This document shows positions 1 to 64,000 of a DNA stretch of 64,000 nt, in pieces. The translations under genes were made by a program, and so were the position numbers. The stretch is from NCBI RefSeq assembly GCF_040712075.1, contig NZ_JBFCVL010000006.1:372001-436000 (forward strand). Reading direction: 5' to 3'. Every line of letters begins with the position of its first letter. Position 1 is the first letter of the stretch. Origin of the DNA: Fodinicurvata sp. EGI_FJ10296 (GTDB lineage: Bacteria; Pseudomonadota; Alphaproteobacteria; DSM-16000; Inquilinaceae). The notes beneath the pieces are model-generated. The model saw only the letters and a list, made by a program, of their open reading frames with translations. It ran no database searches and was not told the DNA's origin.

Positions 1-51
1 GCCAGGACCGGGGCGGATGTCGATGACAACGAACCGGCATCCGGGGCATGA
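1..51 (+). CDS. 3' end of an upstream gene (partial)
   Basis: An open frame enters from the left edge and ends in a TGA that overlaps the next start codon in an ATGA arrangement. Such 4-base overlaps are typical of translationally coupled genes. Only 16 codons are visible, rich in Asp, Glu and Ala, so the product cannot be identified. Confidence 0.35.
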   Translation, partial: ARTGADVDDNEPASGA

Positions 52-428
52 GTGACGATCGGCTACCGACTCATTTGTTTGTCATGGCCCATGTACGCCG
101 GTTCATGGCCGAAGGGATCGATGTCGCCGTTGTTCGCAAGGGTGACCCCGGCGGCGGCCTCGTGGTTCTGAAGCTGACCAAGTTCGATCGGCAAGCGGGT
201 TTTGGCCCCGGAACAGAAACAGGACCCGGTCCGGAATGCCGGGTTTTCACCCAGACGCGCGATCCGGACGGCCGGATGGCCTGGTTCGGTGCCCAACAGG
301 GGGCGTTCATGCCGGAATCGGAAGCTGACAGCTATATCGAACGGGCAGTCAATCGTGATCCGGATCTCTGGGTCGTTGAAATCGAGACGGCTGACGGAAC
401 GAATCCATTCGAGGGGAATATAATATAA
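48..428 (+). CDS. DUF1491 family protein
   Basis: A 126-residue soluble protein without a signal peptide. It matches the small alphaproteobacterial DUF1491 family: an N-terminal stretch with AHVRRFMAEG followed by VVRKGDPGGG, and a conserved C-terminal DPDLWVVEIE segment. The family has no established biochemical function. The start ATG overlaps the stop of the upstream gene, so it is probably the distal gene of an operon that begins outside the window. The last residues (NPFEGNII) are encoded by AT-rich DNA that leads into the downstream intergenic region. Confidence 0.8.
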   Translation: MSDDRLPTHLFVMAHVRRFMAEGIDVAVVRKGDPGGGLVVLKLTKFDRQAGFGPGTETGPGPECRVFTQTRDPDGRMAWFGAQQGAFMPESEADSYIERAVNRDPDLWVVEIETADGTNPFEGNII

Positions 429-870
429 TAGCGAAAAATGAGGGTATTGAGACTTTTGCGTTCAGTATTCCGGTGCGCAGCAGAGTGTTTGTTGAAAATG
501 TCTTGAGATTCGGCCTCACGAACCCAAAATTAACGCCGCGGGACATGCGGCACCGCGAATAAGCGCGAAGCCGCAGCCGATTGCGGGCGGCGGTCGCGCA
601 AGGCGCTTTCCTGCCGCCGGACGCACATTAATGCGGTCCACGAACAGATTCGGCCTCCTTTATGTCCTGTCCGGGCGTGCTGTGTCCGAAGAAGACATTT
701 CACTGGGTTCGGCCCATTCCCGGGATGGCGGTTTTTCCGAATTTTGCGTTTCGTTTACGAGGTCTTGACGAAAAGAGGAAAGAATTTTCGATCCCCCGAT
801 GGTATTGGGGGAGGGGTATCGCGTCGGTTGGACGTTCGGAACTGCGTGATCGTCTTAACGAGAGGGGCAT
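429..870. other. Intergenic region upstream of phaZ
   Basis: There is no convincing gene in these 442 bases. The left end is AT-rich just after the DUF1491 stop; the middle is GC-rich with short self-complementary stretches but no clear terminator. A TTGACG at about 763-768 could be a -35 element of the phaZ promoter, but I see no good -10. A GAGAGGGG ribosome-binding site precedes the phaZ ATG. Confidence 0.5.
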
Positions 871-2091
871 ATGCTTTACGATTTCCACGACGCCAATCAT
901 GCGTTTTTTACACCTGTACGTATGATGGCCCATGCGACGAAGAATGTCCTGAACAACCCCTTCGTGCCGGCCTCCTACACATGGCCCGGCCAGGCAATGG
1001 CTGCGGGCGCGGATGTCCTTACCCACATTACCGAGCGGCGCGAAAAGCCGGTTTGGGGGATCGACTCCGTCGAGGTTCGGGGCCGGAAACTCGCGGTCAC
1101 TCAGGATATCGTTCGCACACGTGAATTCTGCGATCTGGTGCATTTCCGAACCGACCGGACGGATGCGGTGCCGACGATCCTCGTCGTCGCGCCCATGTCG
1201 GGTCACTTCGCGACTCTGCTGCGCGGAACGGTAACGAAGTTGCTGGAAGATCACGACGTCTATGTGACGGACTGGAAGGATGCCCGCGACGTACCGTTGG
1301 AAAGCGGCCGCTTCGGCCTCGAAGTTTATATCGACTATGTCATGGATTATATGCGGACGCTGGGCTCGGGAACGCATGTCCTCGCGGTATGCCAGCCGGC
1401 CCCGCTGGTTCTGGCAGCGACGGCGCTGATGGCCGCGCGGGGTGAAAGCGCACAGCCACGGACCATGACCTTGATGGGGGGGCCGGTCGACCCTCGCGCA
1501 GCGCCGACTGGCGTCACCGATCTGGCGCAGAGTCATACCCTGGACTGGTTCGAGCGCGCCGCGGTATACGACGTACCCCGGCATTACGAGGGACGGCGCC
1601 GTCGGGTCTATCCGGGATTCCTTCAGTTGAGCGCCTTCATCTCGATGAATGCGTCCCGGCATGTCAACGCGCATCTCAAGATGTACGAGAATCTGATCAA
1701 AGGTGACGGCGACAGCGTCGAGGCCCACCGGGCGTTCTACGACGAATATCTTGCCGTCATGGATATCCCGGCCGAATTCTATCTTGAGACCCTGTCCGAG
1801 ATTTTCCAGGAATACAAATTGCCCAGGGGGACGATGACGTGGCGTGGCGAGCCGGTTGTACCTTCGGTGATCACCGACACGGCGCTGTGCACCATCGAGG
1901 GTGAATTCGACGACATCAGCGCGCCGGGCCAGACCCTGGCAGCTCACGACATGTGCAGCGGACTGTCATCGGACCAGCGCGAGAACATACTTCAGGAAGG
2001 TGTCGGTCATTACGGCATCTTCAACGGCCGGCGCTGGCGCGAGTTGATCTATCCCCGGCTGAAAGATTTCATCTATCGTCATTCCGAATAG
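871..2091 (+). CDS. phaZ: Intracellular poly(3-hydroxyalkanoate) depolymerase
   Basis: Hydrolyses stored intracellular PHB granules to 3-hydroxybutyrate. At 406 residues it has the usual length of the cytoplasmic PhaZ family and no signal peptide. Instead of a lipase-box serine it has the cysteine nucleophile of this family in AVCQPAP (Cys174). Other family segments are visible, such as the N-terminal MLYDFHDANH and VYVTDWKDARDVPL near residue 130. The ATG has a GAGAGGGG Shine-Dalgarno. It stands alone, but bdhA at 20.8 kb encodes the next enzyme of PHB breakdown. Confidence 0.93.
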   Translation: MLYDFHDANHAFFTPVRMMAHATKNVLNNPFVPASYTWPGQAMAAGADVLTHITERREKPVWGIDSVEVRGRKLAVTQDIVRTREFCDLVHFRTDRTDAVPTILVVAPMSGHFATLLRGTVTKLLEDHDVYVTDWKDARDVPLESGRFGLEVYIDYVMDYMRTLGSGTHVLAVCQPAPLVLAATALMAARGESAQPRTMTLMGGPVDPRAAPTGVTDLAQSHTLDWFERAAVYDVPRHYEGRRRRVYPGFLQLSAFISMNASRHVNAHLKMYENLIKGDGDSVEAHRAFYDEYLAVMDIPAEFYLETLSEIFQEYKLPRGTMTWRGEPVVPSVITDTALCTIEGEFDDISAPGQTLAAHDMCSGLSSDQRENILQEGVGHYGIFNGRRWRELIYPRLKDFIYRHSE

Positions 2092-2188
2092 AGGGCGGCA
2101 CTCAGATGGCCGCGCAGGTCTGCTGCGCGGCGCGCCCGGTCCGGTCAGCCTGGTCTGATCCGGCCGGCACCAATCAGGATATCACGGC

Positions 2189-4087
2189 TCAGGATGTAAC
2201 GGCGCGCATCTCTGTCGCGCCATGGGGAAGGCCGGAATCGAGCATCCCGAGAAACGCCTCTCGTGTGATCGGTGGGCTGAAGAGATAGCCCTGAGCGGCG
2301 ATGCAACCGGCCTCAAGCAAGGATCGCCGTTCGGCTGCCGTTTCGACGCCTTCTGCAATCACGTCCAGATCCAGAGAACTGCCGACGGACAGAATGGCCT
2401 TGGTGATGGCCATGCTGACACGGTCGGTGCGGATCGACTGGACGAATCTGCGGTCGATCTTGAGCCCGTCCACCGTCAGATCGCGCAGGTATCCGAAAGA
2501 CGAATAGCCGGTACCGAAATCGTCGATGACAACCCGGACGCCCAGCCCCCGCAGTCGCTCCACGATATCATGGGCCGCGCCGGAGGCGACGATCAGCACC
2601 CCTTCGGTCAATTCAAGTTCCAGCTGATGCGGCTTCAGACCCGACGACTCCAGTGCCGCCCGCACGGTCTCGACGAATTGCGGGTCGCGCAGTTGGATGC
2701 CGGAGACGTTGACGGCGATGGGTGCGTCAGAGCCCAGCCGGTCGCCCCATTCGGCCCGGCAGCGGCAAGCCTCTGCCAGCAGCCATCGGCCGATCGGAAT
2801 GATCATGCCCGTCGTCTCGGCGATCGGGATGAAAAAACCGGGCATCTGGCGGCCGATTTCGGGGCTGAACCACCGCAGCAAAGCCTCTGCACCGATGATG
2901 CTGCCATCGCGCATATCGATCTTTGGCTGGTAGTAGAGTTCGAACTCCGCGTTCTCAAGTGCCGTTTCCATCGCCTGCCGAACGACCAGCCGTTGCTTCG
3001 AGACGGCCATCAGGCTTTCGGAATAGATGGCGAATGTGCGGCGTTTCTCGCGTTTGGAAAAATGCAGCGCTGACTGTGCGTTCGCCATCAGACGACGCGC
3101 GGCTTCCAGCTCGGCGCCCCGAGGCGCGCCCGGCTGGCCGCTCAGGACGGAGACACCCTGCGTGCCCCAGACCACCCAGCTTCCGACGGCATGATCCACC
3201 GGCCTGGCAATAGCCGCGCCCAGTCGCTCCGCCCAATGGCGAACCGAAGCATCGTCGTTTTCGCCGTCGCGGGGGTGGCGATCGTGGTCAATGATGACAG
3301 CGAATTCATCATCGCCCAGACGGGCGACGACGCCGAACTCGCCGGTCGTATCCGACAGGCGCGATCCCAGCATGCGAATTATATCGTCGCCGGCATCGTA
3401 TCCCAGAGCCTGGTTGACGTCGCGGAAATCGTCGAGATCGATAAGGTGGAGCGACTTGCAGATCGAGGTGGAATGGACTTGATCCGGATCATCCGGGCGC
3501 GCGATCATCGTCGCCAGCAGGTCGATGAATACCTGACGGTTGACGAGACCGGTAAGCGGATCACGGCAAAGCGTGCTGTCATCCGGACGTTCGGCTTCCT
3601 TGCTGTGCGTCACGTCGCGGCTGACGATTTCCCACGCAACGCGGTCACCGTCGAATACCGGATTGGTCACCGTCGTCAGCCACCGTTGCGGCCCATGGGC
3701 CGGGTCGGTTCTGAACGTGACCCGGCAGGCCGTACGCATCGCTGCTGCGTCGCTGATTATCGCCGATACCCTGTTGCGGTCTTCGGGATGGGTGTAGAAA
3801 ACGATCTGGTTCGGTCCCGGTTTGGTAACCGGCTTGCCAAGACCGATGGCATCGACCAGCGGATCCGTTCGACCCATGGATGGGTCGGCTGATGCCGGTT
3901 TCTTGACGAAAAACCCCGCCAGCAGCCGTGCCACGCCATCCAGTCCGCGCTTTGCCGACGCTCCGCCCGAGGCGGTACAGTCTGCATCTGCGGACTCGTC
4001 GCGCCCGGCGACCGGGTATTCGTTTTTGTCCGACTCCATTCCGTCACCAGTCTTACCGGATGATGGGGAGCTACCATAGCTGAGCAT
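2189..4087 (-). CDS. PAS-GGDEF-EAL cyclic-di-GMP signalling protein
   Basis: A 632-residue soluble protein with a low-complexity N-terminus (about 1-90), a PAS-like domain (about 95-165), a GGDEF domain (about 172-340) and a C-terminal EAL domain (about 365-620). The GGDEF signature reads GDDEF in RLGDDEFAVII, so diguanylate cyclase activity is doubtful. The EAL domain looks intact: GAEALLRW and DDFGTGYSSFGYL with the following KIDRRFV. I infer a c-di-GMP phosphodiesterase tuned by the PAS and degenerate GGDEF domains. No transmembrane segment is seen. A later in-frame ATG at 4039 is an alternative start. The upstream 130 bases are AT-rich and probably hold the promoter. Confidence 0.88.
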   Translation of the reverse strand: MLSYGSSPSSGKTGDGMESDKNEYPVAGRDESADADCTASGGASAKRGLDGVARLLAGFFVKKPASADPSMGRTDPLVDAIGLGKPVTKPGPNQIVFYTHPEDRNRVSAIISDAAAMRTACRVTFRTDPAHGPQRWLTTVTNPVFDGDRVAWEIVSRDVTHSKEAERPDDSTLCRDPLTGLVNRQVFIDLLATMIARPDDPDQVHSTSICKSLHLIDLDDFRDVNQALGYDAGDDIIRMLGSRLSDTTGEFGVVARLGDDEFAVIIDHDRHPRDGENDDASVRHWAERLGAAIARPVDHAVGSWVVWGTQGVSVLSGQPGAPRGAELEAARRLMANAQSALHFSKREKRRTFAIYSESLMAVSKQRLVVRQAMETALENAEFELYYQPKIDMRDGSIIGAEALLRWFSPEIGRQMPGFFIPIAETTGMIIPIGRWLLAEACRCRAEWGDRLGSDAPIAVNVSGIQLRDPQFVETVRAALESSGLKPHQLELELTEGVLIVASGAAHDIVERLRGLGVRVVIDDFGTGYSSFGYLRDLTVDGLKIDRRFVQSIRTDRVSMAITKAILSVGSSLDLDVIAEGVETAAERRSLLEAGCIAAQGYLFSPPITREAFLGMLDSGLPHGATEMRAVTS

Positions 4088-4218
4088 CTATGCCCAAAGC
4101 TCCCCCGTACCGAGTATAGTATAATCCGGTGCGCGACGAAAATATAATGTTTGTCGATTAACAAAATTTTTTGAAAATCATACGCTAATTGCTTTTAAAT
4201 CGTAAGTTAACATTTAAT

Positions 4219-5625
4219 TTACATTCTGATCACCTTGCCTGGATTCAGAATACCTTTCGGGTCCAAAGCATCCTTGATCTGGCGCATGACGGCAACGGCG
4301 TCGCCGTGCTCCCGCTCGACAAAGGATATCTTGCCATAGCCGACACCGTGCTCGCCGGTGCAGGTTCCGCCCATTGCCAGGGCCCGCAGAACGAGCCGTT
4401 CGTGAAGGGCGGAAGCGGCTTCGATTTCCTGAGGTGATGTCGGGTCAATGACATAGCTCAGGTGGAAATTCCCGTCGCCGACATGGCCCACCATCGGCGC
4501 CAGTACGCCAGCGGCATCGTTGTCGGCCTTGGTTTCGACCATGCAGTCGGCCAGACGGGAGATCGGAACGCATACGTCGGTCGCCATACCCTTGGCGCCG
4601 GGACGCAACGAGACCGCCGCGTAATAGGCGTCGTGCCGGGCCTGCCACAGCTTCGAACGGTCTTCCTGCCGGGTTGCCCAGCGAAATTCGTGACCGCCAT
4701 GATCGGCGGCGATCTGCTTGACCGTTTCCACCTGCTCGACGACCGATGCCTCTGTGCCGTGAAATTCGAAGAACAGTGTCGGCGCAACGGCATAGTCGAG
4801 CTTGGAAAACGCATTCACCGCTCCCATCTGGACGTCGTCCAGGAACTCGATCCGCGCGACCGGGATGCCGGCCTGAATCGTGACGATGACGGCGTTGACG
4901 GCATCGGCGATCGAGGGGAAGGGACATACAGCGGCCGAAACGGCTTCCGGTATTCCCTGCAGGCGCAGGGTGAGTTCGGTGATGATTCCCAGCGTTCCCT
5001 CCGAACCGACGAGGAGCCGCGTCAGGTCGTATCCGGCTGCTGATTTCCGCGCCCGGCCTCCGGTTCTGATGATGCGGCCATCCGCCATGACGGCCGTCAG
5101 CCCCAGGACGTTGTCTTTCATTGTCCCATAGCGCACGGCATTGGTGCCCGACGCGCGGGTCGCGGCCATCCCGCCCAGCGAGGCGTCGGCGCCGGGATCA
5201 ATGGGAAAGAACAGACCCGTGTCACGAAGATGTGTATTGACCTGTTTGCGGGTTACCCCCGCTTGAACGCGGCAATCGAGGTCGGGAACGTTGACCTCGA
5301 TCACGTCGTTCATCATCGACAGGTCGACAGAGACACCCCCCTGGAGCGCTGCGATTCCGCCTTCCAGCGACGTGCCGGTACCAAACGGGATGATGGGTGT
5401 ATCGGTGGTGGCACAAAGACGCACGATGTCGGCGACGTCTTCGGTGGACCGGGCGAACACCACGGCATCCGGTGCCATGCCGGCATGGTAGCTTTCATCC
5501 TGGCCGTGCCGGTCCAGAATGGCGGCGCTGACGGAAAAGCGATCGCCGAATCGCTCCTGCAGATCGCGCAGGAGAGATGTTGGCGCCCGGCGCCGCTGCG
5601 GGTTCTCGGATGTCGCTGCCACCAT
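4219..5625 (-). CDS. FAD-linked D-2-hydroxy acid dehydrogenase (D-lactate/glycolate oxidase GlcD/Dld family)
   Basis: Oxidises a D-2-hydroxy acid such as D-lactate to the keto acid and passes electrons to cytochrome c or quinone. The N-terminal half is a PCMH-type FAD-binding domain with IIPFGTGTSLEGG and DPGADASLGGMAATRASGT. The C-terminal substrate domain ends with GTCTGEHGVGYGK and LDPKGILNPGK, typical of the family. I chose the ATG at 5625 (468 aa), which is preceded by AAAGGA. The open frame continues 51 codons upstream, but that part has no family similarity. The exact substrate cannot be told from sequence. Confidence 0.88.
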   Translation of the reverse strand: MVAATSENPQRRRAPTSLLRDLQERFGDRFSVSAAILDRHGQDESYHAGMAPDAVVFARSTEDVADIVRLCATTDTPIIPFGTGTSLEGGIAALQGGVSVDLSMMNDVIEVNVPDLDCRVQAGVTRKQVNTHLRDTGLFFPIDPGADASLGGMAATRASGTNAVRYGTMKDNVLGLTAVMADGRIIRTGGRARKSAAGYDLTRLLVGSEGTLGIITELTLRLQGIPEAVSAAVCPFPSIADAVNAVIVTIQAGIPVARIEFLDDVQMGAVNAFSKLDYAVAPTLFFEFHGTEASVVEQVETVKQIAADHGGHEFRWATRQEDRSKLWQARHDAYYAAVSLRPGAKGMATDVCVPISRLADCMVETKADNDAAGVLAPMVGHVGDGNFHLSYVIDPTSPQEIEAASALHERLVLRALAMGGTCTGEHGVGYGKISFVEREHGDAVAVMRQIKDALDPKGILNPGKVIRM

Positions 5626-5900
5626 CTTGCGGTCGTGTCCTTTGGATCGAATAACGGTACGGGTGAGAAGGGTAGGAAGGATAAAGGGAAGGCCGATGGG
5701 CGTCGGATGCGGGTTCGAACAGTGAGCGCCGGTTGGCCATTCGCTCGGTAGAGTATGGTATTCACCATGGCAATTCAATTGAACGGCCGTGAAAGCAGGA
5801 CGTGCGGTCGTGTCCGCAATTGGTGTATCGAGACGGTGGAATCGATAGGAGAACCGCTATCGTGGCCGGTGCGCGCGGGCGGCGTGGGAGAGTGTGCTGA

Positions 5901-6650
5901 ATGTCAGTGTGGGGCAAGATTCTCGGTGGAGCCGCGGGGTTGGCGATCGGGGGCCCGATTGGCGCCCTTATCGGCGTTGTTCTCGGTGCGGGCATGGATA
6001 TCCTGAGTGACAGCGATTTCGGTCTGGTTTCGCTGTCAAAGGGCGATCGCGACCGGACGAAATCGATCGCGTTCACGATCGGGGCGATCGCGCTCGGCGC
6101 CAAGATGGCAAAGGCCGACGGCCGGGTGACACGCGACGAGGTGACCGCCTTCCGGCAGGTTTTCCGCATTCCGCCGGAAGAAGAGGAGAATGTCGGCCGC
6201 GTGTTCAACCATGCCCGTCAGGATTCAGCTGGCTATGAGCCCTATGCGCGCCAACTGGCCGGATTGTTCGCCGATCGGCCGAATGTGCTCCAGGAATTGC
6301 TGCTATGCCTTTTTCACATCGCCAAGGCCGATGGAAAGATCACCGGGGCTGAGGTCGCGTTTCTTTCCGATGTCGCCAGAATCTTTGCCATCGACGACGA
6401 AACTTTTGAAACGATACGCGCCGCGGAAATGGGACCGGACGAAACCGATCCATATCAAGTGCTTGGCGTCAAACGGACATCTGAACCCGAACAAATCAAG
6501 CGGCGGTATCGCGAACTGGTCAAGGCACATCATCCGGACCGGCTTTCGGCCGAAGGTCTGGAAGCCGACTTGATAAGAACGGGCGCTCAGCGAATGGCGG
6601 TGATCAATGCGGCCTATGATCGTATCGCAAAAGACCGCGGATTAAGATAG
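5901..6650 (+). CDS. djlA: TerB-like / DnaJ-domain protein (DjlA type)
   Basis: A membrane-anchored J-domain co-chaperone. Residues 8-35 are a glycine-rich hydrophobic segment (GGAAGLAIGGPIGALIGVVL), like the anchor of DjlA. A TerB-like helical domain follows (about 50-165) with KMAKADGRVTRDE and its repeat IAKADGKITGAE. The C-terminal J domain starts at DPYQVLGVKR and holds the essential HPD in KAHHPDRL. The gene has a GGGAGAG ribosome-binding site and lies 14 bases before uup, likely in one operon with uup and the DMT gene. The J domain indicates a DnaK partner. Confidence 0.88.
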   Translation: MSVWGKILGGAAGLAIGGPIGALIGVVLGAGMDILSDSDFGLVSLSKGDRDRTKSIAFTIGAIALGAKMAKADGRVTRDEVTAFRQVFRIPPEEEENVGRVFNHARQDSAGYEPYARQLAGLFADRPNVLQELLLCLFHIAKADGKITGAEVAFLSDVARIFAIDDETFETIRAAEMGPDETDPYQVLGVKRTSEPEQIKRRYRELVKAHHPDRLSAEGLEADLIRTGAQRMAVINAAYDRIAKDRGLR

Positions 6651-6664
6651 GACTACGGGCACAA

Positions 6665-8506
6665 ATGAGTACGCAACCACCGCTTTTGACCCTCCAGGGC
6701 GCGGAGATTCGCTTCGGCCCGAAACCGTTGTTCACCGGTCTGGACCTGACCATCCGCCGGGGCGAGCGTGCCGCGCTCGTGGGACGCAACGGGTCCGGCA
6801 AATCGACTCTGCTTAAACTGCTCGCCAGCCGGATCGAGCCCGATGCCGGGACGGTATGGGTGCAGCCCGGCACCGCGATCGCCTATCTTGAGCAGGAGCC
6901 CGACCTGGCCGGGTTCGAAACCGTGCGCGACGCCGTCGCCGCCGGTCTGCCGGCGGACCGGCGCATGGATCTCCACCGTGCCGATGCGCTGATAGCCAAG
7001 GTAGGGCTGGGCCCGGAGACGGACCCTGCCACACTGTCAGGCGGCGGCAAACGGCGTGTGGCACTGGCTGCCATCCTTGCCGCCGAGCCTGATGTTCTGC
7101 TGCTGGACGAACCGACGAACCATCTCGATCTGCCGACCATCGAATGGCTGGAAGGGCTGATGGCCGGGTTTAACGGCGCCATCCTGACCATCAGCCACGA
7201 TCGGGCCTTTCTGGACGCCGTGGTCAACACGGTTCACTGGCTGGATCGCGGCACGCTGCGAACGGCCTCCATATCGTTCAAGGCGTTTGATGACTGGGTA
7301 GAGAAGGTACTTGAGGACGAGGCGCGCGAGGCCGAGCGTCTCGACCGCAAAATCGCCGAGGAAACGCGCTGGCTGCGCGAGGGGCTGACCGCGCGTCGAA
7401 AGCGCAATATGGGCCGTGTCCGGGCACTGCACGACATGCGCGCCGCCAGACAGGACCGTGTTTCCGCGCCGGGCCGCGCGAGTTTCGATGCCGCCGAGGC
7501 CGATCGCGGCGGCACCATGGTGCTTGAGGCCGAGAACATCTGCAAAGCTTTCGACGGGCCGGAAGGGCGGGTCGTGGTCGCTGATGGTTTTTCGACCCGC
7601 ATGGTCCGTGGCGACCGGGTCGGTGTCATCGGTCCGAACGGTGCCGGCAAGACGACCCTGATCCAGATGCTGATCGGCCGGGTCCCGCCCGACTCGGGGC
7701 GCGTGCGCCTGGGCACCGGCGTGAAGATCGCCTATTTCGACCAGACCCGCTCCACGCTTTCGACCAGCGCCACCATTCGCGACACGCTGCTGCCCCAGGG
7801 TGGCGACACGATCTTCGTTGGTGACAAGCCGCGCCATATCGCCAGCTATGCCCGCGACTTCCTGTTCGAGCCGTCGCGCCTGGACAGTCCGGTTTCGAGC
7901 CTGTCCGGCGGCGAGCGCAACCGCCTGCTTCTGGCGGCACAGTTCGCGCGGCCGTCGAACCTGATGGTCATGGACGAACCGACGAACGACCTCGACATGG
8001 AGACGCTGGATGTCCTTCAGGACGTTCTGTCCGACTTTGCGGGTACGTTGATCCTGATCAGCCATGACCGGGATTTTCTGGACCGGATGGTCACGTCGAC
8101 GATCGCGGTCGAGGGCAATGGCGAGATCGTGGAGTATGCTGGCGGGTATTCTGACTATGCTGCGCGAAAACGTGCCATCGACGGCGAAGCCGAGGGTCCA
8201 AAGCCCGCCACGCGGAAGGGGGCGGGCAAGGCGCGAGATCAGGCGCCCAAACCGAAATCGGCCCCGACAAAACTGAGCTACAAGGATCAGCGGGCGCTGG
8301 AACAGCTTCCGGCCCGTATCGACGTGCTTCAGGGCGAAATCGCCGAGCTTGAGGCCCGGCTCGCCGACGCCGATTATTTCCGCCGGGATGCCGCTGGTTT
8401 CAATCGGGATACGGCGAGAATAACGGCCGCCCGCGAAGAACTGGATGACGCGGAAAACAGATGGCTCGAACTGGCTATGGCAGTGGAAGAAATGGGTAAA
8501 TCGTGA
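6665..8506 (+). CDS. uup: ABC-F family ATPase Uup
   Basis: A soluble ABC-F protein of 613 residues with two ATPase domains and no membrane segments. Domain 1 has GRNGSGKST, a degenerate signature LSGGGKRR and Walker B VLLLDEPTNHLD. Domain 2 has GPNGAGKTT, LSGGERNR and LMVMDEPTNDLD. A basic linker (about 505-540) leads to the C-terminal coiled coil (about 540-613) that defines Uup among ABC-F paralogues and binds branched DNA or ribosomes in studied homologues. Its stop overlaps the start of the next gene by 4 bases (GTGA). Confidence 0.92.
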   Translation: MSTQPPLLTLQGAEIRFGPKPLFTGLDLTIRRGERAALVGRNGSGKSTLLKLLASRIEPDAGTVWVQPGTAIAYLEQEPDLAGFETVRDAVAAGLPADRRMDLHRADALIAKVGLGPETDPATLSGGGKRRVALAAILAAEPDVLLLDEPTNHLDLPTIEWLEGLMAGFNGAILTISHDRAFLDAVVNTVHWLDRGTLRTASISFKAFDDWVEKVLEDEAREAERLDRKIAEETRWLREGLTARRKRNMGRVRALHDMRAARQDRVSAPGRASFDAAEADRGGTMVLEAENICKAFDGPEGRVVVADGFSTRMVRGDRVGVIGPNGAGKTTLIQMLIGRVPPDSGRVRLGTGVKIAYFDQTRSTLSTSATIRDTLLPQGGDTIFVGDKPRHIASYARDFLFEPSRLDSPVSSLSGGERNRLLLAAQFARPSNLMVMDEPTNDLDMETLDVLQDVLSDFAGTLILISHDRDFLDRMVTSTIAVEGNGEIVEYAGGYSDYAARKRAIDGEAEGPKPATRKGAGKARDQAPKPKSAPTKLSYKDQRALEQLPARIDVLQGEIAELEARLADADYFRRDAAGFNRDTARITAAREELDDAENRWLELAMAVEEMGKS

Positions 8507-9390
8507 AGGCGAGAGACCTTCTGATCGTACTGCTGATCATGGCCGTGTGGGGCTTCAATTTCGCAGTTTCAAAGGTCGCTCTGGAACAGATACCGCCGAT
8601 CTTCATGATCGGTCTGCGCTTCGCCGTCGTGGCGGCACTGCTGCTGCCAATAACGCGGATACCGACCGAGCACATGAAGGACATTTTCCTGTTGTCCGTG
8701 ACATTGGGGTCGGCCCATTTCGCCCTGATGTTCACCGGCCTCAGCCGGGTCGATGCGTCGGTGGCCGCGATCACCATTCAGGTTCAGGTCCCGATTGCCG
8801 CAGCCCTCGGCGCCCTTTTGTATCGCGAACCGGTCACGACGGCGCGGGTCGTCGGCATGGTTATCGCCGCCGTCGGGGTCGTCATCCTGGCCGGCGCTCC
8901 GCAGGCGCAGTCCGACCTTTCCGCCGTTCTGATGATTGTCGGCGCCGCCTTTATGTGGGCCGTGGCGACGATGCAGATGAAACGTCTGTCGAACGTCAAC
9001 GGATTCCAGTTGAACGCCTGGATGGCGTTATTCGCCACGCCGCAGCTTCTGTTCACCTCGCTCATGGTCGAATCCGGTCAGTGGGAGGCGATCACGGCTG
9101 CGGATTGGCGGGTGTGGGCGTCGATTGCCTATCAGGCGGTGCTCGTCGTCGTTGTATGTTATTCGCTCTGGTACTGGCTGCTGCGCAAATACGAAGTCAG
9201 TCAGGCCATCCCGTTCACCCTGTTGGTGCCGGTTTTCGGGGTGATGTCAGGGCTGATGTTCCTGGGCGAAGTCCTGACCTGGAATGTCGTGGTCGGAGGC
9301 GGGACGACGATCGCCGGGGTCGCGATCATTACCGGCGTCGCCATGCGCTTTTTCGACTGGGTGCGGTCGCGCAGGGCCCCACCCGTCTGA
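8503..9390 (+). CDS. DMT superfamily transporter (EamA family)
   Basis: A 295-residue inner-membrane protein with about ten hydrophobic segments arranged as two EamA repeats. It begins directly with a membrane segment (KARDLLIVLLIMAVWGFNF). The GTG start overlaps the uup stop as GTGA, which indicates translational coupling. EamA proteins export amino acids or other metabolites; the substrate cannot be read from the sequence. A second, unrelated member of the family is found at 40.7 kb. Confidence 0.9.
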   Translation: MKARDLLIVLLIMAVWGFNFAVSKVALEQIPPIFMIGLRFAVVAALLLPITRIPTEHMKDIFLLSVTLGSAHFALMFTGLSRVDASVAAITIQVQVPIAAALGALLYREPVTTARVVGMVIAAVGVVILAGAPQAQSDLSAVLMIVGAAFMWAVATMQMKRLSNVNGFQLNAWMALFATPQLLFTSLMVESGQWEAITAADWRVWASIAYQAVLVVVVCYSLWYWLLRKYEVSQAIPFTLLVPVFGVMSGLMFLGEVLTWNVVVGGGTTIAGVAIITGVAMRFFDWVRSRRAPPV

Positions 9391-9417
9391 TCCGGCAGCG
9401 CAAAGCCGGTGCAGCGG

Positions 9418-9681
9418 TCAGGACGATAGTCCGGAGCGTTCCGCCATCGCCCATTCCAGCACGGCGACCCTGATGGCGCTGGAAAGCCCAGTCGTTTTCG
9501 GGTCTGCCGCTTCAGACTGATCGCCTGGCGTTGCCCGGTCGCGGTCGATCTCCGTCACCAGCATGTTGACGGAGACTCCGCGGCGTGCCGCCATGCGCGC
9601 CAGAGCCTCCCAGAACGCAGGCTCCAGCGAAACGCTCGTTCTGTGGCCGCCGACGACGACCGACCGTTTGGTAAGGCTCAT
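9418..9681 (-). CDS. Ribbon-helix-helix domain protein (RHH_4 type)
   Basis: An 87-residue protein starting MSLTKRSVVVGGHRTSVSLE, with the pattern of a short DNA-binding beta strand followed by two helices (FWEALARMAARRG and VSVNMLVTEID). It matches the RHH_4 proteins common in alphaproteobacteria, probably small dimeric DNA-binding proteins. It lies 71 bases downstream of fumC on the same strand and may be cotranscribed with it. The gap holds a 15-base tandem repeat. Confidence 0.82.
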   Translation of the reverse strand: MSLTKRSVVVGGHRTSVSLEPAFWEALARMAARRGVSVNMLVTEIDRDRATPGDQSEAADPKTTGLSSAIRVAVLEWAMAERSGLSS

Positions 9682-9720
9682 GGCGCGGCAGGAAAACTAG
9701 CGGCGATCGGTCACGGCGCC

Positions 9721-9765
9721 GGTCATGGTGTCGGGGGTCATGGTGTCGGGGGTCATGGTGTCGGG
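9721..9765 (+). repeat. Three perfect tandem copies of a 15-bp unit at the fumC stop
   Basis: The unit GGTCATGGTGTCGGG occurs three times without change, and a degenerate 12-base relative (GGTCACGGCGCC) precedes it at 9709-9720. On the minus strand each unit contains a TGA in the fumC frame, so the real stop (in the right-hand copy) is followed by further in-frame stops. This looks like slippage duplication of the fumC 3' end. Confidence 0.9.
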
Positions 9766-11156
9766 CCGACCATGTTCTCCGGACGCACCAGCCGATCGAA
9801 ATCCACGCCACTCAGCAAGCCCAGAGCCTCGCATGCCGCGCGCAGGGTGATGCTTTCGGCATAGGCCTTTTTGGCTACTTTGGCAGAGTTATCATAGCCG
9901 ATATGCGGGTTCAGTGCCGTCACGAGCATCAGGCTTTCGTGCAATAACTGATCGATCCTTTCCTTGTTGGCCTCGATGCCGGCGACGCAGTTGTCGGCGA
10001 AGCTGTTCGCGCCGTCGGCCAGCAGGCGGATCGATTGCAGCAGGTTGTAGATCATCACCGGCTTGAAGACGTTCAGCTCGAAATGGCCTTGCGACCCGGC
10101 GACGGTCACCGAAACGTGGTTCCCCATGACCTGGGTGCAAACCATCGTCAGGGCCTCGGACTGGGTCGGGTTGACCTTGCCGGGCATGATCGACGAGCCC
10201 GGCTCGTTGGCTGGCAGGATCAACTCGCCAATGCCGCAGCGCGGGCCCGAACCCAGCAGCCGGATGTCATTGGCGATCTTCATGAAGCTCGTGGCGATCG
10301 TATTCATGGCGCCGGAGCATTCGACCACGGCGTCATGGGCGGCCAGGGCCTCGAACTTGTTTTCGGCCGTGACGAACGGCGAGCCGGTGATCTCGGCGAC
10401 CTTTGCGGCAAAGGCCTGATCGAAGCCGGCCTTGCTGTTCAGTCCGGTGCCGACGGCCGTGCCGCCCTGGGCCAGCATGAGCAGCCGGGGCAGGGTGGTT
10501 TCGGCGCGATCGATCGCGTATCGCACCTGTGTCGAATAGCCGGAAAATTCCTGACCCAGGGTCAGCGGCGTTGCGTCCTGAAGATGGGTTCGGCCGATCT
10601 TGACGATGTCATCAAAAGCGCGCGCCTTGGCGTCCAGTGCTTCGTGCAGATGCCGCAATGCGGGCAGCAGAAGATTCTTCAGTTCCTCGACCGCCGCGAT
10701 GTGCATGACAGACGGAAAGGTGTCGTTGGACGACTGCCCCATATTGCAATGGTCATTGGGATGAACCGGCGATTTGGTGCCCATCGTGCCGCCGAGAATC
10801 TCGATCGCCCGGTTCGAGATCACTTCGTTGGCATTCATGTTCGTCTGGGTGCCGGAACCGGTCTGCCAGACGACCAGCGGGAAATGGTCGGCGAGCGTGC
10901 CGTCGATCACCTCGTCGGCGGCGGCGACCATCGCGTTGCCGATTGTCTTGTCCAGGGCGCCCATTTCCATATTGACCAGAGCGGCGGCCTTTTTCTGGAT
11001 GCCGAGCGCGCGGACCAGCGCCGGCGGCATCCGCTCGCCGCCAATCCGGAAATTCTGCAGCGATCGCTGGGTCTGGGCACCCCAGTAGCGGTCGGCGGGA
11101 ACGGCCATTTCACCGATACTATCGGTCTCGATTCGGGTGTTCGGCTGATCGGCCAT
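9753..11156 (-). CDS. fumC: Fumarate hydratase class II
   Basis: Reversible hydration of fumarate to L-malate in the TCA cycle; oxygen-stable, iron-free, homotetrameric type. At 467 residues it has the usual FumC length. Visible motifs are the N-terminal [11 protein letters not shown], the substrate-site loops [12 protein letters not shown] and [13 protein letters not shown], and the family signature [13 protein letters not shown]. The ATG is preceded by GCGAGGC at good spacing. The C-terminus ends within the 15-bp tandem repeat, so the last two or three residues may vary between strains. No oxygen-labile class I fumarase is seen in the window. Confidence 0.95.
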
Positions 11157-11309
11157 GGGTGCCTCGCTTTCGGTAGTGTGTCCCGGCGAAGGGTGCCGGC
11201 GACCTGACAGGAGTTTTCGTACCCATGTGTATCCACGGGTCGTTCGGGAATGGACACTGTTTATCCCTGAATACCGCGCCGCGACAAGCGCGCCGATTCC
11301 GACCCCGAC

Positions 11310-12395
11310 CTAAAGCGGTGTGACGCGGGTGACGTGGCCCATTTTCCGGCCCGGTCGGGCTTCGCCCTTGTCGTAAAGGTGCAGGCGGGCCTCCGGGTCG
11401 GACAGGATGGCCGGCCAGTCGCCGGCGGCCTCGCCGATCAGGTTGTCCATCACCGCCCTCCCGGTTGCCGCTATCGAGCCCAGCGGCAATCCGCAGACCG
11501 CCCGGATATGTTGTTCGAACTGGCTGGTCCGGCAGGCGTCCTGGGTCCAATGGCCGGAATTGTGGGGGCGCGGCGCCATCTCGTTCATCAGCAGCTCGCC
11601 ATTGGCCGTTTCGAAAAGCTCGACCGCCAGCAGTCCGACGACGTCCAGCTGCTCGGCCAGTGTCCGACCGATCTCGGCCGCGCGCTCCGCAATGACCGGG
11701 TCGGCCTCGGCCGGGGCCAGAGAACGCACCAGAATGCCGCCGGAATGCCGGTTCTCGGCCAGCGGGAATACAGCGATATCGCCGTTGGAATTTCGGGCTG
11801 CGATGACCGAAAGCTCGCGGCGGAACGCGACCGCCGACTCCAGGATCGCCGGGCGACGGTCCAGCGCCGCCCAGGCGTCGGACAGTTCGCCGGCCGCGTT
11901 GACGCGAACCTGGCCTTTGCCGTCATAGCCGTCGCGCCGGGTCTTCAGAATGGCGGGAAATTCGCTGGCCGCCGCTTGCGCCAGATCCTCCGGCCCGTCG
12001 ATGGCGGCAAACCGGGCGGTCGCGATGCCGTGCCCGGCGGCGAACAGCTTCTCGGCTACCCGATCCTGGCAGACGCCGAGCACGGATGCGCCGGGTCGAA
12101 CGGCCACCAATTCAGCCAGATGCGACACCGCATCGGCCGGCACGTTCTCGAATTCCAGCGTCACGACGTCGACGGCATCGGCAAATCCCGAAAGCGCATC
12201 GCGGTCGCCGAAGTCTGCCACCGTTTCGGCATCCGAGACGCGTGCGGCGGGCGAGCGAGCGTCCGGCGCGAAGATATGCACGCGATAGCCCAGTTCGGCG
12301 GCGGCGAGCGCGCTCATTCGGCCAAGCTGGCCGCCGCCGAGAATTCCGATCGTGGAACCTGGCGGTATGGGGTCGGATGTGAACTTCATCGGCAT
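11310..12395 (-). CDS. purK: 5-(carboxyamino)imidazole ribonucleotide synthase
   Basis: Uses ATP and bicarbonate to convert AIR to N5-CAIR in purine synthesis. The 361-residue protein has an N-terminal Rossmann-like domain beginning TIGILGGGQLGRM, then an ATP-grasp domain with FPAILKTRRDGYDGKGQ and NEMAPRPHNSGHWT, both diagnostic of PurK. It lies 69 bases downstream of purE on the same strand, the normal purE-purK arrangement. An ATG two codons later (12389) could also serve as start. Confidence 0.95.
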   Translation of the reverse strand: MPMKFTSDPIPPGSTIGILGGGQLGRMSALAAAELGYRVHIFAPDARSPAARVSDAETVADFGDRDALSGFADAVDVVTLEFENVPADAVSHLAELVAVRPGASVLGVCQDRVAEKLFAAGHGIATARFAAIDGPEDLAQAAASEFPAILKTRRDGYDGKGQVRVNAAGELSDAWAALDRRPAILESAVAFRRELSVIAARNSNGDIAVFPLAENRHSGGILVRSLAPAEADPVIAERAAEIGRTLAEQLDVVGLLAVELFETANGELLMNEMAPRPHNSGHWTQDACRTSQFEQHIRAVCGLPLGSIAATGRAVMDNLIGEAAGDWPAILSDPEARLHLYDKGEARPGRKMGHVTRVTPL

Positions 12396-12464
12396 CGGTC
12401 TAATCCGGTTTTGGGCTTCGGAACCGAACAGCGAAATTCAGTTCCCGCGAGCGGCAACACCGCA

Positions 12465-13049
12465 TCACGCAGGAGGGTCGCTGGGGATTTCCATGACTGC
12501 CGCGGACTGCGCGGCGCGATAATCGTCGAGCGCATCGCGGATGGCGGCGTCTTCCAGGGCCAGTACCGATCCGGCAAGAAGGGCGGCGTTGACCGCGCCG
12601 GCCCGCCCGATGGCAAGGGTGCCGACGGCGATACCCGCCGGCATCTGAACGATCGACAGCAGGCTGTCCTGACCCTTCAGCGTCCGGCTTTCGACCGGAA
12701 CGCCGAAGACGGGCAGGGGTGTCATGGCCGCGGCCATGCCCGGCAGATGGGCGGCACCGCCGGCGCCGGCGATGATGATCTTCAGCCCGCGCTCGCGCGC
12801 ACCCTTGGCATAAGCCACCAGCCGATCCGGTGTCCGATGGGCGGAGACGATCCGGCATTCGTGCGGGATGCCGAGTGTGTTCAACGTCTCGCTCGTATGG
12901 CACATGGTCTCCCAGTCGGACTGGCTACCCATGATGACCCCGACGATCGGATCGTCCAGCGCATGGCGCGGCCGGTTGGTCGCGGGCGAGGAATCCGGCG
13001 ATTCATCCGGGGCGTTGACCGGGGGGCGGGGCGGCTCGTTGTCGGACAT
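12465..13049 (-). CDS. purE: 5-(carboxyamino)imidazole ribonucleotide mutase
   Basis: Converts N5-CAIR to CAIR, the step after PurK. Class I PurE motifs are clear: [15 protein letters not shown], the catalytic-site SAHRTPDR, and [17 protein letters not shown] chose the ATG at 13049 (MSDNEPPRP), giving 194 residues. The frame stays open to 13166, but the extra 39 residues are not family-like. Even so there is an unusual Pro/Asp/Ser-rich N-terminal tail of about 30 residues before the domain, plus a short C-terminal extension. Confidence 0.93.
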
Positions 13050-13216
13050 GGTCTCGATCACTTGGCAGATTGGCGCTTGGGGAATGGACGCCTGGGTAAA
13101 GCGGCCTGAGACAAAGTGGCTGCTGTTGTGCGCGGACGTTTTAGGGCGAAGACCGGAATGCCGCAACCCGTGACGCCACCGTTGCTCGGGATCGGGGCCG
13201 CAAAATCACCGCGCAT

Positions 13217-13429
13217 TCATGCAATAATATCGGGGACCAGACGGCTTTCAAGGCGCGTTATCTCGTCCTTGATTGCAAGCTTGCGCTTTTTAAACCTTTG
13301 TAGTTGTATCGCGCTGAAATGCGGATCCTGTGACAGACGCTCGATGGCAGCGTCCAGATCGCGATGCTCCGTCAGGAGCGCGGCTACCCGTTCCCTAAGG
13401 GCGTCTGTATCGTTATAAAGCGTGTCCAA
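13217..13429 (-). CDS. DUF465 (YdcH-like) small protein
   Basis: A predicted helical hairpin of 70 residues with the DUF465 pattern: HRDLDAAIERL in the first helix and LQRFKKRKLAIKDEITRLE in the second. The family function is unknown. I chose the TTG at 13429 because AAGGTG lies five bases upstream; the open frame extends further but with unlike sequence. A second DUF465 gene occurs at 14952 on the other side of pfk, in the opposite orientation. Confidence 0.8.
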   Translation of the reverse strand: MDTLYNDTDALRERVAALLTEHRDLDAAIERLSQDPHFSAIQLQRFKKRKLAIKDEITRLESRLVPDIIA

Positions 13430-13630
13430 GGATGCACCTTTCGTCGACCCTGAAATCACTATATCAGGCAAAAGCACCGACCGGGAAGGCGAAAGAGATC
13501 GCAGCGCGCTGTTACGGGCCAACCGATGTTGTGATAAAAGACCGGTGTTTTACGATCCTGGGTTGCGCTTCCAGGGTCCGGTAGTAGATCGAGCGCTCGA
13601 ATTTCGACAACCACGAAAGAGTCTTTCGTT

Positions 13631-14713
13631 ATGGCAAACAACAAGCGCATCGGGCTGCTGACAAGCGGCGGTGACTGCGCCGGTCTCAACGCGGTAATCC
13701 GTGCGGTAGTAAACCGCGCTGACGAGTTGGGCTGGACCGTGATTGGAATCAAGGAAGGTACGGCGGGGCTGTTGACGCGGCCGCTGCGGTACGAGGTTCT
13801 CAAACCCGAAATGTTCTCCGGCCATATGATGCGCCAGGGCGGAACGGTGCTCGGCACGACCAACAAGGGTAATCCGTTCGCCTATCCCATGGCCGACGGC
13901 AGCGTGAAGGATCGGGCCGACGAAATCATCGGCGGAATCCGCGAACTGGGTATCGACAGTGTCATCGGCATTGGGGGCGATGGCAGCTTTGCCATCCTTC
14001 GCAAGCTTTTCGGCCGGGGCAACATCAACTTCGTCGGCATTCCCAAGACCATCGACAATGATGTCGGCCTCACCGAATATTCCGTCGGGTTCGACACCGC
14101 CGTGATGGTGGCGACCGAGGCGCTCGACCGTTTGCAGCCAACGGCCGCCAGCCATGCCCGCGTCATGGTGCTCGAGGTCATGGGTCGTGACGCCGGCCAC
14201 ATCGCTCTGAATGCAGGTATTGCCGGCGGCGCCGACGTCATCCTGATCCCGGAGATCGACTATTCCGTAGAGGGCGTTGCCGCCAAGATCGAGAAGGTGC
14301 GCAGCCAGGGCCGGAACTTTGCCCTGGTCGTTGTCTCCGAAGCGGTGAAAACGCTCGATGGCGGAGTCCGTCAGAAGGAATATCACGGCGGTGAAAAACG
14401 ATTCGGCGGCATCGGCGATTATCTGAGCGAGAAAATCGCCACGGCTACCGGTGCGGAAACCCGCGTCACGGTGCTGGGCCATGTTCAGCGCGGTTCGTCG
14501 CCAACCTGGAACGACCGAATGATCGCTTCGGCATTCGGCGTTCACGCCGTCGACCTGGTGGCCGAGGGGAAATTCGACCGGATGGTTGCCTGGACGAACC
14601 GGCAGGTCGTGGATGTCTCGATCGAAGAGGCGATTGCGAATTATCAGGCTGTTTCGTCGGATTCGGCGCTGGTCAGGACAGCGCGCGGTCTGGGCATCTA
14701 TATCGGTGACTAG
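13631..14713 (+). CDS. pfkA: 6-phosphofructokinase (group III, mixed-signature)
   Basis: Phosphorylates fructose-6-phosphate at C1, a committed glycolytic step. The 360-residue protein has the N-terminal LLTSGGDCAGLNAVIR, the active site PKTIDNDV and the sugar-phosphate site VMEVMGRDAGH-like region near residue 175. The phosphoryl-donor positions are mixed. IGGDGS gives Gly118, equivalent to Gly104 of E. coli PfkA and typical of ATP use. IPKTIDND gives Lys139, equivalent to E. coli Gly124, where lysine is typical of PPi enzymes. In characterised relatives the Gly/Lys pair is ATP-dependent. A strong terminator follows 35 bases after the stop. Confidence 0.92.
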   Translation: MANNKRIGLLTSGGDCAGLNAVIRAVVNRADELGWTVIGIKEGTAGLLTRPLRYEVLKPEMFSGHMMRQGGTVLGTTNKGNPFAYPMADGSVKDRADEIIGGIRELGIDSVIGIGGDGSFAILRKLFGRGNINFVGIPKTIDNDVGLTEYSVGFDTAVMVATEALDRLQPTAASHARVMVLEVMGRDAGHIALNAGIAGGADVILIPEIDYSVEGVAAKIEKVRSQGRNFALVVVSEAVKTLDGGVRQKEYHGGEKRFGGIGDYLSEKIATATGAETRVTVLGHVQRGSSPTWNDRMIASAFGVHAVDLVAEGKFDRMVAWTNRQVVDVSIEEAIANYQAVSSDSALVRTARGLGIYIGD

Positions 14714-14748
14714 GCTCCGGTGTGAATGCCGATCGGATCGACGAGATC

Positions 14749-14779
14749 AGGGGCGCCCCATACGGGGCGCCCCTTTTTT
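14749..14779 (+). terminator. Rho-independent terminator of pfk
   Basis: A perfect 11-bp GC-rich stem (AGGGGCGCCCC with its complement), an ATAC loop and six T residues. Confidence 0.93.
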
Positions 14780-14951
14780 GCGCAAAATTAGCCCTTCATA
14801 ACCATAAAGTTCCCGGTTTTGTGGCAATTCTTCTATCCGTATCGCAACAGGATTGAAATTTCGGACAAAGGCCCCCACTGTAATAGATGGAAAGGTACTC
14901 TCGAAAATGGGTAACTTTCTGATCATTCTCAAACAGGAGGAGGGACGACAG

Positions 14952-15122
14952 ATGCCTCATCAAGAGCGTTTCGAGTCACTGAAGGTGAAGCACCAGACCT
15001 TGGAGTTTGCGCTTGAAACCGAAGGCCAGCGCCCTTATCCGGATCCTGACAAGATACACACGCTGAAGCGTGAGAAATTGCGCATCAAAGACGAGATGGC
15101 CCGAATGGCGCCGGGCGCCTGA
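14952..15122 (+). CDS. DUF465 (YdcH-like) small protein
   Basis: A 56-residue protein beginning MPHQERFESLKVKHQTLE and ending with the family signature IHTLKREKLRIKDEMARM. The ATG at 14952 follows an exceptionally strong AGGAGGAGGG ribosome-binding site, which decides the start against the longer open frame from 14853. Function unknown; a paralogue lies at 13217-13429. A terminator-like hairpin lies about 200 bases downstream. Confidence 0.85.
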   Translation: MPHQERFESLKVKHQTLEFALETEGQRPYPDPDKIHTLKREKLRIKDEMARMAPGA

Positions 15123-15325
15123 TGCCCCGGATTGATACGCCAGAACCAGGACAGTACCGGAAACTGATGGCAGGCAAAGTGCCCGTTCCGGGGGCTTCGA
15201 AAATTCTGAATCAAGTACGATGAACAGCGTGGGGACCAGCGAGGCCAGTACGACTGGTACGGCAAATCGCAAAAGCGTTTACCCGGCGTGGCTTTATGCC
15301 GCAGCATGGTCGTCCGCACATAATT

Positions 15326-15354
15326 AAAGGGGAACCCTGGGGGTTCCCCTTTTT
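15326..15354. terminator. Bidirectional terminator between DUF465 gene and trcR
   Basis: A stem with arms AAAGGGGAACCC and GGGTTCCCCTTT around a TGG loop, with T residues on the right and A residues on the left. It can stop transcription from both converging genes. Confidence 0.88.
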
Positions 15355-15378
15355 ATTGGGACCGATCGATGCCCCGGA

Positions 15379-16266
15379 TCAGGATCCGTGATTACGATCG
15401 GCATCACCACCGACCGGCTCGTCCTCGTCGGCCTCGCTGTTGGGCGAAGCCGGCGGGTCGGCCTGATCTGCAGCATCCGGGGATACCGTTTCCGGGGTGT
15501 CTTCACCCACATTGTCGTCGTCCGGCTTGTTTTCGGCCTCGGCCTCGGCCGCGGGACGGCGGGAAAACAGTTCCTCCGCCGCCCGGGCGGCGTCACGCGC
15601 TGTCGGCGCTTCCTCGTGACGTGGCGGTGGCGTGTACCCACCGAAGATCGTGGAAATGTCGGGCTGCTGTTCCTCTTCCGACGGGCCGGGATCCGGCACG
15701 GCATCCGGATCAAGATAGGGATTCGGTGCCTCGCGCGGCGGGGCTCCCGCCGGACGCGCCTTCTCCAATGCGTCGGTCAGATCCTGCTGCGTGCAGAGGC
15801 CGACCAGAACGGGGCTGCGCGCCTTGATGTTCTGGCTGTTCCAGTGCGTCCTGTCGCGCACGGCCTTGATGGTATTCTTGGTCGTACCAATCAGCCGGCA
15901 CAGCGCGGCATCCGACAATTCAGGTGTTTGCTTCAGCAGCCACGCGATGGCATCCGGCTTGTCGCCCCGCTTGGTCACCGGCGTGTAGCGCGGTCCTTTT
16001 TGCCGGACCTTGGGTTCCGGCAAATCGGTTTTTCTCAACCGAAGCGAGGCTTTCGGGTCGGCCTGGCACCGGTCGATTTCGCCCTGCGTCAACTGGCCGT
16101 TCTGGACCGGGTCCATCCCGACCATGCCGCTGGCAACCTCCTGGTCGGCGATCGCCTGGATTTCCAACTCGTGCAAGCCACAGAAATCCGCGATCTGCTG
16201 GAATGTCAGCGCCGTGTTCTCAACCAACCAGACGGCGGTCGCCTTCGGCATCAGTGGCTTCGCCAT
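15379..16266 (-). CDS. trcR: DUF1013 family cell-cycle transcriptional regulator (TrcR)
   Basis: Matches the alphaproteobacterial DUF1013 family, named TrcR after the Caulobacter protein that associates with transcription of cell-cycle genes. The conserved core (about 1-175) begins MAKPLMPKATAVWLVENTAL and contains two helix-turn-helix-like segments, LTFQQIADFCGLHELEIQAI and LSDAALCRLIGTTKNTIKAV. The core is followed by about 120 residues rich in Pro, Asp, Glu and Ala, an acidic tail longer than I expect for the family. The ATG at 16266 follows GGAGGAACG; the open frame reaches 16377 but without similarity. Confidence 0.88.
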   Translation of the reverse strand: MAKPLMPKATAVWLVENTALTFQQIADFCGLHELEIQAIADQEVASGMVGMDPVQNGQLTQGEIDRCQADPKASLRLRKTDLPEPKVRQKGPRYTPVTKRGDKPDAIAWLLKQTPELSDAALCRLIGTTKNTIKAVRDRTHWNSQNIKARSPVLVGLCTQQDLTDALEKARPAGAPPREAPNPYLDPDAVPDPGPSEEEQQPDISTIFGGYTPPPRHEEAPTARDAARAAEELFSRRPAAEAEAENKPDDDNVGEDTPETVSPDAADQADPPASPNSEADEDEPVGGDADRNHGS

Positions 16267-16529
16267 CGTTCCTCCTTCGAACCCTCGGTATCCAAATGCC
16301 GCGCCATAATCCATTCGAACCCCGATCCGCGTGGAAACCGGAACGGGCCTTCGCCCCGCCGATCGCGGGACATTCATTGCAATGTCTGGCTGGCGTCAAT
16401 GCCCTGAATATAGGCAGCGGGCCCGTTTCCGCAAATGAATTCCGGCCCTTGTACCGATTTGGTCCCGTCCCGCCGCGGCGGTCGTTGCCGGCTCGTACGG
16501 TCGGCGTGCGGACTCCGGTCAGCCGATGC

Positions 16530-19496
16530 TCAGCCGTTTCCTGCAAGGACCTCTCTCAGCTTGCGCGAAAGTTCCTCGCGCCGATACGGCTTGGGCAGGA
16601 ACGGACCGCAGACGGCCGCTTCATCGTCGCTCCCGGAATTGCGCTCGGTACAGCCCGAAGTGAGCAGGATCGGCAGATCGGGCCGTATCCGTGCGACTGT
16701 CTCTGCCAGCTGGCGCCCGTCCATGGCGCCGGGCATGATGATGTCGGTGAACAGCAGGTCGAAACCGTCATCGCCATCAAGCGCCTGGAGCGCGGATTCG
16801 GCATCGACAACGGCGCTGACCCGATATCCGAGCGCCTTCAGCTGAAGCGTGGCGTAATCGCGCACCAGTTCATCGTCCTCGACCAGCAGGATCAGTTCGT
16901 TGCCCGATTGACCCGCGCCATCCGACAGGATGTCGGGCGCCGGAACGGGGGTTGGTGCGCGCGGCAGATAAAGATGAATCGACGTCCCGCACCCCACTTC
17001 CGAATAGGCACGAATGTGTCCACCCGACTGCATGACGAAGCCATAGACCATGCTCAGGCCCAATCCACTGCCTTCGCCGACCGGTTTGGTTGTAAAGAAC
17101 GGTTCGAACGCCTGTTGGAGCGTTCTGGAATCCATCCCGATCCCGGAGTCCGCGATCTCCAGCAGGACGTATTCGCCCGGCGTTATCGGATCGCCCGGAT
17201 TGCCTGTTGCCTCCTTGATGATGACGTTGTGCATGTCGATCGCCAGCCGGCCGCCGCCGGGCATCGCCGCGCGCGCATTGATCGCGAGGTTCAGGATGGC
17301 GCTTTCGAGCTGCGGGACGTCCACAAGGGCCCACCACAGATGGTCGCCCGGTGCGACCTTGACCTCGATGGCCGGTGTGAGGGTCCGCCGTAGCATGTCC
17401 TCCATGCCGCAGATCACGCGACTTACGTCCACGACCGTGGGATAAAGAGGCTGTTTGCGGGCGAAGGAAAGCAGCCTGCTGGTCAGATTCGCGCCGCGGC
17501 TCGCAGCCTGCGCCGTTGCATCGGCCAGTTTCCGGATCGGGCTGTCGGCAGGCGCCAGTTCGGTCATGATGTCAACGTTGCCCAGGATGATCGTCAGAAG
17601 ATTGTTGAAGTCGTGGGCGATGCCGCCGGTCAACTGCCCGACGGCGTCGAGACGCTGCGACCGCCGCAATTGTTCTTCCAGCTCCTTCTGCGGGGTCAGA
17701 TCGACCATATTGCCGATCATTCGCACGGCCTTGCCGTTCTCGTCGCGCAGGATCATCGCCCGCTCACGAATGAGAACATGGGAGCCGTCTTCCCTTGCGA
17801 ACCGGTATTCGTGCTGCCATTGCGCGGCATCGGATGAGATGGCGGCATCGGCGCTTGCAACCACGGCTTCGCGCTCGTCGGGATGAATCGCGTTGATCCA
17901 GTATGACCGCGTCCGATCCTTCTTGTCCGGATCCAGGCCGAATCGCGGCACGCTGTTATCTGCCTGCCAGATCAATCCCGTGACGAGATCGTGTTCCCAG
18001 ACAACGTCGCTGGTCGCCTGCGCAACCACACGAAACCGCTCCTCGGCCCGTTTCCGTGCCGTGATATCCGATTCCGAGATTATGACCCGCGCCGGTTCGT
18101 CCGGATCGCGGAACATCCGTACAAGAAGATCGAGCCGCTCGCCCTTGCAGTTGATGACCGAATATTCAGTTTCCCGGTGGAAGTGGCCTTCAGCCAGGGC
18201 GATCAGGTGCTGCTTGAACGCGTCCCGGCCTTCTTCGCTGTCGCTCAGGCCCCGCACCAGGGCAACGAGATCGTCCAGATGATCAGCACCATAGAGTTCA
18301 AGGGCATAGGCGTTGACGTCCGTAATATCGAGAGCGTCGATCGTGTCTTTCACGAATGCCGGATTGTCGTCGAGCCATGCCGCAAAGTCGCCGCCGCACT
18401 GGCCGAGCGCCCAATCGACCATCCTGATGATTTCTGAAACGTCTTCTTCCCAAACCGCCACTGGCACGAGATTGAACATCGACCGACAGCGGGCCTCGCT
18501 GAGCCGCAGCCGGTCGCGTTCGCGGCTGCGCTCGACAGCGATCCTGACATACTGGCCGACCCTCTGAATGAGCGCGATGTCATCGGGTGCGGGCGTCTTC
18601 GGCTGCCCATAGTACAACGCGAAGGTGGCGATGGCGCGGCCGGTGGCGTCGAGAACCGGTGTTGACCAGCAGGCCCTGAGACCGAAGCCTGTAACGACTT
18701 CGGCGGCGCTGGCCCATAACGGACTGGTCGCGGTGTCTTCGACGACGACCGTGGTTCCCCGGGCCACGGCCGTCCCGCACGAACCGACCCCTTCCGCGGC
18801 CACCAACCCGTCGACAAGCAGATTGAAACCTCCCGGCAGCCGTCCGGCGGCGCCCACGCGCAGACGGCCCTCGTCGTCGACCAGAAGGATCGAGGATCGC
18901 GCCGCAGGCAGAGTATCATCCACACGCCGGACGATATCCGAAAGAATATCGCCCAGCGGCGTATCGGTCCCCGACAGCCGCAGCACCGATGCCTCGATTC
19001 CCTGAAGGTCCAGTTCGCGCCGCTTTTCCGATGCGTCGTAAGGACGGGAAGCGTGCTCCCCGTCCTTGAGGTCCTGCTCCTTGACGACAGCCGCTGCCGT
19101 CCGCGCGAAGCCGAGAAAGACCGTTCGCATGTCGTGCGACCATGCCTGGGCGTTCGGGGCGGCCGCGATCAGTTCGCCGATCTGCCGGCCGTGGTCGTCG
19201 GCCAATGGTGCCACCGCTGCGAAACCGATGCGCGCCGGGTCGACAAACAGGCCGCCAAAGGGCGACCGCGTCAGTTCCGAAATGCCGGTCCCAAAATCCT
19301 CGGCGACGACTGATTCCCGGGGGCCGATTCGGGCGGCATCGCCGCGGACGACGGACGGCAGTCCCCCAACGGCGGCGGCGAAGAGCCGGCTGTTGTGCAG
19401 CCGGATACCCACCATCGGGACACGCAGCACCTGAGCCGCGAGGGACATCAGGCTATCCAGCGACGCCAAGGGCGCAGGTAGGGGACCGGGGCTCAT
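16530..19496 (-). CDS. Hybrid sensor histidine kinase (GAF-GAF-PAS-PAS-HisKA-HATPase-REC)
   Basis: A soluble 988-residue kinase with no membrane segment. Order: GAF domain (about 5-145), second GAF (about 165-330, with VGSCGTAVARG), two PAS domains (about 340-480 and 490-610), a phosphoacceptor helix with His in LTGGIAHDFNNLLTIILGN, an ATPase domain (NLAINARAAMPGGG as N box, then GSGLGLSMVYGFV) and a C-terminal receiver (ELILLVEDDELVRDY, LLFTDIIMP with the phospho-Asp). It probably senses a cytoplasmic small molecule or redox state. It starts 52 bases after the quinone oxidoreductase stop and may be cotranscribed with it. No separate response regulator is adjacent. Confidence 0.92.
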   Translation of the reverse strand: MSPGPLPAPLASLDSLMSLAAQVLRVPMVGIRLHNSRLFAAAVGGLPSVVRGDAARIGPRESVVAEDFGTGISELTRSPFGGLFVDPARIGFAAVAPLADDHGRQIGELIAAAPNAQAWSHDMRTVFLGFARTAAAVVKEQDLKDGEHASRPYDASEKRRELDLQGIEASVLRLSGTDTPLGDILSDIVRRVDDTLPAARSSILLVDDEGRLRVGAAGRLPGGFNLLVDGLVAAEGVGSCGTAVARGTTVVVEDTATSPLWASAAEVVTGFGLRACWSTPVLDATGRAIATFALYYGQPKTPAPDDIALIQRVGQYVRIAVERSRERDRLRLSEARCRSMFNLVPVAVWEEDVSEIIRMVDWALGQCGGDFAAWLDDNPAFVKDTIDALDITDVNAYALELYGADHLDDLVALVRGLSDSEEGRDAFKQHLIALAEGHFHRETEYSVINCKGERLDLLVRMFRDPDEPARVIISESDITARKRAEERFRVVAQATSDVVWEHDLVTGLIWQADNSVPRFGLDPDKKDRTRSYWINAIHPDEREAVVASADAAISSDAAQWQHEYRFAREDGSHVLIRERAMILRDENGKAVRMIGNMVDLTPQKELEEQLRRSQRLDAVGQLTGGIAHDFNNLLTIILGNVDIMTELAPADSPIRKLADATAQAASRGANLTSRLLSFARKQPLYPTVVDVSRVICGMEDMLRRTLTPAIEVKVAPGDHLWWALVDVPQLESAILNLAINARAAMPGGGRLAIDMHNVIIKEATGNPGDPITPGEYVLLEIADSGIGMDSRTLQQAFEPFFTTKPVGEGSGLGLSMVYGFVMQSGGHIRAYSEVGCGTSIHLYLPRAPTPVPAPDILSDGAGQSGNELILLVEDDELVRDYATLQLKALGYRVSAVVDAESALQALDGDDGFDLLFTDIIMPGAMDGRQLAETVARIRPDLPILLTSGCTERNSGSDDEAAVCGPFLPKPYRREELSRKLREVLAGNG

Positions 19497-19548
19497 GACG
19501 ACGGGTCCGGCGTCGCCCGCTTTGAAAAAGTGGTGATCAATCCGGAAG

Positions 19549-20595
19549 TCAGGCGACGGTAAGGACGATCTTGCCGATGTGATCGGAGCGTTCCATCATG
19601 GCATGTGCCTCTGCCGCGTCGGCGAGAGGGAAGGTCGCATGGATGATCGGCCGCATACGGCCGGTAGAGATCCACGGCCAGACGACGGTCCGGACGCCAT
19701 CCGCGATGGCCGCCTTCTCCGCGGTCGTGCGCGGCCGCAGGGTCGAACCTGTCAGCGTCAGGCATTTCACCATCACTTTCTGCATGTTCAATGTGACCTT
19801 GGCACCGCCGAGGAAGGCGATGCTGACATGTCGGGCGTTGGGGGCCATGCAGTCGATATTGCGAGCGATATAGTCGCCTCCGACCATGTCCAGCACGACG
19901 TCGACGCCGCGTCCGCCGGTCATGTCCTTTGCCGCCTGGACGAAATCTTCGGTTCGGTAATTGACCGCCCGCGCGGCGCCGAGATTTTCGCAGGCGGCGC
20001 ATTTCTCGTCGCTTCCGGCCGTGGTGATCACTCTGGCACCATACAATGACGCCATCTGGATCGCGGTTGTGCCGATCCCGCTCGACCCGCCATGGATCAG
20101 GGCCGTTTGCCCCTCCTGCAGTCCGCCCCGTTCGAACAGATTGCTCCAGACGGTAAAGGTCGTTTCCGGCAATGCAGCCGCTTGGGTCATCGACAGACCG
20201 GCCGGGACGGGCAGGCATTGGGTGGCCGGGACAGCCACGTATTCAGCATAGCCGCCGCCGTTCACGAGCGCGGCGACCGGTTGCCCGATCGACAGAAACC
20301 CGACGCCGGTTCCGATCCCGACAACCGTGCCGGCGACCTCCAGCCCGGGCAGCGGACTCGCTTCCGGAGGCGGGGAATATTTCCCCATGCGTTGCAGGAC
20401 GTCGGGCCGATTGACGCCAGCTGCCTCGACTTTGATCAGCACCTGACCATCGTCCGGATGGGGGACGTCGACGCTCGCGATCCTCAGGACCTCCGGACCG
20501 CCGGGGCCGGAAATTTCTACGGCGCGCATGGTGCCGGGAATGTCGCCGGTTCGGTCCCGGGCCGACGGGTTGCCGGTATCGGACGAGGATATCAT
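19549..20595 (-). CDS. NAD(P)H:quinone oxidoreductase, zinc-free MDR family (PIG3 type)
   Basis: A 348-residue medium-chain reductase that transfers hydride from NADPH to a quinone. Motifs: MRAVEISGPGGPEVL at the catalytic-domain start, AGVNRPDVLQRMGKY, and the nucleotide-binding GGSSGIGTTAIQMA. The zinc-ligand cysteines of alcohol dehydrogenases are absent. I kept the ATG at 20595 because AAGGAGG lies just upstream; the internal ATG at 20529, where family similarity begins, lacks a good ribosome-binding site. It diverges from bdhA across 175 bases. Confidence 0.88.
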   Translation of the reverse strand: MISSSDTGNPSARDRTGDIPGTMRAVEISGPGGPEVLRIASVDVPHPDDGQVLIKVEAAGVNRPDVLQRMGKYSPPPEASPLPGLEVAGTVVGIGTGVGFLSIGQPVAALVNGGGYAEYVAVPATQCLPVPAGLSMTQAAALPETTFTVWSNLFERGGLQEGQTALIHGGSSGIGTTAIQMASLYGARVITTAGSDEKCAACENLGAARAVNYRTEDFVQAAKDMTGGRGVDVVLDMVGGDYIARNIDCMAPNARHVSIAFLGGAKVTLNMQKVMVKCLTLTGSTLRPRTTAEKAAIADGVRTVVWPWISTGRMRPIIHATFPLADAAEAHAMMERSDHIGKIVLTVA

Positions 20596-20770
20596 GACGC
20601 CTCCTTAAGGTGGACATTGCCCCAGGGAAGACGTATCGCGGCATGATCGGCATGCGCGACGACGTTTCCGGCTGTCGTTCGGTACTGAAGTAACCCATTT
20701 GCCGGGCGGATGACAACCGGTACGCGACGATGGCATAGTCCCGACACCGTTTGGCGGAGGAAAATCGGAT

Positions 20771-21580
20771 ATGACGAAGACCATGGGCAATAGCGCCGAT
20801 CTCTCGGGCCGGGTGGCGGTGGTGACCGGCTCGACCAGCGGGATCGGATACGGCATTGCACGGCATTTCGCCCTTGCAGGGTGCAATATCGTGCTGAATG
20901 GCCTCGGCGATGCGGACAGGATCGAGGAGACCCGCGCCGGGTTGGCCGAGGAATTCGGCGTGTCGGTTCTCTATGACGGGGCGGACATGACCAGGCCTGA
21001 CCTTGTCCGGGGAATGATCGCCGACGCGACCGAGCGGCTGGGGTCGGTCGACATTCTGGTCAATAACGCCGGCATCCAGCATACCGACCGGGTCGAGAAT
21101 TTCCCCACTGCCAAATGGGACGCGATCATCGCTATCAACATGTCATCCGCGTTCCATTCCAGCGCGGCAGCCGTGCCGGGAATGCGCGAACGTGGATGGG
21201 GCCGGATCATCAATATCGCATCCGCACACGGTCTGGTCGCGAGCGCCAACAAATCAGCCTATGTCGCCGCCAAACACGGGTTGGTCGGCATGACCAAGGT
21301 GATCGCACTCGAAAACGCGGGCAGTGGCGTCACCTGCAATGCGATTTGCCCTGGCTGGGTACGGACGCCGCTGGTCGAACGTCAGATCGAGCAATTGGCA
21401 AAGGAGAACGGAACCGACGTCGAATCGGCCGCGGTCAATCTGCTTTCTGCCAAACAGCCGTCGCACCAGTTCGTGACGCCTGAACAACTGGGTGGAACAG
21501 CGCTTTTTCTGTGCTCACCGGCGGCCGCTCAGATCACCGGAACGTCGCTTTCCGTCGACGGTGGGTGGACTGCCCAATAG
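20771..21580 (+). CDS. bdhA: 3-hydroxybutyrate dehydrogenase
   Basis: NAD-dependent SDR enzyme that oxidises D-3-hydroxybutyrate to acetoacetate, downstream of PHB depolymerase in carbon-store mobilisation. The 269 residues show TGSTSGIGYGIA (cofactor binding), NNAGIQHTDRVE, the catalytic Tyr and Lys in SAYVAAKHG, and the C-terminal ITGTSLSVDGGWTAQ. The motif NNAGIQH and the overall length separate it from acetoacetyl-CoA reductases. GGAGGAAAA precedes the ATG. Confidence 0.93.
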   Translation: MTKTMGNSADLSGRVAVVTGSTSGIGYGIARHFALAGCNIVLNGLGDADRIEETRAGLAEEFGVSVLYDGADMTRPDLVRGMIADATERLGSVDILVNNAGIQHTDRVENFPTAKWDAIIAINMSSAFHSSAAAVPGMRERGWGRIINIASAHGLVASANKSAYVAAKHGLVGMTKVIALENAGSGVTCNAICPGWVRTPLVERQIEQLAKENGTDVESAAVNLLSAKQPSHQFVTPEQLGGTALFLCSPAAAQITGTSLSVDGGWTAQ

Positions 21581-21626
21581 AACACCGGTCGGGGGTTTTC
21601 AGGTCCGGGTCTTCAGGGGCGGGCCT

Positions 21627-22112
21627 TCAGAGTCGGGGATGCTGCGGCGGCGACTCTGGCGCCGGCATGTCGCGTTCGTCACGGAGCATGGATTCGAGCC
21701 GGTCGATTCGGCGAAACAGATCGAGCGATCGTCGGCCGAGGCTGATCACCGCCTCAGGCAGCCGCTCGTCGTCAAGCCATCGATCGTCGAGGCAAACGCC
21801 ATGTGCGCCCAACGCGAACCTGTCGGAAAGGGCTTCGTCCATCGACATTTCGCCGGTTTCCACGGCCCGGTGGGCAAGCATCCACGCCATGGCCTGGGTC
21901 AGTCGGCTCGTGATCCGCATGGTCTCCTGGCTGATCAGCAGCCGGGTATCCGGTGACCATTCCGCCCTTCCGGCATGATCGGTATAGGCCATATAGTTTC
22001 GGGCCTCGACGATCAGGGCGAGTGTTTCGTCATAGGTCTTCCTGAAGAACGGTGTGGCCGCAATTACGTCCGCCAACAGACGACCCTTTCCCAGCCTCGA
22101 ATTCCAGTTCAC
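21627..22112 (-). CDS. rcdA: DUF1465 family protein, RcdA-type CtrA-degradation adaptor
   Basis: Resembles Caulobacter RcdA, the DUF1465 protein that helps deliver the master regulator CtrA to ClpXP. The shared core includes SQETMRITSRLTQAMAWML and HRAVETGEMS, helices of the expected three-helix bundle, and a C-terminal SLDLFRRIDRLE helix. The C-terminus ends in a Pro-rich tail, comparable to the disordered tail of RcdA. The start is a GTG at 22112. It diverges from the small heat-shock gene. Confidence 0.8.
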   Translation of the reverse strand: MNWNSRLGKGRLLADVIAATPFFRKTYDETLALIVEARNYMAYTDHAGRAEWSPDTRLLISQETMRITSRLTQAMAWMLAHRAVETGEMSMDEALSDRFALGAHGVCLDDRWLDDERLPEAVISLGRRSLDLFRRIDRLESMLRDERDMPAPESPPQHPRL

Positions 22113-22231
22113 ATACGTCGATGCAGCTTATATCAACGGCTCGATCAGACCAATCGGCACGATGCGTGAATACTCATGCGCGATGGCGATGGCCGCGCCC
22201 CGGAATTGGGCGCGGATCGTCGCTCCGGCCT

Positions 22232-22263
22232 CTTGATCGGACCCGACGAAATTCCTACTTGAT
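22232..22263 (+). promoter_or_regulatory. Candidate RpoH (sigma-32) promoter of hsp20
   Basis: CTTG at 22232, then 18 bases, then CCTACTT at 22254. This fits the alphaproteobacterial heat-shock consensus (CTTG, 17-18 bases, CYTATNT) at all but one -10 position. Transcription would start near 22267, just ahead of the first stem of the ROSE-like leader. Confidence 0.45.
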
Positions 22264-22270
22264 ATCATGA

Positions 22271-22366
22271 GGGTCGCCGAACGCGGGGCCCTCGCAAAGA
22301 CCCACAAGGACGCCGCCATCGAATATGGGGTGTCCGCCATTATATCGCTCTGAAGGAGGGTATACT
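22271..22366 (+). ncRNA. ROSE-like RNA thermometer in the hsp20 5' UTR
   Basis: Three stem-loops fill the leader. SL1: GGGTC (22271-22275) with GACCC (22299-22303). SL2: GGACGCC plus CCAT (22308-22319) with ATGG plus GGTGTCC (22325-22335), an 11-bp stem with one bulged G. SL3: 22341-22364, a 10-bp stem with a GAA loop in which the ROSE motif UCGCU pairs across the GGAGG Shine-Dalgarno and leaves one G (22347) bulged. The U(U/C)GCU motif opposite the Shine-Dalgarno and the bulged G are hallmarks of ROSE elements, which melt on heat shock to allow translation. Confidence 0.8.
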
Positions 22367-22888
22367 ATGCGTAGTTACGACCTGAATCCGCTTCTGCGTT
22401 CCAGCATCGGTTTCGATCGGATGAGCCGTCTTCTGGACAGTGCTCTGGAACAGGATACGTCCGCTCATTCCTATCCCCCCTATAACATCGAGAAGCTTGG
22501 CGATGACGATTATCGCATAACGATGGCCGTCGCCGGTTTCTCACGGGAAGAGCTGGACGTTACCCAGACCGGCGGATCGCTGGTAATTTCGGGCCGCAAG
22601 GAAACCAAGGAAGGCGACAAGGAGTTTCTCCACCGCGGCATCGCGGCGCGAAGCTTCGACCGACGCTTTCAACTGGCGGATCATATCCGCATCGTGAACG
22701 CGCGGCTCGACAACGGGTTGCTGCATATTGATCTCCACCGCGAGGTGCCTGAGCAGATGCGGCCGCGGACGATCAATATCGCCACGGACGCCGAAGCCGG
22801 TGCCCGCTCGGTCGAGGATCAGGGTGAGCGTTCAGCCGAACGCCCGGCGCTGTCGTCGGAAAGCTCCCAGGAACATCAGGCAGCCTGA
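22367..22888 (+). CDS. Small heat-shock protein, Hsp20/IbpA family
   Basis: ATP-independent holdase that binds unfolding proteins. The 173-residue protein has a short N-terminus (MRSYDLNPLLRSSIGFDRM), an alpha-crystallin domain (about 38-130: YNIEKLGDDDYRITMAVAGF through RLDNGLLHIDLHREVPE), and a C-terminal tail. The tail is longer than in IbpA and rich in Glu and Ser; PRTINIA provides an I-x-I-like motif. The start follows GAAGGAGGG. Regulation is predicted at two levels: an RpoH promoter and the ROSE-like leader. A strong terminator follows. Confidence 0.93.
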   Translation: MRSYDLNPLLRSSIGFDRMSRLLDSALEQDTSAHSYPPYNIEKLGDDDYRITMAVAGFSREELDVTQTGGSLVISGRKETKEGDKEFLHRGIAARSFDRRFQLADHIRIVNARLDNGLLHIDLHREVPEQMRPRTINIATDAEAGARSVEDQGERSAERPALSSESSQEHQAA

Positions 22889-22910
22889 CCGTCTGCCGTA
22901 ACAGCCAGGA

Positions 22911-22941
22911 GGGGGGCGGATTTTCCGCCCCCCTTTTTTTT
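22911..22941 (+). terminator. Rho-independent terminator of hsp20
   Basis: A perfect 10-bp stem (GGGGGGCGGA with TCCGCCCCCC), a TTT loop and eight T residues. It also lies at the 3' end of the converging BASS-like gene. Confidence 0.95.
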
Positions 22942-22947
22942 GCGCAA

Positions 22948-23964
22948 TCAGGCCTTTGTCGGGATTTTGCGATGCCGGGCGGGGCGCCGGATCACCCGGC
23001 GATAGAGCGGGGCAAGCACCGCCGGAAGCCCGTAGATTGGTACCTGAGCCGCAGCAAAGAACAGCAGCACGTCACTGTCGGCGCCGCCGCCGAGGGCTGC
23101 GATCTGAAGGCCCATATTGCGATAACCGGCCATCAGCATGACCGCCGCAGCCGCAGGCCCGCTCAGCCATCGGACCATTGGCAGACAAAGCGCCTGCAGA
23201 AGGCAGCTCAGCAATAGCGCCATCGACACGATGAGGCCGACAGCCGCCGGATCCTGAGCGATCTGGCCGCGTACTCCGTCCATGACGCCGGCGGCGAATA
23301 GGCACATCGCCAGCACCAGACCGCCGCTGATCCGGTCGCCATGGCGGCCGATGCGGTCGACGCCGATTAACCGTCGGCAAATCATCGCCAGCCCGACCGA
23401 CCCGACGATGATCAAACCCAGCCGGCCCATGAACAGCCCGGCCGCGATCGGAATATCGATACCCGAGGCAAGCAGGATTATTGGCGGCACCGTCAGCGGG
23501 CTGACGATCGTCGTCAGGACGATGGCGATCACCGTCATGGACGCATCGGCGCGCAACATCATGGCGATGCCCGCAGCCCCCAATAGTGGCGGCGCGCTGG
23601 CATACAGCATCCAGCCGATCGTCACCGCTTCGATGCCGGGATCCGGCATAAGAGCGTCGACGACAGCGCCGACGGGAATGAGCGCAAGCCCGGCAGCGAC
23701 CGGCAGCACGATCATCAGCCAGACGAGAAGGGATATCAGGCGCACAGGCTGCCGCAGCCGCGTCATCAGATCGGCCGGGTCCAGGCGAACAAGCGCCAGC
23801 ACGAGCATGGCGACGATGAACGGGGTGAGAAACGGCCGCAGAACAGCGGCGACAGGGGGTGCGAGCAATCCCGCCACCAGGCCGAGCGGCAGGGCGGCCG
23901 GTCCGAGTCGGCCAAGCATATCGAGCAGGCCGCCCGCCGATCGGCCGATGAAAGAGAAGGGCAT
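22948..23964 (-). CDS. BASS-like integral membrane transporter (bile acid:Na+ symporter superfamily)
   Basis: About ten hydrophobic segments in roughly 338 residues. The segment ASAPPLLGAAGIAMMLRAD followed by STIVSPLTVPP-like sequence, and AGYRNMGLQIA in the last third, resemble the two conserved discontinuous-helix regions of BASS transporters. The substrate is unknown; members carry organic anions such as pyruvate, pantoate or bile acids. I chose the ATG at 23964; the open frame continues to 24051, directly at a terminator hairpin, and lacks similarity there. Confidence 0.62.
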   Translation of the reverse strand: MPFSFIGRSAGGLLDMLGRLGPAALPLGLVAGLLAPPVAAVLRPFLTPFIVAMLVLALVRLDPADLMTRLRQPVRLISLLVWLMIVLPVAAGLALIPVGAVVDALMPDPGIEAVTIGWMLYASAPPLLGAAGIAMMLRADASMTVIAIVLTTIVSPLTVPPIILLASGIDIPIAAGLFMGRLGLIIVGSVGLAMICRRLIGVDRIGRHGDRISGGLVLAMCLFAAGVMDGVRGQIAQDPAAVGLIVSMALLLSCLLQALCLPMVRWLSGPAAAAVMLMAGYRNMGLQIAALGGGADSDVLLFFAAAQVPIYGLPAVLAPLYRRVIRRPARHRKIPTKA

Positions 23965-24051
23965 GATAGGGGTGATGGCTCCTGAAGGCGCTCCCTGAGG
24001 GTCGGTGCCGCTATGCGCAGACTCTCGCATGGACGGGCACGGCGGGCACAT

Positions 24052-24082
24052 AAAAAAGGACCGCCCCGATCGGGGACGGTCC
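24052..24082 (-). terminator. Intrinsic terminator reading leftward, upstream of the BASS-like gene
   Basis: Stem GGACCG/CGGTCC continued by CCCC/GGGG with one bulged base and a GATC loop. On the minus strand it is followed by six T residues. No protein gene on the minus strand precedes it. Confidence 0.85.
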
Positions 24083-24113
24083 TCATGGCGCCTCGCCTGT
24101 TCAACTGCTTTAT
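24052..24113 (-). ncRNA. Candidate small RNA or attenuated leader
   Basis: On the minus strand a TTGACG (24144-24149) and TAGCTT (24120-24125) with an 18-base spacer predict a start near 24113. About 30 bases later comes a strong intrinsic terminator. The product would be about 60 nt. It could be an independent small RNA or the attenuated leader of the downstream BASS-like gene. Confidence 0.4.
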
Positions 24114-24285
24114 TAAGTGAAGCTAATCATCGCGGTGAAGGTGCGTCAACAGGATTATGACAAGTCCGGGCACATTTCTGGTCGCCGGGCGGCGGCGTAT
24201 TCAACCCTCGCAGGCGATTGGTCCTGTTGGTCGGACGTCGTCGGTGAAAGGGATGAATGGTTGCGCGCGAACCGGAATTCGGGCG

Positions 24286-24320
24286 AAAAATGGCCGTCTC
24301 TCGAAAACGAGAGACGGCCA
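24286..24320 (-). terminator. Intrinsic terminator of the candidate small RNA
   Basis: A perfect 13-bp stem (TGGCCGTCTCTCG with its complement), a 4-base loop and, on the minus strand, five T residues. There is no T-run on the plus strand, so the direction is leftward. Confidence 0.9.
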
Positions 24321-24398
24321 AGTACAACAGGGAGGCATCAATGAGGATCAGATCAATCTTCGACCTGACCGCCGCTGCAGCGGCCCGAGGGCCACTAC
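24286..24398 (-). ncRNA. Candidate small RNA, about 113 nt, with anti-Shine-Dalgarno CCTCCC
   Basis: A good minus-strand promoter (TTTAAA, 17-base spacer, TATATT) predicts a start near 24398 and a perfect terminator ends the RNA near 24286. The predicted RNA begins with small GC-rich hairpins (GGCCCTCGGGCC, then GCCGCTGCAGCGGC). It then has a relaxed region holding CCTC and CCTCCC, which could pair with ribosome-binding sites, and ends in the terminator stem. No open reading frame of note is present. Confidence 0.55.
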
Positions 24399-24404
24399 CC
24401 TAAC

Positions 24405-24433
24405 AATATACACCCTATACCGGAGGATTTAAA
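24405..24433 (-). promoter_or_regulatory. Promoter of the candidate small RNA
   Basis: -35 TTTAAA (24428-24433), 17-base spacer, -10 TATATT (24405-24410), reading leftward. It lies within the 5' region of the acyl-CoA synthetase gene, so the two transcripts are divergent. Confidence 0.5.
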
Positions 24434-24569
24434 GAAGGGTTAAATGCACGACAAAAGTGCGTCCCCGGTTGCCGTCAGCGATGAACCGGATACTGTCGGG
24501 CCAATTCATCCCCGCGCGACGGGCGCGCCGGGTGCCGGCAACGTCATGATCAGGAGGAACAAGGCCACC

Positions 24570-26258
24570 ATGTCCGAATACGCGCAGGATCCGATCAGCC
24601 CGTTCGAAAGCGGCGATCTGGACCGTCGCAGCGCCAATTTCGCGCCGCTGACGCCATTGTCGTTTCTGAAGCGGACCGCGTCGGTGTTCCCCGACAGAAC
24701 GGCCGTTATCCATGGCCGGCTAAGGCGCACCTGGCGGCAAACCCACGACCGGTGCCTGGCAGTCGCTTCGGCGCTGCGGGGGCGGGGTGTCGATCGCGGC
24801 GATGTCGTGGCCGTTATGGCGCCGAACATCCCGGAACTGATGGAGGCTCATTTCGCGGTTCCGATGGCGGGGGCCGTGCTGAACGCGCTCAATACCAGGT
24901 CGGACTCGGAGACCGTCGCCTATATTCTGGACCACAGCGCGGCCCGGATTCTCATTGCCGATCGTGAATACGAACCCGTCATCAGCAATGCTTTGTCGCA
25001 GATGCGCGGCCCGGCACCGCTTTTGGTGATCATCGACGATCCTGAAGCGGAACTGCCGCCGAAAGACGCGTCAGGGGGGATTCCGAACCCCGGCATTACC
25101 TATGACGACCTGGTGGCCGAAGGCGACCCGGCATTCGAGCCAACCGGTCCGGCAGACGAATGGGAGGCAATCGCCCTCAACTACACCTCGGGCACCACTG
25201 GAAACCCGAAGGGCGTCGTCTATCATCACAGGGGCGCCTATCTGACGGCCGTCGGCAACATCATGACCTGGGGCATGGGTCACCACCCGGTCTATCTCTG
25301 GACACTGCCCATGTTCCACTGCAACGGGTGGTGCTTTCCGTGGACGATCACGGCGATGGCCGGAACTCATGTCTGTCTGCGCAAGGTGACAGGACCTGCG
25401 ATCTATCAGGCGGCGGCCGAACATGGCGTAACCCACCTGTGCGGCGCGCCAATCATCATGTCGATGCTGGTCAATGCCGACCCGGCCGAACGTCGCGCCT
25501 TGCCCAACCGCGTTGCGATGATGACGGCCGCATCCGCGCCGCCGTCGGCGGTGCTGCGGGCAATTGACGAGATCGGCATCGACGTGACGCATGTCTACGG
25601 CCTGACCGAGGTCTATGGCCCGGCAGTGGTCTGTGCCTGGAACGAGGATTGGAACGCATTGCCGGCAGACGAGCGGGCCGCCAGACGGGCCCGCCAGGGC
25701 GTATCCTATCCGGTGCTCGACGGCCTTATGGTGGCCGAGCCCGACACGATGGTGCCGGCTCCGCGCGACGGCGTCACGATCGGCGAGGTTTTCATGCGCG
25801 GCAACGTGGTCATGAAGGGGTATCTGAAGAACCCGGAGGCGACGGAGAAGGCGTTCGCGGGCGGATGGTTCCACACTGGCGATCTCGGCGTCATCCATCC
25901 CGACGGCTATATCGAACTGAAGGACCGCTCCAAGGACATCATCATCTCGGGTGGCGAGAATATCTCGACGATCGAGATCGAGGACGTTCTCTTCCGCCAC
26001 CCCGGCGTACTGGATGCTGCAGTGGTTGCCCAGCCGCATGACGTCTGGGGCGAGACACCCTGCGCATTCGTGACGCCGAGGCCCGGTGTCGCTCTGACCG
26101 AAGAGGAGATCATCGCATTTTGCCGCGAGACCATGGCGCACTACAAATGTCCGCGGGCCGTTGTATTTTGTGATCTGCCGAAAACGTCGACCGGCAAGAT
26201 CCAGAAATTTGCACTGCGGGAGAAGGCGAAGGCGCTCGCCGAGCGTGAGTCAGGCTGA
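24570..26258 (+). CDS. Acyl-CoA synthetase (AMP-forming, medium/long-chain type)
   Basis: Activates a carboxylic acid to its CoA thioester through an acyl-adenylate. The ANL superfamily motifs are all present: YTSGTTGNPKGVVYHH (P-loop), YGLTEVYGP, GWFHTGDLGVI, and the C-terminal catalytic lysine in KTSTGKIQKFALR. TLPMFHCNGWCFPWT is typical of the AlkK/DmdB branch that handles medium-chain fatty acids or methylmercaptopropionate. I chose the ATG at 24570 (562 aa), preceded by AGGAGG. An in-frame ATG at 24444 would add 42 residues of low similarity. Exact substrate unknown. Confidence 0.9.
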   Translation: MSEYAQDPISPFESGDLDRRSANFAPLTPLSFLKRTASVFPDRTAVIHGRLRRTWRQTHDRCLAVASALRGRGVDRGDVVAVMAPNIPELMEAHFAVPMAGAVLNALNTRSDSETVAYILDHSAARILIADREYEPVISNALSQMRGPAPLLVIIDDPEAELPPKDASGGIPNPGITYDDLVAEGDPAFEPTGPADEWEAIALNYTSGTTGNPKGVVYHHRGAYLTAVGNIMTWGMGHHPVYLWTLPMFHCNGWCFPWTITAMAGTHVCLRKVTGPAIYQAAAEHGVTHLCGAPIIMSMLVNADPAERRALPNRVAMMTAASAPPSAVLRAIDEIGIDVTHVYGLTEVYGPAVVCAWNEDWNALPADERAARRARQGVSYPVLDGLMVAEPDTMVPAPRDGVTIGEVFMRGNVVMKGYLKNPEATEKAFAGGWFHTGDLGVIHPDGYIELKDRSKDIIISGGENISTIEIEDVLFRHPGVLDAAVVAQPHDVWGETPCAFVTPRPGVALTEEEIIAFCRETMAHYKCPRAVVFCDLPKTSTGKIQKFALREKAKALAERESG

Positions 26259-26267
26259 AGCAACACC

Positions 26268-26306
26268 AAAAAGGTCGGAAAGCGATTTTTCTGTCGCCTT
26301 CCGACC
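26268..26306 (-). terminator. Rho-independent terminator of rpmE
   Basis: Stem GGTCGGAA plus GCGA with its complement (one mismatch) and, on the minus strand, five T residues. It lies about 66 bases after the rpmE stop. Confidence 0.85.
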
Positions 26307-26372
26307 TCCAGGTTGTCACAGAGCCGATCGAGTCGTCCAGAACGGCGGCCTGCTTATTGCCGCCGGATTGAT

Positions 26373-26603
26373 TCAGTCGTTCGACTTGAGGCCGAAAGAA
26401 CCGAATTTCTGGTTGAACTTCGAAATGCGGCCGCCACGGCTCGACGCGCGCTGGACGCCCGTCCAGGCCGGGTGTGATTTCGGGTCGATATCGAGCCGCA
26501 TCACATCGCCCGGCTTGCCAAAGGTTGACCGGGTGGTGAATTCACTGCCATCGGTCATAATGACCTTGATGTCGTGATAGTCAGGATGGATTTCGTTTTT
26601 CAT
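26373..26603 (-). CDS. rpmE: 50S ribosomal protein L31
   Basis: A 76-residue ribosomal protein beginning [19 protein letters not shown], with the L31 signature [13 protein letters not shown] and [15 protein letters not shown]. The zinc-binding cysteines found in C-plus L31 proteins are absent, so this is the zinc-independent form usual in alphaproteobacteria. It diverges from the ABC exporter gene and has its own terminator. Confidence 0.96.
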
Positions 26604-26740
26604 GGATCAGCCCCTCGGAAAAGTCAGGCGGGTATATAGCCGATGAGTGACCTGCACGCAACCGCCGCATCGCGCTGCCTGCCGGTCGTCGTCCCGCCTG
26701 CCTTCACAGGACCGCGGCCCGGTCGCCCAGAGGGGGAGCA

Positions 26741-28609
26741 ATGACCGACCCGACAGCGCAGTCACGGCCGTTCGATGCCATTCGGCGACTCGGCCCCTAT
26801 CTCGCGCCGCACAAGGGGCGCCTGGCCGTCGCGGGGGCGGCGCTGACGATCACGGCAATGACGCTGTTGGGAATGGGGATCGGAATCCGCATCATGGTGG
26901 ATCGCGGTTTCGCGGACGGCGCTCCCGATTTCCTCAATCGGGCCATCGCGATTCTTGTCGCGGTCATTGTGGTGATGGCCGGAACGACATATTTGCGTCT
27001 CAAGCTGGTCTCGTGGATAGGAGAAACGGTCGTCGCCGGCTTGCGGCGCGATGCCTATGATAGCGTCATCGTCCTCGATCCCGACTATTTCGAGACCATG
27101 CGGTCCGGCGACGTGGTCGCCCGCCTGACCGCGGATACCGGCATCCTGCAATCGCTCGTCGGCGGCACGCTGCCGGTGTTTCTGCGCAATTCGCTCACTC
27201 TGGCGGGCGGCGCGGTGCTGTTGGTGATGACGTCGCCATGGCTGGCGGCCCTGACGGCGTTGGTCGTTCCGGTCGCGCTCGTGCCGATGATCGTAATCGG
27301 ACGGCGGGTCCGGCGGCTTTCAGGGATCACCCAGGAAAGGATCGCCGATCTCGGCGCGCGTATCGACGAGACCGTCCACGGCGTTGCCACGGTTCAGGCG
27401 TTCGGCCAGGAAAAGCGGGAAAGCCAACGATTCGCGGAGCAGACAGCCGATGCCCTTGCTGCGGCCATGAAGCAGGCCGATATGCGCGCCGCGTTGTCGG
27501 CGTCCGTCATCACGCTGGTGTTCGGTGCGATCGTGATCGTCCTTTGGGTCGGCGGGCATCAGGTGATCAGCGGCGACCTGACCCCCGGCGCGTTGACGGC
27601 GTTCATCTTTTACTCCGTTCTGGTCGCCGGTGCGGCCGGCGGCATGAGCGAGGTCATGGGAGAACTGCAGCGGGCGGCCGGCGCCACCGATCGGCTGTTC
27701 GAGCTCATAAACGCCCGGCCGGTCGTGGCGGCGCCGGACCTGCCGACGCCGCTGCCGCTGCCGTCACGGGGCGCTCTGGCTTTCGACGGCGTATCCTTCG
27801 CGTATGCGAGCCGCCCGGGCAGCGCGGTGTTGGCGGATATCGATCTCGTGGTAGAGCCAGGCACAACGGTCGCGCTTGTCGGGCCGAGCGGTGCCGGCAA
27901 AAGCACGGTTTTCCATCTGGCATTGCGTTTTCGCGATCCGCTGGCGGGACGCATCCTGCTCGACGGGGTCGATCTGCGGGATGCCGACCCAGGGGCGGTC
28001 CGGGGCCGAATGGCGTTGGTGCCCCAGGATCCGGTACTTTTTTCGGGGACGGTGGCCGAAAACATCCGCTATGGCCGCCCGACGGCCAGCGACGACGAAA
28101 TGGAGGCGGCTGCCGAAGCCGCCAATGCCAGCGGCTTCATCCGCGATCTTGGCGATGGCTACGACAGTGTGGTCGGAGAACGTGGTGTGCGGTTGAGCGG
28201 CGGTCAGAAGCAGCGGATCGCCATTGCGCGCGCCCTGCTTCGCGATCCGGCGCTGCTGTTGCTCGACGAAGCAACCAGCGCGCTGGATGCCGAGAGCGAG
28301 CATTATGTTCAGGCGGCCCTCGACCGGCTCATGGCCGGTCGGACGACGCTGGTCATCGCCCATCGGCTCGCGACAGTGCGTGAGGCCGATCGGATCGTCG
28401 TGCTCGATCGCGGCCGGATCGTCGATATTGGCCGGCACGAGGAATTGCTGGAGCGCGGCGGGCTGTATGCACGGCTGGCGGCGCTTCAGTTCAACGCGGT
28501 CGATCCCGATAGCGTGCTATCGAAACCTCTTCGGGACCGGACGAACGGCGATGGCGTAGGCAGCAGGGTCAGGGCCGCTGGTGCCGGAACCGAAAGCAGA
28601 CGAGGGTAA
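26741..28609 (+). CDS. ABC exporter, fused permease and ATPase (MsbA-like)
   Basis: A 622-residue half-transporter expected to work as a homodimer in the inner membrane. Six membrane segments occupy about residues 20-310 and the ATPase domain the rest: GPSGAGKST (Walker A), RLSGGQKQRIAIARALL (signature) and LLLLDEATSALD (Walker B), followed by the switch His in TLVIAHRLATV. It resembles lipid or multidrug exporters of the MsbA/LmrA type; the substrate is unknown. The ATG follows GGGGGAG. A GNAT gene follows closely. Confidence 0.9.
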   Translation: MTDPTAQSRPFDAIRRLGPYLAPHKGRLAVAGAALTITAMTLLGMGIGIRIMVDRGFADGAPDFLNRAIAILVAVIVVMAGTTYLRLKLVSWIGETVVAGLRRDAYDSVIVLDPDYFETMRSGDVVARLTADTGILQSLVGGTLPVFLRNSLTLAGGAVLLVMTSPWLAALTALVVPVALVPMIVIGRRVRRLSGITQERIADLGARIDETVHGVATVQAFGQEKRESQRFAEQTADALAAAMKQADMRAALSASVITLVFGAIVIVLWVGGHQVISGDLTPGALTAFIFYSVLVAGAAGGMSEVMGELQRAAGATDRLFELINARPVVAAPDLPTPLPLPSRGALAFDGVSFAYASRPGSAVLADIDLVVEPGTTVALVGPSGAGKSTVFHLALRFRDPLAGRILLDGVDLRDADPGAVRGRMALVPQDPVLFSGTVAENIRYGRPTASDDEMEAAAEAANASGFIRDLGDGYDSVVGERGVRLSGGQKQRIAIARALLRDPALLLLDEATSALDAESEHYVQAALDRLMAGRTTLVIAHRLATVREADRIVVLDRGRIVDIGRHEELLERGGLYARLAALQFNAVDPDSVLSKPLRDRTNGDGVGSRVRAAGAGTESRRG

Positions 28610-28674
28610 AAACGTTGGTATCCTTACCGCAGGCCAGAAGCGCCGCCGAACGGCGCAAGATACGCAGGGCGCGC

Positions 28675-29277
28675 ATGCCGCGGCACGCCACCGAGCGCGA
28701 CACGGCTGACATCGCCGCGATATTCGCAGAAGCCTTCGCCATCTATCTGCCGAGACTCGGTCCGGCTGCCATTCCGGACGCAGCCACGCTGCCGCAACGA
28801 ATACAGGCCCGGCAGGTCCATGTCGTCGACGGGGAACTCGACCCCAGACGTGCGCCGAAACGCGGTTTCGGCTCGCGCTCCTGGGCCAGGCCGGTGCGGT
28901 GGTTCGCCAAACCGACCGTCCGTCCGGTCGCCGGTGCGCGCGCCGCAGCGCAGGCAGCGCCGCCGAAGGAACCGGAGGGACCGGTTGCCACGGTAACGCT
29001 TGCGCAACGGGGCCGGACGCTCGTGATCTCGGATCTGGCGGTGTTGCCGCGGCACCAGCACCGCGGGATCGGGCGCAATCTCCTGATGTTCGCCGAGATG
29101 ACGGCCTATCGTCAGGGGCTTTCTCGGCTGGAGGTGACGAATTCAGCCGCAATGTGGGAGACCCAGGCCCTGTATGCGCGAATGGGATTCGAGGAACTCG
29201 ACTCTTTCGATGCTGACGATATCGAGTATGTGCAGCTATTCAAGCGGCTCGGCCCCGATCGCCGGCGGCGAAGCTGA
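28675..29277 (+). CDS. GNAT family N-acetyltransferase
   Basis: The C-terminal half has the acetyl-CoA-binding motif A, ISDLAVLPRHQHRGIGRNLL, followed by TNSAAMWETQALYARMGF, typical of GNAT enzymes. Between the N-terminal beta-alpha unit (RHATERDTADIAAIFAEAF) and the core lies a basic Pro/Ala-rich insertion (about residues 60-105) of low complexity. I chose the ATG at 28675; a TTG at 28615 would place the start 5 bases after the ABC exporter stop. The substrate cannot be inferred. Confidence 0.72.
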   Translation: MPRHATERDTADIAAIFAEAFAIYLPRLGPAAIPDAATLPQRIQARQVHVVDGELDPRRAPKRGFGSRSWARPVRWFAKPTVRPVAGARAAAQAAPPKEPEGPVATVTLAQRGRTLVISDLAVLPRHQHRGIGRNLLMFAEMTAYRQGLSRLEVTNSAAMWETQALYARMGFEELDSFDADDIEYVQLFKRLGPDRRRRS

Positions 29278-29328
29278 CCCGGCATCGGTCGGACGGGGCG
29301 CCGGTGATCCTGATGCAGCGGAACAGCA

Positions 29329-30198
29329 ATGACGGGTGATGAGCGCCAGCAGGAGATCCTGAAGCTGGTCGGAGAGCGGGGATTTGCCACGATCGAGGCT
29401 CTGGCTGCCCGTTTTGACGTCACTCCCCAGACCATCAGGCGGGACATCAACCGGCTCAGTGAGCAGGGTGCGGTTCTGCGCTATCATGGCGGCGCCGGCC
29501 TGCCATCGAGCGCACGCAACACAGAGTATGCCGATCGCCGTATCAGCCGCCTGGCCGAAAAGGAAATGATCGCAGCAAGGGTCGCGGCCGATATTCCCGA
29601 CAACAGTTCGCTGTTCATCAATATCGGCACGACGACCGAGGCGGTTGCCCGTGCCCTTGGCAATCATGCCGGGCTTCGCGTCATCACCAACAACATCAAT
29701 GTCGCCCGCATTCTGATGGCCCGTCCGGATTTCGAGGTGCTGATCGCGGGCGGGATCGTCCGGAATGCGGATGGCGGAATCGTGGGCGAGGCATCGATCG
29801 ATTTCATTAACTCTTTCAAGGTAGACTTCGGGATCATCGGGTGCAGCGGGATCGATCCTGACGGTACGCTGCTGGATTTCGATACCCGCGAGGTTAGGGT
29901 CGCGCAGGCGATTCTGTCCAACAGCCGGCGGGCGTTTCTGGTTGCCGACCATACGAAATTCAACCGGGGCGCAATGGTCAAACTCGCTCCGCTGGAGGCA
30001 GTCTCAACGCTCTATACCGACCGTCCGCCGTCGGACCATTTCAGGGCGCTCCTGGGCGAGCGCGGTGTGGGGCTGGTGGTGGCCACCGGCGAATGCGAAA
30101 CGGCTGGGCGACCCGGTATTCCCGGACCGCGATCCGGGATGACAGACACCGGCATGACGGGCAGTGACGATCGTGCAGCCGATGAAAGGGAAGAGTAG
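29329..30198 (+). CDS. DeoR/GlpR family transcriptional regulator
   Basis: A repressor of the sugar-phosphate-responsive DeoR family. The N-terminal winged helix-turn-helix (about 5-60) contains ATIEALAARFDVTPQTIRRD, and the C-terminal DeoRC ligand domain has NIGTTTEAVARAL and the DHTKFNRGAMVKLAPL segment. It ends with about 45 extra residues rich in Gly and Pro. A plausible target is the glycogen phosphorylase gene that starts 377 bases downstream on the same strand, or genes for a glycerol or sugar phosphate elsewhere. Confidence 0.9.
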   Translation: MTGDERQQEILKLVGERGFATIEALAARFDVTPQTIRRDINRLSEQGAVLRYHGGAGLPSSARNTEYADRRISRLAEKEMIAARVAADIPDNSSLFINIGTTTEAVARALGNHAGLRVITNNINVARILMARPDFEVLIAGGIVRNADGGIVGEASIDFINSFKVDFGIIGCSGIDPDGTLLDFDTREVRVAQAILSNSRRAFLVADHTKFNRGAMVKLAPLEAVSTLYTDRPPSDHFRALLGERGVGLVVATGECETAGRPGIPGPRSGMTDTGMTGSDDRAADEREE

Positions 30199-30575
30199 TC
30201 GGCGATACCTCGCGGTCGCCGGGCCAGCGCTGGGGTACGCATTTTGGCGGTTGCAATGTCGCGCGAGCGTTGTAACCTCGCAGACGGAAAATTGCAAAAT
30301 TGACCAAGTTTGTCCGAAAGGTTGCTTCAACAACGGTCCTTCTTCGATCGAACTGATACATCGCCGCTGCCCGCGCAGCGTCGTCGCCATCCATCGTCCC
30401 GTGACGGCCTGCCAAAGGGTGGATCGCCAGAAGTTGGGTGAGGGCTACGTGTGGGTATGCGGTTTGTGGCGTACCGATCCCCTGTGGGGTCTGGTTTGCG
30501 GCGTCGGCAGGTCCTCGTATGCGAGGGGCCGTCGGGGGCCCGGACCGTCGCCGGACGCAATACTAGGGTGCATTA
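30199..30575. other. Intergenic region and structured leader upstream of glgP
   Basis: There is no gene. The left part is relatively AT-rich (GCAAAATTGACCAAG around 30294-30308) and may hold a promoter. The right part has self-complementary segments: GATCCCC with GGGGTC near 30477-30492, CCTCG with CGAGG near 30513-30526, enclosed by GGTCC and GGACC. TAGGGTG serves as the ribosome-binding site of glgP. No T-run follows the hairpins, so there is no attenuator of the classic kind. Confidence 0.4.
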
Positions 30576-33059
30576 ATGGATATGACGACACAACGCGACG
30601 ACCGAGACCGCCGTAGCCTCGATAAAGAGGCGCTCAAGAAGTCGTTCATCGACTGGTTGACCTATGCGGTGGGCAAGGATCCCGGACACGCGACGTCGCG
30701 TGACTGGTTCTCCAGCGTCGCGCTGGCTGTGCGGGATCGGGCTGTCGACAACTGGATGGATACGACGAGGAGCCATTACGCCGAAGACAAGAAGCGTGTC
30801 TACTACCTGAGTCTTGAGTTCCTGATTGGCCGGCTTCTGGCGAACAATGTCGCCAATCTCGGCATACGGGATATCGTGCATGAGGCACTGACCGAACTCG
30901 GCCTCGACCCGGAAGAGATATTTCTGGCGGAGCCGGATCAAGCGCTCGGCAATGGCGGACTTGGCCGGCTCGCAGCCTGCTTCATGGACAGCATGGCGTC
31001 CGTTGGCGTCGCCGGCTACGGCTATGGCATCCGCTACGAGTACGGCATGTTCCAGCAGCAGTTCGAGCGTGGCTATCAGGTCGAATCGCCCGAGGACTGG
31101 CTGCAATACGGCAATCCCTGGGAATTCGAGCGGCCTGAAGTCGCTTATCCGATCGACTTCTACGGGTCGGTCGATGCCGCAGTGGACGCCGACGGCAATC
31201 GTCATTTTACGTGGGTCAAAACACAGCGTGTGGTGGCCATGGCCTATGATACGCCGGTGGTTGGTTGGGGTGGCCAGACCGTCAATACGCTGCGGCTATG
31301 GTCGGCGCGGCCGAGTTCGGGCTTCGATCTGGGCCACTTCAACAGCGGCAACTTCATGGCCGCCGTTGAAGAGCAGGTCATGTCGGAGAATCTGAGCCGC
31401 GTGCTCTACCCGAACGACAGCACGCCGATCGGCCTCGAACTGCGGTTCCGGCAGGAATACTTCTTCACTTCGGCGTCTCTGCAGGATCTTCTGCGGCGCT
31501 TTCTGCAGGACCATAAAGACTGGGACTTGCTGCCGGCCAAGGTGGCGATCCAGATGAATGATACCCATCCCACGATCGCCATCCCCGAGCTGATGCGCCT
31601 GCTGATCGACATGCACGGGCTCTCCTGGGCGAAAGCCTGGGATCTGACGACCAGGACGATCAGCTATACCAACCATACCTTGCTGCCCGAAGCGCTGGAA
31701 ACCTGGCCCGTGCCTCTCGTCGAGCGCGTTCTGCCTCGCCACATGCAGATCATCTACGAGATCAATGCGGAATTTCTGAAACGGGTCCGGCAGCATCCGG
31801 AATCCGACAATGCCATGCTCGCGTCGCTGTCGCTGATCGACGAGCATGGGGAGCGTCGGGTGCGGATGGGCAATCTGGCGTTTCTGGGCAGTCATACCGT
31901 CAACGGCGTCTCGGGCCTGCATACCGAACTGATGAAAAAGACCGTATTCCGGGACATGCACCGTCAATTCCCGACGCGCATCGTCAACAAGACCAACGGC
32001 ATCACGCCGCGGCGTTGGCTGCACCAGTGCAACAAGCCGTTGTCACGATTGATAACCGATACTATCGGCGATCGGTGGATTGCCGATCTCGAACAACTCG
32101 AACGGTTGAAGCCGCATCTCGACGACGTGGGCTTCCTTGACGCCTATACCGCAGCCAAAGGCGCCAACAAGCAGCGCCTGGCAACAGAGATCGAATCGCG
32201 CATCGGCTTGTCCGTCGATCCGACCGCGTTGTTTGATGTACAGATCAAGCGCATTCATGAATACAAGCGGCAATTCATGAACCTGATCCAGACTGTCGCG
32301 CTGTATAATGCGATGCGCGACAACCCGACGGCGTCCTGGGTGCCGAGGGTCAAGGTCTTCGCCGGCAAGGCCGCCAGCGCCTATCACGTCGCCAAGATGA
32401 CGCTGAAACTGGCCAACGATATCGCCCGCGTCGTCAACCAGGACCCCGCAGTCCGCGACATGCTCAAGGTCGCCGTCCTGCCGAACTACAATGTCAGTCT
32501 GGCGGAGATCATCATTCCGGGTGCGGATCTGTCGGAGCAGATATCCACCGCCGGAAAAGAGGCTTCCGGAACCGGCAATATGAAATTTGCCCTGAATGGC
32601 GCGCTTACGATCGGAACGATGGACGGCGCCAATGTCGAGATACGCGAGCGGGTCGGTGACGAGAACATCTTCATCTTCGGGCTTTCGGCCGACGAAGTTG
32701 CCGACCTTCGGCAGTCGGGAGATTATCATCCGGCTTCGATCATTGACGCCGATCCCGCGCTGAAACGCGCTTTGGATATGATCGCGTCCGGCGTGTTCTC
32801 GCCCGACGAACCGGACCGGTTCCGGTTCATGGTTGACAGCCTGTATCACGGCGATACCTGGATGACGGTTGCCGATTTCGCCACCTATGACAATACCCAG
32901 CGTTCGGTTGGGACACTGTTCGCCGATCAGCGCCGCTGGATGAAGAAAGCGGCGATCAATACCGCCTCATGCGGCTGGTTCTCATCCGACCGAACCATAA
33001 GGGAGTATGCAGAGGGTGTTTGGGGGGCCATGCCGCCGATAAAGATCGCGGCGGAGTAG
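30576..33059 (+). CDS. glgP: Glycogen/alpha-glucan phosphorylase
   Basis: Phosphorolyses alpha-1,4-glucan to glucose-1-phosphate using pyridoxal phosphate. At 827 residues it has the usual family length. Seen: YLSLEFLIGRLLANN, the active-site region ALGNGGLGRLAACFMDS, and the PLP-lysine block ASGTGNMKFALNG followed by TIGTMDGANVEI. No other glycogen gene (glgA, glgB, glgC, glgX) is adjacent, so the gene is isolated from a glg operon. Together with pfk it supports use of an internal or external glucan. Confidence 0.95.
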   Translation: MDMTTQRDDRDRRSLDKEALKKSFIDWLTYAVGKDPGHATSRDWFSSVALAVRDRAVDNWMDTTRSHYAEDKKRVYYLSLEFLIGRLLANNVANLGIRDIVHEALTELGLDPEEIFLAEPDQALGNGGLGRLAACFMDSMASVGVAGYGYGIRYEYGMFQQQFERGYQVESPEDWLQYGNPWEFERPEVAYPIDFYGSVDAAVDADGNRHFTWVKTQRVVAMAYDTPVVGWGGQTVNTLRLWSARPSSGFDLGHFNSGNFMAAVEEQVMSENLSRVLYPNDSTPIGLELRFRQEYFFTSASLQDLLRRFLQDHKDWDLLPAKVAIQMNDTHPTIAIPELMRLLIDMHGLSWAKAWDLTTRTISYTNHTLLPEALETWPVPLVERVLPRHMQIIYEINAEFLKRVRQHPESDNAMLASLSLIDEHGERRVRMGNLAFLGSHTVNGVSGLHTELMKKTVFRDMHRQFPTRIVNKTNGITPRRWLHQCNKPLSRLITDTIGDRWIADLEQLERLKPHLDDVGFLDAYTAAKGANKQRLATEIESRIGLSVDPTALFDVQIKRIHEYKRQFMNLIQTVALYNAMRDNPTASWVPRVKVFAGKAASAYHVAKMTLKLANDIARVVNQDPAVRDMLKVAVLPNYNVSLAEIIIPGADLSEQISTAGKEASGTGNMKFALNGALTIGTMDGANVEIRERVGDENIFIFGLSADEVADLRQSGDYHPASIIDADPALKRALDMIASGVFSPDEPDRFRFMVDSLYHGDTWMTVADFATYDNTQRSVGTLFADQRRWMKKAAINTASCGWFSSDRTIREYAEGVWGAMPPIKIAAE

Positions 33060-33191
33060 CGCCGGGCGATTCTGGACCCGTTTGCCATGTACTATTTGGC
33101 GTTCGCCGCCTGAGCGTCTATTGTCGCCGGGGCAAATTTCGCCGCAGCTGGCGGCGCCATCTGGTGAATTGGGAACGCTCGGAGTTCATGC

Positions 33192-34595
33192 ATGTATCTG
33201 GATCAGATCACCGGTAAGAGCGACGATGAATTGTCGGCCCTTGCGGATGCTGTGAACGTCGACGAGTGGTGGCGCCTTGAGCGGCCGGAAGCCATACGCC
33301 AGGTGATCCGGAATCTGTTTCGCCATCACGACCTGAAGCAGCTTACGGTTGAAGGTGTTCTTTGCGAGGATGATGTCGGTTCGGACGCGAAGGCGTCAGC
33401 GTCTCTTCGCGTTACCGACCGCTATGGCGACGGTGCCGATATCGTTCAGGTTCCGGGCGAACTGATCCGCGACTGCAATTTGCGGGCGGGCGATGTCCTG
33501 ACGGGTCGGCTGGGTGCGGCGCCGGGGCCAGATGGCCGGTTCTTCATGGTGGCCGTGACCAACGTCAATGGCAAACCCGCCTGGGCGGCTCAGCGCCGCC
33601 GCAATTTCTGCCATTTGACCCCTATCCATCCCGACCGGTTCCTGCCGCTCGAATACCCTGGCGCGGGCTCTCCGGAAGTAACCCGGATGGTCGATCTCAT
33701 TGCGCCGCAAGGCAAGGGGCAGCGCACATTGATCGTCGCGCCGCCCCGCAGCGGCAAGACGATGCTGCTGAAGGAAATCGCCAACGGCGTTTCCTACAAC
33801 CACCCGCGCGCCATGCTGATCGCGCTTCTGGTCGATGAACGGCCCGAGGAAGTCACCGATTTCATCGAGAATACCCAGGCCGAAGTCTGCTACTCCACCT
33901 TCGATTCGCCGCCTGATGAACATATCGAAGTGGCGGAGAAGACCCTGGCCAAAGCCAAGCGGCTGGTCGAATTCGGTCGGGATGTCGTGGTGCTGATCGA
34001 CAGCATTACCCGGCTGACCCGCGCCTACAACGCGATGGCGCCGGCAACGGGGCGGGTCATGTCCGGAGGCATCGAGGCAATTTCGCTGCAGCGGGCGAAA
34101 AAGCTGTTCGGCGCCGCGCGCAATCTCCGCGAGGGCGGGTCGCTCACCGTGATGGCGACAGCACTGGTGGAAACCGGGTCGCGAATGGACGATCTGATCT
34201 ATGAGGAATGGAAAGGGACCGGCAACTCGGAAATCGTCCTCGACCGGCGCATCGCGGAGCGGCAAATATGGCCGGCGCTGGATATGGCCAAATCCGAAAC
34301 GCGTCAGTGGTCGCTGCTCTTCGACGATCAGGAGCGCAAGATTCGCCAGGCGCTGCGGACAGTAACGGCCGCACCTGGATCGATGCGAGGCGATACGGCA
34401 CCCGGATCAATGACCGCCGACCTGCTGGAACAGATACGTTCGACACGAATGAATGCCGAGCTTCTGGCCAGGATCGGCCGCCGTATCGAGGCCGGCCAGG
34501 GCGGAGATACCGAAGCAGGCCGACCGGGCGCCAGGTCCGTGAAGACCGGGGGTCCCGGACCGATGCGCCGCGATCGCCGCATCCCCCGAGTCTGA
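33192..34595 (+). CDS. Divergent Rho-family transcription termination factor (Rho paralogue)
   Basis: The RecA-like motor is well conserved: Walker A in APPRSGKTMLLK (about 183-193), catalytic Glu in LLVDERPEEVTD, Walker B VVVLIDSITRLTRAYN, GGSLTVMATALVETGSRMDD with the Arg finger, and GTGNSEIVLDRRIAERQIWP. The N-terminal part is not: the RNP-like GFGFLR and DIYVS segments of the primary RNA site are missing, replaced by SLRVTDRYGDGADIVQVPG. The C-terminus also departs: the LRR-x-L-x-PMG block is lost, and about 40 basic, Gly/Pro-rich residues follow LLEQIRSTRMNAELLARI. It is 467 residues against about 420 for ordinary Rho. I infer a specialised paralogue, with the housekeeping rho elsewhere. 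Confidence 0.8.
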   Translation: MYLDQITGKSDDELSALADAVNVDEWWRLERPEAIRQVIRNLFRHHDLKQLTVEGVLCEDDVGSDAKASASLRVTDRYGDGADIVQVPGELIRDCNLRAGDVLTGRLGAAPGPDGRFFMVAVTNVNGKPAWAAQRRRNFCHLTPIHPDRFLPLEYPGAGSPEVTRMVDLIAPQGKGQRTLIVAPPRSGKTMLLKEIANGVSYNHPRAMLIALLVDERPEEVTDFIENTQAEVCYSTFDSPPDEHIEVAEKTLAKAKRLVEFGRDVVVLIDSITRLTRAYNAMAPATGRVMSGGIEAISLQRAKKLFGAARNLREGGSLTVMATALVETGSRMDDLIYEEWKGTGNSEIVLDRRIAERQIWPALDMAKSETRQWSLLFDDQERKIRQALRTVTAAPGSMRGDTAPGSMTADLLEQIRSTRMNAELLARIGRRIEAGQGGDTEAGRPGARSVKTGGPGPMRRDRRIPRV

Positions 34596-34770
34596 CAATT
34601 CGGCTGCTTACGGCTCCCGTTTCTGACATTCGGCCATCCAGCCGTCCCGCACCGCCATTTCGATCAGGTGGCCCGATCCGGGCAGTGCAATACGGCAGGG
34701 TCCCTCGCGCTTGCCGCCCCCGCGAGGCACGCCGAGCCGCTACGCGGCGGACCGCCGAGGGCCGGCAAAA

Positions 34771-35132
34771 AGTCTTGCCGCTCACGAAGTGACGCTTCAG
34801 GGCCTCAGTCTCCTGCGCGAGGGGACGCTGAAGCAGACGAGGCGGCACGCCAGTTGTTCGAGCAGGCGATCGGCCTGGATCCGCAATAAGCACGGGCGCA
34901 TGCGGGTATGTCGCTGAGTTGGTTCAACGAGTGGAGTTGTCGGTTCTGGGACAGGTTCGAGGAGGCAAGCCGCCAGTCTTACGTTCATGCACACCGGGCT
35001 CTGGATCGCGATGACAGCGACGCGATGGTCAATCTCGTTCTGGGAAAGGCCCAGCTCTATCGAAATGCTTTCGAACAGGCTGGTTGATATGTCGATCGGG
35101 CGGTGGCGCTGTGCCCCAAAGATGCCAACGAC
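34771..35132 (+). pseudogene. Remnant of a TPR-repeat regulator (adenylate-cyclase/BTAD-type)
   Basis: Reading across frames gives a continuous TPR-like sequence. It starts AAHEVTLQGLSLLREGT in one frame, then shifts near 34825 to EADEAARQLFEQAIGLDPQ. A TAA (34887) interrupts it, then ARAHAGMSLSWFNEW and VLGKAQLYRNAFEQAG follow, then a TGA (35085), then YVDRAVALCPKDAND. This is the layout of the C-terminal TPR region of cyclase-type or winged-helix regulators. One frameshift and two stops mean it is dead. The N-terminal regulatory domain is not present. Confidence 0.72.
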
Positions 35133-35431
35133 ACCGGACGTGCCGAAAGGGTGCCCGAAGAAATCGAATCGTTGATCGCGTCGCTTTCGCGCGCATTCGG
35201 ATTTGGTGGGCGACGTCGGCGTATCGGTGACGACAATGAACGGGCGCGGTCGGCAATCACATGGCGCGTTCGCCATACAGGTGTCTTCTGTCAGTATGCG
35301 CCGAGCTATCCTGTGGTATGGCGGCTGGATGATCGGCCGCCGGGGGCGGAATCTCCTGGGGAATGGCTGGCAAGCGAGGCACCGGAAAATGGCAGCCCGT
35401 CGGCATGATTGTCAGATCGGGGCCGAAACGG

Positions 35432-36148
35432 CTACTGCCACGTCCATAGTTCCACTTCGGCTTTCGCCAGGGCGCGTCGAATATCAGCGAGTGCCTTGTC
35501 GACCCTGGCATAGTCCTCCTGAGCGCGGGTCTGGCGCCACTGCTCCAGCGCCTGGGCCACTGCCCTGGACGAATCGCGGATTTCACCGGCAGCACATTGC
35601 ACACCCGCCGAACCCGGTGCGGGACTGTCCGCCCCCGAAGTCCCGGAGCCGTTTTGCCCGGCATTGGCCGCCGTTGGCTGTGGGCGATCGCTCCCCGCCT
35701 TTGCGTCGAGACGCGCCTCGTGGCCCGAAACCGAACTCGAAACCGAACCCTGATTCTGGAGTGACAGTACCGGTCGCGACTCCCTCGGCTCCCTCGGCGC
35801 CGTGACGACGTCAGCATTCAGGCCAGGCTCGGGTTTGTTGCGGCTCCTTGACTCATTGCCGGTCTCGACCCTGACGGCCTGATCGACAGGTGCAGTGTCA
35901 TTGGCCCTCGTGACGACAGGGTCCGATGTCGTGCCAGTCAGAGCATCGCCGTGACTGCGACCCGGCTGGGGCGGCGTGTCTCTCGCGCCGGAACCGCTGG
36001 CACAAATGCGGCTGACCGTCGCGATCCCGACTGAAAATTGGGTAGCAATTGCCGACAATGTCATTCCGTGTCGATCACGCAACTCGATGATTCGTGCCTG
36101 ATCATCGGGTCCCAGCTTTTTGGGGCGTCCTGCCATTGGGATATCCAA
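35432..36148 (-). CDS. Helix-turn-helix protein with recombinase-type HTH and low-complexity linker
   Basis: Residues 5-50 (MAGRPKKLGPDDQARIIELR, then MTLSAIATQFSVGIATVSRI) resemble the Hin/resolvase C-terminal helix-turn-helix with its GRP minor-groove arm. No catalytic serine-recombinase domain is present. Residues 50-185 are a long Ser/Gly/Asp/Pro-rich linker, and the C-terminus is a predicted helix (QARVDKALADIRRALAKAEV-like). It could be a stand-alone DNA-binding protein derived from a mobile element. Function unknown. It lies beside the TPR pseudogene. Confidence 0.6.
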   Translation of the reverse strand: MDIPMAGRPKKLGPDDQARIIELRDRHGMTLSAIATQFSVGIATVSRICASGSGARDTPPQPGRSHGDALTGTTSDPVVTRANDTAPVDQAVRVETGNESRSRNKPEPGLNADVVTAPREPRESRPVLSLQNQGSVSSSVSGHEARLDAKAGSDRPQPTAANAGQNGSGTSGADSPAPGSAGVQCAAGEIRDSSRAVAQALEQWRQTRAQEDYARVDKALADIRRALAKAEVELWTWQ

Positions 36149-36332
36149 GCGATTTGAACAGTCTGATCGAATAAATAGGACGCGCGCCGATGTGTGAAAA
36201 GCCCTTTTTCAAGCAATAAACCTGCCGACGATATTTCTGTCAACGGAACAATCCAGTGATACGCTGGTGTGCCAGCAGTATACCAGAGGTCGACCGCATC
36301 AGTTCCATTAGCGGTCCTGGCTCGGCCGCCAG
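36149..36332. other. Upstream region of the HTH gene
   Basis: Moderately AT-rich sequence between the HTH gene start and the small basic gene. It has AT-rich stretches that could form a promoter and no recognised binding site or terminator. Nothing else is seen. Confidence 0.4.
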
Positions 36333-36467
36333 TCAGAATGGTCCGCGAAGCTTGCCGCGCCGCATCGACCGGCGCAGGGTTCGCCGCACCAGACGCGAAC
36401 CCAGCCGTCCCCGGCTCATGGCCTGGAAATCACCGAACAGTCGAAGCAACCTGAACAGAATCCTCAT
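36333..36467 (-). CDS. Small basic protein, 44 aa (hypothetical)
   Basis: The ATG at 36467 is preceded by TGGAG at ideal spacing. The 44-residue product starts MRILFRLLRLFGDFQAMSRG and continues with an Arg-rich, Leu-spaced segment ending GKLRGPF. It has a hydrophobic/amphipathic first helix and a strongly basic second half, a composition that is not random for this GC content. It resembles small Arg-rich proteins seen in alphaproteobacteria, but I cannot name a family. It lies 120 bases after the MBL-fold gene on the same strand. Confidence 0.5.
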   Translation of the reverse strand: MRILFRLLRLFGDFQAMSRGRLGSRLVRRTLRRSMRRGKLRGPF

Positions 36468-36587
36468 CACTTACTCCACCATATGTCGGGCAATGTGAGC
36501 AATAATGTGCCACAAACCGAAAGACGATGCATTCATCTTGCGAACGCATCGTCGATCGGACCCTATAGTATGAGGTGTCAAGTGAGG

Positions 36588-37475
36588 TTAGTCCCAGGCT
36601 GCGCCTTCAAGCGTATTGAGAGGAATTTTCAGATACTGTCGGCCGTTGCTTTCCGGCGCCGGTAGCCTGCCGCCATTCATATTTATCTGAAGGGAATGGA
36701 GGATCAGTTTCGGCATCGGCAGTGTGCGGTCTCTCGCCTCGCGCAACTCCACGAATGCGGCTTCATTCTGTCCGCTGGCGACATGAATATTTTGAGCTTT
36801 CTGTTGTGCGATCGTGCTTTCCCATAGCGGCTCCCGGTCGCCGGGTTGGTAATCATGGCCGGTAAAGACGCGGGTTTCATCCGGCAGGGACAGCAGCTGC
36901 TGAATTGATTTCCAGATCACCCGCGCATCGCCGCCGGGGAAATCAGCGCGCGCAGTGCCGCTATCCGGCATGAACAACGTGTCGTGTACGAATGCGGCAT
37001 CGCCAATCACATAGGTAATCGAAGCCAGGGTATGGCCGGGCGACAGCATTACCTTTGCGTCTATATTGCCTACCTTGAACGTCTCGCCATCCGCGAACAG
37101 TTTATCCCACTGGGAGCCGTCGGCTGGAAAGTCGGGCCAGTTATACAGCCCTTTCCAGAGTTTCTGGACCTCAACGACCTTTTCGCCGATCGCGGTGGGC
37201 GCACCGGTCTTTTCCTTGAGGTACCGGGCTGCGGAGAAATGGTCGGCATGGGGATGGGTATCCAGAATCCACTGGACCGTCAGACCCTGCGTTTCAATGA
37301 AATCGAGGATTCGGTCGGCATTGATCGTCGCCGTCGCCCCGGATTTTTCATCGAAATCCAGGACGGGGTCGATGATGGCGCATTTCCGGGTTGCCGGGTC
37401 GGCCACGACGTATTGAACCGAAAAGGTCCGTTCGTCGAAAAAACCAGTCACTTGCGGTTTCTGTAAATCGTTCAT
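36588..37475 (-). CDS. MBL-fold hydrolase, persulfide dioxygenase-like (Blh/ETHE1-related)
   Basis: A 295-residue metallo-beta-lactamase-fold protein with the metal-binding THPHADH motif, a His in SPGHTLAS, the bridging Asp in VHDTLFMPDSGT, and FTGHDYQPG. The start TGFFDERTFSVQYVVADPATRKCAIIDPV is characteristic of the Blh/ETHE1-like group. These oxidise glutathione persulfide to sulfite. Sulfite dehydrogenase genes 1-3 kb upstream support a role in sulfide detoxification. The upstream region is AT-rich (around 37600) and holds the promoter; AGAGGTG precedes the ATG. Confidence 0.85.
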   Translation of the reverse strand: MNDLQKPQVTGFFDERTFSVQYVVADPATRKCAIIDPVLDFDEKSGATATINADRILDFIETQGLTVQWILDTHPHADHFSAARYLKEKTGAPTAIGEKVVEVQKLWKGLYNWPDFPADGSQWDKLFADGETFKVGNIDAKVMLSPGHTLASITYVIGDAAFVHDTLFMPDSGTARADFPGGDARVIWKSIQQLLSLPDETRVFTGHDYQPGDREPLWESTIAQQKAQNIHVASGQNEAAFVELREARDRTLPMPKLILHSLQINMNGGRLPAPESNGRQYLKIPLNTLEGAAWD

Positions 37476-37658
37476 CCTGCACCTCTCAAATGGGCTCGAT
37501 ATCCCGCTTTCGGATCGGGCTGGCGGCTCTTGCGGTCGCTCCGGTTTTGCGGATTCACCGAGATTTCCGGCAGCGGTGGCAAGCGGGTCCGTCTATCGAT
37601 TAAATAATATATAAAGTGACGTAATAAAAGGGGCCACAGCAAGATTTTGCGGCGCTGT

Positions 37659-38267
37659 CTATCGCCGGTCCTCGCGGTCGAATACAGCCATCTGGCTGGC
37701 GCCGCCCAGTTCCGGATGCGTTCCCGCGATATCGGAACAGCACCCGGTGTAACCGTGACGGCCGGCGACGCCACGGGCCCAGCGGCGGAAACGGTCGCGC
37801 CCCCACTCGAACCGATGGTCCGGGTGACGGAAACGGTGCAAAGGGACGCCAAGCACCGGATTGAATTCGGCGTTCGGTGTCGTGATCACGACCCGCCCCG
37901 GCCGCATTTCGCCGAATACCGCCTGCTCCACCACTGCCAAACGGCCGGGATCGATGTGCTCGATCGTTTCGACCAGGACGGCGCAGTCGAAGCCGGTCAG
38001 GGATCGGCAGTTTTCAGTCAGCGAGCCGTGGATCAGGTCGACTGACGCCGTTATACGGTCTTCCAGTGCCGCCATACGGGCGCGAAGTTGCCGAAGGGAT
38101 GGGGCCGACAAGTCGATGCCCACGATTGCTTTGACGGTCGGCCAGGTCGCCAGCCGGACGAGCAGATCGCCGTCGCCGCAGCCAAGGTCGAGGACGGTGC
38201 CAGGATTGCAGTCGCCAACCGCGTCCAGGACCGCTTGAAGGCGCTGTTCGTGAAGCCACGAAGTCAT
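37659..38267 (-). CDS. hen1: Stand-alone Hen1-type RNA 3'-terminal 2'-O-methyltransferase
   Basis: A 202-residue SAM methyltransferase that matches the catalytic domain of bacterial Hen1 nearly end to end: LHEQRLQAVLDAV, motif I VLDLGCGDGDLL, IHGSLTENCRSLTGFDCAVL, the metal site VETIEHID (Glu100, Glu103, His104) with a later His near 151 in RFRHPDHRFEW, and VVITTPNAEFN. Hen1 methylates the 3'-terminal ribose of RNA to protect it, and in bacterial RNA repair acts with the kinase-ligase Pnkp. The usual N-terminal Hen1 domain is missing and no Pnkp gene is adjacent. Confidence 0.8.
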   Translation of the reverse strand: MTSWLHEQRLQAVLDAVGDCNPGTVLDLGCGDGDLLVRLATWPTVKAIVGIDLSAPSLRQLRARMAALEDRITASVDLIHGSLTENCRSLTGFDCAVLVETIEHIDPGRLAVVEQAVFGEMRPGRVVITTPNAEFNPVLGVPLHRFRHPDHRFEWGRDRFRRWARGVAGRHGYTGCCSDIAGTHPELGGASQMAVFDREDRR

Positions 38268-38367
38268 GGGCCGTGTCCCGGACCGATTCTCGTTCCCGCC
38301 TGACTCTACCCTGCAGTCCCGACCATTTCCGGACCGGTACTAAGGCACGCACCGGCAGAGCGTGATG

Positions 38368-38970
38368 TCAGCTACTGAAGTGACGTACCAGGTAATCCAG
38401 GACCGTTGCTCGATCGGCGTCAGGCAGTTCCGCCATGCCGCCATGCGTCACCATCCAGTCCAGCGTATAGTCCCAGCGGTCCCGCGTCATCCTTTGCTGG
38501 GTGAAAACCGTCGCTGAATGGCAGCTTGTGCAATTGTAGTAGACGGTTTCGACCCCTTCGGTGTCCGGCAGATTGCCAAAGTCGGGGTTCCGGGGGCCGT
38601 CGTATCCAGCGTTCGACGAACTGCCGGTGCCGCCACCCGGCGCCAGGGGGTTGAAGCCGCCACCGGAGACGGACGGTCCCGCCGGCGATCCCAGCGATCT
38701 GGACAGGGCTTGCTGTGCCTGTTGACGGCGGTCTTCGGCGCGCCGCGCGGCCTCTGCTTCGGCCTCAGCGGCAGCTTGGGCTTCGGCCTCGGCCTGTGCC
38801 GCGGCCCTGGCTTCGGCTGCGTCGCGCTGAGCCGCCGCCAAGTCAGCCTGCCAGGCGTCGTGGCCGGGTTGAACTGCGAAATGACCGGCGATGGAAACGG
38901 CGCCGGCGATGCCGATGGCCACGGCGAAGGCTTTCAGCACGGTGGTGCCTGGATTGGTCGAAGTGGTCAT
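38368..38970 (-). CDS. sorB: Sulfite dehydrogenase cytochrome c subunit (SorB-like)
   Basis: A membrane-anchored or periplasmic monohaem cytochrome c. The N-terminal hydrophobic segment (VLKAFAVAIGIAGAVSIAGHF) serves as signal or anchor. An unusually long Ala/Glu-rich coiled-coil (about 45-95) and a Gly/Pro linker follow before the haem site YYNCTSCHSATVFTQQRMT; the distal Met is likely in THGGM. SorB accepts electrons from the molybdenum subunit SorA, encoded 146 bases upstream on the same strand. The ATG at 38970 is preferred over an upstream TTG. Confidence 0.8.
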   Translation of the reverse strand: MTTSTNPGTTVLKAFAVAIGIAGAVSIAGHFAVQPGHDAWQADLAAAQRDAAEARAAAQAEAEAQAAAEAEAEAARRAEDRRQQAQQALSRSLGSPAGPSVSGGGFNPLAPGGGTGSSSNAGYDGPRNPDFGNLPDTEGVETVYYNCTSCHSATVFTQQRMTRDRWDYTLDWMVTHGGMAELPDADRATVLDYLVRHFSS

Positions 38971-39116
38971 CGGCAACGGCAATCTCTTGAATCGAAGCGA
39001 GGGGAAGCGGGGCGAGGAGAAGCGGCGAATGCTGGCGACCGGTGGGGGCCGGGGCCGGTCGGGCAGAAGTCCGGCGGACGGTGTCTGTGCCCCGTCCGCC
39101 GGTCAGTTCGTGATAC

Positions 39117-40448
39117 TCAGGCTGCGAAGATAGCGATCCGGTGCGACATGTTGTTGCCGTAACCGCGCGGATTCCAGCCGGGAATGACCGGAGGCTGCAT
39201 GCGCCCGTTGGAGTCGGTGGCGCGAGCCCAGACCTCGTAATAGCCAGCCTCGGGCAGCGTCACCGTGGTTCGCCAGTTCTGCCATGCGCCCGGATTGACC
39301 GGATCGTCGAGTTCCGCCGCCTGCCAAGACTGGCCGAAATCGATCGAAACGTCGAGGGCGGAAACTTCCGCGTCGCCGACCCAGGCGTGGCCGCGGATTT
39401 CCGTCGCCTCACCTGCAGCAGTCTCAGTGCCCGTTTCCGGGAAGGTGATGATGGATTTGACCGGCATGGCCTCCATGATCTCCATGTCGCTTTCCGGTAC
39501 TTCGGTGCCGGGCGCGACGGGATAGGCCGGCATGCGGTACGAGTAGCCGCCCATCTTTTCGCCGTCGTGAACCTGGTCGCGCACCTGGATTCGCGTCAGG
39601 AATTTCTGGCTGCACGAACCGGGCCAGCCCGGCACGACGAGACGAAGGGGATGGCCATTTGGCTGCGGCATATCCCCGCCATTCATGGCCCAGACGATCA
39701 TGACAGTCGGATCCATGGCTTTTTCTATGGGCACACCCCGGCTTATTGCGTCCCGCTCGGTATCGCCGGAAATGTGGGGGTCGTTGCCATAGTGCCCGGT
39801 ATAGACCGCACTGTCGCGTACGCCGGCGCGTTCCAGCACATCGCGCAGCCTTACGCCCGTCCATTCGGGGCAGCCGACCGCGCCAAAGGTCCATTGATTG
39901 CCCGATGCACCGGGGTTGAAGAACGCCCGGCCATTGCCACCACATTCGACATGAAGGGCGACGGTGTGAACATCGAAGTCGTTCTGCAGATCGGCGATCG
40001 ACAGTTCCAGCGGATTATCGACCTCGCCATCGATGATCAGGCGCCAATTCTCCACCACATCGTCGGACTGATTGTCCGGTATCAGCCCGTTGGAACGGAT
40101 GAACATGCGATCGTTGGGCGTGATGGCATCATCGAGCAGGTGAGGCGGCGTTTCGGCATTGAGCGGACGTTCGTTGAGCAGGGTAAGGCCGTCATACTGT
40201 CCAAACGCGTCCATTTCGGGAATTTGGGCGAATGCTGCCGGGATAAGGCCGGCCGGCATGCTGCGATGGAACGGAATGGAAGCGCCGATCGCCAGGCCCA
40301 TGGCGCTGAGGCCGGCGCCGCGCAGGAAGCCACGTCTGTCGGAATGAGCAATGCGGCCCCAGAGCCGGCGGTCGCCAGCTTCGATGCCCTCGGAATACGC
40401 GTCGGCAAAGTTGGTGCGGGGATCTCGGGACTGAATGTCGTCAGGCAT
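39117..40448 (-). CDS. sorA: Sulfite:cytochrome c oxidoreductase, molybdopterin subunit
   Basis: Oxidises sulfite to sulfate in the periplasm. The twin-arginine signal is SDRRGFLRGAGLSAMG near residues 36-51, so the cofactor is inserted before Tat export. The sulfite-oxidase fold carries the molybdenum-ligand Cys in HVECGGNGR, the GAVGCPEWTGVRL region, and the C-terminal dimerisation domain (from about 330). The ATG follows GGAGGAA. The molybdopterin synthase genes moaD and moaE lie 3-4 kb away. sorB follows as the electron acceptor. Confidence 0.9.
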   Translation of the reverse strand: MPDDIQSRDPRTNFADAYSEGIEAGDRRLWGRIAHSDRRGFLRGAGLSAMGLAIGASIPFHRSMPAGLIPAAFAQIPEMDAFGQYDGLTLLNERPLNAETPPHLLDDAITPNDRMFIRSNGLIPDNQSDDVVENWRLIIDGEVDNPLELSIADLQNDFDVHTVALHVECGGNGRAFFNPGASGNQWTFGAVGCPEWTGVRLRDVLERAGVRDSAVYTGHYGNDPHISGDTERDAISRGVPIEKAMDPTVMIVWAMNGGDMPQPNGHPLRLVVPGWPGSCSQKFLTRIQVRDQVHDGEKMGGYSYRMPAYPVAPGTEVPESDMEIMEAMPVKSIITFPETGTETAAGEATEIRGHAWVGDAEVSALDVSIDFGQSWQAAELDDPVNPGAWQNWRTTVTLPEAGYYEVWARATDSNGRMQPPVIPGWNPRGYGNNMSHRIAIFAA

Positions 40449-40670
40449 GGTCGGTTCCTCCGGTTTCGCCGGCCCGCATTCACGGATGCCGGGGCTGCCA
40501 AGCCGGACATGCCGGCGGTCGGCTTTTCTTTGATTGCATAGATGCTTAATTGTATGCCCGATGACAAGGCGAGGTCCAGCAACTTCTCGCCATACTCCTT
40601 CAGGATGATGGCATACTATCCGGAAGTTTCGGTTTCCGGTTTGGCTTTATCGCTTTGTAAGGCGAGCAGT

Positions 40671-41621
40671 TCAGGCGCCCGGGACGTCCCCGGGAGGGCG
40701 CGTCGTCACCACTTGGCGGTGCTTTTTCACGCGCTGTTCACGGAAATAGATATAGAGCCCTGCGCCGACGATGACAGCCGCCCCGATCAGCATGTTCCAA
40801 CGCGGGATGTCGCCGAAGAAGAAATAGCCGAAGATAACCGCCCAGGGCAGCAGCGTGTACTGGAACGGCGCAATCGTTGCGGCATCGGCAAGCTTTAGCG
40901 ACCGGTTGATCAGGACATGCGCACCCATGGCAATGATGCCGAGGCAGCCAAGCAGCATCCAGTCGAAATCGGTTGGCTGCACCCAGCCCCACGGCGCCAG
41001 GACCGCACCCGCAATCAGGGCCCCCATAGTCTGCCAGAAAACGAGGGCCGTGTCCGGCGTTCGTCTGAGCATGCGGCCCGTCAGCATCATCAAGGCGAAG
41101 GTCAGGCTGCCGACGACGGAAATGAGCGCCGGGAGCGTAAGCGTGGCCGACGACGGGTTGAGGACGATGATGACGCCGATGAAGCCTACGATAATCCCGG
41201 TCCAGCGGCGCCATCCGACGGACTCGCCCAGAAGCATCGGCGACAGGGCCGCGACATAGATCGGCGCAGCGAGCCAGAATGTCATGACGTCGGCCAAGGG
41301 TAGAAAATACACTGCGGAATAGAAACAGAACACTTCGGCTGTGGAGAACAGGACACGCAATGCCTGGATGCCCGGCCGGTCGCGGGAAACGATCGCCGGA
41401 CGCCCCCAAAGCCATATAAAGGGCAGCAGGGCGACAAGGGCGGCCGCCGAGCGAATTAGCAGTACCTGTCCGACGGAATAGGTTGTGACCAGCCATTTGC
41501 CCAGCGCGTCGTTGGCGCTGAACAGGAACATGCCGATCAGGACGAGGGCAATCCCGAGCGCGACCGCCGGCGAGGGCAGGGCATCGGCAACGGCCGGCGC
41601 CGAAGTGTTCCGTTGCCTCAT
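40671..41621 (-). CDS. DMT superfamily transporter (EamA family)
   Basis: A 316-residue membrane protein with about ten hydrophobic segments in two EamA repeats (GIALVLIGMFLFSANDALGK at the start of the first). The start is likely the ATG at 41621 (MRQRNTSAP). It lies 47 bases after the MarR gene on the same strand and may be cotranscribed and controlled by it. Substrate unknown; MarR-linked DMT proteins are often exporters of metabolites or drugs. Confidence 0.85.
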   Translation of the reverse strand: MRQRNTSAPAVADALPSPAVALGIALVLIGMFLFSANDALGKWLVTTYSVGQVLLIRSAAALVALLPFIWLWGRPAIVSRDRPGIQALRVLFSTAEVFCFYSAVYFLPLADVMTFWLAAPIYVAALSPMLLGESVGWRRWTGIIVGFIGVIIVLNPSSATLTLPALISVVGSLTFALMMLTGRMLRRTPDTALVFWQTMGALIAGAVLAPWGWVQPTDFDWMLLGCLGIIAMGAHVLINRSLKLADAATIAPFQYTLLPWAVIFGYFFFGDIPRWNMLIGAAVIVGAGLYIYFREQRVKKHRQVVTTRPPGDVPGA

Positions 41622-41667
41622 GTGCAGAGGCCGTGTGTTGCGGCGGCGGTCACGCCGGGCCGGCCGG

Positions 41668-42183
41668 TCATGATCGGCGTCCTTGCCGGGTGCTGTCGCG
41701 CCCGATATCCGGGGCCTGGAAGCGCTTGTCCTCGTCGATGAGGCCATGAAGCACTTGCCGGAATCCTTCTACAGCGTCGGCGCCTGCCTCACGATAGGCG
41801 CGGGCAAGCCGGGCCCGCTGACGTTCGGACAGGCTTCGCTCCAGCGCTTCGCCGTCCTCGGTCAGTTCCAGCAGACGCTGGCGTCTGTCGGTCGTGCCCT
41901 GACGCTGAACGACATAGCCCTTCGACATCAGATCCGTCAGCACACGGCTCAGGCTTTGCTTGGTGATCCGAAGGATCCGCAGCAGGTCGGATACGGTTAT
42001 CCCGGGATTGCGCCCGACGAAATAGATAACGCGATGATGGGCGCGGCCGAGTCCGAGCTCGTCGAGAATTCGGTCGGCCTCGCCGGTGAAATCACGATAA
42101 GCGAAAAAAAGCAGCTCTATGCCCTGGCGCAACTCCTCCTCACGGAGGAACAGAGGATTGGCACCAACCTTCGGTTCAGTCAT
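41668..42183 (-). CDS. MarR family transcriptional regulator
   Basis: A 171-residue winged helix-turn-helix protein. The recognition region ITVSDLLRILRITKQSLSRVLTDL and the wing QRQGTTDRRQRLLELTEDG are typical of MarR. It diverges from ilvE, and the 122-base gap holds an inverted repeat likely to be its operator. It probably represses its own operon (with the DMT transporter) and may regulate ilvE. Confidence 0.9.
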   Translation of the reverse strand: MTEPKVGANPLFLREEELRQGIELLFFAYRDFTGEADRILDELGLGRAHHRVIYFVGRNPGITVSDLLRILRITKQSLSRVLTDLMSKGYVVQRQGTTDRRQRLLELTEDGEALERSLSERQRARLARAYREAGADAVEGFRQVLHGLIDEDKRFQAPDIGRDSTRQGRRS

Positions 42184-42219
42184 GTCGCCTCGGAAACTCA
42201 GGCATGATGGTACCGATTA

Positions 42220-42236
42220 TGTCAGCTATGTTGACA
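42220..42236. promoter_or_regulatory. Inverted repeat between marR and ilvE, candidate MarR operator
   Basis: TGTCA at 42220-42224 and TGACA at 42232-42236 form an inverted repeat with a 7-base centre. The right arm overlaps a perfect TTGACA -35 hexamer (42231-42236) pointing to ilvE, so a bound dimer would block that promoter. Confidence 0.5.
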
Positions 42237-42305
42237 CACCGAAAGGGAAAATGTTACACAGTGAGCGAGGGAACGGTAACTTTCTAACAACTGGACCATT
42301 TTATC

Positions 42306-43214
42306 ATGGCGAATCTTCCATTCGATGATCGTGACGGCTCGATCTGGCTTGATGGCCGGATGGTGCCCTGGCGTGACGCGCAAATTCATGTCCTGACCCA
42401 CGGTTTGCATTACGGCAGTTGTGTATTCGAGGGTGAACGGGTTTACAACGGTCAGGTTTTCAAGCTGACGGAACACTCCGAGCGGCTCGTCTACTCTGCC
42501 CGCGTGCTCGGCTTCGACCTGCCGATAACGGCGGCCGAGATCGATGAGGCCACACGCCAGGTCATCGCCGCAAACAATATCGTCGATGGCTATGTGCGAC
42601 CGGTTGCGTGGCGCGGGTCGGAAATGATGGGCGTTTCAGCTCAGCACAACACCATCCGCATGGCCATCGCGACCTGGGAATGGCCAAGCTATTTCGATCC
42701 GGCGGCGCGGATGAAGGGGATCAAACTGCAGACGAGCCAATGGGCACGGCCGTCACCGGCAACGGCGCCGGTGCACGCCAAGGCGGCGGGTCTCTACATG
42801 ATCTGCACCATGTCGAAGCACGCCGCCGAGGGCGCGGGCTTCCACGACGCCCTGATGTACGATTACCGCGGCCGGATTGCCGAATCGACGGGCGCCAACA
42901 TCTTCTTTGTCATCGACGGGGAAATCCACACGCCCGAACCGGATTGCTTCCTCGACGGGATCACGCGCCGCACGGTGATCGGTCTGGCGCGCGAGGCAGG
43001 CATGACGGTGATCGAACGTCCGATGTGGCCGGATGATCTGGAAAAGGCGACGGAGGTGTTCATTACCGGTACCGCGGCCGAGGTGACGCCCGTCGGGCTG
43101 ATCGACAGCCGCACCTATACGCCGGGCAAGATCACCGAAACCCTGATCGATGCCTATACCAGGGCTGTCAACGCGCCTTCAGCCACTGCTTCCGCGACAA
43201 GCGCCGCGGAATAA
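42306..43214 (+). CDS. ilvE: Branched-chain amino acid aminotransferase
   Basis: PLP enzyme of fold type IV that transaminates 2-oxo acids to leucine, isoleucine and valine. Seen: LTHGLHYGSCVFEGERVY near the N-terminus, the PLP-lysine in VHAKAAGLYM (about residue 160), YRGRIAESTGANIFFV and the C-terminal FITGTAAEVTPVG. Its 302 residues fit the family. It converges with moaE; the two stop codons are one base apart. Confidence 0.94.
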   Translation: MANLPFDDRDGSIWLDGRMVPWRDAQIHVLTHGLHYGSCVFEGERVYNGQVFKLTEHSERLVYSARVLGFDLPITAAEIDEATRQVIAANNIVDGYVRPVAWRGSEMMGVSAQHNTIRMAIATWEWPSYFDPAARMKGIKLQTSQWARPSPATAPVHAKAAGLYMICTMSKHAAEGAGFHDALMYDYRGRIAESTGANIFFVIDGEIHTPEPDCFLDGITRRTVIGLAREAGMTVIERPMWPDDLEKATEVFITGTAAEVTPVGLIDSRTYTPGKITETLIDAYTRAVNAPSATASATSAAE

Positions 43215-43215
43215 T

Positions 43216-43752
43216 CTATTCCGTGTTGCCTGGGTTCCAGCGCGCGGCAGCGGCATCGTCACTGTCGCGGGCATCCACCCAGCGTTCGCCGGACGGCGTC
43301 TCTTCGAGCTTCCAGAACGGTGCCTTTGTCTTCAGCCAATCCATCAGGAACCGGCAGGTGTCGAAGGCGGCGTCGCGATGCGGCGACGCGGTCAGGACGA
43401 GCACGATCGGTTCTCCGGGCAGCATGCGGCCGAACCGGTGGATGACGGTGGCTCGTCGAAGGGCAGGCCACCGCTCGGCGGCCTCTTCTGCGATCGCCGT
43501 GATCGCCTTTTCCGTCATGCCCGGATAATGCTCCAGGGTCATCGCCCGGATCGTGGTCTCGCCGTTTGCGGCGTGCTCGGCATCATCAGGGCCCGGACCA
43601 TGACGATCATCGCTACCCCGGACGAGGCCGACGAACGACGCGACCGCCCCGATATCGGTAGCATTGTTCACTGCCGGCACCTGGACGAACCGGCCGTATT
43701 CGACGCCGGCATCGAACGGCTGTTCCTGTACTCTGACGTCGATCTCGGCCAT
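43216..43752 (-). CDS. moaE: Molybdopterin synthase catalytic subunit
   Basis: Forms molybdopterin from cyclic pyranopterin monophosphate with MoaD thiocarboxylate. Seen: GAVASFVGLVRG, LEHYPGMTEKAI, VIHRFGRMLPGE and the active-site lysines in DWLKTKAPFWKLE. There is a polar insertion (about residues 50-65). It follows moaD by 12 bases. The cofactor is needed by SorA, encoded 3-4 kb away. Confidence 0.94.
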   Translation of the reverse strand: MAEIDVRVQEQPFDAGVEYGRFVQVPAVNNATDIGAVASFVGLVRGSDDRHGPGPDDAEHAANGETTIRAMTLEHYPGMTEKAITAIAEEAAERWPALRRATVIHRFGRMLPGEPIVLVLTASPHRDAAFDTCRFLMDWLKTKAPFWKLEETPSGERWVDARDSDDAAAARWNPGNTE

Positions 43753-43764
43753 TGCGATATTCCT

Positions 43765-44016
43765 TCAGCCGCCGGTCATCGGCGGGAACAAAGCGACTTC
43801 ATCGTCCTGACCGACCGGCGTCGCCGGATCGGCAAATGTCTGATTGACGGCGACGCGAACGACCGAATCGTGCTTCAGCGCTTCGGCATAGCCGCTGCCG
43901 CGTGTTTTCAACCAGCCGACGAGGTCGGCGACCGTCCTCACATCGTCGGGCGGTGTCACGAGTTCCTCGTTGACGCCGATATGTGTCCGCAGCCATGCGA
44001 AATAGAGCAGCTTCAT
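43765..44016 (-). CDS. moaD: Molybdopterin synthase sulfur carrier subunit
   Basis: An 83-residue ubiquitin-like sulfur carrier. It begins MKLLYFAWLRTHIG and ends FPPMTGG, with the required C-terminal Gly-Gly that is thiocarboxylated. It lies directly before moaE in one operon. Confidence 0.94.
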   Translation of the reverse strand: MKLLYFAWLRTHIGVNEELVTPPDDVRTVADLVGWLKTRGSGYAEALKHDSVVRVAVNQTFADPATPVGQDDEVALFPPMTGG

Positions 44017-44104
44017 ATCGCCTCCTCGGTCGTCCGACGCTTCTGCGGTTCAGGTGAAAACAATAGGCGGCAAAATCCACAGGCGCTACCAATTCGATTT
44101 GAGG

Positions 44105-44689
44105 TCACAACGACCGATTGTTCAGCGACCCGACGGAAACCGCGGGGCGGGCATCCGGTTTGCCGTTGGGTCCGGCATTACCGACTTCCCTGCGCGCCTT
44201 CCGGCGTCGGCGCGTCTCCAGGCGCCGGCCGATCATGCGTCCCAGGAAATAGCTGCCGATGGCTGCGGGTATCGCATAGGGCATCGACCCCAGAAATGCC
44301 AGCAGCAGCAGATAGCCGCTTTCCTGGACCACGGCCAGCACCCCGTCGGCCTGTAGGCGGCTGACCAGATCGTTGACCAGCGCCGCCCCGCCCATACAAC
44401 TCGGCGAGATCGCGCATCCGGTCAGAATGAACAGCGAATAGGCCGGGGTTATCGTAAACGGGTTCGTGATATTCGTTAAGACCAGGGCGATTGCCACGTT
44501 GAACGGTCGCCTGGACCAATGTGCAATGGCCCAGCAAACCGCGATGCCGATGAACTGAAATCCGACGGTCGCCGAGGCCCCCCAGAAGACACCAATGGCA
44601 AGGCTGCGGGCGATGACCTCCGGCGTCAGCTGCATCCGGATCATCGGCCTCAGAAGATGTCGAAAGAATCGTTTGCGGAACCAGATCAC
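44105..44689 (-). CDS. DUF2062 family membrane protein
   Basis: A 194-residue inner-membrane protein with a basic N-terminus (MIWFRKRFFRHLLRPMIRM), three or four hydrophobic segments, and the DUF2062 pattern IARSLAIGVFWGASATVGFQ and NITNPFTITPAYSLFILTG. The C-terminus is strongly basic. The family function is unknown. The start is a GTG that overlaps the stop of a small open frame. It sits between pgsA and moaD, which are adjacent in many alphaproteobacteria. Confidence 0.85.
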   Translation of the reverse strand: MIWFRKRFFRHLLRPMIRMQLTPEVIARSLAIGVFWGASATVGFQFIGIAVCWAIAHWSRRPFNVAIALVLTNITNPFTITPAYSLFILTGCAISPSCMGGAALVNDLVSRLQADGVLAVVQESGYLLLLAFLGSMPYAIPAAIGSYFLGRMIGRRLETRRRRKARREVGNAGPNGKPDARPAVSVGSLNNRSL

Positions 44690-44874
44690 TTCGGTGACTG
44701 CGCGTCCGAGTTATTGCGGTGCCCGAGCCGAGACCGACCCGCGCGCGAGATCGCTTCGCCGGTGGCAAAATCCTTCCTACCCGAAACCGATCGGGAAACC
44801 GATTTCCTGGACGGTCCCGCGAACGGAGCGGAATCGGAAATGTCGACGACCCTTGAGTTCGTCGCTTCAGCCAA
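44686..44874 (-). CDS. Possible small gene between pgsA and DUF2062
   Basis: A 62-codon frame from a TTG that overlaps the pgsA stop by 8 bases and ends in a TGA overlapping the GTG of the DUF2062 gene (GTGA). The double overlap suggests a translated, coupled gene. The product (MAEATNSRVVDISDSAPFAG onward) is Ser/Arg-rich and matches nothing I know. The gap may equally be non-coding. Confidence 0.28.
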   Translation of the reverse strand: MAEATNSRVVDISDSAPFAGPSRKSVSRSVSGRKDFATGEAISRAGRSRLGHRNNSDAQSPK

Positions 44875-45487
44875 CGGAACTGGCCCTGTTGGTCGATTGA
44901 TCGCGCGTCGAAGCGGGCGGCGGCGATTGGGGATGCATCGCCTGGCTGAGGCCGGCTTGCAGATATGTCCATCCCGTGACCATTGTCAGTACCGCGGCGA
45001 TCCAAAGCAGAAGCATACCGACCGGATCGACCTGCCACCAACCCGGTGCCGAATCGCCGACGATGAGCATCCCCAACGCCGTCATCTGGATCCCGGTCTT
45101 CCACTTCGCAAGGTTTGATACCGGCAATCCCGGTGCGTTCATGCCGGCGAGGAATTCCCTCAGGCCGGAAATCAGGATCTCGCGCAGCAGAATGGCCAGC
45201 GCAGCCAGGAACGTCAGTCCGGTGATGCGGTCGAATGCGATCAGCGTCAGCAGTGTCGCCGCAACCAGCAGTTTGTCCGCGATCGGGTCCAGAAGTTTAC
45301 CCAGAAGCGATACGACTTCCATCTTGCGTGCGAGATAGCCGTCGAAAAAATCCGTAACCGCAGCGATTACGAAAATGCCCCCGGCCGTCCATGGCGCCCA
45401 TGGGCGATCGATGAAAAACAGCCCGACAAGAACCGGAATGCAGATGATCCGGAAAATGGTCAGCGCATTGGGCAGGGATGTGATCAT
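44867..45487 (-). CDS. pgsA: CDP-diacylglycerol--glycerol-3-phosphate 3-phosphatidyltransferase
   Basis: Commits CDP-diacylglycerol to phosphatidylglycerol synthesis at the inner membrane. The CDP-alcohol phosphotransferase motif is complete (TDFFDGYLARKM then GKLLDPIADK). The start MITSLPNALTIFRIICIP at 45487 is the normal PgsA N-terminus; the longer frame is not family-like. About six hydrophobic segments are seen, and the last 30 residues are a polar tail. Confidence 0.93.
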   Translation of the reverse strand: MITSLPNALTIFRIICIPVLVGLFFIDRPWAPWTAGGIFVIAAVTDFFDGYLARKMEVVSLLGKLLDPIADKLLVAATLLTLIAFDRITGLTFLAALAILLREILISGLREFLAGMNAPGLPVSNLAKWKTGIQMTALGMLIVGDSAPGWWQVDPVGMLLLWIAAVLTMVTGWTYLQAGLSQAMHPQSPPPASTRDQSTNRASSVG

Positions 45488-45989
45488 GGTTACCCGTTCG
45501 ACTGTCCGTGGTCGCCACCGGCGGTGAAGCCGGTTCCCATGCACCTTTCTGGGCGACGTGCCTGCCGATGACAAGTCCCATCACGGCGACTGCACGACGC
45601 ATCCGTCACCACGCATACGATACAGACGTCCAACGACGATGAGAACATCCGGAAATGTGTGCATCCGGATCCATAGGCGCAGCCCGACCGGGGACCCATT
45701 ACGGGAACCCTGGAAGGGGGTGCTGTGATTCACTGTCTTCAAAGGAAGACGAATGGTAAATTATGGTGATGGATCATGGCAATTTTTGGCTGAGCGCCGA
45801 GTGGTAATTGCGGCGTTGGCCGATGTTGCCGCGGGATCGTTCGGGGGGATCAGGTGCCCCTGGAAGCCGGTACCGGAAAGATATGATCACCGGGCTTTCC
45901 CGCTGGCCTCTATGCGTTCACCATGGGCGAATTCTTCGAAAACCGGGGACTCGTCCCGTACCATCGAAACGGCTGGCCAGGGTGAGACA
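45488..45989. other. Intergenic region between pgsA and pncB
   Basis: A 502-base stretch that marks the left edge of the inserted pncB-groEL block. It holds a perfect inverted repeat at 45735-45750 and an open frame in phase with pncB from an ATG at 45753 that has an AAGGAAG ribosome-binding site. That frame could be a 79-residue N-terminal extension, but it lacks similarity to the family. No FNR box is present on this side. Confidence 0.4.
45735..45750. repeat. Perfect inverted repeat upstream of pncB
   Basis: GTCTTC and GAAGAC arms around AAAG. It could be an operator or a small hairpin. It also contains the ribosome-binding site of the upstream ATG at 45753. Confidence 0.5.
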
Positions 45990-47345
45990 ATGTCCGCACT
46001 CTTCACCGATTTCTACGAGATCACAATGGCCCGCGCCTATCGTGCGCACTCGATGAAGGGCGACGCCGTCTTCAGCCTGTTCGTGCGCAAGCTGCCCCAG
46101 CATCGGAACTTCATGATCGCCTGCGGGCTTGACGATTTGCTTCAGGCTGTCGACGACTTCCGTTTCGATGACGAGGATATCCGCTATCTCGCGACGCTGG
46201 GCCCGTTCGAGGCAGACTTCCTTGAATGGGCGAAGGCCTTTCGCTTCAGCGGGGAGATACGCGCCGTTCCGGAAGGCACGCCGGTGTTCGGGAACGAGCC
46301 GATCGTCGAAATCCGGGGACCCATTGCCGAAGCGCAACTCCTTGAAACACTGGCGCTCAATATCGTCAGTTTTCAGACTTCCATCGCTTCGAAAGCCGCT
46401 CGTATCGTCAGCGCCGCCCAGGGGCGGCCGATCACCGATTTCGGCGGCAGACGGGCTCATGGCCGCGAGGCTGCGATCATGGGGGCGCGGGCCGCCTATG
46501 TTGCCGGTGTGACGGCAACGTCGAACGTGGAAGCCGGACGCGCCTATGGTATTCCGGTTGCCGGTACCATGGCACACAGTTTTGTGCAGGCTTTTCCATC
46601 CGAAATCGACGCGTTCCGCGCCATTTCGTCCGTCGTCCCGGATATTGCCTTGCTGGTCGACACCTATGACACGATGGGTGGTGTCGAGACCGTCATTGCT
46701 CTGGCCAGGGAGCGGGGGCTGGATTTCAAAATCCGGGCGATCAGGCTGGATTCCGGCGATCTGCTGGCATTGTCGCAACAGGCGCGCGGACGGTTGGATG
46801 CTGCCAGACTGGAAGGGGTGGCCATCGTCGCCAGCGGCGGCATGAACGAATGGCAGATCGATCGTCTCTTGATGGGCGGCGCTCCGATCGATGCTTTCGG
46901 TGTCGGGACGGATATGATCGTCTCGACCGACGCCCCGTCTCTGGACATCGCTTACAAGCTGACAGACTACGAGGGACGGGGCCGGCTGAAGATGTCGGCC
47001 GGCAAAGAGACCTTGCCGGGGCCCAAGCAGGTATTCAGGCGCTTCTCGAACGGGATCGCCGTCGGTGACACGATTGCCCTGGCAACCGAGGAGGGCGCCG
47101 GTCCGAACGATGCTGGCGACCCCTTGCTCAGGCCGGTGATGACGGGCGGCCGGCGGACGGCGCATCTCGGGATGGAGCGCGAACCGATCAGCGACATACG
47201 GGCGCGGGCGCAAGCCCTGGTCGACACATTGCCGGACCGGCTGCGGCGCCTCGCGCCCGCGGATTCACCTTATCCCGTCGCCGTCAGCGCCGACCTGAAA
47301 CGATATCAAGGCGAAATCCGCGATAGCATCCTGCACGGCCGATAG
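45990..47345 (+). CDS. pncB: Nicotinate phosphoribosyltransferase
   Basis: Joins nicotinate and PRPP to nicotinate mononucleotide in the Preiss-Handler route to NAD. Seen: LFTDFYEITMARAY at the start, FVRKLPQHRNFMIACGL, FGGRRAHGREAAIMGARAAY with the phosphorylated-His region, PVAGTMAHSFVQAF, LVDTYDTMGG and IRLDSGDL. I chose the ATG at 45990 (451 aa), preceded by AGGGTGAG. It is followed by the APH-fold gene 16 bases on. A PRPP synthetase converges on this pair, so the block can make and use PRPP. Confidence 0.93.
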   Translation: MSALFTDFYEITMARAYRAHSMKGDAVFSLFVRKLPQHRNFMIACGLDDLLQAVDDFRFDDEDIRYLATLGPFEADFLEWAKAFRFSGEIRAVPEGTPVFGNEPIVEIRGPIAEAQLLETLALNIVSFQTSIASKAARIVSAAQGRPITDFGGRRAHGREAAIMGARAAYVAGVTATSNVEAGRAYGIPVAGTMAHSFVQAFPSEIDAFRAISSVVPDIALLVDTYDTMGGVETVIALARERGLDFKIRAIRLDSGDLLALSQQARGRLDAARLEGVAIVASGGMNEWQIDRLLMGGAPIDAFGVGTDMIVSTDAPSLDIAYKLTDYEGRGRLKMSAGKETLPGPKQVFRRFSNGIAVGDTIALATEEGAGPNDAGDPLLRPVMTGGRRTAHLGMEREPISDIRARAQALVDTLPDRLRRLAPADSPYPVAVSADLKRYQGEIRDSILHGR

Positions 47346-47361
47346 TGCGGAGCCCCTGGTC

Positions 47362-48495
47362 ATGACCCAGTCGAGGACGAGCCGCCGCATCGATCCAACG
47401 GCGGAAAAGGTAAGCTTTCTCGGCAGTCCGACCGCCTATCCGACGCCGACGCGCCGGGTCGAAACCCTCGAAACGACTATGTCCTGGGTGTTTCTGACCG
47501 ATGACCGTGCCTTCAAGCTCAAGAAGCCCGTTCAGCACCGGCACCTCGACTTCAGCACCTTGGAGAAGCGCCGGTTTTTCTGTGAGGAAGAGGTGCGCCT
47601 CAACCGCCGGCTGGCGGCCGAAACCTATGTCCGGACGCTTCCCCTTCGGCGGCTGTGCAGCGGTGGATTGACGTTGGGCGAGGAGAGTGTCGAAGGGACC
47701 GGGCGTGTGGTCGACTGGCTGGTCGAAATGAAGCGGCTGCCGCAATCGGATATGCTGGATGCGCGGATCCGCCAGGGGCGGCTCCAGGTTTCGGATGTCC
47801 GGTGCATCGCCACGCGCCTTTCCGATTTTTACATCCGTGCCCGGCGACCGGAAAACCGGGTGGACGGAACCTCTTATCTACGCTTCCTCGCCGCCGAGCA
47901 GGGCCTGAACCGATCTATCCTCATGCGGCGGGCGTTGGGATTGGCCAACATCGCCGCTGGCCCGCTCGCGGCGGTCGACAGGCTTTTCGACGCCTGTCAG
48001 AAAGAGATCGGCGACCGTATGGCAACGCATATGATCGTCGAAGGGCACGGCGATCTCAGACCCGAGCACATCTGCCTCACCGACCCGCCCCAGATCATCG
48101 ATTGTCTGGAATTCAACCGCGCCATGCGGATCATCGATCCATGCGACGAAATCACGTATCTGGGCATGGAGTGCGATATGTTGGGCGCATCCGGGGTTCG
48201 TGGGACTCTGGAGCGCATGATGGCGGCCGCTGAGCCGTCCGCCTCCGACCGCTCCGGTGCCGGCCCGTTTTCCGACCCGTCGCCCGCGCTGCTGGCGCTC
48301 TATGGCGGGTTCAGGGCACTTCTGAGAGCACGGCTGTGCATCGTGCATCTACTTTCGAAGCCCGTCCGGCACGCCGAACGGTGGCGGCCGCTGGCGATTG
48401 CCTATATCCGCCAGGCCGAGCGGGAGATCGATGTCGCGACTTCTTCGCGCGCGCCGGTCGCGCAGGATTTCGACGCCGGAAAGGGCGATGATTGA
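47362..48495 (+). CDS. Aminoglycoside phosphotransferase-fold protein (COG2187 type)
   Basis: A 377-residue protein with kinase-like motifs: SWVFLTDDRAFKLKKPV (nucleotide-binding lysine), the catalytic loop EGHGDLRPEHICL and the metal-binding PQIIDCLEFN. This is the COG2187 group, often fused to a COG0645 P-loop kinase; the P-loop partner is missing here. Members occur in hypoxia-induced gene sets, for example the DosR regulon of mycobacteria. The substrate is unknown and resistance to aminoglycosides should not be assumed. The C-terminal region converges on prs, with the stop codons 15 bases apart. Confidence 0.82.
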   Translation: MTQSRTSRRIDPTAEKVSFLGSPTAYPTPTRRVETLETTMSWVFLTDDRAFKLKKPVQHRHLDFSTLEKRRFFCEEEVRLNRRLAAETYVRTLPLRRLCSGGLTLGEESVEGTGRVVDWLVEMKRLPQSDMLDARIRQGRLQVSDVRCIATRLSDFYIRARRPENRVDGTSYLRFLAAEQGLNRSILMRRALGLANIAAGPLAAVDRLFDACQKEIGDRMATHMIVEGHGDLRPEHICLTDPPQIIDCLEFNRAMRIIDPCDEITYLGMECDMLGASGVRGTLERMMAAAEPSASDRSGAGPFSDPSPALLALYGGFRALLRARLCIVHLLSKPVRHAERWRPLAIAYIRQAEREIDVATSSRAPVAQDFDAGKGDD

Positions 48496-48510
48496 TCGGC
48501 GAAGGCCGGT

Positions 48511-49491
48511 TCATTCCTCCATGCCCAGCAGGTCCGCGATTGACCCTCCGGAATGAAGTCGGGTGATGGCTTGCCCGATCAGGTCGCCGACACCGATGAT
48601 ATCGAGACGGGCGGCGGGGAAAGCGGTTTTCGCGCGCGCGGCGGCGGCCGTGCTGTCAGTGACGGCGATGCTGTCGATGGCGTCGGTCGAGAACAGCCGC
48701 ACAGCCGCAGAGTCGAACATTCCGTGCGCTGCAAATGCATGGACCGACGCCGCCCCGTGTTCGCGGCACGCTTCCGCGGCGCGCAGGATCGTGCCGCCGC
48801 TGACGATCATGTCATCGATGATGACGACGACCGTACCCTCGACCGAGCCGGCGAACAGGTCGCCGGAGACGACGCCGCGACTGCGCCGCTTTTCCATCAA
48901 TCCGAATCCGATCTTCATATCTGTGTCGGTTTCAAGCGACGCTTTCAGCAGTTGAGCGCGCTTGATGCCGCCGCCGTCGGGCGACAGGATCGTAACGGGC
49001 CGGCCATTTGCCAGTTGCCGGATCGTCGGGGTGAACAGCCGCCTGGTATCCAGATGCACCGTCTCGCACCGGAAGGCGTTCTGAAACGCGGCAATGTTGT
49101 GTGCATCGACCGTGACGATCCGGTCGACGCCGACGGCTTCGAACAATTGCGCGACATAGCGGGTGGTCACCGGGTCTCGGGCCTTCGTTTGCCGGTCCTT
49201 GCGCCCATAGGCCAGACACGGGGTGACCGCCGTCACTCGGGCTGCGCCGTGGTCGCGGCAGGCCGCCAGAAAGAACAGCAGCCTCACCAACCGGTCATTG
49301 ACCGAGAATCGGGCGTCGCCGACAAGATCGTGAAGGACGAAAACGTCCTCGTCCCGCACGCTCGTCAAAGGGCGGGCCTTGTGTTCCCCACCTTCGAAGT
49401 CCCGCTCTTCGTGCGGCGCCGGGGCGTGTCCCAGCGCTGCGGCGATCGACGCGCCGAGTTCTTCCGCTCCGTTCAAGACGAAGAAACGCAT
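48511..49491 (-). CDS. prs: Ribose-phosphate pyrophosphokinase (PRPP synthetase) paralogue
   Basis: Transfers pyrophosphate from ATP to ribose-5-phosphate to make PRPP. Seen: FEGGEHKARP, TPCLAYGRKDRQTKARDPVT (flexible ATP loop), VDAHNIAAFQNAF (divalent-metal region) and the PRPP loop VVIIDDMIVSGGTI. It differs from the housekeeping PrsA at many positions (for example LNGAEELGASIAAALG at the start), so I read it as a second copy linked to the pncB/groEL block. It lies 32 bases downstream of groEL in one operon. Confidence 0.88.
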   Translation of the reverse strand: MRFFVLNGAEELGASIAAALGHAPAPHEERDFEGGEHKARPLTSVRDEDVFVLHDLVGDARFSVNDRLVRLLFFLAACRDHGAARVTAVTPCLAYGRKDRQTKARDPVTTRYVAQLFEAVGVDRIVTVDAHNIAAFQNAFRCETVHLDTRRLFTPTIRQLANGRPVTILSPDGGGIKRAQLLKASLETDTDMKIGFGLMEKRRSRGVVSGDLFAGSVEGTVVVIIDDMIVSGGTILRAAEACREHGAASVHAFAAHGMFDSAAVRLFSTDAIDSIAVTDSTAAAARAKTAFPAARLDIIGVGDLIGQAITRLHSGGSIADLLGMEE

Positions 49492-49523
49492 GGTCGTCCC
49501 TCCCGAAAGGCCGGCATGGCCGT

Positions 49524-51146
49524 CTAGAATTCCATTTCCGGTGCCGGGGCGCGCTCCTTCGCCGGTTCGGGGATTTCGGTCATGGTGGCTTCGGTCAACA
49601 GCAGAACGCCCGCAACCGAAACGGCGTTCTCAAGGGCAATCCGGACGACTTTGGTCGGATCGATAATGCCGGCCTCGATCAGATCGACATAGGCATTGCG
49701 CGCGGCGTCGAATCCGAGATTGCCCTCGCCCTCCTGCATTCGGGCGAGGATGACGCCGCCGTCGACGGCCGAATTCTCGGCGATCTGGCGCACCGGCATT
49801 TCCAGGGCACGACGCAGGATGCGCACACCGGTGCGCTCGTCGCCCTCGCACGACTGTTCTTCATCGGCGACCGCCTTCATACATCGTATGGCCGCCAGCC
49901 CGCCGCCGGGAACGATGCCTTCCGCCACGGCGGCCTTGGTCGCGCTGATCGCGTCGTCCAGAGCTTCCTTCTTCGATTTCATTTCAGCTTCGGTGGGCGC
50001 GCCGACCCGGATCACGGCGATGCCGCCTGACAGTTTCGCCAGCCGTTCCTCGAGTTTTTCGCGATCGTAGTCGCTGGTCGTATCGGCGATTTCGCGCCGG
50101 ATCCGGTCGGCCCGCGCGGCAATCGCCGCGGGATCGCCCCCGCCGCCGATGATGGTCGTGCTATCCTTGTCGATCACCACGCGTTTTGCCCGGCCCAGAC
50201 GGTCGATGCCGACCGAATCCATCTTGATCCCGGCTTCCTCGGATATCACCTCCGCGCCGGTCAGAACGGCGATATCCTGAAGCATGGCCTTGCGTCGGTC
50301 GCCGAAGCCCGGCGCCTTGACGGCGCAATTGCGCAGAATGCCGCGGATCTCGTTGACCACCAGTGTCGCCAGGGCCTCGCCTTCGACGTCTTCGGCGATG
50401 ACCAGAAGCGGCGACCCCGACTTCGCCACTTCCTCCAGCAGCCGGATCATATCGTGCAATGACGACAATTTGCGCTCGACGATCAGAACGAGGGCATCAT
50501 CGAGAGTGGCCTCCACCTTTTCGGTGTCGGTGGCGAAGTAGGGCGAGATGAAGCCGCGATCGAACTGCATGCCCTCGACGATTTCGAGCACCGTTTCGGT
50601 AGTTTTCGACTCTTCGACCGTGATCACGCCCTCATCGCCGACTTTCTCCATCGCCTCGCCGATCAGCGCGCCGATTTCCGGGTCGTTATGGGCGGAGATC
50701 GTGGCGATCTGTTCTTTTTCCCGGCGCGTTCCGACCGGTCTGGACATGGACTGCAATGCCGTAATGGCGCGCTTGGCCCCGCGATCCAGGCCGCGCTTGA
50801 TCTCGATCGCACTGGCACCGGCGACGACGTTGCGAACGCCATCCGACAGGATTGCATGGGCCAGGATGGTCGATGTGCTCGTCCCGTCGCCGACCATGTC
50901 ACCGGTTTTTTCCGCGGCCTGACGCAGCATCCGCGCGCCGAGATTCTCCTCGGGGTCCTTGAGGTCGAATTCCTTGGCAATCGTGACGCCGTCGTTGCAA
51001 ACGATCGGCGCCCCCCATTTGCGTTCGATCAGGACCGATTTCGACCGCGGCCCCAGCGTAATTCGGACCGCATCGGCCAATTGCGCGGCGCCGCGGAGAA
51101 TCTTCTCCCGCGCCGCGGACCGGAACATCACCTGCTTGTGTGGCAT
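49524..51146 (-). CDS. groEL: Divergent GroEL-type chaperonin (second copy)
   Basis: A group I chaperonin of 540 residues. The ATPase core is intact: [13 protein letters not shown], the Asp in [13 protein letters not shown] and [15 protein letters not shown]. The apical domain keeps FISPYFATD and [20 protein letters not shown], so GroES and substrate binding are possible. It departs strongly from housekeeping GroEL (for example [20 protein letters not shown]). It lacks the C-terminal Gly-Gly-Met tail, ending in APAPEMEF, and no groES gene is adjacent. The ATG at 51146 follows GGAGGGG. A perfect FNR box lies about 80 bases upstream. I infer a specialised chaperonin induced at low oxygen. Confidence 0.92.
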
Positions 51147-51224
51147 GGCTGCACTTCCCCTCCGCACCCGACATCTGCGCACCCCCACCACCGGTGAGTC
51201 TGCAGCGGCATACGGTGATCGGCA

Positions 51225-51238
51225 TTGATACGGATCAA
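51225..51238. promoter_or_regulatory. FNR/FixK-type box upstream of groEL-prs
   Basis: TTGATACGGATCAA is a perfect match to the FNR/FixK consensus (TTGAT, four bases, ATCAA). If the box is centred near -41.5, the start would fall about 45 bases before the groEL ATG, with CAGACT as a modest -10. Confidence 0.65.
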
Positions 51239-51294
51239 TTCAGAGCGGCCATGCGCCCTTGAGTCGGCGACCGGGACAACGCGGCCGGTCGTCA

Positions 51295-53199
51295 CTATTT
51301 CGATTGGAAATGATCGTAGAGTCGCTTGGCGACCGCTTTGCTGATGCCCTCGACCGCTTCCAGATCGGCCAGTCCGGCTTTGGTCACTGCCCGCCCCGAT
51401 CCGAAATGCATCAGCAGCGCCTTTTTGCGCCGGGGCCCGATGCCGGGCACGTCGTCGATCGGTGACGCGCCGATGCGTCCGGCGCGTTTGGCGCGATGTG
51501 TGCCGATGGCGAATCGGTGCGCTTCGTCCCGCAGCCGTTGCAGGAAATAAAGAACCGGGTCCTTGATATCCAGCGACAGCTCGCGTCCATCCCGAAGGAA
51601 AAACCGCTCGCGTCCGGCGTTGCGATCCGGCCCTTTTGCGACCGCCACGATCGCCACGTCCTCAATCCCGAGATCGGCAAGAACCTCCATGACGGCCGAC
51701 AACTGGCCTTTGCCGCCATCGATCAGCAGCAGGTCGGGCCACGTTCCCTCTGTCCGCTCGGGATCTTCCTTTAGCGCCCGGGTGAAACGGCGGGTCAGGA
51801 CTTCCCTCATCATCGCGAAATCATCGCCGGCGGCTTCCGCCGACTTGATGGTGAACTTGCGGTAGGCGTTCTTCTGAAAACCGTCGGGGCCGGCGACGAT
51901 CATTGCGCCCACGGCATCGGTTCCCGAAATATGCGAGTTGTCGTACACCTCGACGCGCTCGGGCCGTTGCCCCAGATCGAACGCCTCGGCCAGACCGTCC
52001 AGAAGGCGGGCCTGGGTTGCGCTTTCGGCAAGCCGGCGTCCCATGGCTTCGCGGGCATTGTCCTGCGCATGATCGATGAGGCGCTTCTTCTCGCCGCGCC
52101 TGGGCACCGAAACCTGCACCTTGATACCGGATTTCACGCCCAGCGCTTCGCCCAGCAGTCCGGATTCGGCAATCGCGTGGCTGAGCAGTATCAGTGGTGG
52201 CGCCGGTTTGGCGTCGTAGAACTGGGCGAGAAACGCGCCGAGGACATCGGCGGTTTCAAGCACGCGGTCGTGGCTCGGGAAATAGGCCCGGGAGCCGTAA
52301 TTGCGGCCGCCACGGAAAAAATAGACCTGGATGCAGGTTTGACCGCCATCCTGATGTGCGGCGAAGACGTCGGCGTCGCCAAGCCCCGAGACGTTGATGT
52401 CCTGGTGCGCCTGGATGGCGGCCAGCGCCCGGATCCGATCCCGGTATCGCGCAGCCGACTCGAATTCCATGGCGTCCGAGGCTTCTTGCATGCGCTTCTT
52501 GAACGAGCCGATCACGGCGTCGCTTTCGCCCTTCAGGAAGGCGACGGCATCGGAGACCTGCCGGCCATAGGCCTCGTCGTCGACGAAGCCGACGCAGGGC
52601 GCCGTACAGCGCTTGATCTGGTATTGAAGGCAGGGGCGCGTGCGATTGCTGAAGACGGCGTCGGAGCAATTGCGCAGCAGAAACGCGCGCTGAAGCACCG
52701 TGATCGTCCTGTTCACGGCGCCGGCCGAAGCAAACGGTCCGAAATATTGTCCCTTCCGGCTTTCGGCGCCGCGATGCTTCGTAATCTGCGGAAATCTGTG
52801 ATCGCCCGTGATCAGGATCTGCGGGAACGTCTTGTCGTCACGCAGCAACACATTGTAGCGGGGCCGCAGGCGCTTGATCAGGTTGGCTTCCAGCAACAGG
52901 GCTTCGACGTCGGATCGCGTGACGACGAATTCCATCTGTTGCGTTTCTGCAATCATGCGCAGAAGGCGGGCAGGGTGCTTGCCGGTCTGGGTATATGAGG
53001 TTACGCGCCGCTTCAGATCGCGGGCCTTGCCCACATACAAGGCGTCGCCTTTGGCGTCGAGCATACGGTAAACACCGGCCGAATGCGGCAGGGTCTTCAG
53101 ATACCCGGCAATGATCGACACGCCTGAAGCGATATCCGCAGCCGTGACCCGGCGGCGTCTGGCGCGGCCCGCTTCGGAATCCGTCTCGGCTTCATCCAT
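51295..53199 (-). CDS. uvrC: UvrABC system protein C
   Basis: Makes the dual incisions of nucleotide excision repair. Seen: the N-terminal GIY-YIG-type domain ([22 protein letters not shown]), the cysteine-rich segment with [15 protein letters not shown], a UVR domain, the RNase-H-like incision domain ([28 protein letters not shown]) and C-terminal helix-hairpin-helix motifs ([18 protein letters not shown]). I chose the ATG at 53199, giving 30 residues before the domain as in relatives. The frame stays open to a GTG at 53409, which would add 70 Asp-rich residues. Confidence 0.93.
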
Positions 53200-53451
53200 G
53201 GCCCCGTCCACAGCCCCGCCGCGACGGTCGTCGACGGAGGTGTGGTCGAGCGAACCAAGGTTCGTTGTGGCGTCGTTGGTGTCTTTGGCTTCGTCCATGT
53301 CCCGATATACCGCTGGTTCGGCGGCTCGCTCGTGCTGCATGCGGCTGGCGGTGGATTGCTCGCCACCCATATCGGCCGTTGCATCGCGGAATACAACAAT
53401 CGGCGACACCGGTCGAGAGACTCAGACGTCACTGTTGCTGTCCACGGTTCC

Positions 53452-53460
53452 TGTGGATAA
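53452..53460 (-). promoter_or_regulatory. Single perfect DnaA box
   Basis: TGTGGATAA, the complement of TTATCCACA. It is isolated, so it may be a DnaA-regulated promoter site of uvrC or chance. Confidence 0.3.
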
Positions 53461-53520
53461 CTCTGTGGGCAGAACATGGGCAGTCTCTCCGGAACGGCGG
53501 GAATCAGCAACTATGGCCCG

Positions 53521-53543
53521 CTGCCTAAAAAATAGGCAGTTTT
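53521..53543 (+). terminator. Small terminator-like hairpin on the plus strand
   Basis: CTGCCTA and TAGGCAG around five A residues, then TTTTGTT. No gene on the plus strand leads into it. Confidence 0.4.
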
Positions 53544-53733
53544 GTTAAGTATCTGATTTTCAATAACTGTCTGGATGTCAATGCCCTATGGCTCGGTGGA
53601 TTGGGGCTATGACTTCCTTGACTCTGGTCGCCGGGGTCTGATTACCGTCCCTGTGAACAAATTCCGAAATATGGTCGCCGCTCTTTGCATCCCAAAGGCG
53701 TGACCTGCCGGTACCCGGCATTCTCCATCCGGG

Positions 53734-54213
53734 CTAATCCGTTCGGGGCAGGGCGCTGGCTTGCCAGTCGAGCGTTTGGCCAGTCGCCGATCTTATCTCG
53801 GTCAATGACTGCGCCAGGCCGACGATGATTCGTCCGTCATCGAATGATGGCTGTGGCGTTACTGAAGCTGCCAGCGCATCGGGAAGCCTGATCAGGACCG
53901 CGTTGACCCGGATCCGCGGCGCATTCTCCATGGCCAGACGGCCGATTCGTGACCGGAACTCGTCAAGATGGACCGGACGCCGCGACTGCGCCGCCAGCTC
54001 GGAAACAATGACCAGGTGCACCCGCGACTGGTCGCCCGCCTGTCTGAGGTCGGAGACCGCGCCCTCGGGCGTGTCGAGTATCCGAATGTTCAGCCGTGCT
54101 GTCCATTCGCCGCCGATGCACTGTATTGCCTGGGCGAGACAGTCTCGCCATTCCGGGGGAACCGCAAGCGCGACCTGCTCATGAACCCGATCGTTCAGTG
54201 TTGGGTTCGGCAT
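53734..54213 (-). CDS. Hypothetical protein
   Basis: A 159-residue soluble protein that I do not recognise. It begins MPNPTLNDRVHEQVALAVPP and has a regular alternation of hydrophobic strands and helices (RLNIRILDTPEGAVSDLRQA; RVHLVIVSELAAQS; RIRVNAVLIRLPD). The layout suggests a small alpha/beta domain. AGAGG lies nine bases before the ATG. It diverges from the lipoprotein gene, and the shared 150-base region is AT-rich. A link to the Slam system is only positional. Confidence 0.55.
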   Translation of the reverse strand: MPNPTLNDRVHEQVALAVPPEWRDCLAQAIQCIGGEWTARLNIRILDTPEGAVSDLRQAGDQSRVHLVIVSELAAQSRRPVHLDEFRSRIGRLAMENAPRIRVNAVLIRLPDALAASVTPQPSFDDGRIIVGLAQSLTEIRSATGQTLDWQASALPRTD

Positions 54214-54278
54214 CACGATTTGCCTCTGACCATGATTTCGGATTCCGTCCTGCTTCAACTTGTTGCGGAGAAACGGCC

Positions 54279-54323
54279 AATCAACATAAAAATCATATGG
54301 TATTTAATTGATTATAGATCTAT
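54279..54323. promoter_or_regulatory. AT-rich regulatory region upstream of the lipoprotein gene
   Basis: It holds AATCAA (54279-54284) facing TTGATT (54308-54313), a second arm AATCA at 54291, and a perfect 10-bp palindrome ATAGATCTAT at 54314-54323. The composition contrasts sharply with the GC-rich surroundings. Probable promoter and operator for one or both flanking genes; no known regulator site fits exactly. Confidence 0.45.
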
Positions 54324-54365
54324 TGATGTGGGTGCTGGTGCCCAACCGAGTTGGCGGAAACTATC

Positions 54366-55409
54366 ATGCGTTCACAACCTTTGTTGCCTCTCATTGTCGC
54401 CGGCATCCTTCTGTCGTCCGGTTTCTTGTTGAGCGGGTGTGTCGGCGGTTCATCGTCAGGTAGCGGACCTTCAGCTTCCGGCGGGGGCGGGGCTTCCAAC
54501 GATCAACAGGTGGATGACGAGTCACAGCCTGACTCCATCAGCGTCGGCTCGGTGCCAGGCGACCTTCGGGTTACGGACAATCTGATGGTTCCAAGCGGCG
54601 TTTACCTTCAAACCGAAGCGCGTTCGAGCCTCAGCGCCGGAATTCAGTCCAGCGCCGTCCGGCTTCGCTACAATGATGACGACACGGTCAGCGTTGTGCT
54701 CGATGGCGATACCCAAAGCTATGTCTATCGGTTTTCGCCCATTGATGGTGCCAGCGGCCGTGCTGCGGACGAAGATGCTGAGCCGGGGTTCTGGGAATCG
54801 CTCGGCCTGGCGGAGGACTTCGACCCGCAGAGCGTTCTGGAAGGCGACGACCGGGTTCATTTCGTAGGTGAGCATGCCGGCGGCGACAATCTCGTTTTCC
54901 TTGCTCAGGTTGCGCCGGACGACGCGTATTTCGTCATGAGCGCGCTTGCCGATCTGGATATCGGCGACAGCGACCTCCGTCTCGACCGGCATGCGTTCTT
55001 CATCGTGGGTGAAGAAACGAACAACGCGGCCGGAAATCTGTCCGGGGCCGCGCGCTATTCCGGCACTGCTTATGCCGTCAGAACCGAGGCGAACAACAGT
55101 GTCAGAGACACGCTGTCCGGAACGGCCAGCCTTGAGGCGAACTTCACAACCAACCGGGTCAGGATGGATATCGCGCTTCAGAGCAGCGTAGGTGACGATG
55201 CTTCATTCGCGGCAGAACCCTGGTCGGGTGAGGGCGTGAATATGGGCGGCAGTTCATTCTGGATGCAACTTCTGGGCGACGGTCTGAACCGAGGAGAAGC
55301 CAAGGGACGCTTCTATGGCCCCAACGCGGCGAACGCTGCGGGCGTATTCGAGGGTGAATATGGCGACAGCAGCCGTATCGATGGTGTTTTCGGAACGACG
55401 CGCCAGTAA
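54366..55409 (+). CDS. Surface lipoprotein, TbpB-like barrel (predicted Slam substrate)
   Basis: A 347-residue lipoprotein. The signal peptide ends in the lipobox LLSGC (Cys25), followed by a Gly/Ser-rich linker (about 26-50). The C-terminal part ends FYGPNAANAAGVFEGEY and IDGVFGTTR, the closing strands of the small beta-barrel seen in transferrin-binding-protein-like, Slam-dependent surface lipoproteins. The middle part (about 60-200) has no recognisable fold and may carry the ligand site. The ATG is preceded by CGGAAAC. The Slam gene starts 21 bases after its stop. Ligand unknown. Confidence 0.78.
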   Translation: MRSQPLLPLIVAGILLSSGFLLSGCVGGSSSGSGPSASGGGGASNDQQVDDESQPDSISVGSVPGDLRVTDNLMVPSGVYLQTEARSSLSAGIQSSAVRLRYNDDDTVSVVLDGDTQSYVYRFSPIDGASGRAADEDAEPGFWESLGLAEDFDPQSVLEGDDRVHFVGEHAGGDNLVFLAQVAPDDAYFVMSALADLDIGDSDLRLDRHAFFIVGEETNNAAGNLSGAARYSGTAYAVRTEANNSVRDTLSGTASLEANFTTNRVRMDIALQSSVGDDASFAAEPWSGEGVNMGGSSFWMQLLGDGLNRGEAKGRFYGPNAANAAGVFEGEYGDSSRIDGVFGTTRQ

Positions 55410-55430
55410 GTTGGGCCGCCAATCGATCTC

Positions 55431-56960
55431 GTGTATCCTCTTTGTGGATTTGCCGTGTTCCGTCCGACCGGTCTCGTCTATGCGGTAACAGGTATTGCCG
55501 TGATGTGCGTTGCCGGGACAGCGCTTACGGCGATTCCGGAAGCCGGGCCCGTCATGGGGCCGGGCGGAAGCGGACCAATCGGGCCGGGACAGGCCGTTTC
55601 GGTCCAGATCGTGTCGTTGCCCCGGAATCCCGACACGCCGCACATCGATTTTTCCGAACTGTCGGCCTCCGAACAGCAAGCCATGTTGCGGCGGCTGATC
55701 GCAGCCGGTCGCCTCGACATCGCTACGGCGATGGTCGAGACACTGGTTGCAGCCGGCACCCTTTCCCTGACTGACGGCCGGATGATTCTGGCCCGTCTAC
55801 TGGCCGAAGACGGGCAGGCGCCTGCCGCGATCGACCAGTATCGCCGCATCCTGGCGCAGGATGAGAGCCGCGTGGATGCGCGGCTCGAACTCGGGCGGCT
55901 GCTGTTCATGGACGACGACTATGATGCGGCCCGTGAGAATTTCCGGATCGCGCGAACGGATCCCGGACTATCGGCCGAGGCGGCCGCGGTAGTGGATGCG
56001 TATGTGGACGCGATGACGCCGCGGGACCCCTGGCAATTCGACGCCGCGATCGGGATCGCACCGGACAGCAATGTTACACAGGGCACGACGATCGACGAGA
56101 TCGAGTTGTTCGGGTTGCCGTTGCGCCTTTCGGAGTCCATGCGCCGGTCGACGGGTATCGGGGTCTTCGGCAATGCCTCTGTCGAATATAGCCCCGAGTT
56201 GCCGTTTTCGTTCGGTCAGGGCACGCGTACCGACCTGAGACTGGGCGCGGGCATCGGCCATGTGGCCTATGACGATCCGGACCTTGCGTCGACTGTCGCT
56301 TCTGGTCACGCAGGCCTCAGATTTCGCCACGATGGCGGATCGACCAGCGTGCTGGCGGTAGCATCAGCGCATTGGCAGGGACTGGGGCAAAGTCTGGGGC
56401 AAGGTCTGGGACATGACTTCCTGTCCGCTATCGCCGATCCGGTGGCTGCGGATGTTGGCGGCCGCCTGGAGATTGACCGCAGGCTCGACGCGCGCACCCG
56501 GTTCGACGGATATCTGGACATTCGGTATCGCGACTTTCCGGACCTTCGGGAACGCAATGGTGTCCGGGTACTGGCCGACGGCACGGTCACCTACGAAATC
56601 AACGCGCGGTCTTTCGTCCGCGGCAACGTACGCTTTGACAGGACCGCCTCGGGGCTGCCGGTCAACGCTTATTCGTCGCTCGGCCTCGGCGGCGGATATT
56701 ATTACGATTTCGAGGCCCCGTTTGCTGTATTCCTGCGGGGGTCGGCAGATTATCGGCTGTACGACGAAAGACCGTTCTTCTCCCCGGAAAACCGTGTCGA
56801 CCACCGTTTCGACGCCTCGATCGACGTTACCTATCAGGAGCCGGTCCTTTTCGGCTTCGCGCCGGTATTGCGCTACGGCTATACCTATAACGTGTCGACC
56901 GTGGACATCTATCAGTACGACCGTCATCGCCTGGATATCGGCCTGACCCGGCGCTTCTGA
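55431..56960 (+). CDS. Surface lipoprotein assembly modifier (Slam), outer-membrane translocon
   Basis: A two-domain outer-membrane protein that exposes lipoproteins on the cell surface (type XI secretion). The signal peptide is LVYAVTGIAVMCVAGTALTA. The periplasmic N-terminal domain (about 75-185) has TPR-type repeats (APAAIDQYRRILAQDESRVD, then LELGRLLFMDDDYDAARENF). The C-terminal domain (about 187-509) is a DUF560-type 14-strand beta-barrel with alternating strands and the terminal Phe of LDIGLTRRF recognised by BAM. The start is a GTG at 55431, or a GTG at 55455 that gives a more compact signal peptide. Its partner is the lipoprotein just upstream. Confidence 0.82.
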   Translation: MYPLCGFAVFRPTGLVYAVTGIAVMCVAGTALTAIPEAGPVMGPGGSGPIGPGQAVSVQIVSLPRNPDTPHIDFSELSASEQQAMLRRLIAAGRLDIATAMVETLVAAGTLSLTDGRMILARLLAEDGQAPAAIDQYRRILAQDESRVDARLELGRLLFMDDDYDAARENFRIARTDPGLSAEAAAVVDAYVDAMTPRDPWQFDAAIGIAPDSNVTQGTTIDEIELFGLPLRLSESMRRSTGIGVFGNASVEYSPELPFSFGQGTRTDLRLGAGIGHVAYDDPDLASTVASGHAGLRFRHDGGSTSVLAVASAHWQGLGQSLGQGLGHDFLSAIADPVAADVGGRLEIDRRLDARTRFDGYLDIRYRDFPDLRERNGVRVLADGTVTYEINARSFVRGNVRFDRTASGLPVNAYSSLGLGGGYYYDFEAPFAVFLRGSADYRLYDERPFFSPENRVDHRFDASIDVTYQEPVLFGFAPVLRYGYTYNVSTVDIYQYDRHRLDIGLTRRF

Positions 56961-56975
56961 AGCGGTGCGCCGGGA

Positions 56976-57983
56976 CTATGGTAACACGGCCGACGCCAGG
57001 GAGGCCCAATATGTGCCGACCTGATCCATGACGATCGTCGGTCCGACCGCCTGCGCTCCAAGGAAGGCGAGATAGGCGACAAAGAAGATCGCGGCTTCCC
57101 AGCGGTTGATGCGCCAACCCGTCGCCAGGAAGGGCAGCAGCACGACGCTGGCGGCCAGCATGATCCAGATGTCGAATCCGGCGATCTGTGGCGGCAGGCC
57201 AGTCGGGGCAACGAGGCTGACGACGCCCATGACACCGAGGATGTTGAAGATGTTGCTGCCCAGCACGTTACCCAGAGCGACGGCAGTCTGGCGGCGCAGC
57301 GCCGCCGCAACGGTGGTCGCAAGTTCCGGCACCGATGTGCCGAAGGCGATCATGGTCAGGCCGATCACCTCCTCGCTGACGCCCGCCACGCGCGCCAGGG
57401 TAATGGCGCCGGAGACCAGAAGATTGGCGCCTCCGACGACACCGACCAATCCACCCACGATGGCGAGCAGTGCCATCGGCACGGATTTGAAGCCGCCGGT
57501 ATCCGCCGCTTCGGCGACCAGCGGGTTCTCCCGGCCGCGCTTGGCGTCGAACCACGGGCAAGCGATCAGATAGACGGCCAGGATCGCCAGCGCCACGATG
57601 CCGTAATAAAAGCCGTACGGCCCCGTCATTCCCACGCCAACGAACAGGATCGATGCGCCCAGCATGAAGAAGCCGTCGCGGTAGAGGGCGATGCGCGGGC
57701 ATTCCATCGGATACAACAGGCCCGCCACGCCGATGATCAACAGCACATTGGCAATGTTCGAGCCGACGATATTGCCCACGGCAAGACCGGGCGAACCTTT
57801 CAGGCTGGCGTCGACGCTGACGACGAGTTCCGGCAGCGACGTACCGATGGCGACGATCGTCATACCGATGACGAGCGGTGACATACCCACGCGGCGTGCC
57901 AGATCGACGGACCCCCGCACCAGGATGTCGGCGCCGAAGATGACGACGACGAGGCCGAGAAGAACAGTGGCGAGAGCTATCAT
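56976..57983 (-). CDS. Calcium/sodium antiporter (CaCA family, YrbG type)
   Basis: Exchanges cations across the inner membrane. The 335-residue protein has ten hydrophobic segments and the two alpha-repeat signatures, GMTIVAIGTSLPELVVSVDA with AVGNIVGSNIANVLLIIG, and GLTMIAFGTSVPELATTVAA with ALGNVLGSNIFNILGV. I chose the ATG at 57983; the upstream open frame is not family-like. It converges with the Slam gene, with only 15 bases between the stops. Confidence 0.92.
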   Translation of the reverse strand: MIALATVLLGLVVVIFGADILVRGSVDLARRVGMSPLVIGMTIVAIGTSLPELVVSVDASLKGSPGLAVGNIVGSNIANVLLIIGVAGLLYPMECPRIALYRDGFFMLGASILFVGVGMTGPYGFYYGIVALAILAVYLIACPWFDAKRGRENPLVAEAADTGGFKSVPMALLAIVGGLVGVVGGANLLVSGAITLARVAGVSEEVIGLTMIAFGTSVPELATTVAAALRRQTAVALGNVLGSNIFNILGVMGVVSLVAPTGLPPQIAGFDIWIMLAASVVLLPFLATGWRINRWEAAIFFVAYLAFLGAQAVGPTIVMDQVGTYWASLASAVLP

Positions 57984-58088
57984 CGATCGGCTTTCATGGA
58001 GGACAGTCCATGCCCGGGGGCAGGGCAGTGCGAGAAAATCATCATGCTTCGACAGGTCCACGTCGGGCGTGCCTGCCCGATTGCGGGC

Positions 58089-60287
58089 TCAGCGGGTGCT
58101 CTTGCCTTGCCGGGACCCGCGCCCTTTCGGTTTCCCGGAGGTCCGTTTGCGGCCCTCATTGCTGTTGGCACTGCCGGTATCGGGGTCCGCGACAACCCCG
58201 TCAAGCCCCAGCTCGCTTGCTTCCAGGCGCTTGATCTCGTCGCGGAGCCGTGCAGCGTCCTCGAATTCCAGATTGGCCGCGGCCTCGCGCATTCGGGTTT
58301 CGAGATCGCCAATATGGTCCTTGAGGCTCTTGCCGACGAGGTTCTTCGCCGATTTGCTGCCAGTGTCGACGGTCACCCGGTCTCGCTCATAGACACTTTC
58401 GAGGATATCGGCGATGTCGCGCCGGATCGTTTCCGGCGTGATGCCGTGTTCCTCGTTATAGGCGATCTGCTTCTGGCGGCGGCGGTCGGATTCATCGATT
58501 GCCGCTTTCATGCTGTCGGTCATCTTGTCGGCATAGAGCAGCGCGCGGCCGTCCACATTGCGCGCCGCCCGCCCGATGGTCTGGATGAGCGAGGTGCGGG
58601 AGCGCAGATAGCCCTCCTTGTCGGCGTCGAGGATCGCGACCAGCCCGCATTCGGGGATATCCAGGCCCTCGCGCAGCAGATTGATGCCGATCAGCACGTC
58701 ATAGGTGCCGAGACGAAGGTCCCGGATGATTTCGATCCGCTCAAGTGTCTCGACATCGGAATGGATATACCGAACCTTCATGCCCGCTTCGGTCATGTAC
58801 TCCGACAGGGCTTCGGCCATTTTCTTGGTCAGGGTCGTGATCAGCACCCGGCGGCCCAGCGCGGCCATCTCGCGGCATTCCGCCATGACGTCGTCGACCT
58901 GACTGGTGGTGGGGCGGATTTCGACAACCGGGTCGATCAGACCGGTCGGGCGGACGACCTGTTCAGCAAAGACGCCGCCTGTGCGCTCCAGTTCCCACGG
59001 GCCGGGGGTCGCCGAGACGAAAATCGTCTGCGGGCGCATCCGTTCCCATTCCTCGAACATCAGCGGGCGGTTGTCGACACAGGCCGGCAGACGAAAACCA
59101 TAGTCGGAAAGCGTCAGTTTTCGCGCCCGGTCGCCGCGATACATGCCGCTGAGCTGCGGGACCATCACATGGCTTTCGTCGCAGAACAGGATCGCGTCGT
59201 CGGGAAGGTACTCGAACAGGGTCGGGGGAGGCGCGCCGGGCGGGCGGCCGGTCAGGTATCGGGAATAGTTCTCGATCCCCTGGCAGCTGCCGGTGGCGTG
59301 CAGCATTTCGACATCGAATTGAGTGCGTTGCTGAAGGCGCTGGGCCTCAAGCAGCTTGCCCTGGCTTTCGAACTCTGCGACGCGGGCTTTCATGTCCTCC
59401 TGGATTTGCTTGATCGCCTGATTGATCGTGGGTTTCGGCGTTACGTAGTGGCTGTTCGGATAGATCCGGATCGCTGCCGGCGACTTGATCTTTTCGCCGG
59501 TAAGGGGATCGAATTCGTGGATCGCCTCGATCTCGTCGCCGAACAGACTGATCCGCCAGGCACGGTCTTCGAAATGGGCCGGGAACAGTTCGACCACGTC
59601 GCCGCGTACCCGGAACATGCCACGGCTGAATGCGATGTCGTTGCGCTTGTACTGCAGTTCGATCAGGGCAGCGATCAGGTCGCTGCGGTTGATCGTCTGG
59701 CCGGCTTCCAGCGTCACGGTCATTTCGCTGTAGGTTTCAACCGAGCCGATGCCGTAAATGCAGGAAACGGAGGCGACGATGATGCAATCGCGCCGTTCGA
59801 GCAAAGCGCGCGTGGCAGCGTGGCGCATCCGGTCAATCTGCTCGTTGATCGAGCTTTCTTTTTCGATATAGGTGTCGGTGCGCGGGACATACGCCTCAGG
59901 CTGATAATAATCGTAATAGGAAACGAAATACTCGACCGCATTGTCCGGAAAGAAGCTTTTGAATTCTCCATAAAGTTGCGCCGCGAGCGTCTTGTTAGGT
60001 GCCAGGATCAGCGCCGGGCGTTGCATCCGTTCGATCACATGGGCCATGGTGAATGTCTTGCCCGAGCCGGTGACGCCGAGCAGGACCTGATCCTTTTCGT
60101 CCTGCTGTAATCCATCGACAAGGGTCTCAATGGCCACGGGCTGATCGCCGGCAGGCTGGAAGGTCGATGAAATCCGCAGCGGCGAACTTTCGGCGTCGGC
60201 GGTCGGCACACGCGCCCGCTCTGTCGACGTAGCCGCTGCCGGCTCCCGCGGGGTCGGCGCTTCCTGGGTGTGAGGCGCAGTAGCCAT
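58089..60287 (-). CDS. uvrB: UvrABC system protein B
   Basis: DNA helicase-like damage verifier of nucleotide excision repair. Seen: [14 protein letters not shown], Walker [13 protein letters not shown], the beta-hairpin region [13 protein letters not shown], the DEAD-like [39 protein letters not shown] and the C-terminal UVR domain ([17 protein letters not shown]). I chose the ATG at 60287 (732 aa); the first 40 residues are a low-complexity tail. A basic tail of about 30 residues ends the protein. It partners UvrC, encoded 5 kb away. Confidence 0.95.
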
Positions 60288-60484
60288 GGCGATATCGGAC
60301 CTGTCTGTGACGATGCCGGAAGACGGACGGTGGAACTGAGTGGCAAACGGTGAAGAAATAGGTACTTCCGCGGCCAAGAGAAAGGGGTGAAAAGACAATC
60401 GCCGCATGGCAAAGCGGGAGGCGATCGGTCTCGCGCGGGTCCGCAAATGTCTCCCGGCCCGTTGGCGCCGGCAATCGAGAGGAT

Positions 60485-61750
60485 TTGAACATACTGGAAT
60501 CCGACGAAAAAGCCGAAGTCGAACAGACAACCTCCTGGCCGCGGGTTGCTCTGATCGTCTTCGCCGGGATGGTGGTCGCCTTCCAGATTGGAAAGGTGCC
60601 GCCCGTGCTTGCGCTCTTGCGGGCCGAGTTCGGGTTTGGTCTGGTCGCCTCGGGATGGCTGATATCCATTTTCAGTCTGGTGGTGATGACCGTGGGCGTG
60701 GCGGGCGGCGCGCTTGCCGACCGAATCGGTCCGCGCCGGCTTATGCTGATCGGGCTCGGCCTGTCGGCCGCAGCAGCGGGTGCCGGCGCCCTGGCGACCG
60801 CTCCGTGGTGGTTGTTCGTCACCCGTCTGGTCGAAGGCGGGGGATTTCTGCTTTGCGTGGTGAGCGCGCCGGTGTTGCTGCTGGCGTGTTCGGCGCCTCG
60901 CCATCGGCGCATGGTGTTTGGCCTGTGGGCCGTTTATATGCCAGCGGGCCTCGCGCTCGCGATGGCCTCGGCCGGGCCCCTGGCCGCGTCGTTCGGATGG
61001 CGCACAGTGTGGGGTGTCAGCGCATTGTTGCTCGTCGCCGGCCTTGCCGCCGCGTTCACGAAGCTGCCCCCTGATAGGGCGCCTGGTACTGCGGCTGTCG
61101 GCAGCTCCGGAACAGGGCGGCGCGACGATCGCTTTGCCATACTCGTGGTCCGCGTGGTGACGAGTCCGGCACCCGTCCTGCTGGCAGCCACATTCGCGCT
61201 GTATACCTTTCAATTCATGGGCGTCATCGGCTTCCTGCCCTATTGGTTGGTCGAGCTGCGCGGATATGACCCGGCCGCCGCTTCGGCGATGGCCGCCGTT
61301 GCCGTGCTGGCGAATGCAGCGGGTAATCTGCTCGGGGGTGCGCTGATGATGCGCGGCGTCGGGACGGGCGCCCTGGTCGTTCTGGGCAGCGCCGTCATGG
61401 CGGTGGCCGCCTTTGTCATCTATCCCGGCACCATGGCCGATCCTGTCCGGTTTGTCGCCGTTATCATGCTGTCGCTGGCGGGCGGCATGATACCGGCAGC
61501 ACTGCTGGCCGCAGTTCCGCATGCCGCGCCAGATGCCGCAACCATCGGGGCGGCCAACGGTCTGTTGGTCCAGGGGTCGCATACGGGCCAGATTTTCGGT
61601 CCGCCTGCCCTGGCCGCCTGGGTGGCGTTCGCGGGCGGCTGGTCGATGGCGCCGCTACTGCTGGCCAGCGCGGCGGCGGTGGCGGCGATCCTCGGGGTGG
61701 CGGCCGGGCACCGCATCGCCCGCAAAGAGGCGGGCCGGGCGGGAGCATAA
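60485..61750 (+). CDS. MFS transporter (CynX/NimT-like)
   Basis: A 421-residue membrane protein with twelve hydrophobic segments in two six-helix halves. [19 protein letters not shown] is the loop 2-3 motif of the major facilitator superfamily. The start appears to be a TTG at 60485, preceded by GAGAGGA. No substrate-specific features are seen. It diverges from uvrB across about 200 bases. Confidence 0.85.
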
Positions 61751-61863
61751 ACGGCGCAACGATTTCGCGGGACGAGCGGTATCTTGCGGCGGACGACATC
61801 GTCGTCTAATAGGGATGGCTGGCGGCTCCAACCGGCCCGCCTTGTACCGTATCTTGCAGTCGG

Positions 61864-62412
61864 ATGCATCTCATGCGCCTGAACCGCCTATTCGCCACGA
61901 TCGGGAGTGCGATTATCATCATGTCCGCCACAAATGCCAGCGGCCAAACCAACGATCCGGAGAACACCCTGTTTCTGGACCTGGAACAGGGTCGGGTCGT
62001 CATCGACCTCCTTACCGAGGAAGCACCAAACCATACCGCGCGTATCAAGGAACTAAGCCGCGAAGGGTTCTACGACGGCATCATCTTTCACCGCGTCATC
62101 GACGGCTTCATGGCCCAGACCGGCGACCCGACCGGGACCGGCCGCGGCGGCTCGGGCCAGGGGCTTTCGGCAGAGTTCAATCAGGTTCCGTTCCAGCGCG
62201 GTGTCGTCGGTATGGCGCGGGCCCAGCACCCGGACAGCGCTGACAGCCAGTTCTTCATCGTGTTCGATGATGCCCAGTTCCTGAACGGCCAGTACACGGC
62301 ATGGGGCCGGGTCACCTCGGGCATGGAACATGTCGACGCGATCACACGGGGCGAGCCGCCGGCAAACCCCGATCAGATCGTCCAGATGCGCGTTGCCGCC
62401 GACGTCGAATAA
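61864..62412 (+). CDS. Periplasmic cyclophilin-type peptidyl-prolyl cis-trans isomerase
   Basis: Catalyses Xaa-Pro isomerisation in exported proteins. The first 27 residues (RLNRLFATIGSAIIIMSATN then ASGQ) form a signal peptide. The cyclophilin core has FYDGIIFHRVIDGFMAQTGD, the active-site Arg in FHRV, RGVVGMARAQHPDSADSQFF and FLNGQYTAWGRV. The Trp of the cyclosporin site is in YTAWGRV. It converges with the carboxypeptidase gene. Confidence 0.93.
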   Translation: MHLMRLNRLFATIGSAIIIMSATNASGQTNDPENTLFLDLEQGRVVIDLLTEEAPNHTARIKELSREGFYDGIIFHRVIDGFMAQTGDPTGTGRGGSGQGLSAEFNQVPFQRGVVGMARAQHPDSADSQFFIVFDDAQFLNGQYTAWGRVTSGMEHVDAITRGEPPANPDQIVQMRVAADVE

Positions 62413-62422
62413 AACGGCGACA

Positions 62423-62461
62423 GGGTCGGGTGGCATCAAGCAGTGCGACGCCGCCCGACCC
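62423..62461. other. Long hairpin between two convergent genes
   Basis: GGGTCGGGTGGC (62423-62434) pairs with GCCGCCCGACCC (62450-62461) with one G-T pair. There is no T-run. It may help transcripts from the converging genes stop, or simply stabilise their 3' ends. Confidence 0.5.
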
Positions 62462-62481
62462 CGGACCCGAACCGCTTGTGG

Positions 62482-63897
62482 CTAGAATGACGTGTTCGGG
62501 GCAATGGTCAGACACGGGCTGCCCCGGTCCATCAGGCGTGTGCAGGCGTTAGCCGCCGTGGCCTGATCGAATCCGACAAGCCGCGCCCGGAATAGCGGTC
62601 CGTTGTCGGTGTTGATGCGGATGATAACCCCGTCGGCACTGTCCAGCATGCCTTCGGTGGTGGACCGTGCCCGCTCGATCGCCTGCTGGCCGGCATCTTC
62701 CTCGCTGAAGGCCCCGATCTGAATGCCCCATTGCGATACAGGGGCGGATGAGGCCGCAACTTCAACCGCGTTATCCGTCGATCCCTGCTCGATCTCGTCA
62801 ACGATAAGGTCGTCGCCGCTCGCCAGCATCGCAATCCGGTCGTCCGGGGCCGGTGATGCCGTTTCCGGACGGGCGGCTTCATCCGCATTTCCGGCGGCCG
62901 CCGCGACCACCTGGCGCCGCGGATGTGAGCCTGGGGTCGGATAGTGCGCAAACCGGGCGGGAAGGGGGTCAAGCACGCGGTCAGGCATGTTGTCGCCGGC
63001 CAACCCTGCAAAGGCGTTCTCGCCGTCTGGCCGCATCGGTGGCAGCGGCGCGACGAAACGCTGGATTTCGGTTGTGCCATTGGCGACGAGGTAGCGCCCG
63101 CGCTCGGAGGCGAATGAATTGTCCAGCAGATCGCGAACCGCCCGATTTCTCCGGTCGGCCGTCTGTCCGCCAAAAAGGACCGCGATCAGGCGCAGGTTGC
63201 CGCGAATGGCGGTCGCTGCCAGATTGAATCCCGCCGCGCGAATATAGCCGGTCTTCAGCCCGTCCATTCCCTCGTACGACGACATCAGGTGGTTATGATT
63301 GCGGTAGGTCGAGCCACCATAGGTCCAGCTGCGCGTGGAAAAATAGTGAAAATAATGGGGGAAGTCACGCATGAGCGCCTGCGACAGAAGGGCCATATCG
63401 CGGGCTGTACTGATTTGTTGGGTGTCCGGGAGGCCGTGAGCATTCCTGAATGTCGTGTTGCTCATCCCCAGTCGACGGGCTTCCTGTGTCATCAGCTGAG
63501 CAAAGCGCGCTTCCGAGCCGCCCAATGCCTCACCCATCGCGGTCGCGATGTCATTCGCGGAGCGGGTGACGAGCGAATAGATCGCCTCTTGCACGCGAAT
63601 GGTGCCGCCAGCCGGGATTCCTAGCTTGCTGGGGGGTTCCGACGCCGCGAAACGCGAAACCGTGATCCGCTGGTCCATTGTCAGGTCACCGCGATCCAGC
63701 GCCTGGAACGCCATATAAAGCGTCATCATCTTGGTCAGCGACGCCGGGTAGAGAGGGCGGTCGGCATAGCGGGCGTGAAGCACCTCGCCCGTGGCGGCAT
63801 CCATGACAAAAGCGGCATAGCGCGGATTTGCATTCGCTGGCGTGCCAGCCATGGCGATGGCCAGCAGTATGACCAAACCCGAGATCGACAAAGGCAT
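62482..63897 (-). CDS. D-alanyl-D-alanine carboxypeptidase with C-terminal SPOR domain
   Basis: A penicillin-binding protein of family S11 that trims the terminal D-Ala of peptidoglycan stem peptides. The start MPLSISGLVILLAIAMAGT at 63897 gives a good signal peptide ending ANA. The three catalytic motifs are SLTK (in PASLTKMMT), SAN (in TRSANDIATAM) and KTG (in GLKTGYIRAAG). The last 80 residues (QWGIQIGAFSEEDAGQQAIE onward) form a SPOR domain, which targets denuded glycan at the division septum. The frame is open to a TTG at 63963. Confidence 0.92.
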   Translation of the reverse strand: MPLSISGLVILLAIAMAGTPANANPRYAAFVMDAATGEVLHARYADRPLYPASLTKMMTLYMAFQALDRGDLTMDQRITVSRFAASEPPSKLGIPAGGTIRVQEAIYSLVTRSANDIATAMGEALGGSEARFAQLMTQEARRLGMSNTTFRNAHGLPDTQQISTARDMALLSQALMRDFPHYFHYFSTRSWTYGGSTYRNHNHLMSSYEGMDGLKTGYIRAAGFNLAATAIRGNLRLIAVLFGGQTADRRNRAVRDLLDNSFASERGRYLVANGTTEIQRFVAPLPPMRPDGENAFAGLAGDNMPDRVLDPLPARFAHYPTPGSHPRRQVVAAAAGNADEAARPETASPAPDDRIAMLASGDDLIVDEIEQGSTDNAVEVAASSAPVSQWGIQIGAFSEEDAGQQAIERARSTTEGMLDSADGVIIRINTDNGPLFRARLVGFDQATAANACTRLMDRGSPCLTIAPNTSF

Positions 63898-64000
63898 TCC
63901 CGCGAATCGGGGGAGGCGGCCGCTGAACCTGTTGAACGGGGTGCAGAATGCCAGGAATGCCAAGGGCAGGGCCCAGGTTTTCGAGAGCTTGTGACATTCC

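Follow-up and report, generated by a model that had tools for sequence, protein, structure and literature searches.

A predicted type XI secretion pair, a Slam outer-membrane protein and a lipoprotein with a TbpB-type barrel, in an alphaproteobacterium lacking detectable TonB receptors

Lipoproteins encoded next to Slam (surface lipoprotein assembly modulator, the outer-membrane protein of the type XI secretion system, T11SS) have been described across proteobacteria, and a TonB receptor was found in 120 of 185 lipoprotein-linked Slam clusters (PMC5449769). Environmental subclusters, including those of Sphingomonadaceae, have also been described (PMC8406197). At the T11SS loci of Rhodobacteraceae and Roseobacteraceae (cluster 3), the lipoprotein is 282-375 aa long, begins with a type II signal peptide and ends in an 8-strand barrel (Grossman 2025, PMC12282271), and TonB receptors seldom co-occur with this cluster (PMC12282271). 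Experimental verification of T11SS outer-membrane proteins (OMPs) is confined to members of cluster 1, which is animal-associated (PMC12282271).

A two-gene cassette of this kind was identified in the genome of Fodinicurvata sp. EGI_FJ10296, within a stretch of 64,000 nucleotides (hereinafter referred to as the window). The features of the cassette, in window coordinates, are as follows.

54287-54306, no strand assigned: imperfect AT-rich palindrome 5' of the lipoprotein gene, 20 bp, 8 of 10 pairs, at chance level
54366-55409, + strand: lipoprotein gene, predicted T11SS/Slam cargo; ATG start, 347 aa, type II signal peptide with LLSGC25, Gly/Ser-rich tether at about residues 26-60
54543-54929, + strand: handle or effector part of the cargo, about residues 60-188, low-confidence model, no relative found by sequence
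55041-55403, + strand: 8-strand TbpB_B_D barrel at the C-terminus of the cargo (Pfam, residues 226-346), with the family motif G-x-F-Y-G-P-x-A
55431-56960, + strand: Slam gene (T11SS OMP); GTG start, 509 aa
55665-56024, + strand: predicted periplasmic TPR domain of Slam, 7 helices, residues 79-198 (AlphaFold model)
56031-56957, + strand: predicted outer-membrane barrel of Slam, exactly 14 long strands, residues 201-509 (AlphaFold model)

The stop codon of the lipoprotein gene and the start codon of the Slam gene are separated by 21 nt (55410-55430); the reading frames and this spacing had been given with exact coordinates in an earlier sequence-only reading of the window. That reading had taken the two genes for a Slam and its surface lipoprotein, an interpretation supported by curated HMMs, both structure models, and a gene order kept in dozens of relatives. 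Because the TbpB_B_D and SlipAM matches exceed their Pfam cut-offs, the lipoprotein ends in a barrel of TbpB/NHBA type, and its partner combines TPR repeats with 14 strands, the pair is very probably a T11SS OMP with its cargo lipoprotein, the export role being a well-supported prediction.

Like the pairs of Neisseria, Moraxella, and Haemophilus (Slam1-TbpB, Slam2-HpuA; Hooda 2017, PMC5449769), the cassette combines a SlipAM barrel and TPR repeats with a linked TbpB_B_D lipoprotein. In contrast to those systems, the cargo consists of a single handle and barrel, no TonB receptor is linked to it or was found in the genome, and its Slam shares little sequence identity with those found. With cluster 3 of Rhodobacteraceae and Roseobacteraceae, the cassette shares the linkage of a T11SS OMP to an SPII lipoprotein that bears an 8-strand barrel, and the rarity of TonB receptors. 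Genes for DUF1194, thymidylate synthase, or glyoxalase were not recognised beside the cassette, which is instead flanked by uvrC and a Na/Ca exchanger gene. The same two-gene order, with a 1-nt gap and no adjoining TonB receptor, is present on plasmid pLA3 of Novosphingobium pentaromativorans (JI59_RS19935-RS19930), annotated by NCBI as "transferrin-binding protein-like solute binding protein" and "surface lipoprotein assembly modifier"; that Slam is about 25% identical to the one described here, and its cargo is identified by annotation. In the pairs of Halomonas/Vreelandella and Rhodospirillaceae SYSU D60014 (L067, L069, L070, L074), Slam is likewise directly preceded by a cargo of 315-421 aa that has a TbpB_B_D-type barrel, but the handles differ, and these Slams are about 30% identical to the one described here. 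The sequence-only reading had implied that a receptor-less pair was new; Slam-cargo pairs without an adjoining TonB receptor are in fact common in alphaproteobacteria and already in the literature (PMC12282271, PMC8406197, PMC5449769). The pair is a sequence-divergent addition to a known type of system, with an ordinary architecture.

The Slam protein matched the Pfam family SlipAM (PF04575) over the full length of the model (1-288 of 288; residues 201-509) with 50.8 bits against a cut-off of 22 (2.2e-13). TPR_Slam scored 31.8 bits, slightly under its Pfam cut-off of 35.2, and TPR_16 was found at 4.4e-7. The AlphaFold model had an overall pLDDT of 86.5, exceeding 90 over most of the barrel, and its 7 TPR helices and 14 strands, together with the SlipAM match, agree with the TPR and 14-strand DUF560-type barrel that had been claimed; a model lacking either the 14-strand barrel or the TPR domain, which would have spoken against the claim, was not obtained. 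A hydrophobic segment, a candidate Sec signal peptide, was seen by eye at residues 12-32 in the model and the sequence. The closest structural matches of the barrel were the 14-strand OmpG (2iwv_A, Z 21.0, 259 residues, rmsd 3.6) and CymA, and a sequence search of the PDB with the Slam profile gave TPR-type chains only among the best 60 matches listed. In a phylogenetic tree, the Slam stood on a long branch beside a protein from a Brocadiaceae MAG (30% identity, SH-aLRT 90) and was assigned to no firm subgroup; identity to the full-length relatives found was at most about 30-32%.

The second gene might instead encode another OMP with TPR repeats and a barrel, such as an exopolysaccharide porin of the PgaA/BcsC type or a FecR-linked barrel, with the lipoprotein arriving at its cellular location independently of it. 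The barrels of BcsC and PelB do appear in the Foldseek list for the Slam, and the second SlipAM gene of the genome sits with genes for FecR and a CHASE2-cyclase, not with cargo. Such an identity is nevertheless highly improbable, given the full-length SlipAM match over cut-off, the 14 strands rather than 16, a score of only 12 of 858 bits with the BcsC model, and the adjoining TbpB_B_D lipoprotein, an arrangement shared by dozens of relatives.

In the lipoprotein sequence, the lipobox L-L-S-G-C25 and the Gly/Ser-rich tether that follows were recognised by eye. TbpB_B_D matched with 31.6 bits against a cut-off of 26 (2.7e-7), and the LLSGC lipobox and TbpB-like closing barrel noted earlier were thus confirmed by sequence, Pfam, and the AlphaFold model. 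The NCBIfam equivalog slam_lipo (NF041636) matched at 1.2e-12 with 48.3 bits, under its cut-off of 80, which is an annotation threshold and no biological requirement. The AlphaFold model was confident only from about residue 180; its barrel begins at about residue 189 or 204, with pLDDT of about 80-94. Fold prediction, which had been proposed as a check, gave an 8-strand C-terminal barrel that matched NHBA, TbpB, and fHbp: the best structural match was the C-terminal domain of NHBA (6cuj_B, Z 17.7, 144 residues, rmsd 2.3), the C-lobe of TbpB (5kkx_B) followed with Z 16.6, and fHbp was also among the matches. A profile of the cargo family reached TbpB in the PDB at E of about 1e-25. For the handle, phmmer comparison with the neighbouring cargo proteins of relatives gave meaningful matches mainly in the barrel, and the lipoprotein may bind a new ligand, as the sequence-only reading had suggested. 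No relatives of the lipoprotein were found in viral contigs.

Among 385 genomes drawn evenly from the class, Slam relatives were found in 23 (E <= 1e-6) and recognisable lipoprotein relatives in only four, the source genome included, with the similarity lying chiefly in the barrel. A pattern from a 6-member Slam alignment was scanned against 84,980 species genomes, an alignment of 17 Slams having proved too divergent to serve this purpose; 264 of the 416 matches were stretches encoding Slam relatives. The best 80 of the 264 came mostly from Sphingomonadales, and also from Halomonas, Burkholderiaceae, other alphaproteobacteria, and some non-proteobacterial MAGs, with identities of about 23-37% over the best segment. 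For 106 Slam-like genes from alphaproteobacterial and other genomes, a barrel-type gene lay directly upstream on the same strand in at least 59 and on either side in at least 63, both being lower bounds because long Slam frames masked some cargo genes in gene calling. The gaps between cargo and Slam at these loci ranged mostly from overlap to about 140 nt, and TbpB_B_D was confirmed by Pfam in many of the neighbours re-tested.

Lipoprotein-Slam pairs were also seen on MAG contigs labelled Nitrospira (L146:5756-9293; barrel of the cargo without Pfam confirmation), Chthoniobacter, Verrucomicrobiota (L128:634-2907), and Deltaproteobacteria, Myxococcota (L090:6522-9443). T11SS is usually placed within the Proteobacteria, and these three lie beyond that range or on its margin; each may reflect a binning error. 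At two further loci (L040:2910-10523 and L041:4726-10322), the Slam genes are flanked on both sides by genes for cargo-barrel proteins with proline-rich tethers, and a barrel-bearing protein of 710-1312 aa is also encoded; these are candidate multi-cargo T11SS loci.

No TonB receptor gene adjoins the cassette, as had been noted from the sequence. In the whole source genome (4.8 Mb, 99.4% complete), neither a TonB Plug domain nor TonB_C (TonB protein) was detected, while the Plug search detected receptors in the positive controls, E. coli and Caulobacter. A single match to the TonB barrel (PF00593) was under cut-off, and the protein was rejected as a receptor since its sequence reads as FadL-like. 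The plug domain was present in 15 of 16 other genomes of the family; the plug-less exception (G009) has a Slam gene with a lipoprotein neighbour. Plugs were absent from 7 of the 21 Slam-bearing genomes examined. A search of relatives for a conserved TonB receptor neighbour, suggested earlier as a check, found one within two genes at only 2 of 36 cargo-bearing loci with long flanks (rough local profile), so that absence of an adjoining receptor is the rule in this sample.

These data bear on whether the pair serves in the acquisition of iron, haem, or another metal, with the lipoprotein capturing a ligand for a TonB receptor encoded elsewhere, as TbpB, HpuA, and HphA do. Iron or haem uptake is the role of most characterised cargo with a TbpB-type barrel, and the published frequency of receptors in lipoprotein-linked Slam clusters cited above is in accordance with such a role. 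Against it stand the lack of any plug, TonB_C, or true TonB-dependent barrel in a nearly complete genome, the lack of an adjoining receptor, and the rarity of one among the cargo-bearing relatives, and we consider acquisition very unlikely. The evidence argues strongly against a TbpA/TbpB-type uptake scheme in the source genome. Since no TonB receptor was detected, the lipoprotein probably has a stand-alone function at the surface.

The lipoprotein would be synthesised with a type II signal peptide, lipidated at Cys25, judging from the lipobox, and then delivered to the outer membrane from its periplasmic side. By analogy with characterised Slam pairs, its C-terminal TbpB-type barrel would be recognised by the adjacent Slam, which would move the lipoprotein to the outer leaflet, where the variable N-terminal handle would project on the Gly/Ser-rich tether. 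There the lipoprotein would most likely act alone, as an adhesin or as a surface-binding or ligand-sequestering protein, rather than as an uptake co-receptor. We tentatively suggest, at somewhat less than even confidence, that in a bacterium without TonB receptors the lipoprotein serves at the surface independently of TonB, by adhesion, sequestration, or shielding, with a handle that has no sequence relationship to known cargo. If so, a pair of Slam and TbpB-type barrel can do without the iron-uptake context in which it was discovered. An intact pair in an alphaproteobacterial genome in which no TonB receptor is detectable offers a clean test case for the roles of T11SS cargo that have no TonB channel to supply.

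Four relatives of the family (L176-L179; SDR called by Pfam in L176, and by similar length and sequence start in L177-L179) have the order uvrB-caxA-SDR-uvrC and lack the cassette there, and in the source genome the position of SDR holds the lipoprotein gene, the Slam gene, and an ORF of 174 aa. Because the family relatives keep this order without it, the cassette is, judged from gene order, lineage-specific at the uvrB-uvrC site, where it was gained or to which it was moved. The 174-aa ORF (window 53734-54258, - strand) had no Pfam or NCBIfam match above threshold.

The absence of the cassette from the same site in family relatives and the long branch of the Slam would also fit an acquisition that is decaying and out of use. 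Both frames are intact, however, with codon-position GC similar to that of adjoining genes, and both folds are complete in the models, which makes decay scarcely probable.

The 107-nt region upstream of the lipoprotein gene had 41% GC, compared with 62% for the window. The AT-rich palindrome in it had been read as a sign of regulated expression; its letters are real, yet compared with dinucleotide-shuffled versions of this AT-rich stretch it did not rise above chance (P = 0.064). TGA-N9-TCA, Fur-like, and Irr-like motifs had no match upstream of the lipoprotein gene, and the palindrome was rejected as a regulator site given its chance-level P and the lack of a known motif. No sigma-70-type promoter was found in the upstream region, and an Rfam search gave no RNA elements.

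The second gene for a SlipAM barrel in the source genome (G000:C9:196569-197471; L061:5630-10769) is flanked by one gene for a FecR-domain protein and one for a CHASE2-adenylate/guanylate cyclase, and the locus has no cargo with a TbpB barrel. This FecR/SlipAM/CHASE2-cyclase locus is possibly a signalling module using a Slam-like barrel.
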